Shown here piece after piece: positions 1 to 64,000 of a stretch of 64,000 nucleotides of DNA (position 1 is its first letter; each line of letters starts with the position of its first letter). Below the pieces are notes generated by a model, which saw only the letters and a program-made list of their open reading frames with translations, was not told the origin of the DNA and ran no database searches. This stretch comes from Cellulosimicrobium protaetiae (lineage in GTDB: Bacteria > Actinomycetota > Actinomycetes > Actinomycetales > Cellulomonadaceae): contig NZ_CP052757.1 of NCBI RefSeq assembly GCF_009708005.2, forward strand, positions 992,001-1,056,000, read 5' to 3'. The position numbers were made by a program, and so were the translations under genes.

Positions 1-27
1 CGGTGCCACGGTGTAGGTGCTGATCAT
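1..27 (-). CDS. N-terminal fragment of an unidentified protein
   Basis: Only the first nine codons (MISTYTVAP) are inside the window; the gene runs off the left edge. The start is chosen because the ATG at 27-25 is preceded on the minus strand by a good GGAGG ribosome site five bases upstream. Too little is visible to name a product. The downstream neighbour on the same strand would be outside the window. Confidence 0.5.
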
Positions 28-142
28 GGTGGTCCTCCAGGTCTGTCGTGCCACGGTCGGCCCGTGGCGTCCTGACCCGTCCAACCTTGAGCGCGCCTCG
101 CTCAATCCCGCGTTCGCGCACGACGAACGTGCCCCCGGGACC

Positions 143-1495
143 TCAGCACAGCGCGTGGTGCTGCCACACGCCCCACTCGGTGTACGACGGCGTCTCGCCC
201 CGGGTCCACCAGCGCGCCTGCCACAGGCTCCCGCCGTGCAGCACGCGGTCGCCACCGACGTAGACCGTCGTCGCGGACCATGCGGTGAGCGTCGGGTCGT
301 CGCACTCCTCGGGGTGCTCGGGCTCGGGGTCCGGAGTGTCCGTCGGCTGCGGCTCGGCCGGGTCGGTGGGGTCCGGCGTCGGTTCCTCGGTGGGACCGGG
401 CGTCGGCGTGCCGTCGGCGGGCACCACGGGGACGCCGGGGTTCACGAGGCCGTCGCCGCCGACGACCGTGTTGTCGTCCGTGACGGTGACCGGGCAGGTC
501 ACGGGGTCGTGCACGGTGACCTCGATCGCGTACCGACCGCTGCCCGCCGCGCCGTTGAGGTCGGCGTGGTTGCCGCGGAACACCGTCCCGCAGCCCCACC
601 CGGGCGACTGCTGGTGGGTCTGGAAGCCCGACTTCGTCGTCGCCGTCCCCACGTTGTCCTCGACGACGTAGTCGTTCCCCTTCACGTCGACCCACGAGTC
701 GTCGTAGTTCGCGCCCGTGAGCCCGTCTCCGACGAACGTGTTGCCCGCGATCCGTCCGCCCGTCGTCCCCTCCTTGACGTCGACGTTCTCGCCGCGCACC
801 CGCGGCCCGATGGTGTTGTCGAGGATCTGCACGTGGTCCGACCGGTCGGAGTAGTCGTTCGCCGAGCCGACGTACACGCCCTCGCCCATGCCGCGCCGGT
901 TCTGGCCCGTGTCGTGGATCGTCGAGCCGCGCACGACCCCGTACGAGCTCGACGACCGGAAGTGGATGCCCTCCATGTCGAGGTCGTGCACGGTGACCCC
1001 GTCGATCGTCACGTGGTCGGACGAGTCGACCATGATGCCCTTCTGCGCGTGCTGGAGAGTGACGCCCAGAACGGTCCAGTGGTCGGCGTCGGTGAGGTGC
1101 AGGACGTTCCCACCCCCGCTCGACGTCCGCAGCACGGCCGCGGCGCTCCCGCGCAGCATGACCGGGGCGCTCGCGGTCCCCGCCCGGCCCGTGACCTTGA
1201 AGTTGCCGACGTACGTCCCGTCCGCGAGCTCGATCGTCTGCCCCGGCGTGGCGGACGTCAGGGCCGCGCGCAGCTCGTTCGCCGTCTCCACGTGCACGAC
1301 GACGTCACTCCCCGCGTCGTTCGCCGCGGCGCTCGCGGGCGCTCCGGCGAGCACGGCGCAGACCCCGACGAGGGCTCCGACGAACACCGCGCGGGGATGG
1401 TGCGACCGCGGTGCGGCCGCGCGCGGTGCCGAGGGCGGGGCCGGAGCGGGGATCGATCGGGTGGCGACCTCGTCGTCGCGTGCGGTGCGGGCCAT
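143..1495 (-). CDS. Secreted right-handed beta-helix protein with C-terminal chitin-binding-like module
   Basis: 450 residues. A long basic N-terminus leads into a hydrophobic signal segment ending in ASA-A near residue 57. The middle (about 65-350) is made of short beta-helix rungs rich in Asn, Asp, Gly and Val (for example DHVTIDGVTVHDLDMEGIHF), typical of pectate-lyase-like or alginate-lyase-like folds. A Pro/Thr/Glu linker (about 355-400) then joins a roughly 45-residue C-terminal module with AWSATTVYVGGDRV and a terminal Cys, resembling carbohydrate-binding module 5/12. It is probably an extracellular polysaccharide lyase or hydrolase; the substrate cannot be read from sequence. The start ATG at 1495 is preferred over the longer reading, which would add 67 basic low-complexity residues. 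Confidence 0.8.
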   Translation of the reverse strand: MARTARDDEVATRSIPAPAPPSAPRAAAPRSHHPRAVFVGALVGVCAVLAGAPASAAANDAGSDVVVHVETANELRAALTSATPGQTIELADGTYVGNFKVTGRAGTASAPVMLRGSAAAVLRTSSGGGNVLHLTDADHWTVLGVTLQHAQKGIMVDSSDHVTIDGVTVHDLDMEGIHFRSSSSYGVVRGSTIHDTGQNRRGMGEGVYVGSANDYSDRSDHVQILDNTIGPRVRGENVDVKEGTTGGRIAGNTFVGDGLTGANYDDSWVDVKGNDYVVEDNVGTATTKSGFQTHQQSPGWGCGTVFRGNHADLNGAAGSGRYAIEVTVHDPVTCPVTVTDDNTVVGGDGLVNPGVPVVPADGTPTPGPTEEPTPDPTDPAEPQPTDTPDPEPEHPEECDDPTLTAWSATTVYVGGDRVLHGGSLWQARWWTRGETPSYTEWGVWQHHALC

Positions 1496-1647
1496 GGGGC
1501 GACGGTCCCGCCGCGGCCTCCGCCCGGTCAACGGCCGGCGGCAGATCGTGTGGTTCTCCCGCACCGGCGTACGGGGAATCACTATCCTGGCCGCGGTCGC
1601 GGACAGGGTGACGCGACGTGGGCAGGCGGGCGGGACGGACGGTACGC

Positions 1648-2010
1648 ATGGACGGGCGACGACGCAGGGGCGCCGCACGGCGGCGGGCCGCGGCATGGAC
1701 GGCCGTCGCGGCGACGGTCGTGAGCGCGACGGCCTGCGGCGGCGCGGACGACGAGCTGCCCGGCGGGCACACCTGGGTCGTCGCGCTCAGCCACGCGGAG
1801 GGCGACTGGCGGGGGTGCCTCGACACGTCGGGGACCGCGGTCGTTGAGGAGTGGGGGACGGCCGACCTGCCGTCGTCCTCCTGGGCCGTCCGGCTCGCGC
1901 CGCGCACGACGCGGGATACCGCGGAGGCTCTCGTGGCGTGCATCGAGGGTGAGCTGACCGGCGGCACGGTGACGCTCGACGACGGCGGCACCTGGACCGG
2001 GAGCCCGTAG
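1648..2010 (+). CDS. Small putative lipoprotein, unknown function
   Basis: 120 residues. An Arg-rich start is followed by a hydrophobic stretch ending in SATAC-GG, an acceptable lipobox, so the mature protein would be a lipid-anchored extracytoplasmic protein of roughly 85 residues. The mature part contains two further Cys (in GCLD and ACIE) that could form a disulfide. No family is recognised. A start 30 bases upstream is possible. It is transcribed divergently from the beta-helix gene and ends 38 bases before the convergent coiled-coil gene. Confidence 0.6.
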   Translation: MDGRRRRGAARRRAAAWTAVAATVVSATACGGADDELPGGHTWVVALSHAEGDWRGCLDTSGTAVVEEWGTADLPSSSWAVRLAPRTTRDTAEALVACIEGELTGGTVTLDDGGTWTGSP

Positions 2011-2048
2011 GGAGGACGTCGCCGCGAGTCGTTGCCCGGGAGGCTCGT

Positions 2049-3056
2049 TCAGGCACGCCGCACGGTGCGCCTCCTCTTGCGGGCGGCCGCGGCGCGCTCC
2101 TCGGCGGCGTCGAGCCGTGCGTCGGCCGCGTCGAGCGACTCGCGGGCCGTGGCCTCGGTGTCGCGCGCGTCGGCGAGCCGCGCACGCAGCTCCTCGCGCT
2201 CGTCGGCGAGCCGGGCCAGCTCGTCCTCCACACGCCCCAGCGCGTCCTCCACGTCGCCGACGGCGTCGCCTGCCGCGCGCACCGCGGCGTCGGCCTCGTC
2301 GCGCTCGGCCTCCCGGCGGTCGACCTCGGCCGCGGTCTCGTCGACCTCACGCTCGGCAGCCGCGACGGGGTCCTCGGGCGGCTCGTCGTCCGCGCGGGAG
2401 GGCTCCGAGCGCGAGGACCCGGCACCGGGCGCTCCGCTCCCGTCCCTCGCCTCCTTCTCCGCGGTCCCGGACCCGCCGCGCTCGGCCGCGCCGACGTATG
2501 CCCTCAGCTCGACGACGTCGGCGGGCTCGCCGCCCTCGTCGACGATGCCGAACCCGACGTGCTGGAGGGCCTGCGAGAGCCGCCCCGCGCGCACGAGCGC
2601 CCCCGCGTCCGGGTCCATGACCGCGGCGGTGAGCGTCTCGGCGAGCCGGTCGAGCGCCGTCGCGGACACCGCCCGGCCGGCGACCTCGCCCGCGTCGCGG
2701 ATCTCGCCCACGATGCGCTCGACGCGCTCGCGCCGCAGCCGGTCGAGCGTCCTGATGCGCGTGCGGTCGCGGTCCGCCGTCGCGTCGCGCAGCTCGTCCC
2801 CGAGGCTGACGAGCGCGGCGACGTCGTCGGGTCGCTCGCGCGCGACCTGGTTGACGACCCACGCCGCCACGGTCGGCTTCGCGAGCCGCGCCACGCGCTC
2901 CGCGCCGACGGCGTCCCCCGACGCCTTGATCTCCTTCGCCGCCGCGGTGCGGGCGACGACGAACTGCTCGAGCGGCAGCGCGAAGAGCCCGTCGACGAGC
3001 GCGCCGACGTCGGTTGCGGCGCCGTCCGCGGTGCCGGGCGTGGTGCCCTCGCTCAT
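2049..3056 (-). CDS. Coiled-coil protein of unknown function
   Basis: 335 residues. The first 200 or so look like a folded helical domain (LFALPLEQFVVARTAAAKEI near the start). The region around residues 205-235 is Gly/Ser/Glu-rich and disordered. The last 100 residues are an Ala/Glu/Asp/Arg coiled coil ending in a basic tail ([10 protein letters not shown]). It is cytoplasmic with no signal. Its ATG overlaps the stop of the upstream exonuclease gene (ATGA), so the two are translationally coupled and it may work with that nuclease; that link is inference. I recognise it as a common actinobacterial hypothetical but know no function. Confidence 0.7.
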   Translation of the reverse strand: MSEGTTPGTADGAATDVGALVDGLFALPLEQFVVARTAAAKEIKASGDAVGAERVARLAKPTVAAWVVNQVARERPDDVAALVSLGDELRDATADRDRTRIRTLDRLRRERVERIVGEIRDAGEVAGRAVSATALDRLAETLTAAVMDPDAGALVRAGRLSQALQHVGFGIVDEGGEPADVVELRAYVGAAERGGSGTAEKEARDGSGAPGAGSSRSEPSRADDEPPEDPVAAAEREVDETAAEVDRREAERDEADAAVRAAGDAVGDVEDALGRVEDELARLADEREELRARLADARDTEATARESLDAADARLDAAEERAAAARKRRRTVRRA

Positions 3057-4375
3057 GACGCCCAGCGTCGCACCCCGGTGCCGGACGTGCGCCCGCTCGC
3101 GGTGTCCCGCGTGGCGAGCAGGGCCGCGAAGGCCGCCTCGGTGACGACGGGGATGCCGTAGCGGCGGGCGGTGCGGGCCTTCGTCGAGAGCGAGTCCGGG
3201 TCGGCCGCGACGACGAGGCGGGTACGGCGCGTCACGTAAGGCCAGGGGGAGAGACCGGCGGCGCGCACGTCGCGCTCCCAGGTCTCGCGCGGGCGGGACA
3301 TCGACCCGGTGAGCACGACCTCGGCGCCGTCCGAGAGCACGAACGCCGGACGCGGCCCGACCGCCGTCTCCTGCGTGAGCCGCGCCCCGAGCGCCGCGTC
3401 GACGGCACCCGCGACGTCGTCGGCGTCGAGGCCGAGCTGACCGGCGACCTCGTGCAGCGCGGGATCGTCGCGCAGGGTCGTGGCGTCGTCGTCGCGGGCG
3501 CCGCGGTCGGTCGTACCGGCTCGCGCCGCGACCTCCGCCGTCGCGAGGGCGGCGAGATAGTCCCGGTGCACCCGTTCGACGGCCGGGCGGTCGAGACCGG
3601 CGCGGCGTGCCTCGGCGACGAGCGCCGCCCGCTCGGCGTGGGACACGTACCGGTCGAGGAGGGCGTCGTCGAGCAGGCGCACGTACGCGTCGGGCGAACG
3701 CCCACCGGGGGTGCGGGGCACCACCTCGTCGAGCGCGGCGAGCCAGTGGCCGCGCGCACGGCTGGCCCCGCGCAGGACGGGTTCCACGTCGGGGAGCGTG
3801 GCGGGCAGCGACCACCGCACGCCGTCGGCCGCGGCGCGCGCCACGTCCCAGCACTCGTCGTCGGCCGCGACGTCGAGGTAGTGCCCGAGCAGCCCCGCGG
3901 TGGCGCGGGCGTCGCCCAGGGCCGAGTGGACGCCGTCGTGCACGACGCCGACTGTGGCGCAGCACGCGGCCAGCGCGCGCGAGCCCGTGAGGTAGCGGCC
4001 GGCGAGCTGCTGCGTGCACAGGCACGCGACCGGGTCGATCGCCGCAGAGATCCCGGCGCGCCCGATCTCCGCGCGCAGGAACCGCGTGTCGAACGCCGCG
4101 TTGTGCGCCACGAGGACGCGCCCGGCGAGGAGGCGCAGGAGGGCGGGGGCGACGCGGTCGAACGTCGGGGCGAGCGCGACGTCCGCAGCCGCGATGCCGT
4201 GCACGTGCTGCGGCCCCAGGTCGCGCTCGGGATTGACCAGGGTGCACCACTCGTCCTCGACCTGGCCCGCGTCGTCCAAGAGGACCACCGCGACCTCGGC
4301 CACCCGGTCGCCGAGCCGCGGGGAGAACCCCGTGGTCTCGAGGTCGACGACGGCGAATCCGGGCACGGGGCACAT
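3053..4375 (-). CDS. DnaQ-like 3'-5' exonuclease with C-terminal BRCT domain
   Basis: 440 residues. Residues 1-170 form a DEDDh exonuclease: FAVVDLETTGFSP (Exo I), HNAAFDTRFL (Exo II) and the HSALGDARATAGLL block (Exo III, His and Asp). The middle is an unassigned helical region. The last 90 residues (VLTGSMSRPRETWERDV through the AFAALL segment) resemble a BRCT fold as found in DNA ligase and epsilon-like proteins. It likely trims DNA or RNA 3' ends in repair. The ATG at 4375 sits directly before the Exo I motif; longer readings add low-complexity sequence. Operon with the coiled-coil gene by a 4-base overlap. Confidence 0.85.
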   Translation of the reverse strand: MCPVPGFAVVDLETTGFSPRLGDRVAEVAVVLLDDAGQVEDEWCTLVNPERDLGPQHVHGIAAADVALAPTFDRVAPALLRLLAGRVLVAHNAAFDTRFLRAEIGRAGISAAIDPVACLCTQQLAGRYLTGSRALAACCATVGVVHDGVHSALGDARATAGLLGHYLDVAADDECWDVARAAADGVRWSLPATLPDVEPVLRGASRARGHWLAALDEVVPRTPGGRSPDAYVRLLDDALLDRYVSHAERAALVAEARRAGLDRPAVERVHRDYLAALATAEVAARAGTTDRGARDDDATTLRDDPALHEVAGQLGLDADDVAGAVDAALGARLTQETAVGPRPAFVLSDGAEVVLTGSMSRPRETWERDVRAAGLSPWPYVTRRTRLVVAADPDSLSTKARTARRYGIPVVTEAAFAALLATRDTASGRTSGTGVRRWAS

Positions 4376-4590
4376 TCTGCCCGACACCGTCGCCACCCCC
4401 GTCCCGCCCCGCCGGACCGTGACGGCCACGTGAACACCCGGCGCCGTGGGGCGCAGGGCTTTCGCGCACGCCCCTGCGGGCCTACGCTCGCCAGCACACG
4501 AGCCTCCGCAGCGTCGCGTCTCGTGTGCGACTCGGCCGGACCCCGACACGACCGGGGGCGGTCGGCGGGGGCCACTGTCGAGGAGGATGC

Positions 4591-6357
4591 GTGAGACCAC
4601 GAACGATCGTCCCGTCTGTCGCCGCCGCGAGCCTCGTGCTCGCGGCTCTGACCGCGGCGCCCGTCGGCGCCGCTCCCGGAGGTGGCCTGCGTGCCGCCGC
4701 CGGGCCGCCCCCGCTCGAGGACCTCGTCACCGGCGACGCGGTCATGGAACGGCTCCAGGACTTCCAGGACATCGCCGACGCCAACGGCGGCAACCGCGCG
4801 ATGGAGACGCCCGGCTACGAGGCCAGCGCCGCGTACGTCGAGCAGGAGCTCGCCGCCGCCGGCTACGAGCCCGAGCGCCAGTACTTCACCTTCGAGGACC
4901 TGGTCACCGACGACCTGTCCCTCACCGCGGCGGGCGTCTCCGTGACGTCCGACCTGTACCCCGCCGAGTTCGCTCCCGACACCCCGGACGACGGCGTCAC
5001 GGGCCCGATCGTGCAGCCCGGCGACCCGCTCGTGCAGGGTTGCACCGCCGACACCTGGGACGGGATCGACGTGGCGGGTGCCGTCGCGCTCGTCAGCCGC
5101 GGGTCGTGCCCGTTCGCGGACAAGGTGCTGCACGCCTCGACCGCCGGGGCCGCCGCCGTCATCCTCTACAACAACACCGACGGTGCTCTCAGCCCGACGC
5201 TCGGTGCGGAGAACGACGCGTGGGTCCCGACGGTCGGCATCACGCAGGCCGACGGCCAGGCGATCCTCGCCGCGATCGCGGGCGGCGCGCCCGCGGAGGC
5301 GACGTACGACCTGCAGACGCACGTCGAGCAGTTCGAGTCCTTCAACGTGCTCGCCCAGACCCCGGGCGGTCGCGACCACAACGTCGTCATGGCGGGCGCG
5401 CACCTCGACAGCGTCGAGGACGGTGCGGGGATCAACGACAACGGGTCCGGCTCGGCCGCGATCCTCGAGGTCGCCGTCCAGCTCGCCGCCGCGACCGACG
5501 GCGGGCAGGACGTCGAGAACGCCGTCCGGTTCGCGTGGTGGGGCGCGGAGGAGGTCGGCCTGCGCGGCTCGACCCACTACGTCGACGACCTCGTCGCGAA
5601 CGACCCGGCGGCGCTCGACGACATCGCGACCTACCTGAACTTCGACATGGTCGGCTCGCCGAACTACATCATCGGCGTGTACGACGCGAACGAGTCGACG
5701 CACCCGGCGCCCGTGCCGGTGCCCCCGGGCTCGGCCGAGACCGAGGCCGTGTTCACGGACTACTTCGACGGCATCGGGCAGGCGTGGGTCGACACGGAGT
5801 TCTCGGGCCGGTCCGACTACCAGGCGTTCATCGAGAACGGCGTCCCGGCTTCCGGCCTGTTCACCGGCGCGGACGGCTCGAAGACGGCCGAGGAGGTCGC
5901 GCTGTTCGGCGGCACCGAGGGCATCTTCTACGACCCGAACTACCACTCCCCGGCGGACACCATCGACAACGTCGACCCGACGGCGCTCGACATCATGTCG
6001 CGTGCGATCGGGCACGCGGTCGCGGCGCTCTCCGAGGACACGTTCGCGGTCAACGGGGTGGGCAACCCGCGCGTCGACGGCATCGAGGCGCAGGCCCGCT
6101 GCCTCAACGGGACCGCCTACGTCGCGGTGCGCGCGACGAACGGGGAGGACGCCCCCGCAGACGTCCGACTCATCACCACGTTCGGTGAGAAGAAGGTGTC
6201 GTCCCTCGCGCCGGACAAGAACGTGTACCAGTCGTTCAACACCCGGGCGACGTCCGTCGCGGCGGGGACGGCGACCGTCGCCGCGTACCAGTGGCGCGGG
6301 GGCGACCCGGTCTACCAGCGGTACGACGTCGCCTACGACGCGATCGACTGCGGCTGA
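4591..6357 (+). CDS. Secreted M28-family aminopeptidase with PA domain
   Basis: 588 residues. A Sec signal peptide covers about residues 1-28 (PVGAAPGG). A protease-associated domain is inserted around residues 130-235. The M28 zinc peptidase core shows AHLDS (His271, Asp273), INDNGSG (Asp283), the EE pair at 320-321 (WWGAEEVGLRGS) and YHSPADT for the last His ligand. A C-terminal domain of about 110 residues with two Cys follows. The arrangement matches Streptomyces-type leucine aminopeptidases that release N-terminal residues from extracellular peptides. The GTG at 4591 is chosen because GGAGG lies just upstream and it puts the hydrophobic signal at the N-terminus. Confidence 0.9.
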   Translation: MRPRTIVPSVAAASLVLAALTAAPVGAAPGGGLRAAAGPPPLEDLVTGDAVMERLQDFQDIADANGGNRAMETPGYEASAAYVEQELAAAGYEPERQYFTFEDLVTDDLSLTAAGVSVTSDLYPAEFAPDTPDDGVTGPIVQPGDPLVQGCTADTWDGIDVAGAVALVSRGSCPFADKVLHASTAGAAAVILYNNTDGALSPTLGAENDAWVPTVGITQADGQAILAAIAGGAPAEATYDLQTHVEQFESFNVLAQTPGGRDHNVVMAGAHLDSVEDGAGINDNGSGSAAILEVAVQLAAATDGGQDVENAVRFAWWGAEEVGLRGSTHYVDDLVANDPAALDDIATYLNFDMVGSPNYIIGVYDANESTHPAPVPVPPGSAETEAVFTDYFDGIGQAWVDTEFSGRSDYQAFIENGVPASGLFTGADGSKTAEEVALFGGTEGIFYDPNYHSPADTIDNVDPTALDIMSRAIGHAVAALSEDTFAVNGVGNPRVDGIEAQARCLNGTAYVAVRATNGEDAPADVRLITTFGEKKVSSLAPDKNVYQSFNTRATSVAAGTATVAAYQWRGGDPVYQRYDVAYDAIDCG

Positions 6358-6397
6358 CGCCACCGCACCAGGCGCCACCGTACAGGCGCGGCGCAGC

Positions 6398-6436
6398 GGG
6401 CCGGGGTCGTCCTCCACGTGGGGGCGGCCCCGGCCC
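6398..6436 (+). terminator. Probable terminator of the aminopeptidase gene
   Basis: A 9-bp G+C-only stem (GGGCCGGGG with CCCCGGCCC) encloses a 21-base loop, beginning 40 bases after the peptidase stop. There is no U tract, as is usual in such high-GC genomes. Confidence 0.45.
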
Positions 6437-6552
6437 TGCCATGCCGCGGGGTCGAGGTGCAGGCGCCCACGGGCACCGGCGTCCCGGCGTGCGACCGAGG
6501 TCTACGCTGACCCTCGGTGCGCCCGCCGTGGGGTGCGACGACGGGGGGCCAC

Positions 6553-7731
6553 GTGGCGAAGGAACCGTTCCTCACGACGACGGACGACGAGCCGGGCGAC
6601 GGCCCGGACCTGCCCGGGGTCGTGCCGGGCGACGACCGCGGCACCCTCGCACGTCTGCTCGGCGAGCGCCGGCTCCTGCGCGTCCCCACGCTCCCGACGA
6701 TCCCCCGGCCGACGCTGCCCGCGGTCCCGCGGCCCACGTTCTCGCTGCCGGGCCGCCGGGCGCGACGTGACGACCCGACCGCGACGCCGGTGGCGGCGAC
6801 GCGTCCTGCGGCCGAGGACGACGCCGCCGGCGCCGAGGGGGCGGACGTCGTCGACCCGCGCCTGGACGCGGAGCTCGAGGACGCCCTGGTCGAGGCGCTC
6901 GCCGGGGACGCTGACGTGCCGGAGGACGCGACCGAGGACGCGCCCGAGGGCACGACCGAGGACGAGACCGACGAGGGCGGGCTCGACGAGGTCGTCGCGG
7001 ACTGGGTCCGGCGCGCGATCGCCGCCTACCCGCGCCCGTCGTACCCGCTGGAGCGCGAGTGGGACGTGTCGGTACAAGGCGTCGTGCGGCTCGTCCCGTA
7101 CGTGCCGCGGTTCGCGACGGCGCCGCTCGCGCTGCTCGACCGGTTCGGTGCCGTGACGATTGGCCCCGAGAGGGTCGGCCTCGACGGGAAGGACGTCGAG
7201 TGGGACCGCGTGGTCGAGGTCCGCACGGCACCCGCGTGGACGTGCCTGTCCGCGGAGGCGCTCGAGGTGAACCTCGCGCAGTACGTGGTCGCGCTGCCGC
7301 CGCTGCCCGGCCGTGCGTGGGTGCTGCGCAAGATCAGCGAGCTCCTGCTCTCCCTCTACCTCGCCGTCCTGCCGCCGGACGAGGACGGCGCCGACGCGGT
7401 CGCCGACGCGCAGGCACTCCTGGGCAGGGAGGGCGACAGCACCGGTGACCGGCCGGACCCGATGTTCGACCGCGTCGTGACCCAGGTCGTGTACCGGCGA
7501 CGGTTCGGGACGGGCGAGACGCAGGCGAGCACGACGTCCGTCCTGCTCCAGCTCGCGCTCCGCGGCGCGACCGACACGATCGTGCAGACCGCCGCCGAGC
7601 GCGGGGTCGAGGTCGTTCACGAGCGCGCGGAGGACACGAGCGTCGGGCAGGTCGTGGCGCGCGCCGCGACGTGGCGCCGCACCGCGCTCGACCTGCACGA
7701 CCGGGTCGAGCGCCGCGTCCGGCGACGCTGA
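6553..7731 (+). CDS. Hypothetical protein with acidic disordered N-terminal half
   Basis: 392 residues, no signal or membrane segment. Residues 1-150 are low complexity: a Pro/Thr/Leu stretch (VPTLPTIPRPTLPAVPRPTF), an Arg patch, then a strongly acidic run rich in Glu and Asp. Residues 150-390 look folded and contain a beta-rich segment (FGAVTIGPERVGLDGKDVEW) reminiscent of PH-like domains, then alternating helices. The GTG at 6553 after GGGGG is preferred over a GTG 36 bases upstream. No family is recognised. It ends three bases before the convergent SDR-like gene. Confidence 0.65.
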   Translation: MAKEPFLTTTDDEPGDGPDLPGVVPGDDRGTLARLLGERRLLRVPTLPTIPRPTLPAVPRPTFSLPGRRARRDDPTATPVAATRPAAEDDAAGAEGADVVDPRLDAELEDALVEALAGDADVPEDATEDAPEGTTEDETDEGGLDEVVADWVRRAIAAYPRPSYPLEREWDVSVQGVVRLVPYVPRFATAPLALLDRFGAVTIGPERVGLDGKDVEWDRVVEVRTAPAWTCLSAEALEVNLAQYVVALPPLPGRAWVLRKISELLLSLYLAVLPPDEDGADAVADAQALLGREGDSTGDRPDPMFDRVVTQVVYRRRFGTGETQASTTSVLLQLALRGATDTIVQTAAERGVEVVHERAEDTSVGQVVARAATWRRTALDLHDRVERRVRRR

Positions 7732-7734
7732 GCG

Positions 7735-8418
7735 CTACCGGTCGAGCGCCTCGAGGACCGGGGTCTCGCCCGCGGTGAAGCGGACGAAGCGACCGGAGGA
7801 CGCCGGGGTGCGCAGCGCCTGCGCCACCACCATCGCGACGTCCGCTCGCGAGACCCGCGAGGCCGCGCCGTCCGGGACGTCGTCGGCCCCGTCGAGCCCG
7901 TCGGCGCCGTCCCCGACGACGCGGATCGCGCCGGTCGGGTCGTCGTCCGTGAGGGTGCCCGGGCCGAGGATCGTCCAGTCGAGGTCCGTGCCGCGCAGGT
8001 GGTCGTCGGCGGCGAGCTTCGCGTCCGCGTAGGGGAAGAAGCTCGAGTCCGGGTCGACGCCGTGGTCTGGCACCGACCCGATCCACGACACCATGACGTA
8101 CCGCGGCACCTCCGCCGCGCCCGCGGCGTCCATCGAGCGGCTCGCGGCGTCGCGGTCGACGGCGTAGGTGCGCTCCGGGCTCCCGCCGCCCGCGCCCGCG
8201 GACCACACGACGGCGTCGAACCCGCCGAACGCGGCCGTGAGCTCGTCGGCCGAGGCGTGCTCGACGTCGAGCAGGAGCGGCTCGCCGCCCAGGCGGCGGA
8301 CGAGCGGGAGCTGCTCCTCGGCGCGCACGATCCCGGTGACGGCAGCACCGTGGTCGACGAGGATCGGGACGAGCAGCCGGCCCACCTTGCCGTGGGCTCC
8401 GACGAGGGCGATCTTCAT
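7735..8418 (-). CDS. NAD(P)-binding atypical SDR / NAD-dependent epimerase-like protein
   Basis: 227 residues. The N-terminus has the Rossmann dinucleotide motif MKIALVGAHGKVGRLL (G8, G11, G14 spacing). DAVVWSAGAGGGSPE lies at the end of the fourth strand, and a catalytic-type Tyr/Lys pair is seen in SSFFPYADAKLAADD. The length and motifs fit the atypical SDR_a5 group often annotated as NAD(P)H-binding protein; the substrate is unknown. The ATG at 8418 directly precedes the Rossmann strand. Cytoplasmic. Confidence 0.85.
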   Translation of the reverse strand: MKIALVGAHGKVGRLLVPILVDHGAAVTGIVRAEEQLPLVRRLGGEPLLLDVEHASADELTAAFGGFDAVVWSAGAGGGSPERTYAVDRDAASRSMDAAGAAEVPRYVMVSWIGSVPDHGVDPDSSFFPYADAKLAADDHLRGTDLDWTILGPGTLTDDDPTGAIRVVGDGADGLDGADDVPDGAASRVSRADVAMVVAQALRTPASSGRFVRFTAGETPVLEALDR

Positions 8419-8514
8419 GCGGCGCACTCCTGTCTGCTGGCGGTGTGCGTCCACCGTGCTACCCCGTGGACGCCGTCGCCACCCGGGGAGCGTGTCAGGG
8501 GGGCGGGAGGTGTG

Positions 8515-9066
8515 TCAGGGGCACTTCCGTGCGTTCGGCGCGGCCGCCAACGTCACCGTGGCCGAGCCGCGCAGGAGGTCGCCGGCCGCCGGGTCCTGGA
8601 CGCAGACCGTCCAGCCGTTCGACACGCCCGGCAGGGCACCCGCGCCCGGGTCGCGCGCGTCCACGACCACCACCGTCGACGCGCCCCGCTGCGCCAGGTC
8701 GGCGCGCGCCTGCCGGATCTTCGTCTCGACGAGGTTCGGCATCGGGAACGCGGGCTCGATCTCGACCGAGACCTCGACGCCGTCGGACCCGCCGGGCGGC
8801 ACCGGCTGGCCCGGCCCGGTGGTCGGGGTCTCGGTGGGGCCGTCGGTCGGGGCCGCGGTCGGCTCGGCGGTCGGTCCGGTGGTCGGCTCAGCGCTGGGGG
8901 ACGGCGGCGGGGTGCCCGGCCCGCCGGGAAGACCCTCGGCGCGGCACCCGGCCAGCGCCGTCGCGGCCACGACCGCGAGCACGGCGACGCGCCCCGCGCG
9001 TCGTCGGTTCCTGTTCCTCGTCCGGTACGTCGTCGCCGACGGTGCCGTCGTTCGTCCTGCCACCAC
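8515..9066 (-). CDS. Lipoprotein with a single C-terminal PASTA-like domain
   Basis: 183 residues. A basic N-terminus and hydrophobic segment end in a clear lipobox (LAGC). A 50-residue linker of Pro/Thr/Ser/Gly repeats (EPTTGPTAEPTAAPTDGPTE) is followed by about 75 residues resembling one PASTA unit (MPNLVETKIRQARADL, then GVSNGWTVCVQDP), with two Cys likely disulfide-bonded. PASTA domains bind peptidoglycan or muropeptides, so a cell-envelope role is plausible. The GTG pair at 9066/9063 is taken as the start with GGGGG upstream. Confidence 0.7.
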   Translation of the reverse strand: MVAGRTTAPSATTYRTRNRNRRRAGRVAVLAVVAATALAGCRAEGLPGGPGTPPPSPSAEPTTGPTAEPTAAPTDGPTETPTTGPGQPVPPGGSDGVEVSVEIEPAFPMPNLVETKIRQARADLAQRGASTVVVVDARDPGAGALPGVSNGWTVCVQDPAAGDLLRGSATVTLAAAPNARKCP

Positions 9067-9173
9067 ACGTGCCCCCGGTTGCCCCTGCGAACTGCCTTGC
9101 GTCTTCGAGGGTACGTGACGGTCGCCGCGGGCGCGGGGCGGAGGGCCGCCGACGCCGGGTGATCCTCGGGGTG

Positions 9174-10490
9174 TCAGTCCCGTCCCGGCGTGGGGCGCTT
9201 GGGCGGCCGGACGGTCGGCACGTCGCCGACGATGGGGATCGGCCGGCGGTGGAAGGGGAACCCGTAGCGCGTGACCAGGCCGGCGAGCGTCGTCAGGCGG
9301 TTCCGCGGCCCGATGAGCCCCATGATGTGGACGAACAGCCACGCGAGCCACGCGACGCCCCGCGTGAGCCGGAGCCTCCCGACGACCTCAGCGATCGCCG
9401 CGCGCCGCCCGATGACCGCCATGGTGCCCTTGTCGAAGTACCGCAGGGACGTCGTCGGCCGGCCCTCCACCAGCGCGAGCACGTTGCGCGCGACCTGCGT
9501 GCCCGACTGGATCGCGGGCTGCGCGAGCTGCGGCAGACCGGCCGGCGAGATCGCGATGTCGCCCGCGGCGAAGACCCCGGGCAGCCCCTCCACCTGGAGG
9601 TCGTCGCCCACGACGACGCGCCCGCCCTCGCCGCGCGGCAGCCCCCAGTCGTCGACCTCCTCGTGCGGGTGGACGCCCGCCGACCACACCGTGAGGTCGG
9701 AGCGGATGCGCGTGCCGTCCGTGAGCACGACGGCGTCCGGCAGCACCTCGGCGACGCCGGCACCCAGGTGCAGGCCCACGTGGCGACGGCGCAGCTCCTC
9801 CGCCGCGTACCGGCGCAGGCTCGGGTGGAACGACTTCAGCACCTCGGGGCCACGCTGGACGATCTTCACCTCGAACGCGTCCCCGTGGATCTCGGGGTAC
9901 GCGGGCCGCAGCCCCGCCGTGCGCAGCTCGGCGAGCGCGCCCGCGACCTCCACGCCCGTCGCGCCGCCGCCCACGACCACGACGCGCAGCCCCTCGTCCG
10001 TGCCCGGGTTCGCCGCGGCCTTCTCGAGGCGGATGAAGAGCGTGTCGCGGATCTTCATCGCCTGGGACCGCGAGTACATGGGGAACGAGTTCTCCTTGGC
10101 GCCCGGGGTGCCGAAGAAGTTCGCCGTGACGCCGTTCGCGAGGACCAGGTAGTCGAAGTCGACCCACTCGTCGTTGAGCAGCCGGATGCGCCGCGCCTCG
10201 TGGTCGACCTCGACGAGGTGCTCGTGCACGACCCGCACGTTCTTCTGCCCGAGCCGCAGCCCGCGCAGGAAGTACGTGACGTCGCCGGGGTTCAGGCCGC
10301 CCGTCGCGACCTGGTAGAGCAGCGGCTGGAACGTGTTGTACACGCGCCGGTCGACGAGCGTCACGCGCACCGGCGCCTTCGCGAGCCCCTTGACGACGGC
10401 GAGACCGGCGAACCCCGCGCCGACCACCACGACGTGCGGCGTCCGGGCGGCGGCTGCCGGGTCGGGCGCAACGGTGACGGGCTCGGGCAC
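9174..10490 (-). CDS. ndh: Type II NADH dehydrogenase (NDH-2)
   Basis: 438 residues. It oxidises NADH and reduces menaquinone at the inner membrane face without pumping protons. An FAD-binding motif (VVVVGAGFAGLAVVKGL) lies near residue 20, and the second dinucleotide motif for NADH is VVVVGGGATGVEVAGALAEL near residue 175. The FAD-contacting FAAGDIA follows near 305. The quinone-site region AQPAIQSGTQVARN is followed by a C-terminal amphipathic membrane segment (AWLAWLFVHIMGLIG). The GTG start at 10490 has GAGGAGG upstream. Its 5' flank abuts repeat element copy 1, so that element sits in or beyond the ndh leader/promoter region. Confidence 0.92.
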   Translation of the reverse strand: MPEPVTVAPDPAAAARTPHVVVVGAGFAGLAVVKGLAKAPVRVTLVDRRVYNTFQPLLYQVATGGLNPGDVTYFLRGLRLGQKNVRVVHEHLVEVDHEARRIRLLNDEWVDFDYLVLANGVTANFFGTPGAKENSFPMYSRSQAMKIRDTLFIRLEKAAANPGTDEGLRVVVVGGGATGVEVAGALAELRTAGLRPAYPEIHGDAFEVKIVQRGPEVLKSFHPSLRRYAAEELRRRHVGLHLGAGVAEVLPDAVVLTDGTRIRSDLTVWSAGVHPHEEVDDWGLPRGEGGRVVVGDDLQVEGLPGVFAAGDIAISPAGLPQLAQPAIQSGTQVARNVLALVEGRPTTSLRYFDKGTMAVIGRRAAIAEVVGRLRLTRGVAWLAWLFVHIMGLIGPRNRLTTLAGLVTRYGFPFHRRPIPIVGDVPTVRPPKRPTPGRD

Positions 10491-10617
10491 GGGGCCTCCT
10501 CGGGGCGACGGGCGGGGAGAGCGCCGGTGCTCGCCCGCCTGCGTCGCGGACGTCGCCGACGACGTCTGCCAGGTTACGGCGAACCCCGCCCGTACGCCGA
10601 ACAGGCGGCTCGCTCCG

Positions 10618-11190
10618 CGAGGTAGAACCCTGGTCTGCCGAGGTAGAACCCTGGTTGCGCGAGGTAGAACCCTGGTTGCGCGAGGTAGAACCGTGGTCGG
10701 CCGAGGTAGAACTCTGGTTCTTGTGCCCGACGGCGCGTGGCTGGGTGGGTGGTCGGGGTGGGTGGTGGTGCCGCGTCTACCATCCGCCGCTCGTTCCTCG
10801 CGGCTCCCGCCAGGCCCGCCACGACGCGGCACCACCACCCACCCCGACCGTCGTCGTCTCACCCTGGCCTTGGCTCGCCCTGGGCTGGCGCCGCGCGGGC
10901 GGCCTCGGGCGCGCGACCCGGCCGGCGCCGGAGTCGTGGCGCTCGGTGGCCCGACCGCGGCGGGTCACCGCCCGCCGGACATCGGGGAGCACGTGACGAA
11001 CGACCGCCGCGGGCGGCCGGTCGTCGCTGGGCACGACGGCGGTTCTACCTCGCGCGACCACAGTTCTACCTCGGCGGACCACAGTTCTACGTCGGGCGAC
11101 CAGGGTTCTACTTCGGCGGAACCGGGGTTCTACCTCGCGCGACCAGGGTTCTACTTCGGCGGGACGGGGTTCTTGCTCGCGGGGGCCACG
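10618..11190. repeat. Dispersed inverted-array repeat element, copy 1
   Basis: The left arm is five tandem 21-bp units (10618-10722) of consensus CGAGGTAGAACCNTGGT plus four variable bases. The right arm (about 11039-11190) is seven or more units of the same sequence in reverse orientation (GGTTCTACC), degrading toward the outside. Between them lies a 310-base core with a 27-bp perfect inverted repeat (10751-10777 with 10823-10849). The core is shared with copy 2 in opposite orientation, including the hairpin loop, but with 1-base indels that shift every frame, so the element looks noncoding. No transposase is present. It may be a nonautonomous mobile element or a structured RNA or DNA site. 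Confidence 0.8.
10751..10849. repeat. 27-bp-arm hairpin inside repeat element copy 1
   Basis: Arms 10751-10777 and 10823-10849 are exact reverse complements. The 45-base loop between them is itself conserved in copy 2. The stem is far longer than ordinary terminators in this window, apart from the one at 43530. Confidence 0.8.
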
Positions 11191-11223
11191 GTTCTGGGTC
11201 CGCGGGTCGGGTCTGCTTCGGGG

Positions 11224-13020
11224 TCAGGGGCGGTGGCGCTCGACGTCGTCGCGGTGCAGCAGGTCCTCGCGCACGACGCGGCGCAGGACCTTGCCGATCT
11301 GGGAGCGCGGGAGCTCCGGCACGACGGCGAGCGTGCGCGGCAGGGCGTAGCGGGCCAGACGCTGCTCGCCCCACTCGCGCACGGCGGCGAGGTCGACGCG
11401 CGGGGGTGAGCCGGCGCCGTCCGTGTCGTCGAGCACGACGACGGCGGCGACGTGCTCGTCCGAGCCGCCGCCCGGCACGCCCACGACGGCGACGTCCCGG
11501 ACGCCGGGCATGCCGCGCAGGTGGTCCTCCACCTGGGAGGGGTACACCTTGAACCCGCCGGTGACGATCATCTCCTTGATGCGGTCGACGAGCGTGACGA
11601 GCCCGGCGTCGGGGCCGTCGAGCGCGACCCGTACGACGTCGCCGGTACGCAGCCACCCGTCGTCCAGGAGCTGGTGCGCGGTCTCCTCGGGGCGGTTCCA
11701 GTAGCCCTGGAACACCTGCGGGCCGCGCACGAGCAGCTCGCCGCGCACGGTGCGCGGTGCCGCGGGATCGTCCGTCGGCTCGGGGTCGGCGTCGCGCAGG
11801 TCGCCCGCGTCGAGCGCGTCGGCGTCGACGACGCGGATCTCGGTGCTGGGGAAGGGGAGGCCGAGCGTCCCGGGGCGGCGGTCGTCGGAGCAGGGGTTGC
11901 CGAGCGAGATCGGCGACGTCTCGGTCATGCCGTACCCCTCGATGAGCAGCCCGCCCGTCGCGTCCTCCCAGCGCGCCGCGGTCTCGGCGGTGATGGGCAT
12001 GGCGCCCGCGAACGCGAGGCGGATCGAGGTCAGGTCGCCGCCGGCGCCCGGCACCGCGTCCGCCGCGTCGACGATGCGGTCGAACATGGGGGCGACGCCG
12101 GGCAAGAACGTCGCGGGGCGGCGCGCCTGCGCGGCGACGAACGCCTGCGGGTCGAACTTCGGGAACGCGACGAGCGTCGCGCCGATGCGCGCGGGCAGCG
12201 TGAGGCAGAACGTCAGGCCGAACGCGTGGAAGAAGGGCAGCACGCCGTAGACCGTCTCCGCGCCCTCCTCGAACGTCGCCCACGCCTGGCCCTGCACGAC
12301 GTTCGCGACGAGGTTGCGGTGCGTGATCACCGCGCCCTTGGGCGTGCCGGTGGTGCCGCCCGTGTACTGGAGGAGCGCGACGTCGTCGGCACCCGGGTGG
12401 GGGAGCGCCGGCGGGAGCGCCCGCGCGCGGCGGACGAGGTCGTGCCAGTCGGGGACGCCGGCCGGCACGGGGCCGCGCAGCGCGTCGCGCTGGGTGCGCG
12501 CCCGCGCGACGGGCAGGCGCAGCGCGAGGCGGCTGCCGCGCGGCAGGTCGCGCGCGATGTCGAGCCCGACGACGGTCCGCAGCCCGGGCGCGTGCGCGCG
12601 GGCGTCGAGCACGGCGGGCACCGCCTTGGTCCACACGACGGCGACGCTCGCCCCCGAGTCGGCGAGCTGGTGCGCGAGCTCGTCGGCGGTGTACGTGGGG
12701 TTGTGCTCGACGACGACGGCGCCGAGGCGCTGGACGGCGTAGAACGCGACGACGTGCGACGTGCTGTTCGGGAGCACGAGCGCGACGCGGTCGCCGCCCC
12801 GGACGCCCAGGTCGTGCAGCGCGCTCGCGGCACGCTCGACCTGCGCGACGAGCCGGGCGTAGGTCGTTGTCGCGCCGAAGAAGTCGACCGCGACGCGGTC
12901 CGGCCAGCGCTCGGCCGCGCGGTAGAGGGCGGCCGTGACCGGCTCGTCAGGGACCTCGACGTCCTTCGGGACGCCGGGGGCGTAGCGGTCGGTCCACGGC
13001 CTCGTCGCCAGAGTGTTCAC
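11224..13020 (-). CDS. fadD: Long-chain fatty acid-CoA ligase (AMP-forming)
   Basis: 598 residues, normal for the family. The AMP/ATP signature YTGGTTGTPKGAVITHRN is near residue 220, the acyl-pocket/adenylate motif EGYGMTETSP near 360, the hinge/ATP motif GWLRTGDV near 455, and the C-terminal catalytic Lys region RSQIGKVLRR near the end. It activates fatty acids to acyl-CoA for beta-oxidation or lipid assembly. The start is GTG at 13020. A 20-bp palindrome lies 12 bases upstream and probably serves as operator. It is followed on the same strand only by the repeat element. Confidence 0.92.
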   Translation of the reverse strand: MNTLATRPWTDRYAPGVPKDVEVPDEPVTAALYRAAERWPDRVAVDFFGATTTYARLVAQVERAASALHDLGVRGGDRVALVLPNSTSHVVAFYAVQRLGAVVVEHNPTYTADELAHQLADSGASVAVVWTKAVPAVLDARAHAPGLRTVVGLDIARDLPRGSRLALRLPVARARTQRDALRGPVPAGVPDWHDLVRRARALPPALPHPGADDVALLQYTGGTTGTPKGAVITHRNLVANVVQGQAWATFEEGAETVYGVLPFFHAFGLTFCLTLPARIGATLVAFPKFDPQAFVAAQARRPATFLPGVAPMFDRIVDAADAVPGAGGDLTSIRLAFAGAMPITAETAARWEDATGGLLIEGYGMTETSPISLGNPCSDDRRPGTLGLPFPSTEIRVVDADALDAGDLRDADPEPTDDPAAPRTVRGELLVRGPQVFQGYWNRPEETAHQLLDDGWLRTGDVVRVALDGPDAGLVTLVDRIKEMIVTGGFKVYPSQVEDHLRGMPGVRDVAVVGVPGGGSDEHVAAVVVLDDTDGAGSPPRVDLAAVREWGEQRLARYALPRTLAVVPELPRSQIGKVLRRVVREDLLHRDDVERHRP

Positions 13021-13031
13021 TACGCCACCGT

Positions 13032-13051
13032 AACCTACGGTTGCGTAGGTT
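13032..13051 (-). promoter_or_regulatory. Palindromic operator candidate upstream of fadD
   Basis: Perfect 8-bp arms AACCTACG and CGTAGGTT are separated by GTTG, centred about 22 bases before the GTG start. On the coding strand TAGGTT could serve as a -10 hexamer, so a bound repressor would block initiation. This shape fits TetR-family lipid regulators; the regulator is not in the window. Confidence 0.6.
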
Positions 13052-13110
13052 CTGTGCCGCCACGGTGCGGGCCCGGTCGGAGACCGGCGCTCCGAGTTCC
13101 CGGCGAGGGT

Positions 13111-14328
13111 TCACCCTGCGTCTGCCGGGACCACCTCGTAGGCCTCGCCGGGGAGCCGCACGGTCACGACGAGGCCGCCCTGCGTCCGCGCGGCGAGCGT
13201 CACGTCCCCACCGTGCGCTGCCACGACGGCGCGGACGATCGACAGGCCGAGCCCGCTCCCCGCGCCGGCGCCGGTCCGTTCCCCGCCGAGGCGCCGGAAG
13301 GGCTCGAACAGGCCGGCGAGGTCGTCGGGCGCGACCGGGGGACCGGAGTTGGCGACCTCGAGCACGGCGTCGCCCGCGGCGTCGGACCGCGTGGTGACCC
13401 GCACCCAGCCGTGCGGGAGGTTGTGCCGCACGGCGTTCTCCACGAGGTTGCGCACGAGCTGCTCGAGAAGCAGCGGGTCGCCGGACGTGGGGGCCTCGTC
13501 GCACGACGCCTCCACCCGGACCCCGAGGTCCGGCGCGGGTGCGCCCGGCGGAGGGTCCAGCACGTGCTCGACGACGTCCGCGAGGTCGACGAACCGGCGG
13601 TCGGCGAGCCCGCGCTCGGACCGGGCGAGGAGGAGCAGACCGTCGAGCAGCCGCTCCTGCCGGGCCGTGACGTCCAGCAGGGACTCGCCGAGGCGGCGCA
13701 CGTCGTCCGACGCCCCGGGCCGCTCGACCGCGACCTCGACGAGCGCGCGGTGCAGGGTCAGCGGCGTGCGCAGCTCGTGGGACGCGTTCGCGACGAACCG
13801 CCGCTGCGCGTCGAACGCGTCGTCGAGGCGCCCGAGCATGCCGTCGAACGTGTCCGCGAGCTCCGTGACCTCGTCGCGCGGGCCGTCCATCCCGATCCGC
13901 TCGTGCATGCGCCGGGCGGCGTCGGGGGACTCGGCGATGCGGTGCGCCGTCGCGGTGATCGTCGACAGGGGCCGCAGCATCCGCCCGGCGAGCAGCCACC
14001 CCGCCCACGCGGCGAGCGCACCCACCGTGACGAGCGCGAGCGCCCCCTGGGTCAGCACCGCGGTCAGTGCCTCGCCCCGCGCCGCGCCGACGAGCCCGAC
14101 CAGCACCTCGTAGGTGATCTCCTGCCCGGGGGCGACGGGCGACTCGTCGGGTGCGGTGCAGCAGAACGACGCGCTGACGAGCGACGCCTCGCCCACGAGC
14201 CGCTGCCGCACGAGCGCCCAGGTGAGCGCGAGCACGACGGCGCCCGCGACGACGAACAGCGCGGCGTGCACGACCGTGAGCCGGGCGCGCAGCGTCAGGC
14301 GCGGACCTCTCGACCCGGACCGGCTCAC
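13111..14328 (-). CDS. Sensor histidine kinase
   Basis: 405 residues. Membrane segments lie at about 18-40 and 93-115, enclosing a short sensor loop that starts with a CC pair. A HAMP domain spans about 115-175, then the dimerisation box FVANASHELRTPL with phospho-accepting His184. The ATP-binding domain shows NLVENAVRHN (N box) and GAGSGLGLSIV (G2 box). The GTG start overlaps the regulator stop (GTGA), so the pair is coupled. It lies divergent from an exporter operon that it probably controls. Confidence 0.92.
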   Translation of the reverse strand: MSRSGSRGPRLTLRARLTVVHAALFVVAGAVVLALTWALVRQRLVGEASLVSASFCCTAPDESPVAPGQEITYEVLVGLVGAARGEALTAVLTQGALALVTVGALAAWAGWLLAGRMLRPLSTITATAHRIAESPDAARRMHERIGMDGPRDEVTELADTFDGMLGRLDDAFDAQRRFVANASHELRTPLTLHRALVEVAVERPGASDDVRRLGESLLDVTARQERLLDGLLLLARSERGLADRRFVDLADVVEHVLDPPPGAPAPDLGVRVEASCDEAPTSGDPLLLEQLVRNLVENAVRHNLPHGWVRVTTRSDAAGDAVLEVANSGPPVAPDDLAGLFEPFRRLGGERTGAGAGSGLGLSIVRAVVAAHGGDVTLAARTQGGLVVTVRLPGEAYEVVPADAG

Positions 14329-14981
14329 CGGATCCGGTACCCCACGCCGGCCCCGGTCTCGATGATCGCGGGCTCGCCGAGCTTGCGGCGCAGCTTGAGG
14401 ATCGTCACCCGGACCACGCCCGTGAGGGGGTCGACGTTCTCGTCCCACGCCTTCTCCAGCAGCCGCTCCGCCGAGACGAACCCCCCGTCCGCGAGCAGGA
14501 GCTCGACGAGGACGGCGAACTCCTTGCGCGACAGCGGCACGTAGCGGCCGTCGCGCACGACCTGGCGGTGGTGCAGGTCGACCCGGACACCCGCGCGCGA
14601 CAGGACCGGGGGAGCCGCGGGTCGCGACCGTCGGCCCAGCGCCTGCACACGCGCGCCGAGCTCGGCGAACGCGAACGGCTTGGCGAGGTAGTCGTCCGCA
14701 CCCATCGCGAGGCCCGCGACCCGGTCCTCCACGCTCCCGGCCGCGGTGAGCATGAGGACGCGCGTGGTCGGTGCGGACGCCGCGACGTGCCGGCACACGT
14801 CGTCGCCGTGCACGACGGGCAGGTCGCGGTCGAGGACGACGAGGTCGTAGTCGTGGACGGCGACGCGTTCGAGCGCGCTCGCGCCGTCTCCCACCACGTC
14901 GACGGCGTGCGCCGCGCCGCGGAGCCACTCGGCGACGGCGTCCGCGAGCAAGGGCTCGTCCTCGGCGACCAGGATGCGCAT
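14325..14981 (-). CDS. OmpR/PhoB-family response regulator
   Basis: 218 residues. The receiver domain has the acidic pair Glu7/Asp8, phosphorylated Asp51 (VVLDRDLP) and Lys101 (YLAKPF). The C-terminal winged helix contains LSRKEFAVLVELLL and VVRVTILKLRRKLGE, ending GVGYRIR as is standard. A GTG two codons upstream is an alternative start. It is the partner of the overlapping kinase gene and is divergent from the lipoprotein/ABC export operon, with 132 bases between starts that likely carry its binding sites. Confidence 0.93.
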   Translation of the reverse strand: MRILVAEDEPLLADAVAEWLRGAAHAVDVVGDGASALERVAVHDYDLVVLDRDLPVVHGDDVCRHVAASAPTTRVLMLTAAGSVEDRVAGLAMGADDYLAKPFAFAELGARVQALGRRSRPAAPPVLSRAGVRVDLHHRQVVRDGRYVPLSRKEFAVLVELLLADGGFVSAERLLEKAWDENVDPLTGVVRVTILKLRRKLGEPAIIETGAGVGYRIR

Positions 14982-15113
14982 CCGCACAGTGTCGCGTGCC
15001 GCCCGTTGCGCGGGCGTTACCGGGACCGGTCACGCCCGGGAAACGCGCCGTCCGGTGGGGTGGAGGGCCAGGAGGACGGCCACGTCCTGCTCCCCACCGC
15101 CGAGGAGGCGCTC

Positions 15114-15740
15114 ATGACCAGGTCGAGGAGGACCGCAGCGATGTCCGGACCGACCGGACCGACGGCCGGACCGACGACCGGACGGAGGCGCCGAGGGCGG
15201 GCGCCGGTCCTGCCGGCCCTCGCGCTGATCGTCGGGCTGCTCGTGACACTCCCGGTCGGGTGCGCACCGGGCGCCACGAGCGACGCGCCGTCGGTCGCGT
15301 CGCTCGACGACGCGACGACCGGGACGCCGACGAGCACCCCGTCGGAGCCGTCGGTCGACGGCGACCCGGCGGGCCTCAGCGCGTGCATGGAGGAGCAGGG
15401 CGCTCCGATCCCGCCGCCGACGAGCTCGGACGGCGAGTTCACCTACACCTACCCCGACGGCGTCTCGCGCGCCGAGGCCGACGCCGCGTTCGCGGCGTGC
15501 GGGCGCTACCTCCCGGGCGGCGGAGCCCCGCCGGACGCGGACCCGGAGCAGCTCGCCCGCCTGCGCGAGCTCGCCGCCTGCATGCGTGACCACGGCGTCG
15601 AGGGATTCCCCGACCCGAACCCCGAGGGCGTCGTCGACATGCCCGCGGGGAGCGGCGTCGACCCGTCGTCGCCGGAGTACACGACCGCGCTCGACGCGTG
15701 CACGGAGAGCCGCGCGCCGGCCGGGGAGGGCCAGGGATGA
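15114..15740 (+). CDS. Secreted lipoprotein-like protein leading an ABC export operon
   Basis: 208 residues. A basic N-terminus and hydrophobic helix ([20 protein letters not shown]) are followed by a Cys that may be lipidated, then a Thr/Ser/Asp linker. The mature domain has two repeats of the LSACMEEQG / [18 protein letters not shown] type with four conserved Cys. Such CM-x-x-x-G proteins commonly precede HlyD-like adaptors in actinobacteria; their role is unknown. GAGGAGG lies five bases before the ATG. Its stop overlaps the next start (ATGA). Confidence 0.8.
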
Positions 15741-16834
15741 GCCCGCGGCCGGGCGGGCGCGCGACCGTGGCGCGCCGCGCGGGATGGGCGGTGCTCGGCG
15801 CGGCGACGCTGGCCGGTCTCGGACTCGTGGCCGCCGCGGCGGACGGGTTCGGGTTCGGGCCGTCCGACGGGCCGGTGGGTGCGGTCGCACCCGCGACCAC
15901 GGAGGTCACGCGCCAGGACCTCGTGGCGACGACCGAGGAGCCGGGCGAGGTCGGGCTCGTCGGGCGCCGGACGCTCCGCGCTGCGTCCGGCGTGGTCACG
16001 TGGCTCCCCGTGGCGGGCGCCGTCGTCGGGCGCGGGGAGCAGCTCTACCGGGTCGACGAGGTGCCGACGGTCCTGCTGCTCGGGGACCTGCCCGCGTACC
16101 GGACGCTCCAGGAGGGCGTCTCGGGACCCGACGTGCGCCAGCTCGAGGAGAACCTCGCGGCCCTCGGCCGGACGGGCTTCGACGTCGACGACCGCTTCAC
16201 GTCCGCCACCGCCGTGGCCGTGCGGGCGTGGCAGGCGGACCTGGGCGTGGCGCGGACGGGCGTCGTCGAGCCGGGGGTCGTGCACTACGCGCCCGACGCC
16301 GTGCTGGTCGCCGACCTGGTCGCCGAGGTCGGGGACGACGCCGCGGGCGACCTGGTCGTCGTCGCGGGGCAGGAGCGCGTGGTCACGGTCGACCTCGACC
16401 CGCGCGACGCACGGTTCGCCGTCGCGGGCGCGACGGTCTCGGTGACGTTGCCCGACGGCTCCGTGCTCCCCGCGACCGTCGCGCGCGTCGAGACCGTCGT
16501 GGTCCCCGGCCCGCCGGGCGTGGCCGGCGAGGAGGACGGCACCACGGTGCTGCGAGCGACGGTGACGCCCGACGACCCGGCGGCGCTCGCGGGGGACGAC
16601 GCGCCGGTCGCGTCGACCGCGCGTGTCGCGTTCGCGGCGGACCGGCGCGACGACGTGCTCACCGTGCCGGTCGCAGCGCTGCTCGCGCTCGCCGAGGGCG
16701 GCTACGCGGTGGAGCGCGTCGACGACGGCGGGACGGCGCTCGTCGCGGTCGAGACCGGGCTGTTCGCGGACGGTCGCGTCGAGGTGTCCGGGGCCGGCCT
16801 CGCCGCGGGCGACCGGGTGGTGGTCCCGGGATGA
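15737..16834 (+). CDS. Periplasmic-adaptor-like protein with peptidoglycan-binding domain
   Basis: 365 residues. An N-terminal membrane anchor (about 15-35) is followed by a short beta-barrel/lipoyl-like segment ([20 protein letters not shown]). A peptidoglycan-binding_1 domain around 115-165 ([25 protein letters not shown]) is inserted, then a C-terminal adaptor half ends [16 protein letters not shown]. It probably couples the downstream MacB-like transporter to the wall. It overlaps by 4 bases on both sides, in the middle of a four-gene operon. Confidence 0.87.
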
Positions 16835-17490
16835 GCGCCGTCGTCGAGCTCGACGCCGTCACCAAGGAGTACGACGGCGTCGTGGCGCTCCGGGACGCCG
16901 ACCTCACGGTCGAGGAGGGCGACTTCGTCGCCGTCGTGGGCCCGTCCGGCTCGGGCAAGTCCACGCTGCTCCAGATCGTCGGGACGCTCGACCGCCCGAG
17001 CGCCGGCACGGTCCGCGTCGACGGGCACGACGTCTCGCGTCTCTCCGACCGCGGCCTGTCCGCGCTGCGTGCGCGCCGCATCGGGTTCGTGTTCCAGCAG
17101 TTCCACCTCGCCGCCGGGGTGAGCGCGGTCGAGAACGTGGCCGACGGGATGCTCTACCAGGGCGTCGCGCCGGCGCGACGTCGGCGCCTCGCCGTCGAGG
17201 CGCTGGAGCGGGTCGGGCTGGGCCACCGGCTCGCGCACCGGCCGCACGAGCTGTCGGGCGGCGAGCGCCAGCGGGTCGCGGTCGCGCGCGCCGTGGCGGG
17301 GTCGCCCGCGCTCCTGCTCGCCGACGAGCCCACCGGCAACCTCGACTCCGCGTCGGGCGGCGAGGTCATGGCCCTCCTCGCCGGGCTGCACCGCGACGGG
17401 ACGACCGTCGTCGTCATCACGCACGACGCCGAGGTCGCGGCGAGCGCGCGGCGGCGCGTCGTCCTGCGCGACGGGCGGGTGCACGCGTGA
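16831..17490 (+). CDS. ABC transporter ATP-binding protein, MacB/LolD type
   Basis: 219 residues. Walker [10 protein letters not shown] is near residue 40, the Q-loop is VFQQFH, the signature [14 protein letters not shown] lies near 140, Walker [14 protein letters not shown] follows, and the switch His is in [14 protein letters not shown] is diagnostic for the lipoprotein/macrolide exporter group. It energises the FtsX-type permease encoded next, with which it overlaps (GTGA). Confidence 0.93.
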
Positions 17491-18683
17491 GCGCGCTCGT
17501 GCCGGCGCGGCTGCGCGCCGCCGACCTCCTGCGCGTGGGTGGGGCCGGGCTGCGGGCGCGCCCCGCGCGGGTCGTCCTCTCCGCGCTGGGGATCGCGATC
17601 GGGATCGCGGCGATGGTCGCCGTGGTGGGCATCTCCAGCTCCGGTCGGGTCGAGCTGGACCGGCAGCTCGACCGGCTCGGCACCGACCTGCTGCGCGTCG
17701 TCCCCGGCGACGACCTCCTCGGTGGCGCGGCCGCCCTGCCCGACGAGGCCCCGGCCATGATCGCCCGCATCGGGCCCGTGACGGACGTGTCGTCCGTGGG
17801 GGCGGTCGACGCCGCGGTGTACCGCAGCGACCTCGTGCCCGCGGTCGAGACGGGCGGCATCGCGACGTACGCCGCGGACCTCGACCTGCCTCCCGCGCTC
17901 GGCGCGACGGTCGCCTCGGGGGCGTGGCTGAACGCCGCGACCGCCCGGTACCCGGCGGTCGTGCTCGGCGCGACCACGGCCCGGCTCCTCGGGATCGGTC
18001 ACGCCGACCCCGAGGTGCAGGTGCTCGTCGGGGGCGAGCGGTTCACCGTCGTCGGGGTCCTCGACCCCGTGGTGCTCGCCCCGGAGATCGACACGGCGGC
18101 GCTCGTGGGCCGCCCCGTCGCGGCCGAGGTGCTCGGCTTCGACGGGCACCCGACCACGGTGTACACCCGTTCCGAGGAGGCGTCGGTCGCGGACGTGCGC
18201 GCCGTGCTCGCGGCGACCGCGAACCCGGCGGCTCCCCACGAGGTCAGGGTGTCGCGACCGTCCGACGCGCTCGCGGCGCGGGCGGCGGCGGACGAGGCGT
18301 TCACGGGGCTCCTGCTGGGACTCGGGGCGGTCGCGCTGCTCGTCGGCGGCGTCGGGGTCGCGAACACGATGGTGGTCTCGGTGCTGGAGCGCCGCGGCGA
18401 GATCGGCCTGCGCCGCTCGCTCGGCGCGACGCGCGAGCACGTCCGCGCCCAGTTCCTCGCCGAGTCCCTGCTGCTCGCGCTCCTGGGCGGGACCGCGGGC
18501 GTCGTGCTCGGCGTCGTCGCGACCACCGCGTACGCGGCCCTGCGCGCGTGGCCGACCCACGTCCCGGCGTGGGCCTCGCTCGGCGGCCTCGCCGCGACGG
18601 TCGTGGTCGGGGTGGTCGCGGGCCTCTACCCGGCCGAGCGCGCGGCCCGGCTCTCTCCCACGGAGGCCCTGGCCGTCCGGTGA
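17487..18683 (+). CDS. ABC transporter permease, FtsX/MacB family
   Basis: 398 residues. The first transmembrane helix is near 25-45 ([20 protein letters not shown]), followed by a large extracytoplasmic domain (about 50-270), then three helices in the FtsX core ([20 protein letters not shown] and after). The cytoplasmic coupling motif is [15 protein letters not shown]. The end [13 protein letters not shown] is typical. With the three preceding genes it forms a mechanotransmission-type exporter, likely for peptides, antibiotics or lipids, under the divergent two-component system. It ends four bases before a convergent gene. Confidence 0.92.
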
Positions 18684-18687
18684 GCCG

Positions 18688-19578
18688 TCAGCCCGCCAGG
18701 ACGCGGTCGAGCGCCGCACGCCCCGCGGGCCCCCAGTGGGCCTTGCCGCCGGGCAGCCCGCGGTCCCCGTTCTGCCCCATGAGCAGGAGGAAGAGGGACT
18801 TGAGCGCCGCGAGACCACGGGCGCGCCGGACCGTCGCCTCGTCGGCACGCGCGTAGGCGTCGACGAACCGCGCGGCGGCGCCGGCGGGCAGCAGCACCCA
18901 TGCGGCGGCGATGTCCCACGCCGGGTCGCCCGCGAACAGGTCGCCGAAGTCGACGACGCCCGCGAGCGTCCCGTCCGCGACGACGACGTTCGCGGGGTGC
19001 AGGTCCCCGTGCACCCACACGGGCGGCCCCTCCCACTCCGGGGCCGCGACGGCGTCGGCCCAGACGGACCGGACGGCGGCGGCGTCCTCGGGCGCGACGG
19101 CGCGGAGGAACCCCTCGAAGCCGTCCGTGGCGTCGCGGGGGTGGGCGCCCCGGTCCGTGGACGCGGGCGCGTCGGCGGGCGCCGGGACGTGCAGGGCGCG
19201 GAGGAAGCCCGCCAGCGCGTCGGCGGCGTACGCGCCCCGGGTGATCGTGCCGTGGTCGAGCGGCTCGCCGGGCACCCAGGTCATGACCGTCCAGTGCCGC
19301 GCGAGGGGTGCGGACGGCTCGCCGTGCCGCACGGGGACGGGGACGGGGAGGGGCAGGGTCGGGGCGAGGACGGGCAGCCACCGCCGCTCCTTGAGCTGGA
19401 GCTCCGGCGTCGGGTCCATGCGCTGCACCCGCACGGCCAGGTCGTCGCCGAGCCGCCACATCTGGTTGCCCCACCCGCCCGCGACCTCGCGGAGCGGCAG
19501 CCCCGCCAGGTCGGGATGCTGCTCGCGCAGCGCCTCGCGCACGCGGTCCTCGGTGATCTCGGTGCCGACGGCGCTCAT
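18688..19578 (-). CDS. Aminoglycoside phosphotransferase-like kinase (APH family)
   Basis: 296 residues. The kinase-like fold shows the catalytic loop WVHGDLHPANVVV (Asp and Asn) and the metal-binding DFGDLFAGDPAWDIA about 20 residues later. The N-terminal lobe contains GGWGNQMWRLGDDLAVRVQR. This family phosphorylates small molecules such as aminoglycosides or homoserine-like metabolites, and resistance cannot be inferred from homology alone. The ATG at 19578 begins MSAVGTEIT; an in-frame ATG four codons upstream is possible. Confidence 0.85.
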   Translation of the reverse strand: MSAVGTEITEDRVREALREQHPDLAGLPLREVAGGWGNQMWRLGDDLAVRVQRMDPTPELQLKERRWLPVLAPTLPLPVPVPVRHGEPSAPLARHWTVMTWVPGEPLDHGTITRGAYAADALAGFLRALHVPAPADAPASTDRGAHPRDATDGFEGFLRAVAPEDAAAVRSVWADAVAAPEWEGPPVWVHGDLHPANVVVADGTLAGVVDFGDLFAGDPAWDIAAAWVLLPAGAAARFVDAYARADEATVRRARGLAALKSLFLLLMGQNGDRGLPGGKAHWGPAGRAALDRVLAG

Positions 19579-19646
19579 GCGCGCCCACTGTACCGACGCG
19601 GCGACGGTGGTCCCGCGCCCACGTCGCCCCGGGCGCCGGCACGTGG

Positions 19647-19934
19647 TCAGGCGGGGTGCCAGCGGGCTCCCCACCTGCGGGTGAGCCGACCGCCCGACGT
19701 CGCGGCGTGCGCGCGCACGCCGGTCTCGACCGCGTCGGCGACCGCGTGCGCGGACGCGTCCGTGTCTGCGAGGAACCGGACGGTGACGCGCGCCTCGCCC
19801 CGCACGACACTGACGTCGTACGCCTCGACCGTGGTCAAGGCGCGGGCCGCCTCGGCGGCGGCCGGGAGCACGGCCTCGGGGTCGGCGCCCGGGTGCAGCA
19901 GACCCACGGCGAGGGTCACGCGGTACGACGGCAC
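19647..19934 (-). CDS. Small hypothetical protein
   Basis: 95 residues, GTG start, no Cys, signal or membrane segment. The pattern of alternating strands and helices (YRVTLAVGLL, DVSVVRGEARVTVRFLAD) suggests a small ferredoxin-like alpha/beta fold. It begins four bases after the stop of the lipoprotein gene upstream on the same strand, so it is the second gene of a two-gene operon. Function unknown. Confidence 0.6.
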   Translation of the reverse strand: MPSYRVTLAVGLLHPGADPEAVLPAAAEAARALTTVEAYDVSVVRGEARVTVRFLADTDASAHAVADAVETGVRAHAATSGGRLTRRWGARWHPA

Positions 19935-19937
19935 GGC

Positions 19938-20489
19938 TCAGCCGACCTCCGGCAGCCCGGCCGCGTCGCACGGGTCGAGGTCGACCGGCCCGGAGGCGTC
20001 GAGGCGCACCAGGTCGCCGTCGACGGTGACGCGTACCGACCACCCCGCGGCGTCCTCCGTCTCGACGTACGCAGACCCGCCGTGCTCGGGATACACGACG
20101 TCCGACGGCTCGCCGAGGCCGTGCTCGGCGAGCACCGGGGCGATCACGTCGGGGACGTCCGCGAGCAGGTCGTACGGGTCCGCGACCTCCTCCCTGAGCT
20201 TGGCGTCGGGGAGGAAGACGACGCAGCGCCCGTCCGGCTGCTCCTGCGCGCCGGGGCCGTCGTCCACGGTCCAGCCGTCCGCGCCGTAGACGTCCTGGAC
20301 GGCGGCGAGGACGTCCTGCCGTGCCTGCTCGTAGGCGGCGACGGCGTCCGGGGCGGGCGGCGGCTCCGTCGGCTCGGCGTCGCCGCCGCACGCGGCGAGC
20401 GTGGCGAGGGCGCCCAGCGCGAGCACCGCCCGTGCGGCCCGCGTCGTCGCCCCGGCGCCGCGGTGTCGTGTCGTGGATCGCTCCGTCAT
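19938..20489 (-). CDS. Putative lipoprotein, unknown function
   Basis: 183 residues. A basic start and hydrophobic segment end in LATLAAC-GG, a good lipobox. The mature part begins with a Pro/Glu spacer, then helix and mixed strands, with two further Cys (GRCVVFLPD, DPCDAAG). It is transcribed divergently from the WXG100-calpain gene with 151 bases between starts. Lipoproteins often sit beside type VII effector genes, so a protective role outside the membrane is possible, but this is inference from position only. Confidence 0.65.
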   Translation of the reverse strand: MTERSTTRHRGAGATTRAARAVLALGALATLAACGGDAEPTEPPPAPDAVAAYEQARQDVLAAVQDVYGADGWTVDDGPGAQEQPDGRCVVFLPDAKLREEVADPYDLLADVPDVIAPVLAEHGLGEPSDVVYPEHGGSAYVETEDAAGWSVRVTVDGDLVRLDASGPVDLDPCDAAGLPEVG

Positions 20490-20640
20490 GGTCCCCCTCG
20501 GCTCGTCGAGCGCGTCGTCCGCGGGGGACGCTACCAGCGGGGCCCCGGCGCGCGGCCCGCCGCGGCATGGGGAGGGCAGCCCATGGCCGCGGCGCGGCGA
20601 CGGCGGTACCGTCACGGCGACCTGCGGGCGAGGGGGAGAC

Positions 20641-21711
20641 ATGAGCGGGATGTACGGCGCGGACGTCGCGGAGCTGCGACGGCTCGGGCAGCGGCTGTCG
20701 GAGGCCGCCGACCGGCTGGCGACGCTGCGGGGCGAGCTCGACGCGCTGGTGACGTCGAGCCCCTGGGAGGGGCCGGACGGCGACGCGCTGCGCGGGGAGT
20801 GGTCCACGTCGCACGGCCCGGCCGTCGCGGCGGTGGGCGCGGTCCTCGGGGACGCCGCGACCGCCGTCGTGCGCCAGGCGGACCAGCAGGAGGTCGCGAG
20901 CACCGACGGCACCGGCGGTCCGGGCGGGGGCGGCCCCGGCGGAGGCGGGGGCGGCGGCGACCGCGGCACGCCGGGCGAGGACGGCGACCGGCCCGGCGAC
21001 CCCGGCCTCACCGACGACCTCGGCGACTACGAGGACGTCCCGCCGATCGACCTCGAGAACGAGGACTTCTCGATCCACGACATCAACCAGGGCCAGGTCG
21101 GGGACTGCTGGTTCCTCGCCGGGCTCGGTGCCGTCACCACGACCGACCCGGAGTTCCTGCGCGAGCACATCCGGCTCAACGACGACGGCACGTACACGGT
21201 GACGATGTACGAGGACGGCGAGCCGGTCGAGATCGTCGTCGAGCCGACCGTCCCGGAGAACGGCGTCGGCGGCCAGGACGGCGCGCCGAACTGGGTGTCG
21301 ATCTACGAGAAGGCGGCGGCCGAGTACTTCGGCGGCGACTACCAGGACATCGACGGCGGGCACTCCGACGACGCGTTCGAGGCCATCACCGGCCGCCCGG
21401 CCGAGCGGTCGGGCGAGCTCAGCCTCTCCGACATCCAGGACCGGCTCCAGGACGGGCCGGTGGCCGTGGGGACGGAGGACGACGACGCGTTCTGGTTCTG
21501 GGAGGACGAGGTCGACGACAGCCGGATCGTCCCCAACCACGCGTACGTCGTCACCGAGGTCAAGGAGGTCGACGGCGAGCTGAAGATCCACGTCGTCAAC
21601 CCGTGGGGACCCGGCGGCGGCATGCTGGACGGCGAGCAGAAGGTCGGCGACCTCTGGCTCACCGAGCAGGAGTACAAGGACAACTTCGACTCCGTCTACA
21701 CGGGAGGCTGA
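20641..21711 (+). CDS. WXG100-like/calpain-family cysteine protease fusion
   Basis: 356 residues. Residues 1-85 form a helical hairpin with a central PWEG (W42-x-G44), as in WXG100/ESX substrates. A Gly-rich linker (about 91-118) follows. Residues 130-350 match the calpain (peptidase C2) fold with the full triad: Cys156 in GQVGDCWFLA, His300 in VPNHAYVV and Asn320 in VVNPWG. No signal peptide is present, consistent with type VII export. Likely a secreted protease or antibacterial toxin, since calpain domains occur in polymorphic toxins; the target is unknown. No Ca-binding site is assigned. The next gene starts three bases after the stop. Confidence 0.85.
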   Translation: MSGMYGADVAELRRLGQRLSEAADRLATLRGELDALVTSSPWEGPDGDALRGEWSTSHGPAVAAVGAVLGDAATAVVRQADQQEVASTDGTGGPGGGGPGGGGGGGDRGTPGEDGDRPGDPGLTDDLGDYEDVPPIDLENEDFSIHDINQGQVGDCWFLAGLGAVTTTDPEFLREHIRLNDDGTYTVTMYEDGEPVEIVVEPTVPENGVGGQDGAPNWVSIYEKAAAEYFGGDYQDIDGGHSDDAFEAITGRPAERSGELSLSDIQDRLQDGPVAVGTEDDDAFWFWEDEVDDSRIVPNHAYVVTEVKEVDGELKIHVVNPWGPGGGMLDGEQKVGDLWLTEQEYKDNFDSVYTGG

Positions 21712-21714
21712 CGC

Positions 21715-21984
21715 ATGGACGACGAGCTGCGCAGGGCCCGCGTCCCCCAGGGGGCGCAGGCGTCGTTCGCCGACGTACGGGTGGGGGTGATGCGCATCGG
21801 GGTCGGTGCCGGACGCGCGCTCGCGCAGATCGCGGTCCGCTCGCCCCGCGGCGAGGACGTCCTGCGGGTCGACCTCGGGGACGCGATCGACCTGCACGGC
21901 GCGGGCATGCTCCACGTCGACGACGTGGAGGGTGAGCCGGGCACGTCCGCCGGGGTCGTGACGTTCACGTTCCATCCCGCCTGA
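21715..21984 (+). CDS. Small protein linked to the calpain gene, candidate inhibitor
   Basis: 89 residues, acidic, no Cys, signal or membrane segment. The predicted content is mostly beta strands (FADVRVGVMRIGVGAGRALA, EDVLRVDLGDAIDL, GVVTFTFHPA). It starts three bases after the calpain stop and must be co-transcribed, the usual position for an immunity or inhibitor protein of a toxin-like enzyme. An accessory or chaperone role is equally possible. No family is recognised. Confidence 0.65.
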   Translation: MDDELRRARVPQGAQASFADVRVGVMRIGVGAGRALAQIAVRSPRGEDVLRVDLGDAIDLHGAGMLHVDDVEGEPGTSAGVVTFTFHPA

Positions 21985-22005
21985 CGGCCGGCCCGTCCGC
22001 GTCGC

Positions 22006-22632
22006 TCAGCCGGTGGCGCCCTCGGGCGCGGACAGGACCGCCACGAGGAAGTCGGCGTCCGCGGACCACGGGCGCAGGTCCCACGTGGCGAGCGCGACGT
22101 CGAGGTGCAACCCGGCCTCGTCGGCGTCGGCGAGGAACCGCTCGGGCGCGTAGCCCCGCCCGGCGCCGAAGCCGACGACGGCCCGACCGCCGGGCGCGAG
22201 GTGCGCGCGGAAGCGGCGCAGCACCTCGACCTCGGTTCCCGGGGCGAGGAACGTCATGACGTTCCCCGCGCACACGATCGCGTCGAACGGCGCGGTGACG
22301 CCCTCGGCGGGCAGGTCGAGGTCCGCGAGGTCGCCGACGCGCCAGTCGGGGCCCGGGTGGTCGGTGCGCGCCGCCTCGACGAGCACCGGGTCGACGTCGA
22401 CCCCGACGACCGCGTGGCCGCGGGCGAACAGCTCCGCCCCGACCCGGCCCGGCCCGCACCCGGCGTCCAGCACCCGCGAGCCGCGGGGGAGCATCGCGTC
22501 GACCAGCCGGGCCTCGCCCGCGAGGTCGGCGCCGCGCGCCGCCATGGCCCGGAACCGTTCGACGTACCACGTGGAGTGCGACGGGTCGGCGGTGGTCTTC
22601 TGCTCCCAGCGGGACGGTCGGGCGGCGCTCAT
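22006..22632 (-). CDS. Class I SAM-dependent methyltransferase
   Basis: 208 residues. Motif I is VLDAGCGPGRVGAEL near residue 55, motif II acidic end VVGVDVDP follows, and FDAIVCAGNVMTFLAPG corresponds to motif IV. The compact length and CAGNVMTF segment fit small-molecule methyltransferases. The substrate is unknown. Divergent from the MOSC gene, with 143 bases between starts. Confidence 0.88.
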   Translation of the reverse strand: MSAARPSRWEQKTTADPSHSTWYVERFRAMAARGADLAGEARLVDAMLPRGSRVLDAGCGPGRVGAELFARGHAVVGVDVDPVLVEAARTDHPGPDWRVGDLADLDLPAEGVTAPFDAIVCAGNVMTFLAPGTEVEVLRRFRAHLAPGGRAVVGFGAGRGYAPERFLADADEAGLHLDVALATWDLRPWSADADFLVAVLSAPEGATG

Positions 22633-22775
22633 GCCGCCGACGCTACCCGGGCGGGCGAGGACACGTCCCGTGACCTTGGTCCCCGCCCTGCCCGTCCGGC
22701 TCGGGGCGCCGACCGTCCCGCCCCCCGCCGCGGTATGCCCGTGCTCGGCGGCCCCCGCGCTGCGAGAATCGAGGA

Positions 22776-23540
22776 ATGTCCCCCGCAGCGCCCTCAGCCC
22801 CCACCTCGCACCCCGTCGCGACCCCGGCGACCGACCTCGCCACGGACCTCGCGTCGAGCGCGCCGACGGGGGAGGTCCTCGCCGTGTGCCGCGTGCACGC
22901 GCTCCTGCCCGACGCTGGCCCCGTCGGCGTCACGGCGATCGACAAGCGGCCCGTCGACGGGCCCGTGAAGGTGCGCCGGCTCGGGCTCTACGCCGACCTC
23001 CAGGCCGACCGGGCGAACCACGGCGGCGAGGAGCAGGCCGTGTACGCGTACGGGCAAGACGACGCGGACTGGTGGGTCGGGCAGCTCGAGCGCGAGATCC
23101 CGCCCGGCCTGTTCGGCGAGAACCTGCGTGTGCGAGGCATCCCCGTGAGCGAGGCCGTCGTGGGGGAGCGGTGGTCCGTCGGTACCGCGCTGCTCGAGGT
23201 CACCCAGCCCCGTACACCGTGCTCGACGTTCGCGCGCCGGCTCGGCGAGGACAGGTGGGTCAAGCGCTTCACCACCGCGAACAGGACGGGCGCGTACCTG
23301 CGGGTCGTGCGCAACGGCGAGCTGCGCGCGGGGGACGCGGTGACGGTGTGCTACCGGCCCGAGCACGGCGTGACCCTCGCCGACTGGTTCGGGGCGTGGA
23401 ACGCGCGCGGCGCGGACCCCGAGCGCGCGGTGGACGTCGCGCGCCGCCTCATCGTCGCCCACCTCGAGGGCGACGTCGCGCTGACGGACGAGATGCTGGC
23501 CCGCGCCGAGATCGCGGTCGGGCAGGGCATCGAGGACTGA
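22776..23540 (+). CDS. MOSC-domain protein (YiiM-like)
   Basis: 254 residues. After about 30 low-complexity residues, the MOSC fold shows RRLGLYADLQADRANHGGEE, GLFGENLRVRG and the conserved Cys in QPRTPCSTFARR, which in related proteins contacts sulfur or the molybdenum cofactor. A C-terminal helical tail (ARRLIVAHLEGD) as in the YiiM group follows. MOSC proteins reduce N-hydroxylated compounds or move sulfur to metal cofactors. It lies 35 kb from the cofactor genes in this window, so a direct link is only suggestive. Confidence 0.88.
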   Translation: MSPAAPSAPTSHPVATPATDLATDLASSAPTGEVLAVCRVHALLPDAGPVGVTAIDKRPVDGPVKVRRLGLYADLQADRANHGGEEQAVYAYGQDDADWWVGQLEREIPPGLFGENLRVRGIPVSEAVVGERWSVGTALLEVTQPRTPCSTFARRLGEDRWVKRFTTANRTGAYLRVVRNGELRAGDAVTVCYRPEHGVTLADWFGAWNARGADPERAVDVARRLIVAHLEGDVALTDEMLARAEIAVGQGIED

Positions 23541-23544
23541 GCCG

Positions 23545-24111
23545 TCAGCGCTCCGCGCGCGGGATGCGAGGCGAGCGGGGGCCGCGCGGGGGCTCGTTCG
23601 GGGGCCACTCGCCGTCGTCGGAGCCGTCGTCGGCGGTGAAGAGCAGGTCGTGGAGGCGGACCTGCACGTCCTCGACGTCGGGCACGTCGTGGAGGTTCAG
23701 GCCCGGCTTGTCCGTCGCGTCGGAGATGACGAGCGTCCCGCACCCGAAGATCCGGTCGATCGGGCCCTTCTCGTAGTTGACGTCGTTGATGCGGTAGAGC
23801 GGGATGTCGCGCCCGGTGCGCGTGATGATCCCCGAGCGCATCGCGATGCGCTTGTTCGTCACCGTGTACTCGGTGGTGCGCCACCGCAGCCACGGCACGA
23901 GGACCCAGACGACAGCCGCGACGAGCGCGAGGCCCGCGACCACCCAGCGCACGACATCGTCCGGGACGAGCACGACCGTCACGACGACGGCTGCCACGAG
24001 CGCGACCAGCAGCACGAACGGCCAGAACAGGGCCTTCGCGTGCTCCTTGAGCTCCATGACGACGTGCTCGCCCTCGGTGAGGTGCTTCTCGCTCAGACCC
24101 ATGGGGAGCAT
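23545..24111 (-). CDS. PH-domain (bPH2/YdbS-like) membrane protein
   Basis: 188 residues. Two adjacent hydrophobic helices lie at about 28-75 (FWPFVLLVALVAAVVVTVV; WVVAGLALVAAVVWVLV), then a bacterial PH domain (TTEYTVTNKRIAMRSGIITR, DIPLYRINDVNYEKGPIDRI) and a Pro-rich tail. The TNKRI motif is the hallmark of this family. Role in the envelope unknown. The start at 24111 has GAGG at proper distance; an ATG three codons later is an alternative. Confidence 0.87.
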   Translation of the reverse strand: MLPMGLSEKHLTEGEHVVMELKEHAKALFWPFVLLVALVAAVVVTVVLVPDDVVRWVVAGLALVAAVVWVLVPWLRWRTTEYTVTNKRIAMRSGIITRTGRDIPLYRINDVNYEKGPIDRIFGCGTLVISDATDKPGLNLHDVPDVEDVQVRLHDLLFTADDGSDDGEWPPNEPPRGPRSPRIPRAER

Positions 24112-24191
24112 CGTGCCACCTCGGGCCCCGCGCCGGGAGGGGCGTCCGGGCGGGCGACGGCACTGACGGGTGCCTGCGTCCGGTCGTGCGC

Positions 24192-24839
24192 TCAGACGGG
24201 CGCCGAGAGGTTCCAGCCCTCGACCGTCCGCAGCCCGTGCCCGTACCCGAGCAGGCAGATCGCCGCCGTGCCGAGCTCGAACCGCGCGCCGAGGCCCGGG
24301 TCGACCCCGAGCCACACGGTCGCGAGGACGCGGAGCAGGTGACCGTGGGCGAACAGCACGACGTCCTGACCGCCCCGGAGCGTCGGCTCCACGCGGTCCA
24401 GCGCGCGACCCGCCCGGGCGGCGACCTCGGCCAGCTCCTCGCCGCGGTGCCCGTTCGCGGCCGCGAGGACGTTCACGCCGTCCCGGAAGATCAGCCACTC
24501 GTGCCCGAGCTGCTCGCCCACCGCGACCGCCGTCATGCCCTCGACCGGCCCGTAGTCCCACTCGGCGAGGTCGTCGTCGGTCGCCGCCTCGGGGAACCCG
24601 GCGAGGTCGGCGGTGCGTCGTGCGCGCTGGCGCGGGCTGGAGACGACGGCCGCGGGACGCCGTCCCCGACGATCGGCCCAGGCCTGCAGCCACACGCCCG
24701 CGGCGACCGCCTGATGCTCGCCGGCGACCGTGAGCGGGATGTCGGAGCGCCCGGTGTGCCGCCCGCTCGCGCTCCACTCCGTCTCGCCGTGGCGCACGAG
24801 GACGAGCTGCGGGTCGGGGGAGGTGTCGTTCGTGGTCAC
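24192..24839 (-). CDS. Histidine phosphatase (phosphoglycerate mutase-like)
   Basis: 215 residues. The phosphorylated His lies in LVLVRHGETEWSASGRHTG near residue 15, a partner Arg in SSPRQRARRTA, the catalytic Glu region is EWDYGPVEGMT, and the second His is in VVLFAHGHLLRVLA. Complete catalytic set. Likely a cytoplasmic phosphatase of broad or unknown specificity. GTG start at 24839 with AGGAAGG upstream. Confidence 0.9.
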   Translation of the reverse strand: MTTNDTSPDPQLVLVRHGETEWSASGRHTGRSDIPLTVAGEHQAVAAGVWLQAWADRRGRRPAAVVSSPRQRARRTADLAGFPEAATDDDLAEWDYGPVEGMTAVAVGEQLGHEWLIFRDGVNVLAAANGHRGEELAEVAARAGRALDRVEPTLRGGQDVVLFAHGHLLRVLATVWLGVDPGLGARFELGTAAICLLGYGHGLRTVEGWNLSAPV

Positions 24840-24910
24840 GGGTCGGCCTTCCTGACGGGGTCCTCCAGCAGGATCACCCCGCGCGGCCGGGAGCGCGCGT
24901 CGGCGCGGGT

Positions 24911-25024
24911 TCAGTCGGGGATGCCGTCGACCCCGTTGATCGCGAGGAACACGACGAGGGCGCCGAGCAGGACGACGGCGATCCCGGTCGCGACGAGCAG
25001 GACGGTGCGGGGGCGGACGCGCAC
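24911..25024 (-). CDS. Small single-span membrane protein
   Basis: 37 residues from the GTG at 25024 (GGAG six bases upstream), or 51 from an ATG at 25066 without a visible ribosome site. A basic start (VRVRPRT) precedes one transmembrane helix (VLLVATGIAVVLLGALVVFL) and a short acidic end. Too short for most gene callers. Unknown function; similar mini-proteins are common in actinobacteria. Confidence 0.5.
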   Translation of the reverse strand: MRVRPRTVLLVATGIAVVLLGALVVFLAINGVDGIPD

Positions 25025-25173
25025 GAGGGCTCCGGGGGGGTGGGGAGGAAGGACGGTCGGGACCATTGTCGCGCGGGCACGTGTCGGGGGCGGCGGGTAC
25101 CGTCGGCGACCAGGAACGCCCGTGCCCGACGAGCCCGGGCGGCAGCGCTGCCGCGGACCTGGAGGAGGGCGTC

Positions 25174-25800
25174 ATGGTGCACGAGACGGCGGACGGGCAG
25201 GTCGCGTACGGGAGCCCGGACTTCGACTGGTCGGTCCTCACGGTCCCGACGACGCTCGCGGTCGTGCGCGGCCAGCTCGGGTTCTCGTGGCTCGAGGTCG
25301 CGGAACGGCTCGCGACGCTGACCCAGGCGGAGCTCGAGTGGGAGCCGGGGCCGGACGCGCTGCGCGTCGTGCGGCGGGGCACCGAGCGCACGCCCCGCAC
25401 GCTCGGCGTCGGCGACTGGGTGATGGAGTGGCCCGAGGGACCGGACTCGCCGCAGCCGCGGACGATCGCGTGGCTCGTCGCACACCTCACCGAGGCGTTC
25501 TTCGAGCGGTGGGAGTGGACGTTCGGTCCCCACGAGCGCCGTCGGGACGCGGTGACGTTCTCGGGCGAGGTCGGGCCGGCGGTCGCCGGCCTGCGGCACG
25601 AGGTGGACCGGTGGCGGGCAGGCGTCGACGGGCTCCCGGACGAGGGCGCGTTCACGGTCGGGCTGAGCCAGGCGACGGAGATCGACGCGCAGGCGCCGTT
25701 CGCCCACCTCGTGGCGCACATGAACCGCGAGCTGATCCACCACGGCGCCGAGATCATGGTGCTGCAGGACCTCTACCGTGCGGCGCACGTCACGCGCTGA
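25174..25800 (+). CDS. DinB-family protein
   Basis: 208 residues. A four-helix bundle pattern with metal-type His in TIAWLVAHLTEAFFERWEW and in AHMNRELIHHGAEIMVLQDL is characteristic of the DinB/YfiT superfamily. Members are thiol-dependent transferases using bacillithiol or mycothiol. In an actinobacterium a mycothiol-linked role is plausible but unproven. The ATG is preceded by GGAGGAGG. Confidence 0.85.
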   Translation: MVHETADGQVAYGSPDFDWSVLTVPTTLAVVRGQLGFSWLEVAERLATLTQAELEWEPGPDALRVVRRGTERTPRTLGVGDWVMEWPEGPDSPQPRTIAWLVAHLTEAFFERWEWTFGPHERRRDAVTFSGEVGPAVAGLRHEVDRWRAGVDGLPDEGAFTVGLSQATEIDAQAPFAHLVAHMNRELIHHGAEIMVLQDLYRAAHVTR

Positions 25801-25850
25801 CGCCGGCTCGCGAGGGAATCGTGCGGTCGTCCAGATGGTTGAACTGTCAC

Positions 25851-26549
25851 ATGACCACGAACAGCCCCGTCGCGACGGACGCGTCGGCCCCCACGGTGAA
25901 GATCGACATCTGGTCCGACGTCGCGTGCCCCTGGTGCTACGTCGGCAAGCGGCGCCTCGAGACGGCGCTCGGCCGGCTCGCGGAGGCGGGTGACGGGCCG
26001 CAGGTCGAGATCGAGTACCACTCGTTCGAGCTCGCGCCGGACACTCCCGTCGACTTCGACGGCACCGAGGTGGACTTCCTCGCGGGCCACAAGGGCATGC
26101 CGGCCGCGCAGGTCGAGCAGATGCTCGCCCAGATGACGCAGCTCGCCGCCGCCGAGGGCCTGAGCTACGACTTCGACGCGCTCAAGCACACGAAGACCCT
26201 CACCGCCCACGAGCTGCTGCACCACGCGAAGGCGCACGGCAAGCAGGTCGAGACGAAGGAGCGCCTCCTCAAGGCGTACTTCGAGGAGGGCAAGCACGTC
26301 GGCCGGGTCCAGGACCTCGCGGACCTCGCGGCCGAGGTCGGGCTCGACCGTGCCGAGGTCGTCGCGGCCCTCGAGGACGGCCGCTACGCCGAGGACGTGC
26401 AGGCGGACATCGACCAGGCGCGCGCCTACGGCATCAACGGGGTGCCGTTCTTCGTGGTCGACGGCCGGTACGGGGTCTCGGGCGCGCAGGACCCGGCGGT
26501 GTTCGTCCAGGTGCTGCAGCAGGCCGTCGCCGAACGCGACGCCGCCTGA
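25851..26549 (+). CDS. DsbA-family oxidoreductase, FrnE-like
   Basis: 232 residues, no signal peptide, so cytoplasmic. The thioredoxin-fold active site is CPWC (Cys26-Cys29) in WSDVACPWCYVGKRRLE. The helical insertion contains LKHTKTLTAHELLHHAKAHG, and the cis-Pro loop is YGINGVPFFVVDGRYGVSGA. This matches FrnE/2-hydroxychromene-isomerase-like proteins linked to polyketide or oxidative stress chemistry. It starts 51 bases after the DinB gene and may share its transcript. Confidence 0.9.
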   Translation: MTTNSPVATDASAPTVKIDIWSDVACPWCYVGKRRLETALGRLAEAGDGPQVEIEYHSFELAPDTPVDFDGTEVDFLAGHKGMPAAQVEQMLAQMTQLAAAEGLSYDFDALKHTKTLTAHELLHHAKAHGKQVETKERLLKAYFEEGKHVGRVQDLADLAAEVGLDRAEVVAALEDGRYAEDVQADIDQARAYGINGVPFFVVDGRYGVSGAQDPAVFVQVLQQAVAERDAA

Positions 26550-26707
26550 CCGCGTCCCGCTCTGCGAGACGAGGTTCGGAGAGCGACGTATCTCACATCC
26601 GGTGCGGTAGACCTGCGACTCGGTATCACCGAGACTGGGACGCAGCCCGCACCGCCGCCGGCTCCACACGCGCACCGGCGCCCGTGAATCCCACGAGGAG
26701 GCCTCAG

Positions 26708-26887
26708 ATGACCGACACCGCCACGAACCTGTACCACTCCATCGCCAACCCGCGACGCACCACGCTCATGAGCGTGAGCGCCGCCGACGCCGCGGCCCCG
26801 CACCGTGAGCCCGCACCCGCGCTCACGCTCGTGGGCGCCGACGACGCCGCCGTCTGCGTGGACGGGACGTGCGCTCTCCCCGAGTGA
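26708..26887 (+). CDS. Small protein with C-terminal CVDGTC motif
   Basis: 59 residues, with a strong GAGGAGG site before the ATG. The N-terminal half is Ala/Ser/Arg-rich. The C-terminus is DDAAVCVDGTCALPE, with two Cys four residues apart near the end. A perfect 18-bp hairpin follows 53 bases later, so it is a self-contained short transcript. The ending loosely resembles the IDGxCG end of mycofactocin precursor peptides, but no maturation enzymes are nearby. It may be a metal- or redox-binding mini-protein. Function unknown. Confidence 0.65.
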   Translation: MTDTATNLYHSIANPRRTTLMSVSAADAAAPHREPAPALTLVGADDAAVCVDGTCALPE

Positions 26888-26940
26888 GCACCGACCGTCC
26901 GGGCCGGGCGCGAGCCCGGCCCCGCACCGCACGGACCGCC

Positions 26941-26980
26941 CGACGGCCCGGTACCGGAACCCTCCGGTACCGGGCCGTCG
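26941..26980. terminator. Perfect 18-bp hairpin terminator
   Basis: Arms 26941-26958 and 26963-26980 pair without mismatch around the loop ACCC. The stem is G+C-rich with a GGTACC site in each arm and no U tract. It ends the 59-residue gene and isolates the sigma factor operon that follows. Confidence 0.8.
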
Positions 26981-27116
26981 TGCGTCGTGGCCGACACGTC
27001 GGGCGACGACGAGCGACGAGTTCTCGGCGCGATGGAACCTCCCGGCGGGCCGTCGCGTGTGAAGAGGCGTGCACGGAAGAACCCGTGCGCAGCCGGACGA
27101 CGGAGGGCGAGCGCAC

Positions 27117-27737
27117 GTGACGGCCGCAGAGGTGGGGTTCGACGAGGTGGATGCGTCGCCAGGGGGATGCATCGACGTCGTCGTCACCAAGGCGGACCGC
27201 GACGCGGAGTTCGTCGCCTTCGTCGACCGGCACGGGCAGGGGCTCCACCGCCTCGCGCTGTTCCTCGCCGGGGACCGGTACCGGGCGGAGGAGCTCCTGC
27301 AGACGACCCTCGAGCGCACGTACCGCTCCTGGTCGCGGGCACGCGCCGGCGACCCGGCGATGTACGCGCGGCGCGTGCTCTCGAACGCGCGGATCGACTC
27401 GTGGCGCAGGGCGCGGCCGACCGTGCTGCTCACGGAGGAGGCGGTGCACGCCGGGCTCGGCGCCCGCGGTGACGCGAGCGACGAGCTGGGGGTGCGCGAC
27501 GAGCTCGTGCGTGCCCTGCGGCAGCTCCCCGTCAGGCAGCGCCGGGTCGTGGTGCTGCGGCACCTGCTCGACCTCAGCGAGGCCGAGACCGCGGCGGAGC
27601 TCGGCGTGCCGGTGGGCACGGTGAAGTCCGCGTCCGCGCGAGGGATCGCCCGGCTCCGCACGATCCTGGGGGATCTGCGCAGCCACGACACCGACCGCCG
27701 GTCGGTGGACACAGCCATGGAGGGGGAGCAGGGATGA
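27117..27737 (+). CDS. ECF RNA polymerase sigma factor, SigE (SACE) family
   Basis: 206 residues. The sigma-2 region is FVAFVDRHGQGLHRLALFLA to AMYARRVLSNARIDSWRR, and the sigma-4 helix-turn-helix is QLPVRQRRVVVLRHLLDLSE with LGVPVGTVKSASARGIARLR. It recruits RNA polymerase to a specific promoter set. The start GTG at 27117 has GGAGGG upstream. Its stop overlaps the next start (ATGA), as is usual when sigma and its membrane regulator are co-made. Confidence 0.9.
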   Translation: MTAAEVGFDEVDASPGGCIDVVVTKADRDAEFVAFVDRHGQGLHRLALFLAGDRYRAEELLQTTLERTYRSWSRARAGDPAMYARRVLSNARIDSWRRARPTVLLTEEAVHAGLGARGDASDELGVRDELVRALRQLPVRQRRVVVLRHLLDLSEAETAAELGVPVGTVKSASARGIARLRTILGDLRSHDTDRRSVDTAMEGEQG

Positions 27738-28858
27738 GCACGGAAGACGAGTACGGGAGCAGGCTGCGCGGCCTCGCCGGGACGGCGGTCCCCGGCGCCC
27801 CGGTCTCCGGTGAGCAGGCGCTCGGGATCGTGCGACGCGCCGGGCACCGGCGCCGGGCACGGAACGCCGTGACCGGCGCGGGCCTCGCGGCGGCGCTCGT
27901 CGTCGGCGGGACCGTCGGGGTCCCGGCGCTGCGCGACGCGGATCAGGTTCCGGCGCTGACGGCGGCGGCGTCCTCGGCGCCCGCCGCTCCCGACCTCACC
28001 CCGATCGAGGGCGTGCAGCTCATGGACCCCGGCGCCCGTACGTACGAGCGTGCGGACGGCCGCACGGTCGTCGACACCGGGCTCGGGTCGTGGGCGGACG
28101 GCGAGCGGTTCCTCCTCGCGGTCGCCCCGGGGACGGGCGGGTCCGCGGGGCGGATCGACGTCTACTCCGGGGACGACGTCGCGCTCGCGTCCCTCGTGGA
28201 CGCGCCCGCGGCCCCCGCACCCGTGTGGACCGTCCCGGAGACCGGGTCGGCGGTGCTCGTCAGCCCCGACGAGGGCCGGGCGCTCGTGCTCGGCAGCATG
28301 CAGCGGCTGGGGGAGCCCGACCTCTCCCTCCTGCTGCAGGAGCCCTTCGCCACGGCGGGCGACGTGCGCGAGTGGACCGTGCCCGTGCTGCTGTCGCGGG
28401 TCGAGACCGGAGCGGAGTTCACCCACGCCGACGTCACGTTCGCGGGCTCCTCGCTCTGGGCGCTCACGCTCGACGTCGCGTCGGGCACGGTCCCGGAGCT
28501 GTACGGCGTGCTCTCGTCCGACGGCGACGGGAACGGGGGGGTCGGCGGAGCCTGCTTCGCGGCGGAGTGCGTCGCGACGTGGGACGGCTCCGGTCCCGCG
28601 ACGGCCGGACCGGAGCGGCTGACCGTCACGCCGGCGACGCTCGACCTGCCCGGGCAGGAGGAAGCGCTCGCGGCGATGGCTCGGGCGACCGACCCGGACC
28701 AGCCGTTCGCCCTCCCGGGCGAGCTCTGCCTCGAGGGCCGTGAGGCCTGGGAGCGCGAGGCGGGGATCCGCACGACCGCGCGGGACCGGGCCGCCCTGTG
28801 CGTCGTGGACCGTCTCACCGTCGGGTTCGAGCAGCACGGGATGACGATCACGCTCTGA
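27734..28858 (+). CDS. Membrane protein partner of the ECF sigma factor
   Basis: 374 residues. A cytoplasmic N-terminal region (about 1-45, with RRAGHRRRARN) precedes one membrane helix (VTGAGLAAALVVGGTVGVP) and a large external domain of beta-rich sequence (about 75-370) with four Cys. The topology and overlap with the sigma gene fit an anti-sigma-like regulator that senses an envelope signal, but the canonical zinc-binding HxxxCxxC motif is absent. Specific family not recognised. Confidence 0.7.
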   Translation: MSTEDEYGSRLRGLAGTAVPGAPVSGEQALGIVRRAGHRRRARNAVTGAGLAAALVVGGTVGVPALRDADQVPALTAAASSAPAAPDLTPIEGVQLMDPGARTYERADGRTVVDTGLGSWADGERFLLAVAPGTGGSAGRIDVYSGDDVALASLVDAPAAPAPVWTVPETGSAVLVSPDEGRALVLGSMQRLGEPDLSLLLQEPFATAGDVREWTVPVLLSRVETGAEFTHADVTFAGSSLWALTLDVASGTVPELYGVLSSDGDGNGGVGGACFAAECVATWDGSGPATAGPERLTVTPATLDLPGQEEALAAMARATDPDQPFALPGELCLEGREAWEREAGIRTTARDRAALCVVDRLTVGFEQHGMTITL

Positions 28859-28877
28859 CCCGGGGCCGTCGGCCGGG

Positions 28878-29882
28878 TCAGTGGTGCCGGTGGTCCTGGA
28901 TCGAGAGGCGGGGGCCGCGCCGCGGGGCGTGGCCCCTGCCCGAGATCTCCAGGAGTCGCACGACGCGGTAGCGGTGCGGCGCGTAGGGCGCGAGGAGCTC
29001 GAGCATGCGGTCGTCGTCGACGCGCTCTCCGACGAGCGCCCAGCCGACCGCCTTCGCCAGGTGGTAGTCGCCGACGGACACGGCGTCGGCATCGCCGAGG
29101 GCGCGCTGCGCGACCTCGGCCGCGGTCCACACGCCGACGCCCGGCACGGCCCGGAGCCGGGCGTGCGCGGCGGCGGCACCCTGGGCGTCGAGCAGCGCCC
29201 CGCACTCCTCCAGGCGGCGGGCGACGCGCGCGGCCGCGACGACGGTCCGCGCCCGGCCCGGGTCGACGTTCGCCCGGTGCCAGTCCCACGACGGGACGCG
29301 TGCCCACGTCGCGGCGTCGGGCACGACGAGCATCCCGGCGTCGCCCGCGGGGCCGGGCGCGCGCTCGCCGTACCGGCGCAGGAGCCAGCCCCACGAGCGC
29401 CACGCCGCGACAGTCTGCACGCGCTGCTCGAGGATCGCCGGCACGAGCGCCTCCAGCACGCGCCCGGTGCGGGGGACGCGCAGCCCGGGGCTGCGCCGGT
29501 GCGCGTCGCGCAGCGGCGGGGGCGGGGTGAAGCCGGAGTCGTCGTCGCGTTCGCCGAGCAGGTGCGGAAGGGCGTCGAGCGCCTCCTCGGCACCCGGACC
29601 CCAGGCGTGCCCGACGACGTCGCGCGGCCCGGTCTGCACGAGGCGGCACGTCGTGGGCCCGGCGGGCATCCGCGTCGTGCGCCACACGTCGCCGGACGGC
29701 GTGCGCCGGAACGTCGGGTCGTAGGGTCCGCGGGAGAGCCGGTCGAGCGTGAGCTGCAGGTCGAGGGGGCGCTCGGACCGCACCCGGCGGACGAGCGTCT
29801 CGCCGGGCTGCGCGACCGGTCCCGGGAGGTCGCCGACCGCGGGCTCGGCGGGCCCGGGGCCCGTGCTCGGCAGGACGGTCAC
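28878..29882 (-). CDS. HhH-GPD DNA glycosylase (3-methyladenine type)
   Basis: 334 residues. The helix-hairpin-helix lies in LRAVPGVGVWTAAEVAQRAL, followed by the catalytic-Asp region DAVSVGDYHLAKAVG. The N-terminal half contains an AlkA-like domain (PYDPTFRRTPSGDVWRTTR). It would excise damaged bases in base excision repair. No 4Fe-4S cluster Cys set is present at the C-terminus, which favours AlkA over Nth/MutY. The GTG start overlaps the stop of the upstream SnoaL-like gene. Confidence 0.88.
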   Translation of the reverse strand: MTVLPSTGPGPAEPAVGDLPGPVAQPGETLVRRVRSERPLDLQLTLDRLSRGPYDPTFRRTPSGDVWRTTRMPAGPTTCRLVQTGPRDVVGHAWGPGAEEALDALPHLLGERDDDSGFTPPPPLRDAHRRSPGLRVPRTGRVLEALVPAILEQRVQTVAAWRSWGWLLRRYGERAPGPAGDAGMLVVPDAATWARVPSWDWHRANVDPGRARTVVAAARVARRLEECGALLDAQGAAAAHARLRAVPGVGVWTAAEVAQRALGDADAVSVGDYHLAKAVGWALVGERVDDDRMLELLAPYAPHRYRVVRLLEISGRGHAPRRGPRLSIQDHRHH

Positions 29883-30343
29883 CGGACCATCGTCGCACCC
29901 GCCGCCGACGGTCCGGCGGGACCGCGCTCCACACCGAGCTGTACCGCGAGACCGGCGCGGTCGATCTGCATCCAGTACTCCACCACGCGGTCGTCCGCGA
30001 CGCGGTAGACGCAGCTCGCGACCTGCACGACCTCCGCCCCGGTGGGGGCGTGGCCGTCCACCTCGCCGACGTGGCGGCCACGCTGGGTCCAGCGCACGTA
30101 CACGCGATCACCGTCGGCGAGCAGCTCGTCGACCGTCAGGGCGAACCGCCCGTACGCGGCGAGCATCTCCTCGACGTGCTCGGCGTACTGTGCGGGCGTC
30201 CGGTGCACCGTCGTGGGCGCCTCGGACGTCACCTGGTGCGCCGCGACGAGCGGTGCGAGGAACTCGCCCGCGCGCCCTGGGGCGTCGCCCGAGCGGACGA
30301 CGGCGAAGAACTCACGGACGAGGGCGGCGGGGGTACGTGTCAC
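29879..30343 (-). CDS. SnoaL-like / NTF2-fold protein
   Basis: 154 residues. The cone-shaped NTF2 pattern is visible: helices at the start (ALVREFFAVVRSGDAPGRAG), then strands (FALTVDELLADGDRVYVRWT, QVASCVYRVADDRVVEYWMQ). It is often annotated as a polyketide cyclase or ester cyclase, but the family is broad and the function open. Coupled to the glycosylase gene by a 4-base overlap. GTG start. Confidence 0.8.
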   Translation of the reverse strand: MTRTPAALVREFFAVVRSGDAPGRAGEFLAPLVAAHQVTSEAPTTVHRTPAQYAEHVEEMLAAYGRFALTVDELLADGDRVYVRWTQRGRHVGEVDGHAPTGAEVVQVASCVYRVADDRVVEYWMQIDRAGLAVQLGVERGPAGPSAAGATMVR

Positions 30344-30373
30344 GGACCCATGATGCGCGACGTCCGCGCCGCC

Positions 30374-30976
30374 TCAGTCGAACAGGGTGTCCATGTCCCA
30401 CGCGGGTTCCGCCTGCTTCGTGGCGGGCGCGGGCGACTGGCTCGGAGCGGTGGCCGTCGACGTCGGCGCGCCGGCTGGCACGCGGCCACCCCGTCGCGTC
30501 GGGTCGCCCAGCTCGGGCACGAGCGTCCCGTCGAGGTCGCCGCGCCCCGCGGCCCAGTCCTGGGCGGCGAGCCCGGCGAGCTGGTCGGCGCGCTCGTTGA
30601 ACGGGTCGCCGACGTGGCCGCGCACCCAGCGGAACCGGACGGGCCCGGCGCGCTCGGTGATGACACGGTCGATCGCCTGGACGAGCTCCAGGTTCTTGAC
30701 GGGCTGGCCGCCCGCGGTGCGCCACCCCTTGCGCTTCCACGCGACGACCCACTCGGACGCGCACTTGATCGCGTACTGCGAGTCGGACTCGATGAGCAGG
30801 GGCTCCGCGCCGGGGTGCGCGCGGACGGCCTGGAGCAGCGCGGTGAGCTCGGCGACCTGGTTGGTCCCGCTCACGGCGCCGCCGGAGTCGAACGTGCCGT
30901 CGTGGTTGATCCACGCCCACCCGATGGCGCCGCCCGGGTTGCTCAGGCACGAGCCGTCGGTGCTGACAGTGATCAC
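30374..30976 (-). CDS. rnhA: Ribonuclease HI with C-terminal extension
   Basis: 200 residues. It cleaves the RNA strand of RNA:DNA hybrids. All catalytic residues are present: Asp7 (STDGS), Glu43 (NQVAELTAL), Asp65 (IESDSQYAIK), His121 (RWVRGHVGDP) and Asp131 (NERADQLAGL). Residues 150-200 form a disordered Pro/Ala/Ser tail ending in an acidic motif (AWDMDTLFD), which could be a protein-docking peptide. Start GTG at 30976. Confidence 0.93.
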   Translation of the reverse strand: MITVSTDGSCLSNPGGAIGWAWINHDGTFDSGGAVSGTNQVAELTALLQAVRAHPGAEPLLIESDSQYAIKCASEWVVAWKRKGWRTAGGQPVKNLELVQAIDRVITERAGPVRFRWVRGHVGDPFNERADQLAGLAAQDWAAGRGDLDGTLVPELGDPTRRGGRVPAGAPTSTATAPSQSPAPATKQAEPAWDMDTLFD

Positions 30977-31169
30977 AGCGCTCCTCGATCACGGACGTCC
31001 CCGCCCGCCGGCTGCGGCGCGGGGAGGCGAATGCGTCGAGCCACATTGTCCCCCGGACCGGAGGGTCGTGGGACCACCCGTCCGCAGGCGACCGGTCGGG
31101 GTCGCCTCAGGGAGGAACCGGGGGGATACCCCATGGTGCGGGACGTGCACGCGGTCGAGGCTGGGACGC

Positions 31170-31901
31170 ATGGTCGCGTGGGTCGTGGAGCTGTGGGGAC
31201 AGGTCGAGGCGTGGCTGCTCGCGCTCGTCGACTCCGTGTGGGCGTTGCCGACGCTCTTCGCGACGACCGCGGGCGACGGGTTCTTCCCGCCGATCCCCGG
31301 CGAGACCGTGATCGTGATGCTCGCGGTGGGGGCGCAGTCCGGCGGGGGCGTGGCCTGGGGGCTCGTGCTGCTCGTCGCCGCGCTCGGTGCGTGGTGCGGC
31401 GACCAGCTCGCCTTCACGCTCGGGCGGGCGCTCGGCACGCGGGCGCTGCCGGCGCTGCGTGGCTCGCGCGGTCGACGGGCCGTCGCGTGGGCGACGCGGT
31501 CGCTCGACCGACGTGGTGCGTCCGTCGTCCTGGGTGCCCGGTTCGTTCCCGTCGGGCGGACGGCGGTCAACGTCACCGCGGGCGCCGTCGGGTTCTCGCG
31601 CCGCCGCTTCATGGCGCTCTCCGCCGTGGCCTCGGCGGCGTGGGCGACCTACTCGGTCCTCATCGGCACGCTCGCCGCGGCGTGGATCGGTGACAGCCCG
31701 CTCCTCGCCGTCGTCGTGGGTGTCGTCGGCGGGATCCTGCTCGGCGTCCTCGTCGACACCGTGGTCCGCCTCCGCGCGTCCCGCCGGGAGAGGACGGCGA
31801 CCGTCGCTGCTGCGCCGGCCCCGGCCGCGTCCCCGACGCCGGCCGTCGTCCCCACCGAGCAGGACGCCACCCTCGCCTCCTGCACCGGCCGGGCGAGCTA
31901 G
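31170..31901 (+). CDS. DedA-family membrane protein
   Basis: 243 residues. A DedA/VTT core with FPPIPGETVIVMLAVGA near residue 38, the RFVPVGRTAVNVTAGAVGFS re-entrant motif near 130, and several membrane helices. Relatives flip phospholipids or undecaprenyl phosphate and help with envelope homeostasis. The C-terminal 30 residues are a Pro/Ala/Thr tail. The last three codons and the TAG stop lie inside the first unit of repeat element copy 2, suggesting the element replaced the original gene end. Confidence 0.88.
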   Translation: MVAWVVELWGQVEAWLLALVDSVWALPTLFATTAGDGFFPPIPGETVIVMLAVGAQSGGGVAWGLVLLVAALGAWCGDQLAFTLGRALGTRALPALRGSRGRRAVAWATRSLDRRGASVVLGARFVPVGRTAVNVTAGAVGFSRRRFMALSAVASAAWATYSVLIGTLAAAWIGDSPLLAVVVGVVGGILLGVLVDTVVRLRASRRERTATVAAAPAPAASPTPAVVPTEQDATLASCTGRAS

Positions 31902-32360
31902 AACCCTGATCGCCCGAGGCAGAACCGCGGTCGCGCGAGGTAGAACCGTGGTTACCCGAGGTAGAACCGTGGTCGTGCCCGACGACGACCGGCCGCCCGC
32001 TGCGGTCGGTCGTCGCGTGCTTCCTGATGTCCGACGGCGGGCGGTGACCCGCTGCGGTCGGGCCACCGAGGGCCGCGGCTCCGGCGCCGGCCGGGTCGCG
32101 CGCCCCGAGGCCGCCCGCGGGCAGTCGCCGGAGGCGTGCACAGACCGGGGTGAGACGAAGCCGGTCGGGGTGGGTGGTGGTGCCGCGTCGTGGTCGGGCC
32201 TGGCGGGAGCCGCGAGGAACGAGCGGCGGATGGTAGACGCGGCACCACCACACACCCCGACCACCCCACCCAGCCACGCGCCGTCGGGCAAGAAGCAACC
32301 ACGGTTCTACCCCGGCCCACCAGGGTTCTACCTCGCGCGACCGCGGTTCTACCTCGGCGG
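31894..32360. repeat. Dispersed inverted-array repeat element, copy 2
   Basis: Reverse-oriented relative of the element at 10618. The left arm is four 21-bp units (31894-31977). The core (31978-32290) is alignable to copy 1 along its length. The right arm has three inverted units (about 32295-32360). The hairpin arms 32163-32189 and 32236-32262 have one mismatch, and the loop differs from copy 1 by one inserted base. It occupies the 518-base gap between convergent dedA and FKBP genes; no protein-coding gene is supported there. Confidence 0.8.
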
Positions 32361-32372
32361 GGCGGAGAGCAC

Positions 32373-32401
32373 GAGGGCCCCGGTCGACGACCGGGGCCCT
32401 C
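32373..32401 (-). terminator. Terminator of the FKBP gene
   Basis: A 12-bp or longer stem (GAGGGCCCCGGT with ACCGGGGCCCTC) around CGACG, 18 bases after the FKBP stop on the minus strand. Confidence 0.7.
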
Positions 32402-32419
32402 TGCTCGTCGACGGGTCGG

Positions 32420-32800
32420 TCAGGACACGCCGAGGAGGTCGATGACGAAGATCAGCGTCTTGCCCGACAGGCGGTGGCCGCCGCCCGCGGGGCCGTAGGC
32501 GAGCTCGGGCGGCACGACGAGCTTGCGCCGCCCGCCGACCTTCATGCCGGGGATGCCCTGCTGCCAGCCCGCGATGAGGCTGCGCAGGGGGAAGTTGATC
32601 GACTGCCCGCGGTTCCACGAGGCGTCGAACTCCTCGCCGGTCTCGTACTCGACGCCGAGGTAGTGCACGTTCACGGTCGCGCCCGGCGTGGCCTCGGGGC
32701 CGTCGCCGACGGTGATGTCCTCGACGACGAGCTCGGTGGGCGCGGGGCCCTCCGGGGCGTCGACCTCGGGGCGGGACAGCTCGTTCTCTCCAGTGGTCAT
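32420..32800 (-). CDS. FKBP-type peptidyl-prolyl isomerase
   Basis: 126 residues. A single FKBP domain with VNVHYLGVEYETGEEFDASW, FPLRSLIAGWQQGIPGMKVG and VVPPELAYGPAG, all active-site landmarks. It is cytoplasmic with no signal and accelerates prolyl isomerisation during folding. The ATG at 32800 is favoured over an ATG seven codons upstream because family members start near here. Confidence 0.92.
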   Translation of the reverse strand: MTTGENELSRPEVDAPEGPAPTELVVEDITVGDGPEATPGATVNVHYLGVEYETGEEFDASWNRGQSINFPLRSLIAGWQQGIPGMKVGGRRKLVVPPELAYGPAGGGHRLSGKTLIFVIDLLGVS

Positions 32801-32945
32801 GCTCCCGATCCAACCACGCACCCGCGCCGCCGTCGTCCGGCGCGGCCTCGGACGCGGCCGTACGGAACGGGCGGTCGCGGGTCCGCGACGCCGCGACTTC
32901 GGTGCCGCGAAACACGGAGAGGCCGAAAATCGCCATCATGGAGGC

Positions 32946-34094
32946 ATGTCCCCCTCACCCGAGACCGGCTCCGGCGCGCCTGCGGGCGAGCCGCGCGGGT
33001 CGACGCCCGACGTGCCCGACACCGCCACGCGTCGCCCGACACCGCAGGAGATCCGGCGGTGGCGCCGCTTCCTCGCCGACGAGCGGGCCGAGGCGGCGGT
33101 GTACCGGGACCTCGCGAGCCGACGCGGCGGGGAGGAGCGCGACATCCTCCTCGCGCTCGCGGAGGCGGAGAAGCGGCACGAGCAGCACTGGCTCGACCTG
33201 CTCGGCGACGACGTCGGCAAGCCCCTGCCGGGCGACTGGCGCACGCGGACCCTCGGCTGGCTCGCACGCCGCTTCGGCGGCGTGTTCGTCCTCGCGCTCG
33301 CGCAGCGCGCCGAGGCGCGCTCGACGTACGAGACCGACGCCGACGCGACGCCCACGATGGCCGCGGACGAGCGGATCCACGAGGAGGTCGTGCGGGGGCT
33401 CGCGACGCGCGGGCGCAACCGGATGTCGGGAACGTTCCGCGCCGCGGTGTTCGGTGCGAACGACGGGCTCGTCTCCAACCTCGCGCTGATCCTCGGCATC
33501 GGCGCGTCGGGAGCGTCGAACAGCACGGTCCTGCTCTCCGGCCTCGCGGGCCTGCTCGCGGGCGCGCTGTCCATGGGCGCGGGGGAGTACGTGTCGGTGC
33601 GCTCGCAGCGCGAGCTCCTGGACGCCTCGACGCCCAGCCCCCAGGCGTCGGCCGCGCTCCCCGACCTCGACGTCGACGCCAACGAGCTCGCGCTCGTCTA
33701 CCGGGCACGCGGCATGGCGCCGGGCGAGGCCGAGGCGCACGCCGCCGACGTCCTCGCGACGTACACGCAGCAGACCGTCATCGCACCGCCGCCGAGCGCG
33801 GAGGAGCACGAGACGCACGGCACCGCGATGGGAGCGGCGGTGTCGTCGTTCCTGTTCTTCGCGTCGGGTGCGCTCATCCCGGTGCTGCCCTACCTCTTCG
33901 GCCTCACAGGCCTCGTGGCCGTGGGCGTGGCCACCCTCCTCGTGGGGATCGCGCTCCTCGCGACCGGTGCCACGGTCGGCCTGCTCTCGGGGACCTCGCC
34001 GCTGACGCGCGCCCTGCGGCAGATCGCCATCGGCTTCGGTGCGGCGGCGGCCACCTACCTCCTCGGCCTGGTGTTCGGGGCAACCGTCGGGTGA
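32946..34094 (+). CDS. Ferritin-like/VIT1 fusion iron or manganese transporter
   Basis: 382 residues. The N-terminal rubrerythrin-like bundle (about 35-150) has metal ligands in FLADERAEAAVYRDLA, EAEKRHEQHWLDLL and DERIHEEVV. The C-terminal CCC1/VIT1 membrane domain (about 155-380) contains FGANDGLVSNLALILG and GALSMGAGEYVSVRSQ. Such proteins (MbfA group) export Fe(II) or Mn(II), with the ferritin part handling the metal. The start has GGAGG five bases upstream. Long family-wide fusion, not a gene-join artefact. Confidence 0.92.
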   Translation: MSPSPETGSGAPAGEPRGSTPDVPDTATRRPTPQEIRRWRRFLADERAEAAVYRDLASRRGGEERDILLALAEAEKRHEQHWLDLLGDDVGKPLPGDWRTRTLGWLARRFGGVFVLALAQRAEARSTYETDADATPTMAADERIHEEVVRGLATRGRNRMSGTFRAAVFGANDGLVSNLALILGIGASGASNSTVLLSGLAGLLAGALSMGAGEYVSVRSQRELLDASTPSPQASAALPDLDVDANELALVYRARGMAPGEAEAHAADVLATYTQQTVIAPPPSAEEHETHGTAMGAAVSSFLFFASGALIPVLPYLFGLTGLVAVGVATLLVGIALLATGATVGLLSGTSPLTRALRQIAIGFGAAAATYLLGLVFGATVG

Positions 34095-34200
34095 AATCGG
34101 GCGCTCCCGGTGGTGAGCGCCGCACGGGCGTGCCTACGGTGACCACGGGCGGGCCTGCGGGCCCCGCCCTTCGCTGCACCGACGACCCACGGGGCACACG

Positions 34201-35343
34201 ATGGACGCGACGCACGACGCGCAGGGCAGGCGCGCACCCGCCGCCCGTCGCTGGCTCGTGCGCGCGCTCGTGGCCGGTGGCGGCCTCGGGGTCGGGTTCG
34301 CACTCTCGGTCGCGACCGCGGGCGGTGCGTCCGCCGCGGACGACCCGCTCGGGCTCGGCAAGGCCCTGTCTCCCGTGACCTCGACGGTCCAGAACGTCGT
34401 CGACCCGGTCGTGCAGGAGATCGTGAAGCCGGTCGTGCGTGACGTCGTCGCCCCCGTCGTCCAGCCGGTCGCCCCGGTCGTCGAGAAGGTCGTGACCCCG
34501 GCCGCTCCCGTGGTCGAGGAGGTCGTGCGGCCTGTCGCCCCGGTGGTGGAGCAGGTGGTCGAGCCGGTCGCTCCCGTGGTCGAGCAGGTCGTGGCGCCGG
34601 TGGCGCCCGTCGTGCAGCCCGTGACCGACGCCGTCGCGCCCGTGACCACGCCCGTCCTCGACGCGGTCGTGCCGGCCGTGACGCCGGTCGTCGAGACGGT
34701 CGCACCCGTGGTGAACCCCGTCCTCGAGACCGTCTCGCCGGCGCTCGACCCGGTGACGCCCGTCCTGGAGGCGCTGGCCCCGGTCCTCGACGTCCTGGCA
34801 CCGATCACCGACCCGGTGCTCGGTCCCGTCACCGGGCCGCTCGCGCCGCTGGACCCGCTCGCGCCCGTGCTGCCCGAATCGCCCGGGACGGGCTCGGAGG
34901 CACCGGGTCCGTCCGTCCCCGGCAGCTCTGATCCGCCCGACCCCGTCCTCGGTGCTCCGACACCTTCGGCGCCGCCCTCCCCAGCCGACGGGCTGCGGCC
35001 CGCGCCACCGCCCGGTGCGGATCGCGCGGGCCCGCCGGCGTCCGTCGGTGCGTCGCGCTCGGGAGCCGACGGCGGGGTCACCCTCGCCGCGGTCGACGCG
35101 CCACCGGGTACGGTCGCGCCTGCGGGCGGTCCCGCAGCACCCGGCGGCATCCCCGCCGACGGCGGGCTCGGCACCACTCCCGCCCCCTCCGGCAGCGCGC
35201 AGCGCGCCGGTTCGGGCGGCGATCTCGCCGCGGTCGGCCACGGTGCCGACGCCCCCGCGCTCTCGTCCTGGACCGCCGTCGTCGACGACGCGCGGTCGAA
35301 GCACCCCTCGACGTTCTTCGAGGTCCCCGTCTCTCCTGCCTGA
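34201..35343 (+). CDS. Secreted Pro/Val-repeat protein
   Basis: 380 residues. The signal peptide ends near GGASA-AD (about 46). Residues 60-225 consist of degenerate short repeats built on APVVEQVVxPV, giving a regular hydrophobic face broken by prolines. Residues 225-350 are Pro/Gly/Ala/Ser low complexity. No Cys and no sortase motif are seen at the end (FFEVPVSPA). The gene precedes the chaplin-like surface protein by 86 bases, and both look like structural envelope proteins. Function unknown. Confidence 0.7.
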   Translation: MDATHDAQGRRAPAARRWLVRALVAGGGLGVGFALSVATAGGASAADDPLGLGKALSPVTSTVQNVVDPVVQEIVKPVVRDVVAPVVQPVAPVVEKVVTPAAPVVEEVVRPVAPVVEQVVEPVAPVVEQVVAPVAPVVQPVTDAVAPVTTPVLDAVVPAVTPVVETVAPVVNPVLETVSPALDPVTPVLEALAPVLDVLAPITDPVLGPVTGPLAPLDPLAPVLPESPGTGSEAPGPSVPGSSDPPDPVLGAPTPSAPPSPADGLRPAPPPGADRAGPPASVGASRSGADGGVTLAAVDAPPGTVAPAGGPAAPGGIPADGGLGTTPAPSGSAQRAGSGGDLAAVGHGADAPALSSWTAVVDDARSKHPSTFFEVPVSPA

Positions 35344-35428
35344 GGTGGTCCGCCGCTGCGCCCCGCGCGGCAGACGCGACCCGGCGCCGTCGTGCGCCAC
35401 CACCTTCTGAGCAGGAGAGAGAACGATC

Positions 35429-36913
35429 ATGCACACCTTCGTTCGGCGCGCGCTGCGCACAGCGCTCGTCACAGGCGGCCTCGTGGTCGTCGGGGCCGGA
35501 GCGGCCCACGCAGCCGAGGGCGACCTCCTCGGCGACCTCGGGCTGGACGTGTCGGTCGAGGCTCCGTTGAGCCAGGTGACCGAGGTCCTGCCCGACGTGT
35601 CGGTGGACGTGCCCGTGCACGTCCCCGTGACCGTGTCCGACGTCGCGGTGGGCGCCCTCGGCGACGCGACCGTGACCTCGACCCCCGCGCCGGCCGCCGA
35701 GCCGGCACCCGCTCCGGAGCCCGCTCCGGCGGGTCCGGCGGACGTGGACGTCGACATCCCGGTGACGATCCCCGTGGACGTGTCGGGTGTCGCCGTCGGC
35801 GTCCTGGGCGACGCCGCGGTGGAGCCGGCCGCTGACCCGGAGCCCGCACCAGCACCAGCCCCCGCCCCCGAGCCCGCCCCGGCGGACGCGGCGGACGTGG
35901 ACGTCGACGTGCCGGTGACGGTCCCCGTGGACGTGTCCGGTGTCGCGGTGGGCGTCCTGGGTGACGCGGCGGTCACGCCGGCTCAGGCGGCTCAGGCCGC
36001 TCCGGCGGTTCCGGCCGGCGGCACCGAGGACGGTGCGGCGGGGTCCGGCTCGGACGTGGACGTCGACGTGCCGGTGACCATCCCCGTGGACGTCTCGGGT
36101 GTCGCGGTCGGCGTCGGTGGTGACGCGACGGTCGGCGGTGGCGCCGGTGCGGGCTCCGGCGACGGGGCCGGCTCCGACGACGTGTCCGACGGCTCGGGCC
36201 TGCTCGACGGCGTCCTGGGCGACGGCGGGCTCGTCGACGACCTGCTCGGCGACGGTCTCCTGGGTGACGGTGTGCTCGGCGGGGACGACGACCTCCTCGA
36301 CGGAGTCCTCGGCGAGGACGGCCTCGTGGACGACCTGCTCGGCGGTGGTACGTCGAGCGACGGTCTGCTGGACGGCGCGCTCGGCGACGACGGCCTGCTC
36401 GACGGAGTTCTCGGGGACGACGGCGTGCTCGGCGCGCTGCCCGACCTCGACGTCGACCTGCCGGTGACGGTCCCCGTCACGGTCTGCGGCGTGGGTGTCG
36501 GTCTGCTGGGCGACGCCTCGGCGGCGTGCCCGACGGCCGCCGTCGTGCCGACGGACCCGACGGACCCGACGGACCCGACGGACCCCACCGACCCGACGGA
36601 CCCGACGGACCCGACGGACCCGACGGACCCGACGGGCCCTGTTGACCCGGGGACCTCGGACGGCACGGACGGCACCGTGACCCGTGTGCTGAACCCGGTC
36701 ACCGGGAACGGTGCGACGGCCGCGACCGGCGGTTCGACCGTCATGGCGTCGGCCCCGACGGCCCTCGCCACCACCGGTGCGGGCGGCGACCTCGGGCTGC
36801 TCGTGATGGCCGGGCTGCTCACGCTCGTCGGCCTGTCGCTCCAGCGCTTCCGCCGGAAGTCCTGGGTCGCGGACCCTGAGGCCTACACCTCGGTCTTCAC
36901 CGAGCGGAGCTGA
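35429..36913 (+). CDS. Chaplin-like repeat surface protein with LAXTG sorting signal
   Basis: 494 residues with a signal peptide (about 1-29). Five copies of a chaplin-like motif of the form VPVxVPVxVxxVAVGxLGDA are at roughly 59-82, 106-131, 156-181, 209-234 and 341-367; only the last carries the two chaplin-type Cys (353, 367). Between them lie Pro/Ala linkers and a Leu/Gly/Asp repeat (about 257-338, LLDGVLGDDG type). Nine TDP repeats occupy 375-401. The C-terminus has LATTG (446-450), a hydrophobic span and RFRRK, a class E sortase substrate pattern, with an unusual 17-residue tail. It is likely anchored to the wall and may self-assemble. Confidence 0.8.
   Translation: MHTFVRRALRTALVTGGLVVVGAGAAHAAEGDLLGDLGLDVSVEAPLSQVTEVLPDVSVDVPVHVPVTVSDVAVGALGDATVTSTPAPAAEPAPAPEPAPAGPADVDVDIPVTIPVDVSGVAVGVLGDAAVEPAADPEPAPAPAPAPEPAPADAADVDVDVPVTVPVDVSGVAVGVLGDAAVTPAQAAQAAPAVPAGGTEDGAAGSGSDVDVDVPVTIPVDVSGVAVGVGGDATVGGGAGAGSGDGAGSDDVSDGSGLLDGVLGDGGLVDDLLGDGLLGDGVLGGDDDLLDGVLGEDGLVDDLLGGGTSSDGLLDGALGDDGLLDGVLGDDGVLGALPDLDVDLPVTVPVTVCGVGVGLLGDASAACPTAAVVPTDPTDPTDPTDPTDPTDPTDPTDPTDPTGPVDPGTSDGTDGTVTRVLNPVTGNGATAATGGSTVMASAPTALATTGAGGDLGLLVMAGLLTLVGLSLQRFRRKSWVADPEAYTSVFTERS
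36551..36631 (+). repeat. Nine tandem 9-bp repeats encoding Thr-Asp-Pro
   Basis: Units of ACGGACCCG (one is ACCGACCCG, another ends in CCC) lie in frame within the chaplin-like gene. They encode a wall-spanning type linker just before the sorting signal. Copy number is expected to vary between strains. Confidence 0.9.
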
Positions 36914-36926
36914 CGCCCCGCACAGC

Positions 36927-36959
36927 AGGACCGCCCGGGCCGCGTGCCCGGGCGGTCCT
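36927..36959. terminator. Bidirectional terminator
   Basis: A perfect 14-bp stem (36927-36940 with 36946-36959) with loop CGCGT sits between convergent genes and touches the stop of the TetR gene. Confidence 0.8.
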
Positions 36960-37558
36960 CACCGTGCGTCGGGAGCCCCGCCGATCCGGCCGATCTCCCG
37001 GTCCAGAGCCGCGAGGGCGTCGGCGGCGTCGAGGCTGCCGACGAGCACGCGCGCGCCGTAGCCCTCGGCGAGGGCGAGGAGGCGCAGCGCGAGCGCGTCG
37101 GCGTCCTCGCCGTCGGGCAGGTCGCCCCGTCCGCGAGCCTCCACGACGAGGGCCGCACCCTCGAGGATGCCGCCCCGGTGCGCGTCGGCGAGGATCGTCG
37201 CGATCTCGGGGTCGTCGACGCTCTTCGCGTGGAAAGCGGTCCAGACGGCGACGCCCCGGGTGAAGCCGGGAGTCGTCGGGACGGCACGGTGGACGAGCAG
37301 CCGCAGCCGTTCGACGGGCGGGAGCGCCTCGCCCTGCGCGGCGTGCTCGGCCTGGGCGCCCTCGACCATGAGGCGGCACGCGTGCCGCACGAGCTCGTCC
37401 CGGGTGCCGAAGTAGTGCTGGACCCGGCCCATGGAGACGCCCGCCTCGGCGGCGACCCCGCGCAGCGTGACGCCCTCGATGCCCCGGCGCGCGACGATCG
37501 TCCACACCGCGACGACGATCTCGCGGCGGCGCTGGTCGTGGTCCACGTCGCGAGGCAC
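36959..37558 (-). CDS. TetR-family transcriptional regulator
   Basis: 199 residues. The N-terminal helix-turn-helix is GVTLRGVAAEAGVSMGRVQHYFGTRDELV; the C-terminal helical ligand domain is not assignable. GTG start. It is divergent from an alpha/beta hydrolase gene across 73 bases that contain a short palindrome (37591-37602), so it probably represses itself and the hydrolase. Confidence 0.9.
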   Translation of the reverse strand: MPRDVDHDQRRREIVVAVWTIVARRGIEGVTLRGVAAEAGVSMGRVQHYFGTRDELVRHACRLMVEGAQAEHAAQGEALPPVERLRLLVHRAVPTTPGFTRGVAVWTAFHAKSVDDPEIATILADAHRGGILEGAALVVEARGRGDLPDGEDADALALRLLALAEGYGARVLVGSLDAADALAALDREIGRIGGAPDAR

Positions 37559-37590
37559 GGGTCGATCCTCGCATGCCGCCGATCATTACG

Positions 37591-37602
37591 ATGCACTTGC
37601 AT
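37591..37602. promoter_or_regulatory. Palindrome between TetR and hydrolase genes
   Basis: ATGCA-CT-TGCAT lies centrally in the divergent intergenic region, in the only locally A+T-rich stretch. Suitable size and place for a TetR operator overlapping a promoter. Confidence 0.45.
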
Positions 37603-37631
37603 TGCTACGGGCGGGATGGGACGGTGGCCGC

Positions 37632-38576
37632 ATGGCCGAGAAGACGACCGCTCTGCGCGGCGCCCGCACGTCCGGCATCGGAGGATGGCGCGACGACGCC
37701 GGCCGGGAAGCGTTCGAGTCCGCCTACCGCGTGGCGATGGCCGAGCTGCCGCCGCCGGAGCGCACGTGGGACGTTCCGACGGACTACGGGACCGTCCGCG
37801 CGTACCGCTTCGCACCGTCGGCCGGTGTCGCCGGCACGCACGACCGGACCCCGGCGCTCCTCCTGCCGGGCTGGGGCGCGGCCGTCCCCATGTGGGGGAC
37901 GAACCTCCCCGCACTGCTCGAGGAGCGTCCCGTCTACGCGGTCGACGCCCTCGGCGACGCGGGGCTGAGCGTGCAGACTGCGCCGCTGCGGACGCCGGAC
38001 GCCCAGGCCGCGTGGATCGACCAGGCCCTGGCCGGGATCGGCGCGGACCGGGTGCACGTCGTCGGCCACTCGTTCGGTGGGTGGAGCGCGACGAACCTCG
38101 CGGTGCGGCGCCCGGGACGCGTGGCGTCGCTGAGCCTGCTCGACCCCGTGCAGACCTTCTCGCGCATCCGCTGGCAGGTGGTGCTGCTGTCGATCCCGTC
38201 GACCGTGCCCTTCCTGCCGCAGCGCTGGCGCGACGCCGCGCTGGCCCGCATCGGCGGGACCGACCGGATCGACCCGGACGACCCGGTGACGGCCGTGATC
38301 GCGGCGGGGACCCGCCACTACCGCTCCCGGCGGTCGTTCCCGGCGCTCTTCACGGCGGACCGGCTCCGCGCTCTCGCCGTGCCCGTCTGGGCGGCGATGG
38401 CAGGGGACAGCGCGGTGAACGCGGACCCCGACGCGGCCGTCTCCCGCGCACGGGAGAACGTCGCCGACGTCGAGGCCCGCGTCTGGCCGGGCGCGACCCA
38501 CTCGTTGCCGTTCGAGCGCCCCGAGGAGGTCGGCGCCGCGCTGCGGGACTTCCACGCGCGGCACGACCCGGCGTGA
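37632..38576 (+). CDS. Alpha/beta-fold hydrolase
   Basis: 314 residues. The nucleophile elbow is VHVVGHSFGGWSATN (Ser in GHSFG), the oxyanion region is ALLLPGWGAAVPMW, an acid residue is probably in the AGDSAVNADPD segment and the His in WPGATHSLPFERP. No signal, so cytoplasmic. Likely an esterase or lactonase of unknown substrate, controlled by the divergent TetR regulator. Confidence 0.88.
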   Translation: MAEKTTALRGARTSGIGGWRDDAGREAFESAYRVAMAELPPPERTWDVPTDYGTVRAYRFAPSAGVAGTHDRTPALLLPGWGAAVPMWGTNLPALLEERPVYAVDALGDAGLSVQTAPLRTPDAQAAWIDQALAGIGADRVHVVGHSFGGWSATNLAVRRPGRVASLSLLDPVQTFSRIRWQVVLLSIPSTVPFLPQRWRDAALARIGGTDRIDPDDPVTAVIAAGTRHYRSRRSFPALFTADRLRALAVPVWAAMAGDSAVNADPDAAVSRARENVADVEARVWPGATHSLPFERPEEVGAALRDFHARHDPA

Positions 38577-38591
38577 GCCGCGCGCGGGCCG

Positions 38592-39974
38592 TCAGGCGAC
38601 GGCGAAGACGAGCGCCGCGATGGCGAAGCCCATGAGGCCGATGGCCGTCTCCATGACCGTCCAGGTGCGGAGCGTCGTCTTGACGTCCATGTCGAAGAAC
38701 CGGCCCACGAGCCAGAATCCGGAGTCGTTGACGTGGCTGAGCACCACGGACCCGGCGGCGACCGACACGACGACCGCGGCGAGCTCGATCGCGTTGAAGC
38801 CGCCCGCCTCCACGGCGGGGGCGATGAGCCCGGCGGCAGTGGTCAGCGCGACGGTCGCGGAGCCCTGCGCGACGCGCAGGATCGCCGCGATGAGGAACCC
38901 GGCCACGATGACCGGCAGCCCCAGGTCGCCGAGCACGTCGGCGAGCGCGTCGCCGATGCCGGTCGCGCGCAGCACGCCCCCGAACATGCCGCCGGCCCCG
39001 GTGATGAGGATGACCGAGCACACCGGGCCGAGCGCGGAGTCGAGGGTCTTCTCCAGCGCCGTCCCGGAGACGCCGCGACGGCGGCCCAGTACCCAGGCGG
39101 CGACGAGCACCGTGATGAGCAGCGCAACCGGCGTCGCGCCGATGGCGCGCAGCGTCTGCACCGCCGGGTTCTCCGCGTCGACGGCGCCGGCGGCGCGCAG
39201 GGCGTCGAGCCCGGTGTTGGCGAAGATCAGCACGAGCGGGAGCAGGAGGATCGCGACGACGGTGCCGAACTTCGGCGGGTTCTCGAGCTGGTCCTCGTCG
39301 GCCTCGCCCAGGATCGCGGGGATGGGCAGCTCGATGCGGCGTCCGACGTAGCGGCCGAACAGGTAGCTCGTCACGTACCAGGTGGGGATCGCGACGACGA
39401 GCCCCAGGAGGATGACGATGCCGACGTTCGCGCCGAGGAACTCGGTCGCGGCAACGGGTCCGGGGTGCGGCGGCACGTAGATGTGCATGACGGAGAAGGC
39501 ACCCGCCACGGGCAGGCCGTAGAGCAAGAGGGAGCCGCCCAGCCGGCGGCCCACGGAGAACACGATGGGCAGCATGACGACGAGGCCGGCGTCGAAGAAG
39601 ATCGGGAAGCCGAAGAGGAGCGACGCGAGTCCGAGCGCGAACGGCGCCCGCTTCTCGCCGAACTTCCCGATGAGGAAGTCGGCCATGACCTGGGCGCCCC
39701 CGCTCGTCTCGACGAGCCGGCCGAGCATCGCGCCGAGACCGACGAGCAGCGCGACCGTGGCGAGCGTGGTGCCGAATCCCGCGGTGAGCACCTCGATGAT
39801 CGACCCCGTGGGGATGCCGGCCACGACGGCCGTGAGCAGGCTGACGAGGATCAGCGCGAGGAACGCGTGGAGCTTGAGCTTGATGATGAGGAACAGCAGG
39901 AGCGCGACGGCGCCCGCGGCGATCGCGAGCAGCGGTCCGGCGGTCAGGGTCTGGGTCCAGTCCTCGGGGGGCAT
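38592..39974 (-). CDS. gntP: GntP-family gluconate:H+ symporter
   Basis: 460 residues with about 12-14 membrane helices. Conserved GntP landmarks are FGFPIFFDAGLVVMLPIVF, VMHIYVPPHPGPVAATEFLG, ITGAGGMFGGVLRATGIG and LSHVNDSGFWLVGRFF. It imports gluconate or related aldonates. It lies 81 bases downstream of the gluconokinase gene, with a nine-copy hexanucleotide repeat in the gap. Confidence 0.93.
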   Translation of the reverse strand: MPPEDWTQTLTAGPLLAIAAGAVALLLFLIIKLKLHAFLALILVSLLTAVVAGIPTGSIIEVLTAGFGTTLATVALLVGLGAMLGRLVETSGGAQVMADFLIGKFGEKRAPFALGLASLLFGFPIFFDAGLVVMLPIVFSVGRRLGGSLLLYGLPVAGAFSVMHIYVPPHPGPVAATEFLGANVGIVILLGLVVAIPTWYVTSYLFGRYVGRRIELPIPAILGEADEDQLENPPKFGTVVAILLLPLVLIFANTGLDALRAAGAVDAENPAVQTLRAIGATPVALLITVLVAAWVLGRRRGVSGTALEKTLDSALGPVCSVILITGAGGMFGGVLRATGIGDALADVLGDLGLPVIVAGFLIAAILRVAQGSATVALTTAAGLIAPAVEAGGFNAIELAAVVVSVAAGSVVLSHVNDSGFWLVGRFFDMDVKTTLRTWTVMETAIGLMGFAIAALVFAVA

Positions 39975-39994
39975 GGTGTCTCCGTCGACGGTCG

Positions 39995-40048
39995 TCTGGG
40001 TCTGGGTCTGGGTCTGGGTCTGGGTCTGGGTCTGGGTCTGGGTCTGGG
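39995..40048. repeat. Nine-copy hexanucleotide tandem repeat
   Basis: TCTGGG repeated nine times without error on the plus strand (CCCAGA on the coding strand), between the gluconokinase stop and the gntP start. Simple repeats of this purity are prone to slippage. Confidence 0.95.
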
Positions 40049-40055
40049 TTGCCGG

Positions 40056-40658
40056 TCAGCCGGCCGCGGGCCGTGGGTCGCCGCAGCCGGTCCGCCGGTC
40101 GAGCACGAGGTCGGCGATCTCCTCGGGCGTGCGCGTGACGTCGACCGTGAAGCCCGGCTCGTCGTCGTCCAGGGGCTCGAGCGTGGCGAGCTGCGAGGGC
40201 AGGAGCGAGGGCGGCATGAAGTGGCCGCTGCGGTGCTCCATGCGCTCGGCGAGGAGGTCGGGGCTGCCGTCGAGGTGGACGAAGCAGACGCGGCCCCGCG
40301 CGGTGCGCAGCAGGTCGCGGTAGGAGCGCTTGAGCGCGGAGCAGGTCACGACGCCGGAGCGTCCGGCGTCGGCCTCGGCGCTCAGCCAGTCACGGATCGC
40401 CTCGAGCCACGGCCACCGGTCCTCGTCGGTGAGCGGCGTGCCCGCGCTCATCTTCGCGATGTTGGCCTCGGGGTGGAACTGGTCGGCCTCGGCGTACTCG
40501 GTCCCGAGGCGCTGCGCGAGCAGCGTCGCGACCGTCGTCTTGCCCGAGCCCGCGACGCCCATGACGACGAGGTGCTGGGGCGGCTGTGTGGGCTCTACCG
40601 GGTCCTGGCTGGTCGCGGCGCTTCCGGCGTGGACCGTGGTGCTGACGTCCGTGTCCAT
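40056..40658 (-). CDS. gntK: Gluconokinase, GntK family
   Basis: 200 residues. The P-loop GVAGSGKT (34-41) is followed by AEADQFHPEANIAKMSAGTPLTDEDRWPW in segments typical of thermoresistant gluconokinase, and CSALKRSYRDLLR and HFMPPSLLPSQLATLE downstream. It phosphorylates imported gluconate to 6-phosphogluconate for the pentose phosphate pathway. First gene of the gntK-gntP operon, divergent from a GntR-type regulator. The N-terminal 28 residues before the core are nonconserved. Confidence 0.93.
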   Translation of the reverse strand: MDTDVSTTVHAGSAATSQDPVEPTQPPQHLVVMGVAGSGKTTVATLLAQRLGTEYAEADQFHPEANIAKMSAGTPLTDEDRWPWLEAIRDWLSAEADAGRSGVVTCSALKRSYRDLLRTARGRVCFVHLDGSPDLLAERMEHRSGHFMPPSLLPSQLATLEPLDDDEPGFTVDVTRTPEEIADLVLDRRTGCGDPRPAAG

Positions 40659-40763
40659 GTGTCGACTTCCGTGTCGGGTGGGGCGTCCGGTGCGGGGTCT
40701 CTCGTGGTGCGGTCCCGTCCCGGGTGGCGACCGTCGTGGTCCCCACTGCGGTCCACTGTGGAG

Positions 40764-40803
40764 CATTGGTAGCACCTTTGGCAAGTGATTGATATCACCA
40801 ATG
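40764..40803. promoter_or_regulatory. Divergent gluconate control region
   Basis: CATTGG (40764-40769) and CCAATG (40798-40803) form an inverted pair around a relatively A+T-rich stretch with a short TGATATCA palindrome. It lies between gntK and the regulator gene and is a candidate operator/promoter. Confidence 0.4.
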
Positions 40804-40824
40804 GGCGCCACTAGGCTGCTGGCC

Positions 40825-41526
40825 ATGGCGACGACGGTCCTGCACACCACCGTGCTCGACGCCCTCGGACGTCGCATCACCAGCGGAGACGTCCTGCCGG
40901 GCGCGCCGCTCACGCTCGAGTCGATCGGGTCCGAGTTCGGCGTCTCGCGCACCGTCGCGCGCGAGGTCATGCGGCTGCTCGAAGGGCTCGGCCTCGTGCG
41001 GTCGAAGCGGCGCGTCGGGCTCGTCGTCCTCGGCATGGACGAGTGGAACGTGCTCGACCCGCGCGTCATCCGCTGGCGCCTGGAGGGCCCGGGGCGCGAT
41101 CCCCAGCTCCGCACGCTCACCGAGCTGCGGCACGCCGTCGAGCCGCTCGCCGCGGCGGGGGCCGCGGTGCACGCGACCGACGACGAGCGTGCCGAGCTCG
41201 TGGCGGCGGCGGCGCGCATGCGGATGCTCGGCGAGGCGGGGGACCTCGAGGAGTTCCTCGCGCTCGACGTGCGCTTTCACGAGCTGCTGCTGCGCGCGAG
41301 CGGCAACGAGATGTTCGGCGCGCTCGCCGGGGTCGTGGCCGCGGTGCTCAGCGGCCGCACCCACCTGGGCCTCATGCCCGCGTCCCCCGTCCCCGAGGCG
41401 CTGGACCAGCACGAGGCCGTCGCGCGCGCCGTCGCGGACGGCGACGCGCGCGCCGCCGAGGCGGCGATGGCGGCGATCGTCGGCGAGGTCCGCGCCGCGC
41501 TCGGCGGGGTCGACCGCGAGGCGTGA
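40825..41526 (+). CDS. GntR/FadR-family transcriptional regulator (FCD domain)
   Basis: 233 residues. The winged helix has PLTLESIGSEFGVSRTVAREVMRLLEGLGLV, followed by an FCD effector domain with metal or ligand His in LDVRFHELLLRASGN and LDQHEAVARAVADGD. It probably binds gluconate or a phosphorylated form and represses the divergent gntK-gntP operon. The ATG at 40825 is chosen; an in-frame ATG at 40801 is possible. Confidence 0.9.
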   Translation: MATTVLHTTVLDALGRRITSGDVLPGAPLTLESIGSEFGVSRTVAREVMRLLEGLGLVRSKRRVGLVVLGMDEWNVLDPRVIRWRLEGPGRDPQLRTLTELRHAVEPLAAAGAAVHATDDERAELVAAAARMRMLGEAGDLEEFLALDVRFHELLLRASGNEMFGALAGVVAAVLSGRTHLGLMPASPVPEALDQHEAVARAVADGDARAAEAAMAAIVGEVRAALGGVDREA

Positions 41527-41614
41527 CCCGACGGTCGCTCGCGCGCCTGCGCGGGTCTGCCGCGCGCCGGGGCGACGCCGCGCGGGGTGCGCCGCGCGAA
41601 CTGCCCCGCGCGCG

Positions 41615-42073
41615 CTACGCCGCGCCGGCGGAGGCCGGGAGGGCGTGCAGCGCGTCGACGAGCGACGCGAGCTCGGGAGCCTGGGTCGCGTCGTGCAGGG
41701 CGGCCTCGAGAGTCGCGTCGTGGGTGGGCCGCGCGGCGAGCAGCAGGGCCTCGCCCGCGGGCGTGAGCTCGGTGTAGATCCCCCGGCGGTCGTCCTGGCA
41801 CAGGATGCGCGTGAGGAGCCCGCGGTCCTCGAGCCGGTTGACCAGCCGGGTGGTCGCGCTGGGGGAGAGGGCGGCGGCGCGCGCGAGCTGCTGCATGCGC
41901 ATGTGCCAGCCGTCCTGCCGGGAGAGCGCGTCGAGGACGGTGTACTCGACGACCGAGAGGTCGTGCTCCGACTGCAGGGCGCGCTCGAGCGCGGCATCGA
42001 TGAGCCCGTGCAGCGCGGCGAGCGTGCGCCAGCCCTGTGCGCGGACTTCGACGGCGTCGTCGGCGATGCCCAT
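41615..42073 (-). CDS. MarR-family transcriptional regulator
   Basis: 152 residues. The winged helix includes MQQLARAAALSPSATTRLVNRLEDRGLL and the wing QDDRRGIYTELTPAG. It is divergent from an MFS exporter with four CAACTA boxes between the genes, the usual layout for a drug-responsive repressor. The ATG at 42073 is preferred over a start 17 codons upstream that lies among those boxes. Confidence 0.9.
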   Translation of the reverse strand: MGIADDAVEVRAQGWRTLAALHGLIDAALERALQSEHDLSVVEYTVLDALSRQDGWHMRMQQLARAAALSPSATTRLVNRLEDRGLLTRILCQDDRRGIYTELTPAGEALLLAARPTHDATLEAALHDATQAPELASLVDALHALPASAGAA

Positions 42074-42104
42074 GGCGTCCTCCTCGGGTGCGAGCGTGAC
42101 CCCC

Positions 42105-42167
42105 CAACTATAGCGCTTGTGCAACTAATCGGCGTGTGCAACTATCGATAGCGAGCGCCTGCAACTA
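42105..42167. promoter_or_regulatory. Four CAACTA boxes between MarR and MFS genes
   Basis: CAACTA begins at 42105, 42122, 42139 and 42162, the last three preceded by G; the first three are spaced 17 bases apart. Short A+T-rich segments (ACTATAG, CTATCGATAG) nearby could be promoter elements. Likely the MarR binding array. Confidence 0.55.
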
Positions 42168-42244
42168 GTGCAGGCGCCAGGTGAACGCGTGCGCAACGCT
42201 TCTGACCACCTGACGCCGCCCACGTCCCGCACCAGGAGATCGTC

Positions 42245-43519
42245 ATGCCAGTCGCCCTCTGGGCCCTCGCCATCGGGGGCTTCGGCATCGGGCTCACCGA
42301 GTTCGTCATCATGGGGCTGCTCCCCGAGGTGGCCGCCGACTTCGGGGTCACCGAGTCCGTCGCCGGCTACCTCATCTCGGGCTACGCGCTGTCCGTCGCC
42401 GTCGGCGCGATCGGCCTCACCGCCGCCCTCACGCGCGTCGACCGCAAGAAGGCCCTGCTCGGCCTCATGGTCCTGTTCATCGCGGGCAACCTGCTGTCCG
42501 CCGTCGCGCCGACGTACGAGGTCATGCTCCTCGGGCGCGTCGTCGCGGCACTGTGCCACGGCGCGTTCTTCGGGATCGGCGCGGTCGTGGCGGCCGACCT
42601 CGTCGCGCCCGAGAAGCGCGCCGGCGCCATCTCGATCATGTTCGCCGGGCTCACCATCGCCAACGTGCTCGGCGTCCCGTTCGGCACGTTCCTCGGGCAG
42701 GCTGCCGGGTGGCGCGCGACGTTCTGGGCCATCACCGCCATCGGCGTCGTCGCGCTCGCGGGCATCGCGCTCCTCGTCCCGTCGCGCGTCGGCTCGCCCG
42801 ACGGCGTGCCCGCACCTGGCGAGCCCACCGCACCCCGGGCGGACCGCGCGTCGGGCAGCACGGGGCTGCGTGGCGAGCTCGCCGCGTTCCGCAGCGCCCA
42901 GGTGTGGTTCTCGATCGCGATCACGGTGCTCGGCTTCGGCGGCATGTTCGGTGCGTTCACGTACATCGCGTTCACGCTCACCGAGGTGGGCGGTTTCACG
43001 TCGGCGTCGGTCCCGTGGCTGCTCGTGCTGTTCGGCGGCGGGCTGTTCGTCGGCAACCTCGTCGGTGGGCGCGCGGCCGACCGCCGCCTCGGCACGACGC
43101 TCGTCGTGCTGTTCGCGGCGCTCACCGTGGTGCTGGGCGTCTTCGCGCTCACCGCGACGAGCCAGGTGATGACCGTCGTGAGCCTCGTCCTCATGGGCGC
43201 CTTCGGGTTCGCGACCGTCCCCGGGCTCCAGATGCGCGTCATGTCCTACGCGCAGGCTGCGCCGACCCTCGCGTCGGGCGCGAACATCGCCGCGTTCAAC
43301 GTCGGCAACGCGCTCGGCGCCTGGATCGGCGGCCTGACCATCGCCGCCGGGCTCGGCTTCACGTCGCCCCTGTGGGCGGGTGCGGCGATGACGGCCGTCG
43401 GGCTCGTCGTCCTGCTCGTCGCGGTCACGGCGCGCGGCGGCGAGTGGTCCCGCGGCGCGCGGCCCACCCCGGAGGACGCGGTCGTCGCCCCCGCTCCGGA
43501 GGCACCGGCCGCCGTCTGA
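42245..43519 (+). CDS. MFS transporter, DHA1 drug-efflux type
   Basis: 424 residues with 12 predicted helices. An N-terminal GGFGIGLTEFVIMGLLPEVA motif and the loop motif LLGRVVAALCHGAFFGIGA place it with AraJ/Cmx-like sugar or chloramphenicol efflux proteins. A charged central loop lies at about 185-215. The substrate is not determinable. Regulated by the divergent MarR protein. Confidence 0.9.
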   Translation: MPVALWALAIGGFGIGLTEFVIMGLLPEVAADFGVTESVAGYLISGYALSVAVGAIGLTAALTRVDRKKALLGLMVLFIAGNLLSAVAPTYEVMLLGRVVAALCHGAFFGIGAVVAADLVAPEKRAGAISIMFAGLTIANVLGVPFGTFLGQAAGWRATFWAITAIGVVALAGIALLVPSRVGSPDGVPAPGEPTAPRADRASGSTGLRGELAAFRSAQVWFSIAITVLGFGGMFGAFTYIAFTLTEVGGFTSASVPWLLVLFGGGLFVGNLVGGRAADRRLGTTLVVLFAALTVVLGVFALTATSQVMTVVSLVLMGAFGFATVPGLQMRVMSYAQAAPTLASGANIAAFNVGNALGAWIGGLTIAAGLGFTSPLWAGAAMTAVGLVVLLVAVTARGGEWSRGARPTPEDAVVAPAPEAPAAV

Positions 43520-43529
43520 CACCCGCGGT

Positions 43530-43589
43530 GCCGAACCCGGGGTCGTTCCTCACGACCGGCGCGTCGTGGGGAACGACCCCGGGTTCGGC
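43530..43589. terminator. Long bidirectional terminator
   Basis: 27-base arms (43530-43556 with 43563-43589) pair with a single mismatch around loop CGGCGC. It separates the convergent MFS and modBC genes, starting 11 bases after one stop and 4 bases from the other. Confidence 0.85.
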
Positions 43590-43592
43590 GTG

Positions 43593-45782
43593 TCAGCGGG
43601 GGTGGACGCGGACCTCGGCCGCCTTGACGACGAACCAGACGCGCTCGCCCGGGACCAGGCGCAGCTCGGCGACGGCTCGCGGCGTGAGGTCCGCAGCCAG
43701 GTGCGGGGCGTCGTGCCCGACGACGGTCGTCGCCCCCGCGGCCGGGTCGCCCGTGCCCTCGCCGGTCACGCGCCCCCACACGCGCAGCAGCGGACCGTGC
43801 GGCTCGACGCTCGTGACGACCACCCGGTACGCGTTGCGGGGACTGCCCTCGGGCGTCGCCCGGTGGACGGCGACCGTGCGCGGCTCGAACACCGCGACGG
43901 CCCCGTCCCCGGCGGCGAGCGGCTCGTCCGCCGTCCCGCGCACACGGACCTGCGTGCCGTCGACGGCGAGGGTCGCCTCGCGTGCGGCGGCCTCCTCGTC
44001 CGGTCCCGCCTCGGTCGGGACGAGAGCCGCGTCCGCCCCGCCGGAGCCCTGCCTGCCCGGCCCCGTCCCGAGGCTCCCCACCGTGACGGGCTCCGGCACG
44101 GCGACGTGCACGACGCTCCCCGCGAGCAGGTTGACGCCCGCGAGGCGGGCCGCGAACCGGGACCGCGGGCGCGTGAGGACCCGGTCCACCGGGCCGTCCT
44201 CGACGACGCGGCCGTCCTCCAGCACGACGACGCGGTCCGCCAGCAGCAGCACGTCGAGCAGGTCGTGGGTCACCAGGAGCGTCGTGCGGGGTCGGTCGCG
44301 CTGCGCGTGGTGCAGCACCGACCGCACGTGCTGCGCGACGCCGACGTCGAGCGAGGCGAGCGGCTCGTCGAGCAGGAGCACGCGCGGGTCGGTGACGAGC
44401 GCCCGGGCGATCGCGACGCGCTGCGCCTGCCCGCCGGAGAGGTCGGTCGAGCGCCGGGTCGCGAGGTCGGCGGCGCCGACGTGCCCCAGCGCGGCCCGGG
44501 CCTCGCGCCGGGCGCGGGCGCGCGGCACGCCCCGTGCCCGGGGGCCGAACGCGACGTTGTCCTCGACCGACAGGTTCTCGAACAGCAGCGGCCGCTGGCT
44601 CAGCCACGCGAGCCGGCGACGGCGCGGCGCGACCCGCGTGACGTCGTCGTCCCCGACGGCGACCCGGGCGTCGTGCGCGTCGCCGGGTGGGAGGAGGCCT
44701 GCGACGACCTGCACGAGCGTCGACTTGCCCGCGCCGTTCGCACCGAGCACCGCGACGACCTCGCCCGGCGCGAGGGTGAGGTCGACGTCGAGCCCGCGCT
44801 CCGGCACGAGGGCACGCACGGCGAGTGCGGCGGGGGCTGCATCGTCGCGCGGCGCCGGCGCCGCGGCGGGTGCCGGAGCGCTCGCGGGCGAGACGTCCTC
44901 CCGGACGACCGGGCCGGCGTCGGGCAGGGTGCCCGCCGCGCGGGCCCCGCGGGCGCCTCGCCGCGGGCGGGCCGTCCGGGCGTCCGGGCCGCCGAGCACG
45001 CGCGGACCGTGGACGGCCGCCGTGATGAGCACCGCGACGACGACGAGCACGAACGAGAGCGCGACGGCGGCGTCCGGGTCGGCGCTGCGCTGGAGGTAGA
45101 TCTCGAGCGGCAGGGTCTGCGTGACGCCCTGGAGCGCGCCCGCGAAGGTGATGGTCGCGCCGAACTCCCCGAGCGCCCGCGCGAACGCGAGCACCGCGCC
45201 CGACAGCAGCCCCGGCAGGACGCGGGGGAGCGTGACGCGGCGCAGCACCGTCGTCGGGCGGGCGCCGAGCGTCGCGGCGACGTCCTCGAGGCGCGTGTCC
45301 TGCGTGCGCAGCGCGCCCTCGAGGCTCAGCACGAGGAACGGCAGCGCCACGAACGTCTGGGCCAGGACCACGGCCGTCGTGGTGAACGCGATCTCGATCC
45401 CCAGCACCTCGAGGTGCTGGCCGATCAGCCCGCGGCGCCCGAACGTGTGGAGCAGCGCGATGCCGCCGACCACGGGCGGCAGGACGAGCGGCAGCAGCAC
45501 GAGGGCGCGCGCGACGCGCTGCCCGGGGAACGTCGTGCGCGCGAGGACGAGCGCCATGGGCGTGCCGAGCAGCACGCAGCACAGCGTCGCGACGAGCGCG
45601 GTGCGCAGGGACAGGCCGAGCGCGTCGAGCGCGGCCGGGGACGTCACGAGGGCCCAGAAGCCGCCGGTCCCGTCCGGCCCCGGCGCCAGCTCGACGCGCG
45701 CGACCATCGCCACCACGGGGACGACGACGAACAGCGCGCCGAGCAGCGCGGGGACGAGGACCCAGCGCGGGAGCCCGCGCAT
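43593..45782 (-). CDS. Fused molybdate ABC transporter permease/ATPase (ModBC)
   Basis: 729 residues. Residues 1-260 are ModB: several membrane helices and the EAA loop [21 protein letters not shown] Pro/Ala linker of about 55 residues follows. Residues 320-530 are ModC with Walker [10 protein letters not shown] (347-355), [15 protein letters not shown] and [11 protein letters not shown]. The last 80 residues resemble a TOBE domain (ALVPTE..., [19 protein letters not shown]). Normally these are separate proteins. It imports molybdate bound by ModA, encoded 25 bases upstream. Confidence 0.92.
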
Positions 45783-45807
45783 CAGGACCTGCGGGGTGGT
45801 GCGGACG

Positions 45808-46701
45808 TCACGGCGTCGCCGCGTCAGGGGCGCCGAAGCCCGCGGCGGCGAGCGCGGCCTGCCCGGCGTCGCCGGTCACGAGGTCGACCCACGCCCGCGC
45901 GAGCGCGACCTGCTCCGGGCCGGCCTCCTCGGCCGCCGCGACGAGCGCGATCGGGTAGACGTTGAGCGCGGCGTCGGTCTCGGGCACGTCGACCACGTCG
46001 ACGGCGTCGCCCGCGAGCGTCGCGTCCGTGACGTACACGAGTCCGGCGTCGGCCTCGCCCGACGTCACCTTGGCGAGCACGTCGGTGACGTTGGCCTCCT
46101 CGCTCACGCGGTGGATCGTGACGCCCGCCGCCTCGGCGACCGTGTCGGTCGCGCCGCCGCACGGGACCTCCGGCGCGCACACGACGACCTTGACGTCGTC
46201 GCGCGCGAGGTCGGCGAACGTCTCGACGCCCGCGGGGTTGCCGGGCGGGGTGACGACCGTCAGCGTGTTCGTCGCGAACGCGACGGGGTCGGACGCGTCG
46301 CCCGCGTCGACGACCCGGGTCATGGTGCGCTCGTCTGCGGACGCGAAGACGTCGGCCGGCGCCCCGGCGAGGATCTGGTCGCCCAGGTCGGACGACCCGG
46401 CGAACGACAGCGCCACGGTCACGCCCTCGTGCTCGGCCTCGAAGTCGCCCGCGAGGTCCGTGAACACGTCGCGGAGCGACGCCGCGGCGAGGACCGTGAG
46501 CGTGCGCTCCTCGGCCGGAGTGCTCGCGGGGTCCGTGGCGCCGTCCGACGACGCGACGTCCTCCCGGGCGCCCCCGCCCGTGCCGCACGCGGCGAGCGCG
46601 GCGACGAGGACCGCCGTCCCGAGCCCGGCGAGGGCTCCTCGGGCGCGGCGGCGGGAGGCGGTCGTGCGGGTGGTCGTGCGGGGGCGTGCGGACGCGCTCA
46701 C
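45808..46701 (-). CDS. modA: Molybdate-binding lipoprotein (ModA)
   Basis: 297 residues. A basic N-terminus and lipobox (AALAAC-GT near residue 40) are followed by a periplasmic-binding fold starting [20 protein letters not shown], with [20 protein letters not shown] and [10 protein letters not shown] as ligand-shell segments typical of ModA. It captures molybdate or tungstate outside the membrane and delivers it to ModBC. The GTG start overlaps the modE-like stop (GTGA). Confidence 0.92.
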
Positions 46702-47102
46702 GCGGTTCCTCCCGGGGTCTCGACGATGACGGTCGTCGCCTTGACGACCGCGACGGCCAGGCTCCCGGGCTCGAGGCGCAGCTCGCGCACGGCCTCGGTG
46801 CTCATGAGCGAGACCACGCGCTGACCCCCGCAGAGCATCTCGACCTGGGACATGACGGCGTCGCTCACGACGCCCGTCACGATCCCGACGAACCGGTTGC
46901 GCGCCGAGCGCGCCACGCCGGACGGGTCGGGCGTCGGGTGCGACTGGGCGACGGCGAAGCGCGCGAGCTCCGCGCCGTCGACGACCTTGCGCCCGGCGTC
47001 GTCGGCGCTCGCGGCGAGGTCCCCGGCATCGACCCAGCGTCGGACGGTGTCGTCACTCACCCCGAGCAGGCCTGCGGCCTCGCGAATCCGAAAGTGCGGC
47101 AT
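46698..47102 (-). CDS. ModE-like regulator: HTH plus molybdate-binding (Mop/TOBE) domain
   Basis: 134 residues. The N-terminal excisionase/MerR-like helix-turn-helix is FRIREAAGLLGVSDDTVRRW, followed by one Mop domain (RNRFVGIVTGVVSDAVMSQV, TEAVRELRLEPGSLAVAVVK). It likely senses cytoplasmic molybdate and controls the transport operon it heads; it could also act as a molybdate store. The ATG at 47102 gives a standard length. Confidence 0.88.
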   Translation of the reverse strand: MPHFRIREAAGLLGVSDDTVRRWVDAGDLAASADDAGRKVVDGAELARFAVAQSHPTPDPSGVARSARNRFVGIVTGVVSDAVMSQVEMLCGGQRVVSLMSTEAVRELRLEPGSLAVAVVKATTVIVETPGGTA

Positions 47103-47217
47103 GAACGCGACGATAGACCCGCACCTGCGGAGTGTCACGTCGCCGGACCGTGACAAACGACGCAGGCGGCGAGCGGGCGCTCCCCATGTCTCGCCACAGC
47201 GCTCGCTAGGGTGACGC

Positions 47218-48192
47218 ATGGCCCTGCGACGACGCGCCCGTCCCGCCGCCGTCCCCGCGGATCGACGGGGGGCGCTCGCCGTCCTCGCGGCCGCCGTCGT
47301 CGCCCTCACGCTCACCGCGTGCACCGCGGGCGCGGCGCCCGACGACCCGACCACGGCCCCGACGTCGGGCACGCCCACCGACGGGCCGACACCGACGTCC
47401 GAGGTCACGACCCGGGAGACCGCGTCGGAGGGGTTCCCCGGGGTCTACGCGGTCCCGGACGGGCTCTCCGCCGACGACCCACGGCCCGCCGTCCTCGCGT
47501 TCGGCGGGTCGGAGGGCGGGTCGGAGACCGGGCGGATGGTCGCCGAGGCGGTCGCCGGCCTCGGGTACCCCGCGCTCGGCATCGGCTACTTCAAGGGTGT
47601 GGACCAGCCGTCGTCGCTCGAGGAGGTGCCGGCCGAGACGTTCCTCGACGCCCTCGCCTGGCTCCGGGAGCAGCCGGGCGTGGACGGCGACGCCGTCCTC
47701 GCGTTCGGCGTCTCGCGCGGCGGAGAGATGGCGCTGTGGCTCGCGGCGAACCGGCCGGAGCTCGTGCACGGTGCGATCGCCCCGGTCGGCGCCGACGCCG
47801 TGATGTGCGGGTACCCGGACTTCTCGCGCTCTGCCTGGACGCTGGACGGGGAGCCCCTCCCGTGCTCCTCGGACGTGCACGCGCAGACCGCGGCGAGCCC
47901 AGAGGCCCGGATCCCGCTCGAGGGGATCGACGGTCCGGTCGTGCTCGCGTGCGGCACCGAGGACGAGCTCTGGGACTCGTGCGCGTTCCTGCGGCGCGCG
48001 GAGAGCAGTCTCGCGGACCGTGACGCCGGGACGACCGTCGCGATCCGGGGCGACGGAGCGAGCCACTTCGTCGCGACGCCGCCCTGGCTGGACCAGCCCT
48101 GGGGCGACCCCGACACGGAGACGGAGGACCTCGACGTCCGCCGCCAGCTCTGGACGGCCGTCGACGAGGCGCTCGCGTCGCTCGACTCCTGA
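47218..48192 (+). CDS. Lipoprotein alpha/beta hydrolase (acyl-CoA thioester hydrolase-like)
   Basis: 324 residues. The signal ends in the lipobox LTAC-TA (near 35), followed by a Thr/Pro linker. The hydrolase domain has AVLAFGGSEGGSE, the nucleophile in AFGVSRGGEMALWL and the His in GDGASHFVATPP, resembling the BAAT C-terminal family. It has four Cys in the mature part (two in MCGYPD/LPCSSD and two in LACGTE/DSCAFL). Extracytoplasmic; substrate unknown. It sits between mod and nar genes without an obvious link to them. Confidence 0.8.
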   Translation: MALRRRARPAAVPADRRGALAVLAAAVVALTLTACTAGAAPDDPTTAPTSGTPTDGPTPTSEVTTRETASEGFPGVYAVPDGLSADDPRPAVLAFGGSEGGSETGRMVAEAVAGLGYPALGIGYFKGVDQPSSLEEVPAETFLDALAWLREQPGVDGDAVLAFGVSRGGEMALWLAANRPELVHGAIAPVGADAVMCGYPDFSRSAWTLDGEPLPCSSDVHAQTAASPEARIPLEGIDGPVVLACGTEDELWDSCAFLRRAESSLADRDAGTTVAIRGDGASHFVATPPWLDQPWGDPDTETEDLDVRRQLWTAVDEALASLDS

Positions 48193-48356
48193 CCTCGCGC
48201 GCGACGGCCGACCGGCCAGGACGGCTGCTGCGCCACGGTGCGAGCGAGGCGTCCACGGACGCATCGCTCGTCCACGGACGCGGCGCTCGATGTCGGCGCA
48301 GCGCTCGCCTCCGGACGCGACGACGGGCGTCCGGGGCCGTGTGGCACGCTCGGGCC

Positions 48357-48845
48357 GTGAGCGAGACGACGACCCGGGCGGACGTGCGCGTCGCCGTCGA
48401 GGACCCGACGGCCGAGGACGTGCTGGCGCTGCTGCAGGAGCACCTGGACGACATGCACGCGACGTCGCCGCCGGAGAGCGTCCACGCGCTGGACGTGGAG
48501 CGGCTGCGCGCGTCGGACATCACGTTCGTCACCGCGCGCGCCACGGACGGCGGGCTCCTGGGGTGCGGCGCGCTCAAGCAGCACGACGCGACGCTGGGCG
48601 AGCTCAAGTCGATGCGCACGACGGCCGCCGCGCGGGGCCGGGGCGTCGCCGCCACGGTCCTCGCGCACCTGCTCGACGTCGCGCGCGACCGGGGCCTCGA
48701 CCGCGTGAGCCTGGAGACGGGTACGGAGGACTACTTCGCGCCCGCCCGAAGGCTCTACGTCCGCCACGGCTTCGAGCCGTGCGCGCCGTTCGCCGACTAC
48801 ACGGACGACCCGAACAGCGCGTACCTGACGATCGCGCTCGCCTGA
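48357..48845 (+). CDS. GNAT-family N-acetyltransferase
   Basis: 162 residues. The acetyl-CoA loop is RTTAAARGRGVAATVLAHLL (R/Q-x-x-G-x-A type), preceded by the strand GCGALKQHDATLGELKSM and followed by SLETGTEDYFAPARRLYVRHGF. Likely acetylates a small amine or protein terminus; substrate unknown. GTG start at 48357, six codons inside a longer possible reading. Confidence 0.87.
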   Translation: MSETTTRADVRVAVEDPTAEDVLALLQEHLDDMHATSPPESVHALDVERLRASDITFVTARATDGGLLGCGALKQHDATLGELKSMRTTAAARGRGVAATVLAHLLDVARDRGLDRVSLETGTEDYFAPARRLYVRHGFEPCAPFADYTDDPNSAYLTIALA

Positions 48846-48867
48846 CGGGGCTGCGCCCGTCTCCCGC

Positions 48868-48936
48868 CGAGGTAGAACGTCCGGTCGCGGGATAGAGCTC
48901 GTCGCGTTCTACGTCGCGACCGGAGGCTCTACCTCG
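48868..48936. repeat. Small relative of the dispersed repeat element
   Basis: It begins CGAGGTAGAACGTCCGGTCGCG, partly matching the 21-bp unit, and ends with the inverted TCTACCTCG. Two 9-bp arm pairs (48868-48876 with 48928-48936; 48881-48889 with 48915-48923) fold it into an interrupted hairpin. The 310-base core of the full copies is absent. Confidence 0.6.
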
Positions 48937-48962
48937 CGACGGCGAGGTCGGCACCCCGACAG

Positions 48963-49000
48963 ACAGGACCCCGTGACCGGTACCGGTCACGGGGTCCTGT
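48963..49000. terminator. 38-bp perfect palindrome, probable bidirectional terminator
   Basis: Every base from 48963 to 49000 is symmetric about GGTACC, giving 19-bp arms without a spacer. It lies between the convergent GNAT and DoxX genes. Confidence 0.75.
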
Positions 49001-49036
49001 TCGTCGGGTCAGGGTGGGCGTGGGAGCGCCGAGGTG

Positions 49037-49603
49037 TCATGCGTCGAGCTTGAGCCGGGCACCGAGGGCGACCGCGGCGACGACGGCCGCGCCGGTGACG
49101 AGCACGACGTCCTTGAGGACGTACTGGCCCAGGAGGGTCACGCCGTCGCCGAAGAGCTCGTCGGCGAACAGCACGATCGGCGACAGGATGCCGGCCATCG
49201 CGACGGCGAGCGCGACCAGCCCGGTGCGCAGCAGCCTGCCCGTGATGAGGGTCAGGCCGATGAACGTCTCGAGGACCGCGGTGAAGATCACCGCCGCCGT
49301 CCCGCCGACGAGGCCGAACGTGAGCGTCTCGACGGTCCGTGCCGCGATCGACTCCGCCGGGCTCGCACCGGGGAAGAACTTCAGGACGCCGAACCCGAGG
49401 AACACGAGCCCGAGGGCGACGCGCAGCGCGGGGACGGACCAGCGGGTGAGGAACCGCGCGGTCGCGGTGACGGCCGTGTCGACGTGACCGGTCAGACGCT
49501 CGGTCAGGACGGCGACGCGGCGCGGGGCAGGGGGCGTGGTCGACGACGCGGACGGGCGGACGGCGCGGGGACGGCCGGCGGTCGTCGGGGCGGTGGTGGA
49601 CAT
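49037..49603 (-). CDS. DoxX-family membrane protein
   Basis: 188 residues. After a 50-residue charged cytoplasmic start, four hydrophobic helices appear, the first with VALGLVFLGFGVLKFFPGAS (the GxxKF motif of DoxX). Also FTAVLETFIGLTLITGR and ADELFGDGVTLLGQYVLKDV. The ending LGARLKLDA is typical. Possibly a quinone- or redox-linked membrane protein. Downstream of narI on the same strand but 196 bases away, with its own upstream repeats. Confidence 0.85.
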   Translation of the reverse strand: MSTTAPTTAGRPRAVRPSASSTTPPAPRRVAVLTERLTGHVDTAVTATARFLTRWSVPALRVALGLVFLGFGVLKFFPGASPAESIAARTVETLTFGLVGGTAAVIFTAVLETFIGLTLITGRLLRTGLVALAVAMAGILSPIVLFADELFGDGVTLLGQYVLKDVVLVTGAAVVAAVALGARLKLDA

Positions 49604-49700
49604 GCTCGAACCTCTTCCGGGTGACGGTCACGGTCGGGGTGACCGCCCCTGGAAGGAGGGGGCGTCGGGGCGTTCCGTGGTCGCCGCGGCGCCCTTTTCA

Positions 49701-49729
49701 CCCGGTGGTGCCCGGTGGTGCCCGGTGGG
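49701..49729. repeat. Three direct 10-bp repeats upstream of the DoxX gene
   Basis: CCCGGTGGTG occurs at 49701 and 49711, followed by CCCGGTGGG at 49721, about 100 bases before the DoxX start and 70 bases after the narI stop. Possible regulator sites. Confidence 0.5.
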
Positions 49730-49799
49730 TGCTCGGGGCGCCGGGGTGATTTCTGGGCGCTGACCTGGTACTCCGCGGGCGCGGCGGGGTTGCCCGGGA

Positions 49800-50558
49800 T
49801 CATCGCCCGCGCGGGCGCTCCGAGGGGTCCCAGCCGGGCCGCGGGGCGCGCGCGGCGACCGAGGCCTCGCGCGACCGGTACACGACGTACGGGCGGAACA
49901 GGTACGGCGCGGGCGCGGAGAACGCGTGCACGAGCCGCGTGAACGGCCACAGGATGAACAGCAGGTTGGCGGCGACGATGTGGAGCTGGAACGCCGCGGG
50001 CACGCCCTCCATGAGCGCGGGCTGCGGCTGGAGGTACCAGAGCGAGCGGAACCAGGGGGAGATCGTCTCCCGGTAGTCGTACCCGTGGCCGCCGGCGAGG
50101 AGCTGCGTCTGCACGGTCGCCCACGACCCGAGCAGGATCGACGCCGCGAGGAACACGTACATGGTCTTGTCCATGCGCGTCGTCGCGCGGAAGACGGGTC
50201 CCGTGGTGCGGCGTCGGTAGATGAGGATGAGCAGCCCGGCGACGAGCGCGACCGCCGCGATCGACCCCATGTACGTGGCGACGAAGTGGTAGGCGACCTC
50301 CTTGATGCCCACCGCCTCCGTCCACGACTTGGGGATGACCAGCCCCATGAGGTGCCCGAGGATCACGAACAGCAGCCCGAAGTGGAACAGCGGCGAGCCG
50401 AGCCGCAGCAGCCGCTTCTCGTAGAGCTCGCTCGACCGCGTGGTCCAGCCGAACTTGTCGTACCGGTACCGCCAGATCGACCCCACGACGAACACCGCGA
50501 ACGTCACGTACGGGAACACGACCCACAGCAGGATCTCGCCCGTGCTCACCCCGCTCAT
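49800..50558 (-). CDS. narI: Respiratory nitrate reductase gamma subunit
   Basis: 252 residues with five membrane helices. This cytochrome b subunit oxidises menaquinol and passes electrons to NarH. Heme-ligand His are in PLFHFGLLFVILGHLMGLV and in FQLHIVAANLLFILWPFTRLVHAF. The ATG overlaps the narJ stop (ATGA). Last gene of the narGHJI operon. Confidence 0.95.
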   Translation of the reverse strand: MSGVSTGEILLWVVFPYVTFAVFVVGSIWRYRYDKFGWTTRSSELYEKRLLRLGSPLFHFGLLFVILGHLMGLVIPKSWTEAVGIKEVAYHFVATYMGSIAAVALVAGLLILIYRRRTTGPVFRATTRMDKTMYVFLAASILLGSWATVQTQLLAGGHGYDYRETISPWFRSLWYLQPQPALMEGVPAAFQLHIVAANLLFILWPFTRLVHAFSAPAPYLFRPYVVYRSREASVAARAPRPGWDPSERPRGR

Positions 50559-51310
50559 CGCACCGCACCTCCGGTTCGGTCGGCCCCGGCACCGTACGGC
50601 TCCAGCGCGAACGGCTCCATCCCCACGAGCTCGGCGGGCGGTCCCGCCGTCACGAGCTCGACGTACCGCTGCTGCGTCCGCTCGTCGAGCGGCGGCAGCG
50701 TGAGGCACACCGCCTCGACCAGGCCGGTCCACGGGCTCGCCATGCTCTCCAGCGCGGTCCGCAGCACCTCGATCCCGTCGCGGTGCGAGGCGAGCAGCCC
50801 CGCCGCGATCGTCGCGTCGTCGCCCTGCGTGCGGGCCGAGAACTCGAGCACGGTCGGCAGGTAGTCCGGCAGCTCCGAGCCCGTGACCTCCCAGCCCGCG
50901 GCCCGGTACGCCTCGACGAACGCGACGAGCGCGGTCCCGCGCCGCCGGGTGTCACCCGCGGCGTAGTACGACAGGTACATCGCGCACTTGCGCTTGAGGT
51001 CGAACGTCGCGACGTAGCGCGACTGGAGGTCGCGCAGGTCCTGCGGGTCCGCGCACGCCTGCAGCACCCCGCAGAACGCGTCGAGGCGCTCGCGGACGGG
51101 CGGGGGCAGTCCCGGCGTCGACGCCCGGACGGCGTCGGCCGCGTCGAGCAGGTCCGCGTCGGGGTAGGCGAGCAGGACGGACGCCGCCATGTGGGTCGTG
51201 CGTCGCTGGGTGCCCGACGCCGCGACGGGAGCCAGGTGGTCGGGCTGCGGCCCGCGGGGGCGCGCCCCGGGACGCAGAGCCGGGGTCGGGAGCAGCGAGC
51301 GCGTCCTCAT
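50555..51310 (-). CDS. narJ: Nitrate reductase assembly chaperone
   Basis: 251 residues from the ATG that overlaps the narH stop (ATGA at 51310-51307); an internal ATG at 51190 would remove 40 nonconserved residues. The NarJ/TorD-like helical fold has ASVLLAYPDADLLDAAD, SRYVATFDLKRKCAMYLSYY and the conserved SELPDYLPTVLEF. It binds the NarG N-terminus and assists cofactor insertion before membrane attachment; it is not part of the final enzyme. Confidence 0.93.
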   Translation of the reverse strand: MRTRSLLPTPALRPGARPRGPQPDHLAPVAASGTQRRTTHMAASVLLAYPDADLLDAADAVRASTPGLPPPVRERLDAFCGVLQACADPQDLRDLQSRYVATFDLKRKCAMYLSYYAAGDTRRRGTALVAFVEAYRAAGWEVTGSELPDYLPTVLEFSARTQGDDATIAAGLLASHRDGIEVLRTALESMASPWTGLVEAVCLTLPPLDERTQQRYVELVTAGPPAELVGMEPFALEPYGAGADRTGGAVR

Positions 51311-53145
51311 CGGGTGCCCCCGTCGGGTTCGACGCCGGGACCGGGCCCCGGTGCGGGTCCACCGGTCGGGCGCTCGGGACCGGGGATCGTGTCGTGCCGC
51401 GCGTCCTGCCGGCCGCCGGGCAGCGAGCCGGGGGCGCCGGGCGTGACACCGCCCGTCCCCGTGCCCGCGCCGGTGCCTCCGGTCGTCGCGTCCTCGCCGG
51501 GTGGGAAGAGCCCCGGCGGGCGGCCGTTGCCGTCCCAGTTGAGGAGGTTCACGCGTCCCGGTGTCGAGGGTCCGTACGCGGAGTCCGCCGTCTGGCGGGA
51601 CTGGAGCACGTGGAAGTTCTCGACGGCGACGGGCACCGGGCTCCCGGACGTCTCGCCGAACGGCCCGCCGCCGGTGAGGCCCATGCCGCCCATGCCGGGG
51701 CCGCCGTCGAAGTCGAGGGAGCAGGACAGCTCGTCGAGCTCGCGGGCGATCTCGGTGTGGGCGGTGGGGATGACGTACCGGTCTTCGTACTTGGCGATGG
51801 CCAGGAGGCGGTACATGTCCTGGACCTGGGTGCCGGTCATGCCGACGGCGGCCGCGGTCTGTTCGTCGGCGTCGCGGCCGAGGTTGATGTCGCGCATGTA
51901 GGAGCGCATGGCGGCGAGGCGGCGTAGGACGCGTTCGACGGGGGCGGTGTCGCCCGCGGTGAACAGTCCGGCGAGGTACTCCAGGGGGATGCGCAGCTGG
52001 GAGATGGCGGCGAACAGGGTGCGTCCGTCCTCGCCGTCGTTGCCGGAGGCGGTGACGACGTCGACGACGGGGGACAGGGGTGGGATGTACCAGACCATGG
52101 GCAGGGTGCGGTACTCGGGGTGCAGCGGCAGGGCGATCTCGTACCGGCTGATGAGGTCCCAGATGGGGGAGTTCTGGGCGGCGGTGATCCAGTCCTCGGG
52201 GATGCCCTCGGCGCGGGCGGCGGCGATCACTTCGGGGTCGTTCGGGTCGAGGAAGACGGCGCGCTGGGAGGCGAGGAGGTCGTGCTCGTCCTCGACCGCG
52301 GCGGCCTCGGTCACGCGGTCGGCGTCGTACAGGACCAGGCCGAGGTAGCGCAGGCGTCCGACGCACGTCTCGGAGCACACGGTGGGCAGGCCGACCTCGA
52401 GGCGGGGGTAGCACAGGGTGCACTTCTCGGCCTTGCCGGTCTTGTGGTTGAAGTAGACCTTCTTGTAGGGGCAGCCGGTGACGCACATGCGCCAACCCCG
52501 GCAGGCGTCCTGGTCCACCAGGACGATGCCGTCCTCGGCCCGCTTGTACATGGCCCCGGACGGGCAGGACGCGACGCAGGCGGGGTTGAGGCAGTGCTCG
52601 CAGATGCGGGGCAGGTAGAACATGAACGTCTTGTCGAGCTCGGTCGCGACGTGCTCGGACATGTGTTGCAGGATCGGGTCCTGGTCCATGGTCGCGGTGG
52701 ACCCGGCGAGGTCGTCGTCCCAGTTCGCCGACCAGGAGATGTTCATGTCCTTGCCCGTGAGCAGCGACTTCGGCCGCGCGACGGGGGTGTGCGCTCCTTG
52801 GGGGGCGGACAGGAGCATGTCGTACTCGTAGGTCCAGGGTTCGTAGTAGTCGTGGATCGAGGGCAGGACGGGGTTGGAGAAGATCGTGGCGAGCTTCTTG
52901 AGCCGGCCGCCGGCGCGGAGCTTGAGCTTGCCCTTCTTGGTGCGGACCCAGCCGCCCTGCCAGCGGTCCTGGTCCTGGTAGGTGCGGGGGTAGCCCAGGC
53001 CGGGGCGGGTCTCGACGTTGTTGAACCACACGTACTCGACCCCGGTGCGGTTGGTCCAGGCCTGCTTGCACGTGACCGAGCACGTGTGACACCCGATGCA
53101 CTTGTCCAGGTTCATCACCATCGACATCTGCGCCATCACCCGCAC
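51307..53145 (-). CDS. narH: Respiratory nitrate reductase beta subunit
   Basis: 612 residues. It carries four iron-sulfur clusters between NarG and NarI. Cys groups are CIGCHTCSVTC, CEHCLNPACVASCPSG, CRGWRMCVTGCPYKK and the KCTLCYPR...CSETCVGR segment; the Trp in CRGWRMC marks the 3Fe-4S site. The start GTG (VRVMAQMSMVMNLD) has AGGGGG upstream and gives the family's usual N-terminus. The last 70 or so residues are a Gly/Pro/Thr tail beyond the common NarH end. Confidence 0.95.
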   Translation of the reverse strand: MRVMAQMSMVMNLDKCIGCHTCSVTCKQAWTNRTGVEYVWFNNVETRPGLGYPRTYQDQDRWQGGWVRTKKGKLKLRAGGRLKKLATIFSNPVLPSIHDYYEPWTYEYDMLLSAPQGAHTPVARPKSLLTGKDMNISWSANWDDDLAGSTATMDQDPILQHMSEHVATELDKTFMFYLPRICEHCLNPACVASCPSGAMYKRAEDGIVLVDQDACRGWRMCVTGCPYKKVYFNHKTGKAEKCTLCYPRLEVGLPTVCSETCVGRLRYLGLVLYDADRVTEAAAVEDEHDLLASQRAVFLDPNDPEVIAAARAEGIPEDWITAAQNSPIWDLISRYEIALPLHPEYRTLPMVWYIPPLSPVVDVVTASGNDGEDGRTLFAAISQLRIPLEYLAGLFTAGDTAPVERVLRRLAAMRSYMRDINLGRDADEQTAAAVGMTGTQVQDMYRLLAIAKYEDRYVIPTAHTEIARELDELSCSLDFDGGPGMGGMGLTGGGPFGETSGSPVPVAVENFHVLQSRQTADSAYGPSTPGRVNLLNWDGNGRPPGLFPPGEDATTGGTGAGTGTGGVTPGAPGSLPGGRQDARHDTIPGPERPTGGPAPGPGPGVEPDGGTR

Positions 53146-53218
53146 GACGCCACCCCCTCCCGTGCCGACGACACCCTGCCCGCGGCCTGGCCCCGCGCTG
53201 TTCCGGTCCTGGTGAGTG

Positions 53219-56200
53219 TCACGAGTACCGCACCTCCTGGCTGCGTCGGCGGATGACGGTCATCTCGTCGCGCTGGTTCCCGGTGGGCCCGAGGTAGTTG
53301 AACGCGTAGGAGAGCTGGGCGTAGCCGCCCGCGAGGTGCGTCGGCTTGAGCAGGATGCGCGTGAGCGAGTTGTGGATCCCGCCGCGCAGCCCGGACGTCT
53401 CGGCGAGCGGCACGTCGATCGTGCGGTCGGTGGCGTGGTGCATGTAGACCGTGCCCTCGGGCATCCGGTGCGAGACGACCGCCCGCGCGACCACGACCCC
53501 GTTGCGGTTGTACGCCTCGATCCACTCGTTGTCCGCGACGCCGATCTTGGCGGCGTCGGCGGGCGACATCCAGACGTTCGGACCGCCGCGCGAGAGGGAC
53601 AGCATGAAGAGGTTGTCCTGGTACTCGGAGTGGATCGACCACTTGTTGTGCGGGGTCAGGTACCGCACCGCGACCTCGGCGTGACCGCCCGACGCGGGAT
53701 AGCCCGACGGCGAGGTGTCGCCCATCACGGGCGAGTCGCCGAAGAGGCGGTGCATGTCCAACGGTGGTCGGAAGATCGGCATGTGCTCGCCGAGCTCGAT
53801 CATCCAGTCGTGGTCGAGGTAGAGGTGCTGGCGGCCCGTCAGGGTGTGCCACGGTTTGAGCCGCTCCACGTTGACGACGAACGCCGAGTACCGGCGGCCC
53901 CCGTGCTCGGAGCCGGACCACTCGGGAGACGTGATGACCGGCGTCGGGCGCGACTGCACGTCCGGGAAGGTCACGCGCTTGCCCTGCTCGTCGAGGGCGA
54001 GGTCGGCCAGGCGCGTGCCCGTGCGCTGCTCGACGTGCTCGAACCCCTGCACCGCGAGCCGGCCGTTCGTCGTCCCCGACAGCGCGAGGATCATCTCGCA
54101 CGCGTGCGTGTCCCGGTCCAGGCGCGGGCGTCCCGCAGCCGGACCGTCCTGGACGAGGCCGTTGCGACGTCCGAGGTCGGCGACCTCGGGTGCGGGCGAG
54201 AAGTGCACGCCCTTGGTGACCATGCCCGCCTTCTCGGTGAGCGGACCGAGCGCGGCCATGCGCGCGGCGAACGCCGGGTAGTCGCGCTCGACGACCACGA
54301 GCTTCGGCATCGTCACGCCCGGCACGAGCTCGCGCTCCGTCACGGGCAGGCCCGAGTCGCTGAGCGCACCGTGCGGGACGGCCATCTCGTCCGGGGTGTC
54401 GTGCGCGAGCGGCGCGGCGACGAGGTCCTCGCGGACCCCGAGGTGCGTCACCGCGAGCTCGGACACCTTCCCCGCGAGCGTGTGGAAGATGTCGAAGTCC
54501 GTGCGCGTCTGCCACGGCGGGTTGATCGCCGGGTTGAACGAGTGCACGAACGGGTGCATGTCCGTGGACGACAGGTCGTGCTTCTCGTACCAGGTCGCCG
54601 CCGGCAGCACGACGTCGGAGAACAGCGTCGTGGACGTCATGCGGAAGTCGAGCGTGACGAGCAGGTCGAGCTTGCCCTGCGGTGCTTCGTCCCGCCACGT
54701 CATCGACCGCGGCCGACGCTCGGGGCCCGACTCCGCCGCGTTGACCGCGGCGTCCGTGCCGAGGAGGTGCTGGAGGAAGTACTCGTTGCCCTTGCCCGAC
54801 GAGCCGAGGATGTTCGCGCGCCACACCGTCACGACGCGCGGGAAGTTCGCCGGGTCGTCCGGGTCCTCGCACGCGAACCGCAGGGTCCCGGCCTTGAGCT
54901 CGTCGACCACGTGCTGCGCCGGCTCCTTGCCCGCCGCGCGCGCCTCGTCCACGAGGTCGAGCGGGTTGCGGTCGAACGTCGGGTAGCTCGGCATCCAGCC
55001 GCGCTGCGCCGACTCGACGAGCGTGTCCGCCGTCGTGCGGCCCGAGAACTGCCCCTGAGCGAGCGGCGACGCGAGGGCGTCCGCGGGCAGGCCGTCGTAG
55101 CGCCACTGGTCCGTCGCGAGGTACCAGAACGCGGTGCCGATCATCTGCCGCGGCGGACGCGACCAGTCCAGGCCACCCGCGTACTGCGCCCACCCGGTCA
55201 CCGGGCGACACTTCTCCTGCCCCACGTAGTGCGCCCACCCGCCGCCGTTCACGCCCTGGCAGCCGGTGAGCGTCGTCAGCGCGAGCATCGCGCGGTAGAT
55301 CGTGTCGGAGTGGAACCAGTGGTTGGTCCCCGCGCCCATGATGATCATCGACCGGCCGCCCGAGTCCAGCGCGTTCTGCGCGAACTCGCGCCCGATGCGC
55401 TCCGCCGCCGCGGCGGGCACCCCGGTGAAGCGCTCCTGCCACGCCGGCGTCGCGGGCGACGCGTCGTCGTCGTAGCCCGCGGGCCACTCGCCGGGCAGGC
55501 CCAGCTCCGGGCGGTTCACGCCGTACTGCGCGAGCAGCAGGTCCAGCACCGTCGTCACGAGCCGCCCGCCGACGCGCCGGGCCGGGACGCCACGCACGAC
55601 GACGCCCGCGCCGCCCAGGTGCGCGGCGGCGTCGTCGCCCGGTGCCGGGTCGAGGTCGAACCGCGGCAGCGCGACGGCGACCGTCTCGTACGTGGTGCCC
55701 GTGCTCGGGCTGGGTCCGGCGGTGGGGGTGGCGTCGGTGCTCGGGCTGGCCGCGCCGTCGCCCTGGCCTGTCGGCCGTGCGTTCCCGAGCGCGGCTTTTA
55801 CGCCCTTCGCATCCGACGCCGCCCCCACCGCCTCTGCCGTCGTCTCACCCCTCGCCGAGGGAGAACCCTGGTCGGTCGACGATGCGCGCTCGGGGACGGT
55901 GTCGCGGGTGGGAGCGGATTGCGGGGCGCCCCAGAAGACACCGTGGGCGTCGGCGACGGACAGGAGGGGGTCGATGTCGCCGAGGTCGAGGTTCCAGCGG
56001 CCCGCGTCGGCCTCGCCGTAGCGGTGGCCCAGGCTGCCGTTCGGGACGCGCGGGGTGCCGTCGGCGTCGAGCACGACGGTCTTGAACTGCGCGTTGGGCG
56101 CGGCGGCGTCGTCGTCGCCCGGGTGCCCGACGCCGTCGGGCAGGTCCGCCGCGGTGAGGAACTTCCCGGGCACGTACGCCGCGCGCGACCCCGAGCCGTC

Positions 56201-57268
56201 GTCGTGCTCGTCGAGGACGACGAGGTTCGGGAGGTCGGTGAAGCGCGCCGCGTACTCCGCGAACTGCGGGGTGCGGCGCTGCGCGTAGTGCTCGGTGAGG
56301 ATGACGTGGCCCATGGCCTGGGCGAGGGCGCCGTCCGTGCCGGGGTGGGGCGCGAGCCACTCGTCGGCGAACTTGGTGTTGTCGGCGTAGTCGGGCGACA
56401 CGACGATCACCTTCTGGCCGCGGTAGCGGGCCTCGGTCATGAAGTGGGCGTCCGGTGTGCGGGTGACCGGGACGTTGGAGCCCCACATGATGCAGTACGT
56501 CGAGTTCCACCAGTCCGCGGACTCCGGCACGTCGGTCTGGTCGCCGAACACCTGGGGCGAGGCGACCGGGAGGTCGGCGTACCAGTCGTAGAACGACAGC
56601 ATGGTGCCGCCGAGCATCTGCACGAACCGGGCGCCGACACCGTGCGACACCATCGACATGGCGGGGATGGGGGAAAACCCGGCGACGCGGTCGGGGCCGT
56701 AGGTCTTGATGGTGTGCACGTGGGCTGCGGCGACGATCTCGGCGGCCTCGTCCCAGGTCGCGCGCACGAGGCCGCCCTTGCCGCGCGCGGACTTGTAGGC
56801 GCGCGCCGACTCCGGGTCGGACGTGACCTTCGCCCACGCGAGCACGGGGTCGCCGCCGACCGTGCTCTTCGCGCGCCGGTACAGGTCGAGCAGGGTGGCG
56901 CGGACGTAGGGGTAGCGCACGCGGGTGGGGGAGTAGGTGTACCAGGAGAACGCGGCGCCGCGGGGGCAGCCGCGGGGTTCGTACTCGGGGGAGTCGGGGC
57001 CGACGGAGGGATAGTCGGTCTGCTGGGTCTCCCAGGTGATGATGCCGTCCTTGACGTAGACCTTCCAGGAGCAGGACCCGGTGCAGTTCACGCCGTGGGT
57101 GGAGCGCACGACCTTGTCGTGGGACCAGCGGTCGCGGTAGAACACGTCGCCCTGACGACCGCCGGTGAGGAACACCTGCCGCAGGTCGTCCGACACCTGG
57201 CCCCGCCGCAGGTGCTTGCCGAGCCGCAGGAGGGCGTCCTCGACCGGTCCGTCGGACGTCGTCGTCAT
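53219..57268 (-). CDS. narG: Respiratory nitrate reductase alpha subunit
   Basis: 1349 residues, long for actinobacterial NarG. This molybdenum bis-MGD subunit reduces nitrate to nitrite in the cytoplasm. The N-terminal FS0 cluster site is STHGVNCTGSCSWKVYVKDG (His plus Cys), and Mo-site context is seen in MLGGTMLSFYDWYADLP and SNVPVTRTPDAHF. Residues about 451-526 are an insertion rich in Ser, Thr, Pro and Ala (SPSTDATPTAGPSPSTGTT), absent from typical homologues by my recollection. The ATG overlaps the stop of a 30-codon leader ORF. 73 bases separate it from narH. Confidence 0.95.
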   Translation of the reverse strand: MTTTSDGPVEDALLRLGKHLRRGQVSDDLRQVFLTGGRQGDVFYRDRWSHDKVVRSTHGVNCTGSCSWKVYVKDGIITWETQQTDYPSVGPDSPEYEPRGCPRGAAFSWYTYSPTRVRYPYVRATLLDLYRRAKSTVGGDPVLAWAKVTSDPESARAYKSARGKGGLVRATWDEAAEIVAAAHVHTIKTYGPDRVAGFSPIPAMSMVSHGVGARFVQMLGGTMLSFYDWYADLPVASPQVFGDQTDVPESADWWNSTYCIMWGSNVPVTRTPDAHFMTEARYRGQKVIVVSPDYADNTKFADEWLAPHPGTDGALAQAMGHVILTEHYAQRRTPQFAEYAARFTDLPNLVVLDEHDDGSGSRAAYVPGKFLTAADLPDGVGHPGDDDAAAPNAQFKTVVLDADGTPRVPNGSLGHRYGEADAGRWNLDLGDIDPLLSVADAHGVFWGAPQSAPTRDTVPERASSTDQGSPSARGETTAEAVGAASDAKGVKAALGNARPTGQGDGAASPSTDATPTAGPSPSTGTTYETVAVALPRFDLDPAPGDDAAAHLGGAGVVVRGVPARRVGGRLVTTVLDLLLAQYGVNRPELGLPGEWPAGYDDDASPATPAWQERFTGVPAAAAERIGREFAQNALDSGGRSMIIMGAGTNHWFHSDTIYRAMLALTTLTGCQGVNGGGWAHYVGQEKCRPVTGWAQYAGGLDWSRPPRQMIGTAFWYLATDQWRYDGLPADALASPLAQGQFSGRTTADTLVESAQRGWMPSYPTFDRNPLDLVDEARAAGKEPAQHVVDELKAGTLRFACEDPDDPANFPRVVTVWRANILGSSGKGNEYFLQHLLGTDAAVNAAESGPERRPRSMTWRDEAPQGKLDLLVTLDFRMTSTTLFSDVVLPAATWYEKHDLSSTDMHPFVHSFNPAINPPWQTRTDFDIFHTLAGKVSELAVTHLGVREDLVAAPLAHDTPDEMAVPHGALSDSGLPVTERELVPGVTMPKLVVVERDYPAFAARMAALGPLTEKAGMVTKGVHFSPAPEVADLGRRNGLVQDGPAAGRPRLDRDTHACEMILALSGTTNGRLAVQGFEHVEQRTGTRLADLALDEQGKRVTFPDVQSRPTPVITSPEWSGSEHGGRRYSAFVVNVERLKPWHTLTGRQHLYLDHDWMIELGEHMPIFRPPLDMHRLFGDSPVMGDTSPSGYPASGGHAEVAVRYLTPHNKWSIHSEYQDNLFMLSLSRGGPNVWMSPADAAKIGVADNEWIEAYNRNGVVVARAVVSHRMPEGTVYMHHATDRTIDVPLAETSGLRGGIHNSLTRILLKPTHLAGGYAQLSYAFNYLGPTGNQRDEMTVIRRRSQEVRYS
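55856..55876. repeat. Isolated unit of the dispersed repeat inside the narG insertion
   Basis: CGAGGGAGAACCCTGGTCGG plus T differs from the composite 21-bp unit of the element arms at only two positions. It is read in frame as part of the NarG-specific insertion (STDQGSPSARG). Confidence 0.65.
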
Positions 57269-57357
57269 GGCGTGCTCCCGCCGCCCGCGCGGTGTCGCGG
57301 TCGGAACCACGAGGAATCGCGTACCGGCAGCGTTGACGGCACGGAGAGGTACGACAT
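57265..57357 (-). CDS. 30-residue leader ORF coupled to narG
   Basis: The ATG at 57357 has a perfect AGGAGG six bases upstream, the best ribosome site in the operon. It encodes MSYLSVPSTLPVRDSSW and then an Arg/His/Gly-rich end. Its TGA overlaps the narG ATG (ATGA), so ribosomes finishing it could reinitiate on narG. The peptide has no signal or membrane segment. It may be a translational control leader rather than a functional protein. Confidence 0.6.
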   Translation of the reverse strand: MSYLSVPSTLPVRDSSWFRPRHRAGGGSTP

Positions 57358-57492
57358 CTCGAGCCTCCTGGGCGAGCAGGGGACGGCGGGTCGGTCCACA
57401 GCAACTATGCCCAGACGAGGCAGATCGCGCGCGCCGAGCAACGATCGGCGGCACCGACCCGGTGACGTCCCCCGGCTCGCTACCGTGGCGCC

Positions 57493-58002
57493 ATGAGCGC
57501 ACCCACCGGACGGCCCGCGGACGCGACCGTCGCCGTCGTCACCGTGTCCGACCGCTGCTCCCGCGGCGAGGCCGAGGACCGTTCGGGGCCGCTGCTCGCG
57601 GGGTTCCTCGGCGCGGCAGGCTGGGCGGTTGCCACGGACCTCGTGCCCGACGGCGTGACCTCGGTCCGTGATGCCGTCGCCCGGGCGGTGTCCGGGGGAG
57701 CGCGCGTCGTGCTCACGACCGGGGGGACCGGCGTCGGGCCGCGCGACCTCACGCCCGAGGGGACGCGCGAGGTCCTGGAGCGGGAGGTCCCCGGGATCGC
57801 GGAGGAGCTGCGCCGACGCGGTGCGGAGCACGTGCCCGCGGCGGTGCTTTCGCGCGGCCTCGCGGGAATCACGTCAGGACCGGCGGGTCGGGTCCTCGTC
57901 GTGAACCTGCCCGGCTCGACGGGCGGCGTGCGCGACGGCTGGGCGGTCCTCGAGCCCCTCCTGCCGCACGTCCTCGCCCAGCTCGACGGCGGCGACCACT
58001 GA
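57493..58002 (+). CDS. mogA: Molybdopterin adenylyltransferase (MogA/MoaB)
   Basis: 169 residues. The MPT-binding fold has VAVVTVSDRCSRGEAEDRSG near residue 13, VVLTTGGTGVGPRDLTPE near 72 and VVNLPGSTGGVRDGWAVLEP near 135. It adenylates molybdopterin before metal insertion by MoeA. Divergent from the narG leader, 135 bases apart, so the nitrate reductase and its cofactor gene share a control region. Confidence 0.92.
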   Translation: MSAPTGRPADATVAVVTVSDRCSRGEAEDRSGPLLAGFLGAAGWAVATDLVPDGVTSVRDAVARAVSGGARVVLTTGGTGVGPRDLTPEGTREVLEREVPGIAEELRRRGAEHVPAAVLSRGLAGITSGPAGRVLVVNLPGSTGGVRDGWAVLEPLLPHVLAQLDGGDH

Positions 58003-58006
58003 CGAC

Positions 58007-58076
58007 CAGGCGATCCAGCCCGCCCGAGCAGGCGCTTCCGGCGGGTCCGCGGAGCGTGACGAACCAGGATCGCCTG
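58007..58076. terminator. Inverted repeat between convergent mogA and moaD
   Basis: CAGGCGATCC (58007-58016) pairs with GGATCGCCTG (58067-58076), with further pairing of CCGCCCG-type sequence inside. Probable shared terminator. Confidence 0.5.
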
Positions 58077-58091
58077 TTCGGCGGGGCCGGG

Positions 58092-58328
58092 TCAGCCGCC
58101 GGCGAAGGGGGGGAGGACGTCGATGGTCGCGTCCGCAGGCACCGGGGTGTCGTCGTGCGGCGCTCGGACGCCGTCGACGAGGAGCGAGCAGCGCGGGAGG
58201 ACGTCCGCGAGCGCCGCGTGGCGCGCGACGAGCGCCGCGTGCAGCTCGCCGACCGTCGTCGCGTCGACGGTCTCGGTCTCCGTGCCGGCGGCGTCGCGGG
58301 CTCCGGCGAAGTAGCGGACGGTCGCCAT
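58092..58328 (-). CDS. moaD: Molybdopterin synthase sulfur carrier subunit
   Basis: 78 residues with a ubiquitin-like fold (ATVRYFAGARDAAGTETETV at the start) and the essential Gly-Gly C-terminus (VLPPFAGG) that is adenylated and thiocarboxylated. It donates sulfur to precursor Z with MoaE, which is not in the window. It starts three bases after the DUF6457-like gene and is last in the moaC-mobA-DUF6457-moaD operon. Confidence 0.93.
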   Translation of the reverse strand: MATVRYFAGARDAAGTETETVDATTVGELHAALVARHAALADVLPRCSLLVDGVRAPHDDTPVPADATIDVLPPFAGG

Positions 58329-58331
58329 CCC

Positions 58332-58625
58332 TCAGTCCCGCGTCTCGGCCTGCGCCGCGGTGCCGGGCAGCTCGGGCTCCGGCGTCCACGCGAGCGCGAG
58401 CGCGGCGGCGCGGTCGAGGACCTCCTGCACGGTGCGGCCCGAGGCGTCGTGGGCCGCGAGCCCGGCGACGTAGCCCGCGACGAACGTCGTGAGCGGGGCC
58501 GCGGGGCGCTCGATGCCGTGCGCGGCGTCGCGCGCGAGGTCGAGGATCGCGCCGATGTCGACCACCTGCGGGTCCAGGTCGAGGTCCTGTGCGAGGGCGT
58601 CGACCCAGCGTTCGAGGTTCGTCAT
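58332..58625 (-). CDS. DUF6457-like protein
   Basis: 97 residues, helical. [20 protein letters not shown] and [20 protein letters not shown] precede [12 protein letters not shown], matching the small domain that in many actinobacteria is fused to the C-terminus of MobA or encoded beside it. Here it is a separate gene whose ATG overlaps the mobA stop (ATGA). Function unknown, presumably in cofactor maturation. Confidence 0.75.
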
Positions 58626-59290
58626 CGTGGCCTCCTGCCGTCGTGCGGGTCGTGCGGGGTCTCGTCGGGCGGCGGTACCGCCCCCGCGCCCAGGCGGCGG
58701 TCCTGCTCGCGGGCATCCTCCCACGTGTCGACGTCGTCGGTGGCGCCGTCCTCGTCGGGGACCGCGAGCGCGGGGAGCCCGGAGAGCAGGTTGCGCACCG
58801 ACGCGCCGTGCACCGCGGGCAGGGCGGCGAGGGCAGCGTGCAGTGCCGCCCGTTCGTACAGCCCGACGAGCCACTGGTCGCGCCCGCCGCGCACCGCGTG
58901 CACCGCCACCTCGTCCGTCCGGTGGCGTGCCGCGGCGAGCAGCGCGGGCACCGCCTCCGCGGCTCGGGGGACGTCGCACGCGAGGACGAGCACCCAGACC
59001 GCGCCGCCGTCGTCGGGCCCGGGCAGGGCGCTCAGCCCGGCGGCGATACCGGCGACGGGCCCCCCGAAGGGCGGGTCCTCGCGCGTCAGGGCGTAGCGGT
59101 CGGGGTCGGCGAGCTCGTCCGGCCCGACGACGACCGTCCGCCCCGCGCCGGACGTCGCCGCGAGCGCGTGCTCCAGCAGGGGACGACCCCCGACGACGAC
59201 GCCCGGCTTGGGCGTCCCCAGCCGCTCCGCCCGGCCCCCGGCCAGCACGACGGCGTCGAAGTCGACCTCGTCAGGGCCGAGGCGGGTCAC
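58622..59290 (-). CDS. mobA: MobA-like molybdenum cofactor guanylyltransferase
   Basis: 222 residues. The nucleotide-binding signature is [21 protein letters not shown] near residue 10; the metal-binding Asp lies in [35 protein letters not shown] follows. It transfers GMP to molybdopterin to make the bis-MGD form used by NarG. The GTG start overlaps the moaC stop (GTGA). The C-terminal 30 residues are charged and disordered. Confidence 0.88.
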
Positions 59291-59769
59291 GGTTCGCGGT
59301 GCCAGTCGCCGGACTTGCCGCCGGTCTTGGCGACGAGGCGCACGTCCGTGAGCTCAACGGACTTGTCGAGCCCCTTGACCATGTCGACGACCGCGAGCCC
59401 GGCGACGGCGACGGCGGTGAGCGCCTCCATCTCGACGCCCGTGCGGTCGGCGGTGCGCACGGTCGCGGTGACGTCGACGCCGTGGTCGCCCACGACGAGG
59501 TCGACGACCGCGCCGTGCACCCCGATGACGTGCGCGAGCGGCAGCAGCTCCGCCGTGCGCTTGGCGCCCGCGATGCCCGCGATGCGCGCGACGGCGAGCA
59601 CGTCGCCCTTGGGGACGGTGCCGTCGCGCAGCGCCGCGACGATCTCGGGGGAGCACCGCACGACGCCGGTCGCCGTCGCGGAGCGGACGGTGGGCTGCTT
59701 GGCGGTGACGTCGACCATGCGCGCGTGGCCGCGGTCGTCCAGGTGCGTGAAGCCGTGCGGGGAGCTCAT
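59287..59769 (-). CDS. moaC: Cyclic pyranopterin monophosphate synthase (MoaC)
   Basis: 160 residues. Conserved landmarks are [20 protein letters not shown] at the start, [18 protein letters not shown] (active-site region, with the usual second His replaced in the common KRTxELIPLCHPL pattern), [20 protein letters not shown] and [20 protein letters not shown] at the end. It acts after MoaA in the first step of the pathway. First gene of a four-gene operon, divergent from the AIM24 gene. Confidence 0.92.
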
Positions 59770-59858
59770 GGCGCCACTCTCGCACGCGCGACCCGCCGGG
59801 CGGACGGGTCGGAGGGCCCGCGCGTGCGACGGCGGCCCGCACCCGAGAGGATCGGTCC

Positions 59859-60530
59859 ATGCGCAGCTCACTCCTCGACCACGCCGAGCGCTCCGTCGAG
59901 CCCGGCTCCTTCCAGCTCCAGAACGACCGGATGCTCAAGGTGGACCTTCGCGGCACGGGCGGGTTCTTCTTCGCGAAGCAGGGCTCGATGGTCGCCTACC
60001 AGGGCGACGTCGACTTCGCGTACGAGGGCAGCGGCGGTCTCGGCAAGATGTTCAAGAAGGCGTTCACGGGTGAGGGCATGTCGCTCATGAAGGTGTCCGG
60101 AAGCGGCGACGTCTTCCTCGCGCAGGAGGCGGACCAGGTGTTCGTGCTGCACCTGGAGGACGAGGGCGTGACCGTCAACGGCGCGAACGTGCTCGCGTTC
60201 GAGAGCTCCCTGACGTGGGACATCAACCGCGTCGAGGGGGCCTCGATGCTCAGCGGCGGGCTGTTCAACACGACCTTCACCGGCACCGGGGCGCTGGCCG
60301 TGACGGCGTTCGGCACGCCCGTCGTGCTCGACGTCGACGTGCCGACGTTCGTCGACATGCAGGCCGCGGTCCTGTGGTCCACGTCGTTGCAGTCGTCGAT
60401 CCGCAAGACGGCGAAGCTCGCCGCCGCGATCGGCCGCGGCTCCGGCGAGGCGTACCAGCTCGCGCTCTCCGGGCAGGGGATCGTCGTCGTGCAGGCGTCC
60501 GAGGGTCACCCGCCGCCCGCGCAGAAGTGA
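59859..60530 (+). CDS. AIM24-family protein
   Basis: 223 residues made almost wholly of beta strands: [40 protein letters not shown] and [20 protein letters not shown] are typical AIM24/TRAP-fold repeats. No signal or membrane helix. Homologues are widespread with no settled biochemical role. It lies between moaC and moeA, but the opposite orientation suggests no direct link. Confidence 0.88.
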
Positions 60531-60536
60531 CCCGGG

Positions 60537-61868
60537 TCAGTCCAGGAGCAGGACCCGGACGGCGTCGCCGGGCTCGACCGACGTGACGTCGGCGCCGACG
60601 ACCGCGAGCGCGTCGGCGTGCGCGAGCGCGCTCACCCGGTGGGACCCGGACCCCCGCGCCTCCGCGGGGTCCCCACCCCGGTCGCGGTGCCGACCCGCGG
60701 GGACGACCTGACCGCCGTCGGGCGCGGTGTGCCGCACGAGCACGAGCTGCTCGCGCCCGGACGGCGACGACCAGCCCTCCGCGGCGACGCGCTCCACGAG
60801 CGCGCGGCCCGTGCCGGGGACGCCCCGCAGGCGGTCGAGGACGGGCCGGACGAACAGCTCGAACGAGACGAACGCGCTCACCGGGTTGCCGGGTAGCGCG
60901 AGCCACGGGACGCCGCGCCACCGCGCGAGGCCCTGCGGCTTGCCGGGCTGCATCCCGACCGCGACGAGCCGGGCGTCGTCGACCGCGCCCTCCCACGCCG
61001 TCCCGCGCCGGGTCGTGGGGTCGAGGACCTCGCGCACGACGTCGAACGCGCCCGCGCTCACCCCGCCCGTGCTGACGAGCAGGTCGGGCGGTGCGCCGTC
61101 GAACGCGCCGAGCAGGTCGTCGAGGGCGTCGACGAGCGTGCCCGCGGTGTCGCCGACCGCGCCCCGCCGCGCCACGTGCGCCCCGGCCGCCCGTGCGGAC
61201 GCGGCGAGCAGGACCGAGTTGGAGTCGGGGATCCGCCCCGGGCCGGGCGCGGTCCCCGGCGCCACGAGCTCGCTGCCCGTCGAGAGCACGGCCACACGCG
61301 GTGCCCGGTGGACCCGCACTGTCGCGTGCCCCGCGGACGCCGCGACCGAGACGTGTCGCGCCGTCAGCACGACGCCCGCGGCGACGACGACGTCCCCACG
61401 GCGCACGTCCTCGCCCCGCGCCCGCACGTTGCTCCGCGACGCGTCGTGGATCTCGACCGCCGTCGGGCCGCTCCCGGGCTCGCCGGGCGTGAACCGCCCG
61501 GTCGACGTGCGCTCGACCGGCACGACGACGTCCGCGCCGGGCGGAACGGGCGCGCCCGTCATGATCCGGACCGCCTCGCCCGCCCCGAGCCGGGCGTCCA
61601 GACCGCGTGCCCCCGCCGCGACGTCGCCGACGACGCGCAGCGCCACCGGGGAGCCCGCCGTGGCCCCCGCCACGTCCGCCGACCGCACCGCGTAGCCGTC
61701 CATCGCGGACGCGTCGAACGCGGGCGCGTCGAGCGTCGAGACGACGTCGGCGGCGAGGACCGCCCCGACCGCGTCCTCGAGCGGGAGGTCCGTCGTCGGC
61801 GTCGGGCGGACGAGCGCGACCGCGTCGTCGGCGTGCTGGGCGATCGTCCGGCGCGGCTCGCGGGTCAT
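60537..61868 (-). CDS. moeA: Molybdopterin molybdenumtransferase
   Basis: 443 residues. It inserts molybdate into adenylated molybdopterin. Landmarks: FDASAMDGYAVRSADV, VRIMTGAPVPPGADVVVPVE, VAVLSTGSELV, PDSNSVLLAASARA, LVSTGGVSAGAFDVVREVL and WLALPGNPVSAFVSFELFV. The C-terminal domain IV holds a low-complexity Arg/Gly stretch (about 395-415). It ends six bases from the convergent AIM24 gene. Single gene. Confidence 0.93.
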   Translation of the reverse strand: MTREPRRTIAQHADDAVALVRPTPTTDLPLEDAVGAVLAADVVSTLDAPAFDASAMDGYAVRSADVAGATAGSPVALRVVGDVAAGARGLDARLGAGEAVRIMTGAPVPPGADVVVPVERTSTGRFTPGEPGSGPTAVEIHDASRSNVRARGEDVRRGDVVVAAGVVLTARHVSVAASAGHATVRVHRAPRVAVLSTGSELVAPGTAPGPGRIPDSNSVLLAASARAAGAHVARRGAVGDTAGTLVDALDDLLGAFDGAPPDLLVSTGGVSAGAFDVVREVLDPTTRRGTAWEGAVDDARLVAVGMQPGKPQGLARWRGVPWLALPGNPVSAFVSFELFVRPVLDRLRGVPGTGRALVERVAAEGWSSPSGREQLVLVRHTAPDGGQVVPAGRHRDRGGDPAEARGSGSHRVSALAHADALAVVGADVTSVEPGDAVRVLLLD

Positions 61869-61974
61869 GCCCCGCACCGTAGCCGAGCGCGGGTGCCGAC
61901 CGCCCACGGGTGGGCTAGGTTGGGGACCGGAGTCATGAAGCGGCCCGCAGCCCCCCGAACCTTGGGAGGACACC

Positions 61975-62727
61975 ATGACCTCGATCCCCGTGATCACCAC
62001 CCCCAGCCCCGAGCAGACCGCTCCCGTGCGCCCTGCAGCCCTCGCCGAGGTGCTCGCCGTGGGCACGCACCTCCTCGTGGGGCAGTACCGCGTCGAGCTC
62101 GGCACCGGGACGTGGTGGTGGTCGGACGAGGTGTACACGATGCACGGCTGGACGCCGGGCGACGTCGAGCCCAGCCTGGACGCCCTGCGCTCGCGCAAGC
62201 ACCCCGACGACCGCGCCCGCGTGGTGCGGGTCGCGACGGAGGCGATCCGGTCCGGCCGGCCCTTCTCGTGCGCGCACCGCATCGTCGACGGGCACGGCAA
62301 GGCCCGCTCCGTCGTCGTGACGGGTCAGGGACGCCGGGACGCGCGGGGACGCGTCGTCGAGATCGCGGGCTACGTCGTCGACGTCAGCCCGACCCACAAG
62401 GAGGCGCTCGAGCGCGAGTCGCAGCGCGCCGTGACGCGCGCGTTCGTCAGCCAGGCTGCCGTCGAGCAGGTCAAGGGCGTGCTCATGGCCGTGCACGGCG
62501 TCGACGACGTCGCGGCGGGCCAGCTCCTCGTCGAGGCCGCGGGCGAGGCGGGCGTCCCGGTCCAGGAGACCGCGGCGCAGGTCATGCGCGCGCTGAGCAA
62601 GGCGGGCGGGGTCGGCCCGACGGCGGAGGCGACCGTCGCGGGTGCCCTCGCCGCCGTGCGCCCGGTCGCGCGCCCCCGCGCGCACGAGGCGCAGCTCGCG
62701 CGACGCCGCGAGCCCGCGCGCTCCTGA
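61975..62727 (+). CDS. PAS-ANTAR protein
   Basis: 250 residues. A PAS fold (about 35-140; WWWSDEVYTMHGWTPGDVEP, GRRDARGRVVEIAGYVVDVS) is followed by an ANTAR RNA-binding domain (about 150-205; AVTRAFVSQAAVEQVKGVLM, then helix residues with an ETAAQVMRAL end). ANTAR proteins bind paired hairpins in nascent RNA and block termination. The input ligand of the PAS domain is unknown. GGGAGGA upstream of the ATG. Confidence 0.9.
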   Translation: MTSIPVITTPSPEQTAPVRPAALAEVLAVGTHLLVGQYRVELGTGTWWWSDEVYTMHGWTPGDVEPSLDALRSRKHPDDRARVVRVATEAIRSGRPFSCAHRIVDGHGKARSVVVTGQGRRDARGRVVEIAGYVVDVSPTHKEALERESQRAVTRAFVSQAAVEQVKGVLMAVHGVDDVAAGQLLVEAAGEAGVPVQETAAQVMRALSKAGGVGPTAEATVAGALAAVRPVARPRAHEAQLARRREPARS

Positions 62728-62768
62728 GCGGGCGGCCTGCACGCACCACGACGAGAGGGAGGGACCAC

Positions 62769-63629
62769 ATGACGGACGAGACCGCGTTCCCGGCGCAGCA
62801 GCAGGAGCCCCCCGGGCTCACCGCTCCCATGGACCCGCCGCCCGACCACGGGGAGGAGTCGTACCGAGGGACCGGGCGGCTCGAGGGCCTGCGGGCGCTC
62901 GTGACGGGCGGCGACTCGGGCATCGGCCGCGCCGTCGCGATCGCGTTCGCGCGCGAGGGGGCCGACGTCGCGATCGGCTACCTGCCCGAGGAGCAGGAGG
63001 ACGCCGAGGAGACGGCGCGCTGGGTGCGCGAGGCGGGACGCACGTGCGCCCTGCTCCCCGGCGACATCACGGACGAGGCCACCGCGCGTGCCCTGCCGGG
63101 ACGCGCCGTCGCAGAGCTCGGCGGTCTCCACGTGCTCGTCAACAACGCCGGGTTCCAGATGGCGCGGCGCGAGTCGATCGAGGACGTCACGACGGACGAG
63201 ATCGACCGCGTCCTCAAGACGAACCTCTACGCGCTGCTCTGGGTCACGCAGTCGGCGCTCGAGCACCTGGGCGAGGGGGCGTCGATCGTCAACAACTCGT
63301 CGATCCAGGCGTACCAGCCCTCGACGTCGCTGCTCGACTACGCGTCGACCAAGGCCGCGATCAACAACCTCACGGTGAACTTGGCCGCGGAGCTCGGGCC
63401 GCGCGGCATCCGGGTGAACGCGGTGGCCCCCGGTCCCATCTGGACACCGCTCCAGCCGGCGACCCAGCCCGAGGAGAAGATCGAGAAGTTCGGGCAGGAC
63501 ACCCCGCTGGGGCGGGCCGGGCAGCCGGCGGAGGTCGCGCCGGCGTTCGTCTTCCTCGCCTCCCCGACGGACGCGAGCTACGTCTCCGGCACCGTGCTCG
63601 GGGTGACGGGGGGCAAGCCCGTCTTCTAG
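62769..63629 (+). CDS. SDR-family oxidoreductase
   Basis: 286 residues with an N-terminal extension of about 38 residues as in the YghA/general-stress SDR group. Cofactor motif TGGDSGIG (46-53), NNAG (125-128), catalytic Ser177/178, Tyr191 and Lys195 (LLDYASTKAA). NAD(P)-dependent and cytoplasmic. It follows the PAS-ANTAR gene by 41 bases and is probably co-transcribed. Confidence 0.92.
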   Translation: MTDETAFPAQQQEPPGLTAPMDPPPDHGEESYRGTGRLEGLRALVTGGDSGIGRAVAIAFAREGADVAIGYLPEEQEDAEETARWVREAGRTCALLPGDITDEATARALPGRAVAELGGLHVLVNNAGFQMARRESIEDVTTDEIDRVLKTNLYALLWVTQSALEHLGEGASIVNNSSIQAYQPSTSLLDYASTKAAINNLTVNLAAELGPRGIRVNAVAPGPIWTPLQPATQPEEKIEKFGQDTPLGRAGQPAEVAPAFVFLASPTDASYVSGTVLGVTGGKPVF

Positions 63630-63632
63630 CCC

Positions 63633-63684
63633 GTCGCAGGCCTCGCCCGCGCCGACCGCGGACGGGACGGGCGAGGCCTGCGAC
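63633..63684 (+). terminator. Terminator after the SDR gene
   Basis: A perfect 17-bp stem (63633-63649 with 63668-63684) with an 18-base loop starts three bases after the stop. Confidence 0.75.
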
Positions 63685-63745
63685 CCGGCTACCGGCAGCC
63701 GCGCGCGCGATCTACCCTGGGGCCGGAAGCCGTGAGGAGGCCGAG

Positions 63746-64000
63746 ATGACGAGCATCGAGCAGAGCGTCGAGCAGGGCACCGTCGGGATGCCCGCAGGCC
63801 CTGGCGCCACCGTTCCCGCGCCGCAGGCCGAGATCGTCGCCGGGGTGCCGGAGATCGTGGGCGGTGCCGACGAGCAGAGCATCGCCGGCCTCGTGGCCGA
63901 CGCCGCGCGGGCTCTCGCCGACGAGCCGACCCTCCAGCAGACCCTCGACCGCGTCGTCGAGCTCGCCGTGTCGATGGTGGACGGGTGCGAGTCCGCGGGC
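63746..64000 (+). CDS. N-terminal part of a probable GAF-ANTAR protein
   Basis: 85 codons are visible before the window ends. GAGGAGG precedes the ATG. A low-complexity start leads into IAGLVADAARALADEPTLQQ and TLDRVVELAVSMVDGCESAG, the entry to a GAF domain as seen in actinobacterial GAF-ANTAR transcription antiterminators. The ANTAR part is outside the window, so the full architecture is inferred. Confidence 0.7.
   Translation, partial: MTSIEQSVEQGTVGMPAGPGATVPAPQAEIVAGVPEIVGGADEQSIAGLVADAARALADEPTLQQTLDRVVELAVSMVDGCESAG

What the first reader, a model, noticed from the sequence alone, without database searches (positions are those of the whole stretch)
10618..11190. Undescribed dispersed element with inverted arrays of 21-bp units
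Two copies (10618-11190 and 31894-32360, opposite orientation) share outer arrays of 21-bp units built on CGAGGTAGAACC, inward-facing and in opposite orientation at the two ends, around a roughly 310-base conserved core. No transposase or other gene is present. The arms differ in unit number (5 and 7+ versus 4 and 3), as if they expand and contract. I know of no named family with this structure. It could be a nonautonomous mobile element, a recombination site or an RNA gene.
Basis: seen in the sequence. Interest (0 to 1): 0.8.

Follow-up and report, generated by a model that had tools for sequence, protein, structure and literature searches.

The report
Nested hairpin repeats at gene ends
Soil bacteria of the genus Cellulosimicrobium carry dozens of copies of a gene-free DNA element made of short repeat units around very stable hairpins, mostly parked just after the ends of genes; the main hairpin keeps nearly the same loop from copy to copy while its long stem changes sequence yet stays paired, so it may be a new kind of structured gene-end element.

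Summary
The two window copies belong to a dispersed, gene-free family in Cellulosimicrobium: 35 copies with the same hairpin arms were mapped in this genome, and the 21-bp unit has 340 matches against 0 for its reversed control. The element is a mosaic: inward-facing unit arrays flank a roughly 100-nt hairpin (h1) and a middle of variable length. Arrays and h1 also occur apart: arrays without a core, and h1 without units, in the genus and in other genera. Mapped clusters sit at gene 3' ends (26 convergent, 35 tandem, 3 divergent of 69); in 17 of 69 a gene ends on the TAG inside a unit. h1 is the striking part: a nearly fixed asymmetric loop between helices of free sequence that stay paired (26 of 30 pairs changed on both sides, 0 of 500 shuffles). 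Rfam has no match at curated scores. No Y1 (RAYT-type) transposase matched in 17 genus genomes. An insertion sequence landed in units in 4 of 4 copies. Best reading: a NIME/BIME-like mosaic intergenic repeat, probably a two-way 3'-end structure. Function and spreading mechanism are inferred, not shown.

The parts
10618..10719 (+). left array of copy 1: 5 units of 21 bp, CGAGGTAGAACCNTGGTNNNN
10720..10750 (+). foot: conserved link of about 33 nt between left array and hairpin
   Evidence: 30-36 nt in 33 of 35 copies; 53 and 9 nt in the other two
10751..10849 (+). h1 hairpin: 27-bp arms 10751-10777 and 10823-10849 (100% complementary) around a 45-nt conserved loop with a small inner stem
10850..10903 (+). 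tail: conserved stretch of about 55 nt beginning GTCGTCGTCTCACCCTGG
10904..11035 (+). rest of the middle of this copy; the middle as a whole is 86% identical to that of copy 2 and different or longer in many other copies
11036..11195 (-). right array of copy 1: 6 inverted units to 11158, degenerate units to about 11195
31894..31977 (+). array of copy 2, 4 units; TAG at 31899-31901 inside the first unit is the stop codon of the upstream ORF (30387-31901)
32163..32262 (-). h1 hairpin of copy 2 (27-nt arms, 96% complementary)
32298..32358 (-). inverted array of copy 2, 3 units

Best explanation
The finding is a composite, non-coding mosaic intergenic repeat that works like the neisserial NIMEs and enterobacterial BIMEs. 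Shown: it is built from separable repeat families, 21-bp units in short tandem arrays that face inward and the h1 hairpin (h2/h3-type hairpins in the middle are my reading of the sequences). Mapped clusters sit mostly at gene 3' ends; the composite is shared at some sites between species, absent at others, and its core can be missing where the inverted arrays remain. Shown: h1 has a conserved asymmetric loop and two helices of free sequence that stay paired. Inferred: the giant hairpin near the usual terminator distance stops or insulates transcription from both sides and shields 3' ends. Inferred: h1 arms change in pairs through template switching during replication plus selection for the structure. 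Inferred: the composite spreads by recombination or an unknown enzyme that uses the units, with native stop codons of the type CGAGSTAG or solitary units as landing sites.
For: 35 h1-bearing composites in this genome, 32 of 35 with recognisable units on both sides. Arrays without h1, including back-to-back palindromes. h1 in 17 of 17 genus genomes, including two (G003, G014) with no unit match. Location: of 69 clusters 35 tandem, 26 convergent, 3 divergent, 3 inside a called gene, 2 unresolved; 3 of 64 divergent against 15 of 63 gene gaps in the window, p = 4e-5. A gene ends exactly on the unit's TAG in 17 of 69 clusters, 18 gene ends, all 18 TAG with an open coding frame before it; at the site of copy 2, 10 of 15 species without the composite already have the TAG (by eye). 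Nine of the 12 h1 copies read outside the genus have the model match 25-77 nt from a stop codon. Covariation: 26 of 30 pairs changed on both sides, 114 cells against 30 shuffled, 0 of 500; 27 of 29 pairs in 16 copies from 15 genomes outside the genus (alignment fitted to the model). Orthologous loops differ at 0-4 of 37 positions while arms show up to 5 two-sided changes in 20. The whole element folds at z = -14.3. Core missing at site 1057978.
Against: No transcription or termination data. h1 strand relative to tandem genes is not fixed (15 same, 25 opposite; p = 0.15), although T enrichment and the TCGTC tail lie on one side only, which fits a one-way terminator poorly. One-sided arm changes also occur at orthologous sites, up to 4 in 20. 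No enzyme was linked. The 3'-end bias could reflect only that promoters do not tolerate insertions.
Confidence: 0.58

Rival explanations
1. A nonautonomous DNA transposon (MITE): the inward arrays at both ends are multiple transposase-binding sites, as at the ends of Tn7-, Mu- or Tn402-type elements (recalled), and the enzyme is supplied in trans or has been lost.
For: Inverted arrays at both ends, dispersed copies, sites with and without the element; unit matches per genus genome range from 0 to 343.
Against: No target-site duplication recognised by eye at the sites of the two window copies (inconclusive); unit numbers per side vary widely, up to 10 on one side; arrays occur without core and solo; the longest middle mapped is 628 bp, too short for a usual transposase gene. 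A genome-wide hunt for an enzyme other than Y1 was not made.
Confidence: 0.2
2. h1 is a structured RNA (cis-acting 3' UTR motif or small RNA) that is carried along by the repeat.
For: Strong covariation of both helices around a conserved loop; loops conserved at orthologous sites; on the GTGGCGGG strand wobble pairs exceed A-C pairs, 24 to 10 (p = 0.024; related copies).
Against: Wobble-type one-sided changes are rare: in A1 2 of 547 cells, while 23 are unpaired; orientation to tandem genes not fixed; the neighbouring genes of 12 loci outside the genus differ (by eye, no family search made); nothing at Rfam's scores.
Confidence: 0.17
3. A REP/RAYT (REPIN) family mobilised by a Y1 tyrosine transposase.
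For: Dispersed hairpins at 3' ends, inverted arrangements; CGTC within 15 nt on the 3' side of h1 in 20 of 40 copies.
Against: 0 of 17 genus genomes have a Y1_Tnp match, while 5 of 14 control genomes do (two of the 17 genomes are 75 and 83% complete); stems of 19-34 bp in 40 of 43 arms and a loop near 45 nt lie outside the published REP sizes (PMC3733652, passages).
Confidence: 0.03

Closest known systems
Neisserial intergenic mosaic elements (NIME): 20-bp dRS3 repeats around RS elements (PMC3898611, passages read)
   Same: Short units of about 20 bp bracket variable non-coding modules in intergenic arrays of a few hundred bp; hundreds of units per genome; units serve as landing sites for another element (a phage there, an insertion sequence here).
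   Different: dRS3 has conserved 6-bp inverted ends of its own; the unit here is directional and stands in tandem arrays that face inward. No covarying h1-like hairpin is mentioned in the passages read. Different sequence and phylum.
REP/BIME and GTAG- or CGTC-tagged REPs (PMC3733652, abstract and passages read)
   Same: Dispersed palindromes, mostly between convergent and same-direction genes and downstream of genes, often in inverted pairs; targets for insertion sequences (PMC1525189, passages read).
   Different: REP stems are 5-13 bp and loops 2-20 bp; h1 has stems of 19-34 bp in 40 of 43 arms and a loop near 45 nt. In h1 the loop is conserved and the arms free. No Y1 transposase match in the genus.
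Template-switch maintained hairpins (PMC8794818, abstract and opening read)
   Same: Paired changes in both arms of a stem with few wobble intermediates, as seen in h1 arms.
   Different: That work treats RNA genes; here it would act on dispersed intergenic copies. Not tested here.

Membership tests
REP/RAYT (REPIN) | Y1 tyrosine transposase (PF01797) in the genome | tested here: not met
   0 of 17 genus genomes; control rings in 5 of 14 named genomes
REP/RAYT (REPIN) | GTAG or CGTC unpaired tag at one end | tested here: inconclusive
   CGTC within 15 nt on the 3' side of h1 in 20 of 40 copies against 5 of 40 on the other side; GTAG not scored
REP/RAYT (REPIN) | stem 5-13 bp, loop 2-20 bp (PMC3733652) | tested here: not met
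   arms 19-34 bp in 40 of 43, three shorter (5, 5 and 10); loop about 45 nt
NIME | about 20-bp repeats flanking RS-type modules in intergenic arrays | tested here: met
NIME | dRS3 consensus ATTCCC(N8)GGGAAT | tested here: not met
   the unit read is CGAGGTAGAACCNTGGTNNNN
MITE / nonautonomous transposon | inverted ends plus target-site duplication | tested here: inconclusive
   ends inverted; no duplication recognised by eye at the sites without the composite
MITE / nonautonomous transposon | parent transposase with the same ends | not tested
   only Y1 was searched genus-wide; the IS has different ends
Rfam RNA families | match at a curated score | tested here: not met
   0 matches in the window; lax search of 10600-11210 gives three microRNA-hairpin matches far below cut-off
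attC / integron-type folded recombination site | integron integrase and R/L core sites | not tested
   no search made

The most novel reading that the evidence does not exclude
h1 is a new class of structured nucleic-acid motif in Actinomycetota: a nearly fixed asymmetric internal loop (CTACCATCCG against CTCCCGCCAGRCCCRCCAC) between two helices whose sequence is unconstrained except for pairing and a G-rich 5' arm. A host protein or enzyme recognises it as folded DNA or RNA at gene ends, and it settles or survives in terminator hairpins, with arms rewritten by template switching.
Probability: 0.3. Interest if true: 0.82.

Novelty: new variant of a known kind. Interest (0 to 1): 0.6.

Why it matters
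From the passages read, such repeats are described mainly from Proteobacteria, where phages, insertion sequences and for some families RAYT enzymes are tied to them. Here is a dense actinobacterial system with no Y1 transposase match in the genus. It offers natural replicates, at matched sites across up to 17 species, for testing how long stems are kept paired: by selection, or by template switching that copies one arm onto the other. If h1 is bound by a protein or ends transcription both ways, it would be a portable gene-end part for high-GC bacteria and a structured motif that Rfam does not hold.

Tried and rejected
REP/RAYT origin: rejected, no Y1 match in 17 of 17 genus genomes. Known RNA family: nothing at curated scores; lax hits are microRNA hairpins far below cut-off. 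Plasmid, phage or viral carrier: no match. A second insertion sequence in the arrays, suspected from repeated spacings in other species: the 1188 spacing is the same host gene between arrays in two loci (L066, L093), and the spacings of 1222 and 1331 in L074 span coding frames that I read as host genes (no family search made). h1 arms copied from the insertion target: could not be tested; the h1-free sites at B that are short (G003, G007) lack the whole hairpin. h1 inserted into existing terminators: at site A stems exist with and without the loop, but loss is as likely as gain. A-C against G-T counts to choose the RNA strand: 24 to 10, weak, copies related. Strand relative to genes: not fixed. 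Wider range with the model: 3 of 393 class genomes including this one, but only 10 candidates per genome were scored, so this underestimates. Papers: listings gave nothing on such an element (one search listed 15 of 4,400; one search found 0).

Dropped rows: the 5 of 69 clusters inside called genes or unresolved were left out of the divergent test; 18 of 106 h1 copies were skipped in the orientation count. Two listed rows (1006610 and 1049427, the latter counted as divergent) are probably chance loop matches, since model R1 did not find them. Three of the 43 'noncanonical' arms are canonical arms with a base change (L018, L023, L082), and several others are orthologues of each other, so 43 is not 43 independent cases. 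The places printed were cut short by the tools, so not every cluster was mapped.

Full report
CHECK. The two window copies are as described. Copy 1 has 5 units of 21 bp, a core of about 320 bp and 6-7 inverted units; copy 2 has 4 and 3. The pattern CGAGGTAGAACCNTGGT with at most 1 mismatch occurs 340 times in the 4.78-Mb genome, its reversal 0 times. The whole element gives 213 BLAST pieces, its hairpin 108 pieces, 35 of them at 91-100% over most of the query.

WHERE. The window lies in G000, positions 992001-1056000. A tandem-unit pattern scanned over one genome per GTDB species hit 43 stretches, 43 of 43 titled Cellulosimicrobium; 0 in viral contigs. In 99 related genomes 21 have a unit match: 15 of 17 genus genomes, with 2 to 343 matches; one genome of another genus of the family (G026) with 21; five others with 1 each. 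Two genus genomes (G003, G014) have none.

ANATOMY. I mapped 64 merged stretches of this genome; the listings of places were capped, so this is not every cluster. Thirty-five copies carry the same hairpin arms. From the array inward they share a foot of about 33 nt (30-36 nt in 33 of 35), the hairpin h1 of about 100 nt and a tail of about 55 nt. The middle between hairpin and inverted array then varies from 56 to 628 bp in the 32 of 35 copies with recognisable units on both sides. At site 1148537 three species (G000, G004, G016) show a long middle with further hairpin-like modules, and three (G005, G006, G008) shortened ones; the module names h2 and h3 are my reading of the sequences. Arrays also occur alone, or back to back without any core.

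GENE ENDS. Of 69 clusters, 35 lie between same-direction genes, 26 between convergent genes, 3 between divergent genes, 3 inside a called gene and 2 could not be called (genes were called by my own codon-usage script). Three of 64 divergent against 15 of 63 in the window gives p = 4e-5. In 17 of 69 clusters a gene ends exactly at the TAG within an outer unit; the 18 gene ends concerned were checked, 18 of 18 being TAG with 59 open, coding-like codons before it. TAG is used by 47 of 206 strong reading frames in these stretches. At the site of copy 2, 15 of 15 other species lack the composite. Ten of the 15 have the gene's TAG; in G005, G006, G008, G011 and G016 it opens one unit-like stretch (by eye), G012 has a small array of a variant unit, and G003 an h1 hairpin with other arms. 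At the site of copy 1, 5 of 14 other species (G005, G006, G008, G011, G016) have the composite, two (G002, G010) only bare inverted arrays, G015 a different h1 with unit remnants, and G009 another hairpin; the remaining five show nothing recognisable or other sequence.

CORE LOSS. At 1057978 this genome has a bare >><< palindrome, while C. cellulans MP1 (L077) and G010 (L214) carry the composite in the same place. G010 is the more distant by flank identity (89-92% against 95%), so loss of the core here is the simpler reading; no species tree was built. Array size differs at orthologous sites (265022, 859082).

THE h1 HAIRPIN. Copies with quite different arms share the loop TACCATCCG-[stem]-TCGTTCCTC-[stem]-CTCCCGCCAGRCCCRCCAC. 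In 19 aligned copies (A1) 26 of 30 pairs have a change on both sides, 114 cells against 30 in shuffles, 0 of 500 shuffles reaching it; 95.8% of cells pair; 2 of 547 cells are one-sided changes and 23 are unpaired. The covariance model R1 finds h1 in 31 of 99 related genomes: 17 of 17 in the genus (12 to at least 42 copies; the tool scored at most 42) and 14 outside it, four of those (G025, G042, G049, G088) with 13-15 copies and several with single, some of them weak, hits. In the class sample 3 of 393 genomes match, this one included, with only 10 candidates scored per genome. Sixteen copies from 15 genomes outside the genus show 27 of 29 pairs changed on both sides (alignment fitted to the model, so it leans that way); twelve of them keep most of the loop, the four weakest (L233-L236) only part of it. 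For three hairpins at two orthologous sites, loops differ at 0-4 of 37 positions between species, while arms show up to 5 two-sided and up to 4 one-sided changes in 20. The 5' arm is richer in G than C in 43 of 43 arms (668 G, 255 C); because the arms are inverted repeats this holds on both strands. TCGTC lies within 15 nt of the hairpin on one side in 14 of 40 copies and on the other in 0 of 40. Outside the genus 12 loci were read: the neighbouring genes differ by eye, 9 of 12 have the model match (loop plus 24-bp arms) 25-77 nt from a stop codon, 2 of 12 fall inside a called frame and 1 is farther away.

MECHANISM. In A1 wobble-type changes are scarcer than plain mismatches, which fits arms corrected from each other at the DNA level; template switching is a published route to such paired changes (PMC8794818, abstract). 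Against that, over 56 unique arms G-T mismatches number 10 and A-C 24, a mild excess that would suit an RNA from the other strand. Selection on the structure would also give paired changes, and the near-fixed loop at orthologous sites argues for selection on the loop. The site after the stop codon and the fold of the whole element (-415 kcal/mol, z = -14.3) suggest 3'-end structures that act from both sides; the unfixed strand of h1 relative to tandem genes (15 same, 25 opposite) does not favour a one-way terminator. A paper on clusters of hairpins as terminators (PMC8355165) was seen only as title and abstract start. None of this was tested by expression.

MOBILITY. No Y1 transposase match in 17 of 17 genus genomes. 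An insertion sequence of 1302 bp, with HTH domains above and an rve domain just below Pfam's cut-off (IS30-family by recall), has 4 copies in this genome, identical over the 1281 bases compared. 4 of 4 lie inside a unit, one of them degenerate, within GAACC, with 4-bp duplications AACC three times and GTTC once. The unit is thus a preferred landing site, as REPs are for other insertion sequences (PMC1525189, passages). This IS does not share its ends with the arrays, so it is a user, not the shown mover, of the element.

VERDICT. A real composite repeat, rich in one genus and undescribed as far as my searches reach; a new variant of mosaic intergenic repeats. Its hairpin is the part most worth following.

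Noticed in passing
G000:C1 641099, 1111888, 1604478, 2288721 (L317, L316, L314, L309): Four copies of a 1302-bp insertion sequence (identical over the 1281 bases compared), each inserted inside a 21-bp unit with a 4-bp duplication.
   Followed up: yes
32373-32401: A perfect 14-bp inverted repeat just beyond copy 2, next to the 3' end of the minus-strand gene 32420-32821; a like repeat stands at the orthologous site in 8 of 15 species without the composite (by eye), and it looks like that gene's own terminator.
   Followed up: partly
L272-L293 site B; L126 4132721-4133245: Other hairpins with different ends (such as CCGANCACGA...TCGTGCTCGG, and GAGATGCG...CGCATCTC) whose inner arms also vary between species while staying paired (by eye).
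   Followed up: partly
10618-10719, 31894-31977: The unit is 21 bp long, so successive units put a TAG in the same reading frame as the first: an array that starts on a gene's stop codon supplies several in-frame stop codons in a row. It is also two turns of the DNA helix.
   Followed up: no
34387-36639: Long stretch of tandem repeats with periods of 9-153 bp, perhaps a repetitive coding region.
   Followed up: no
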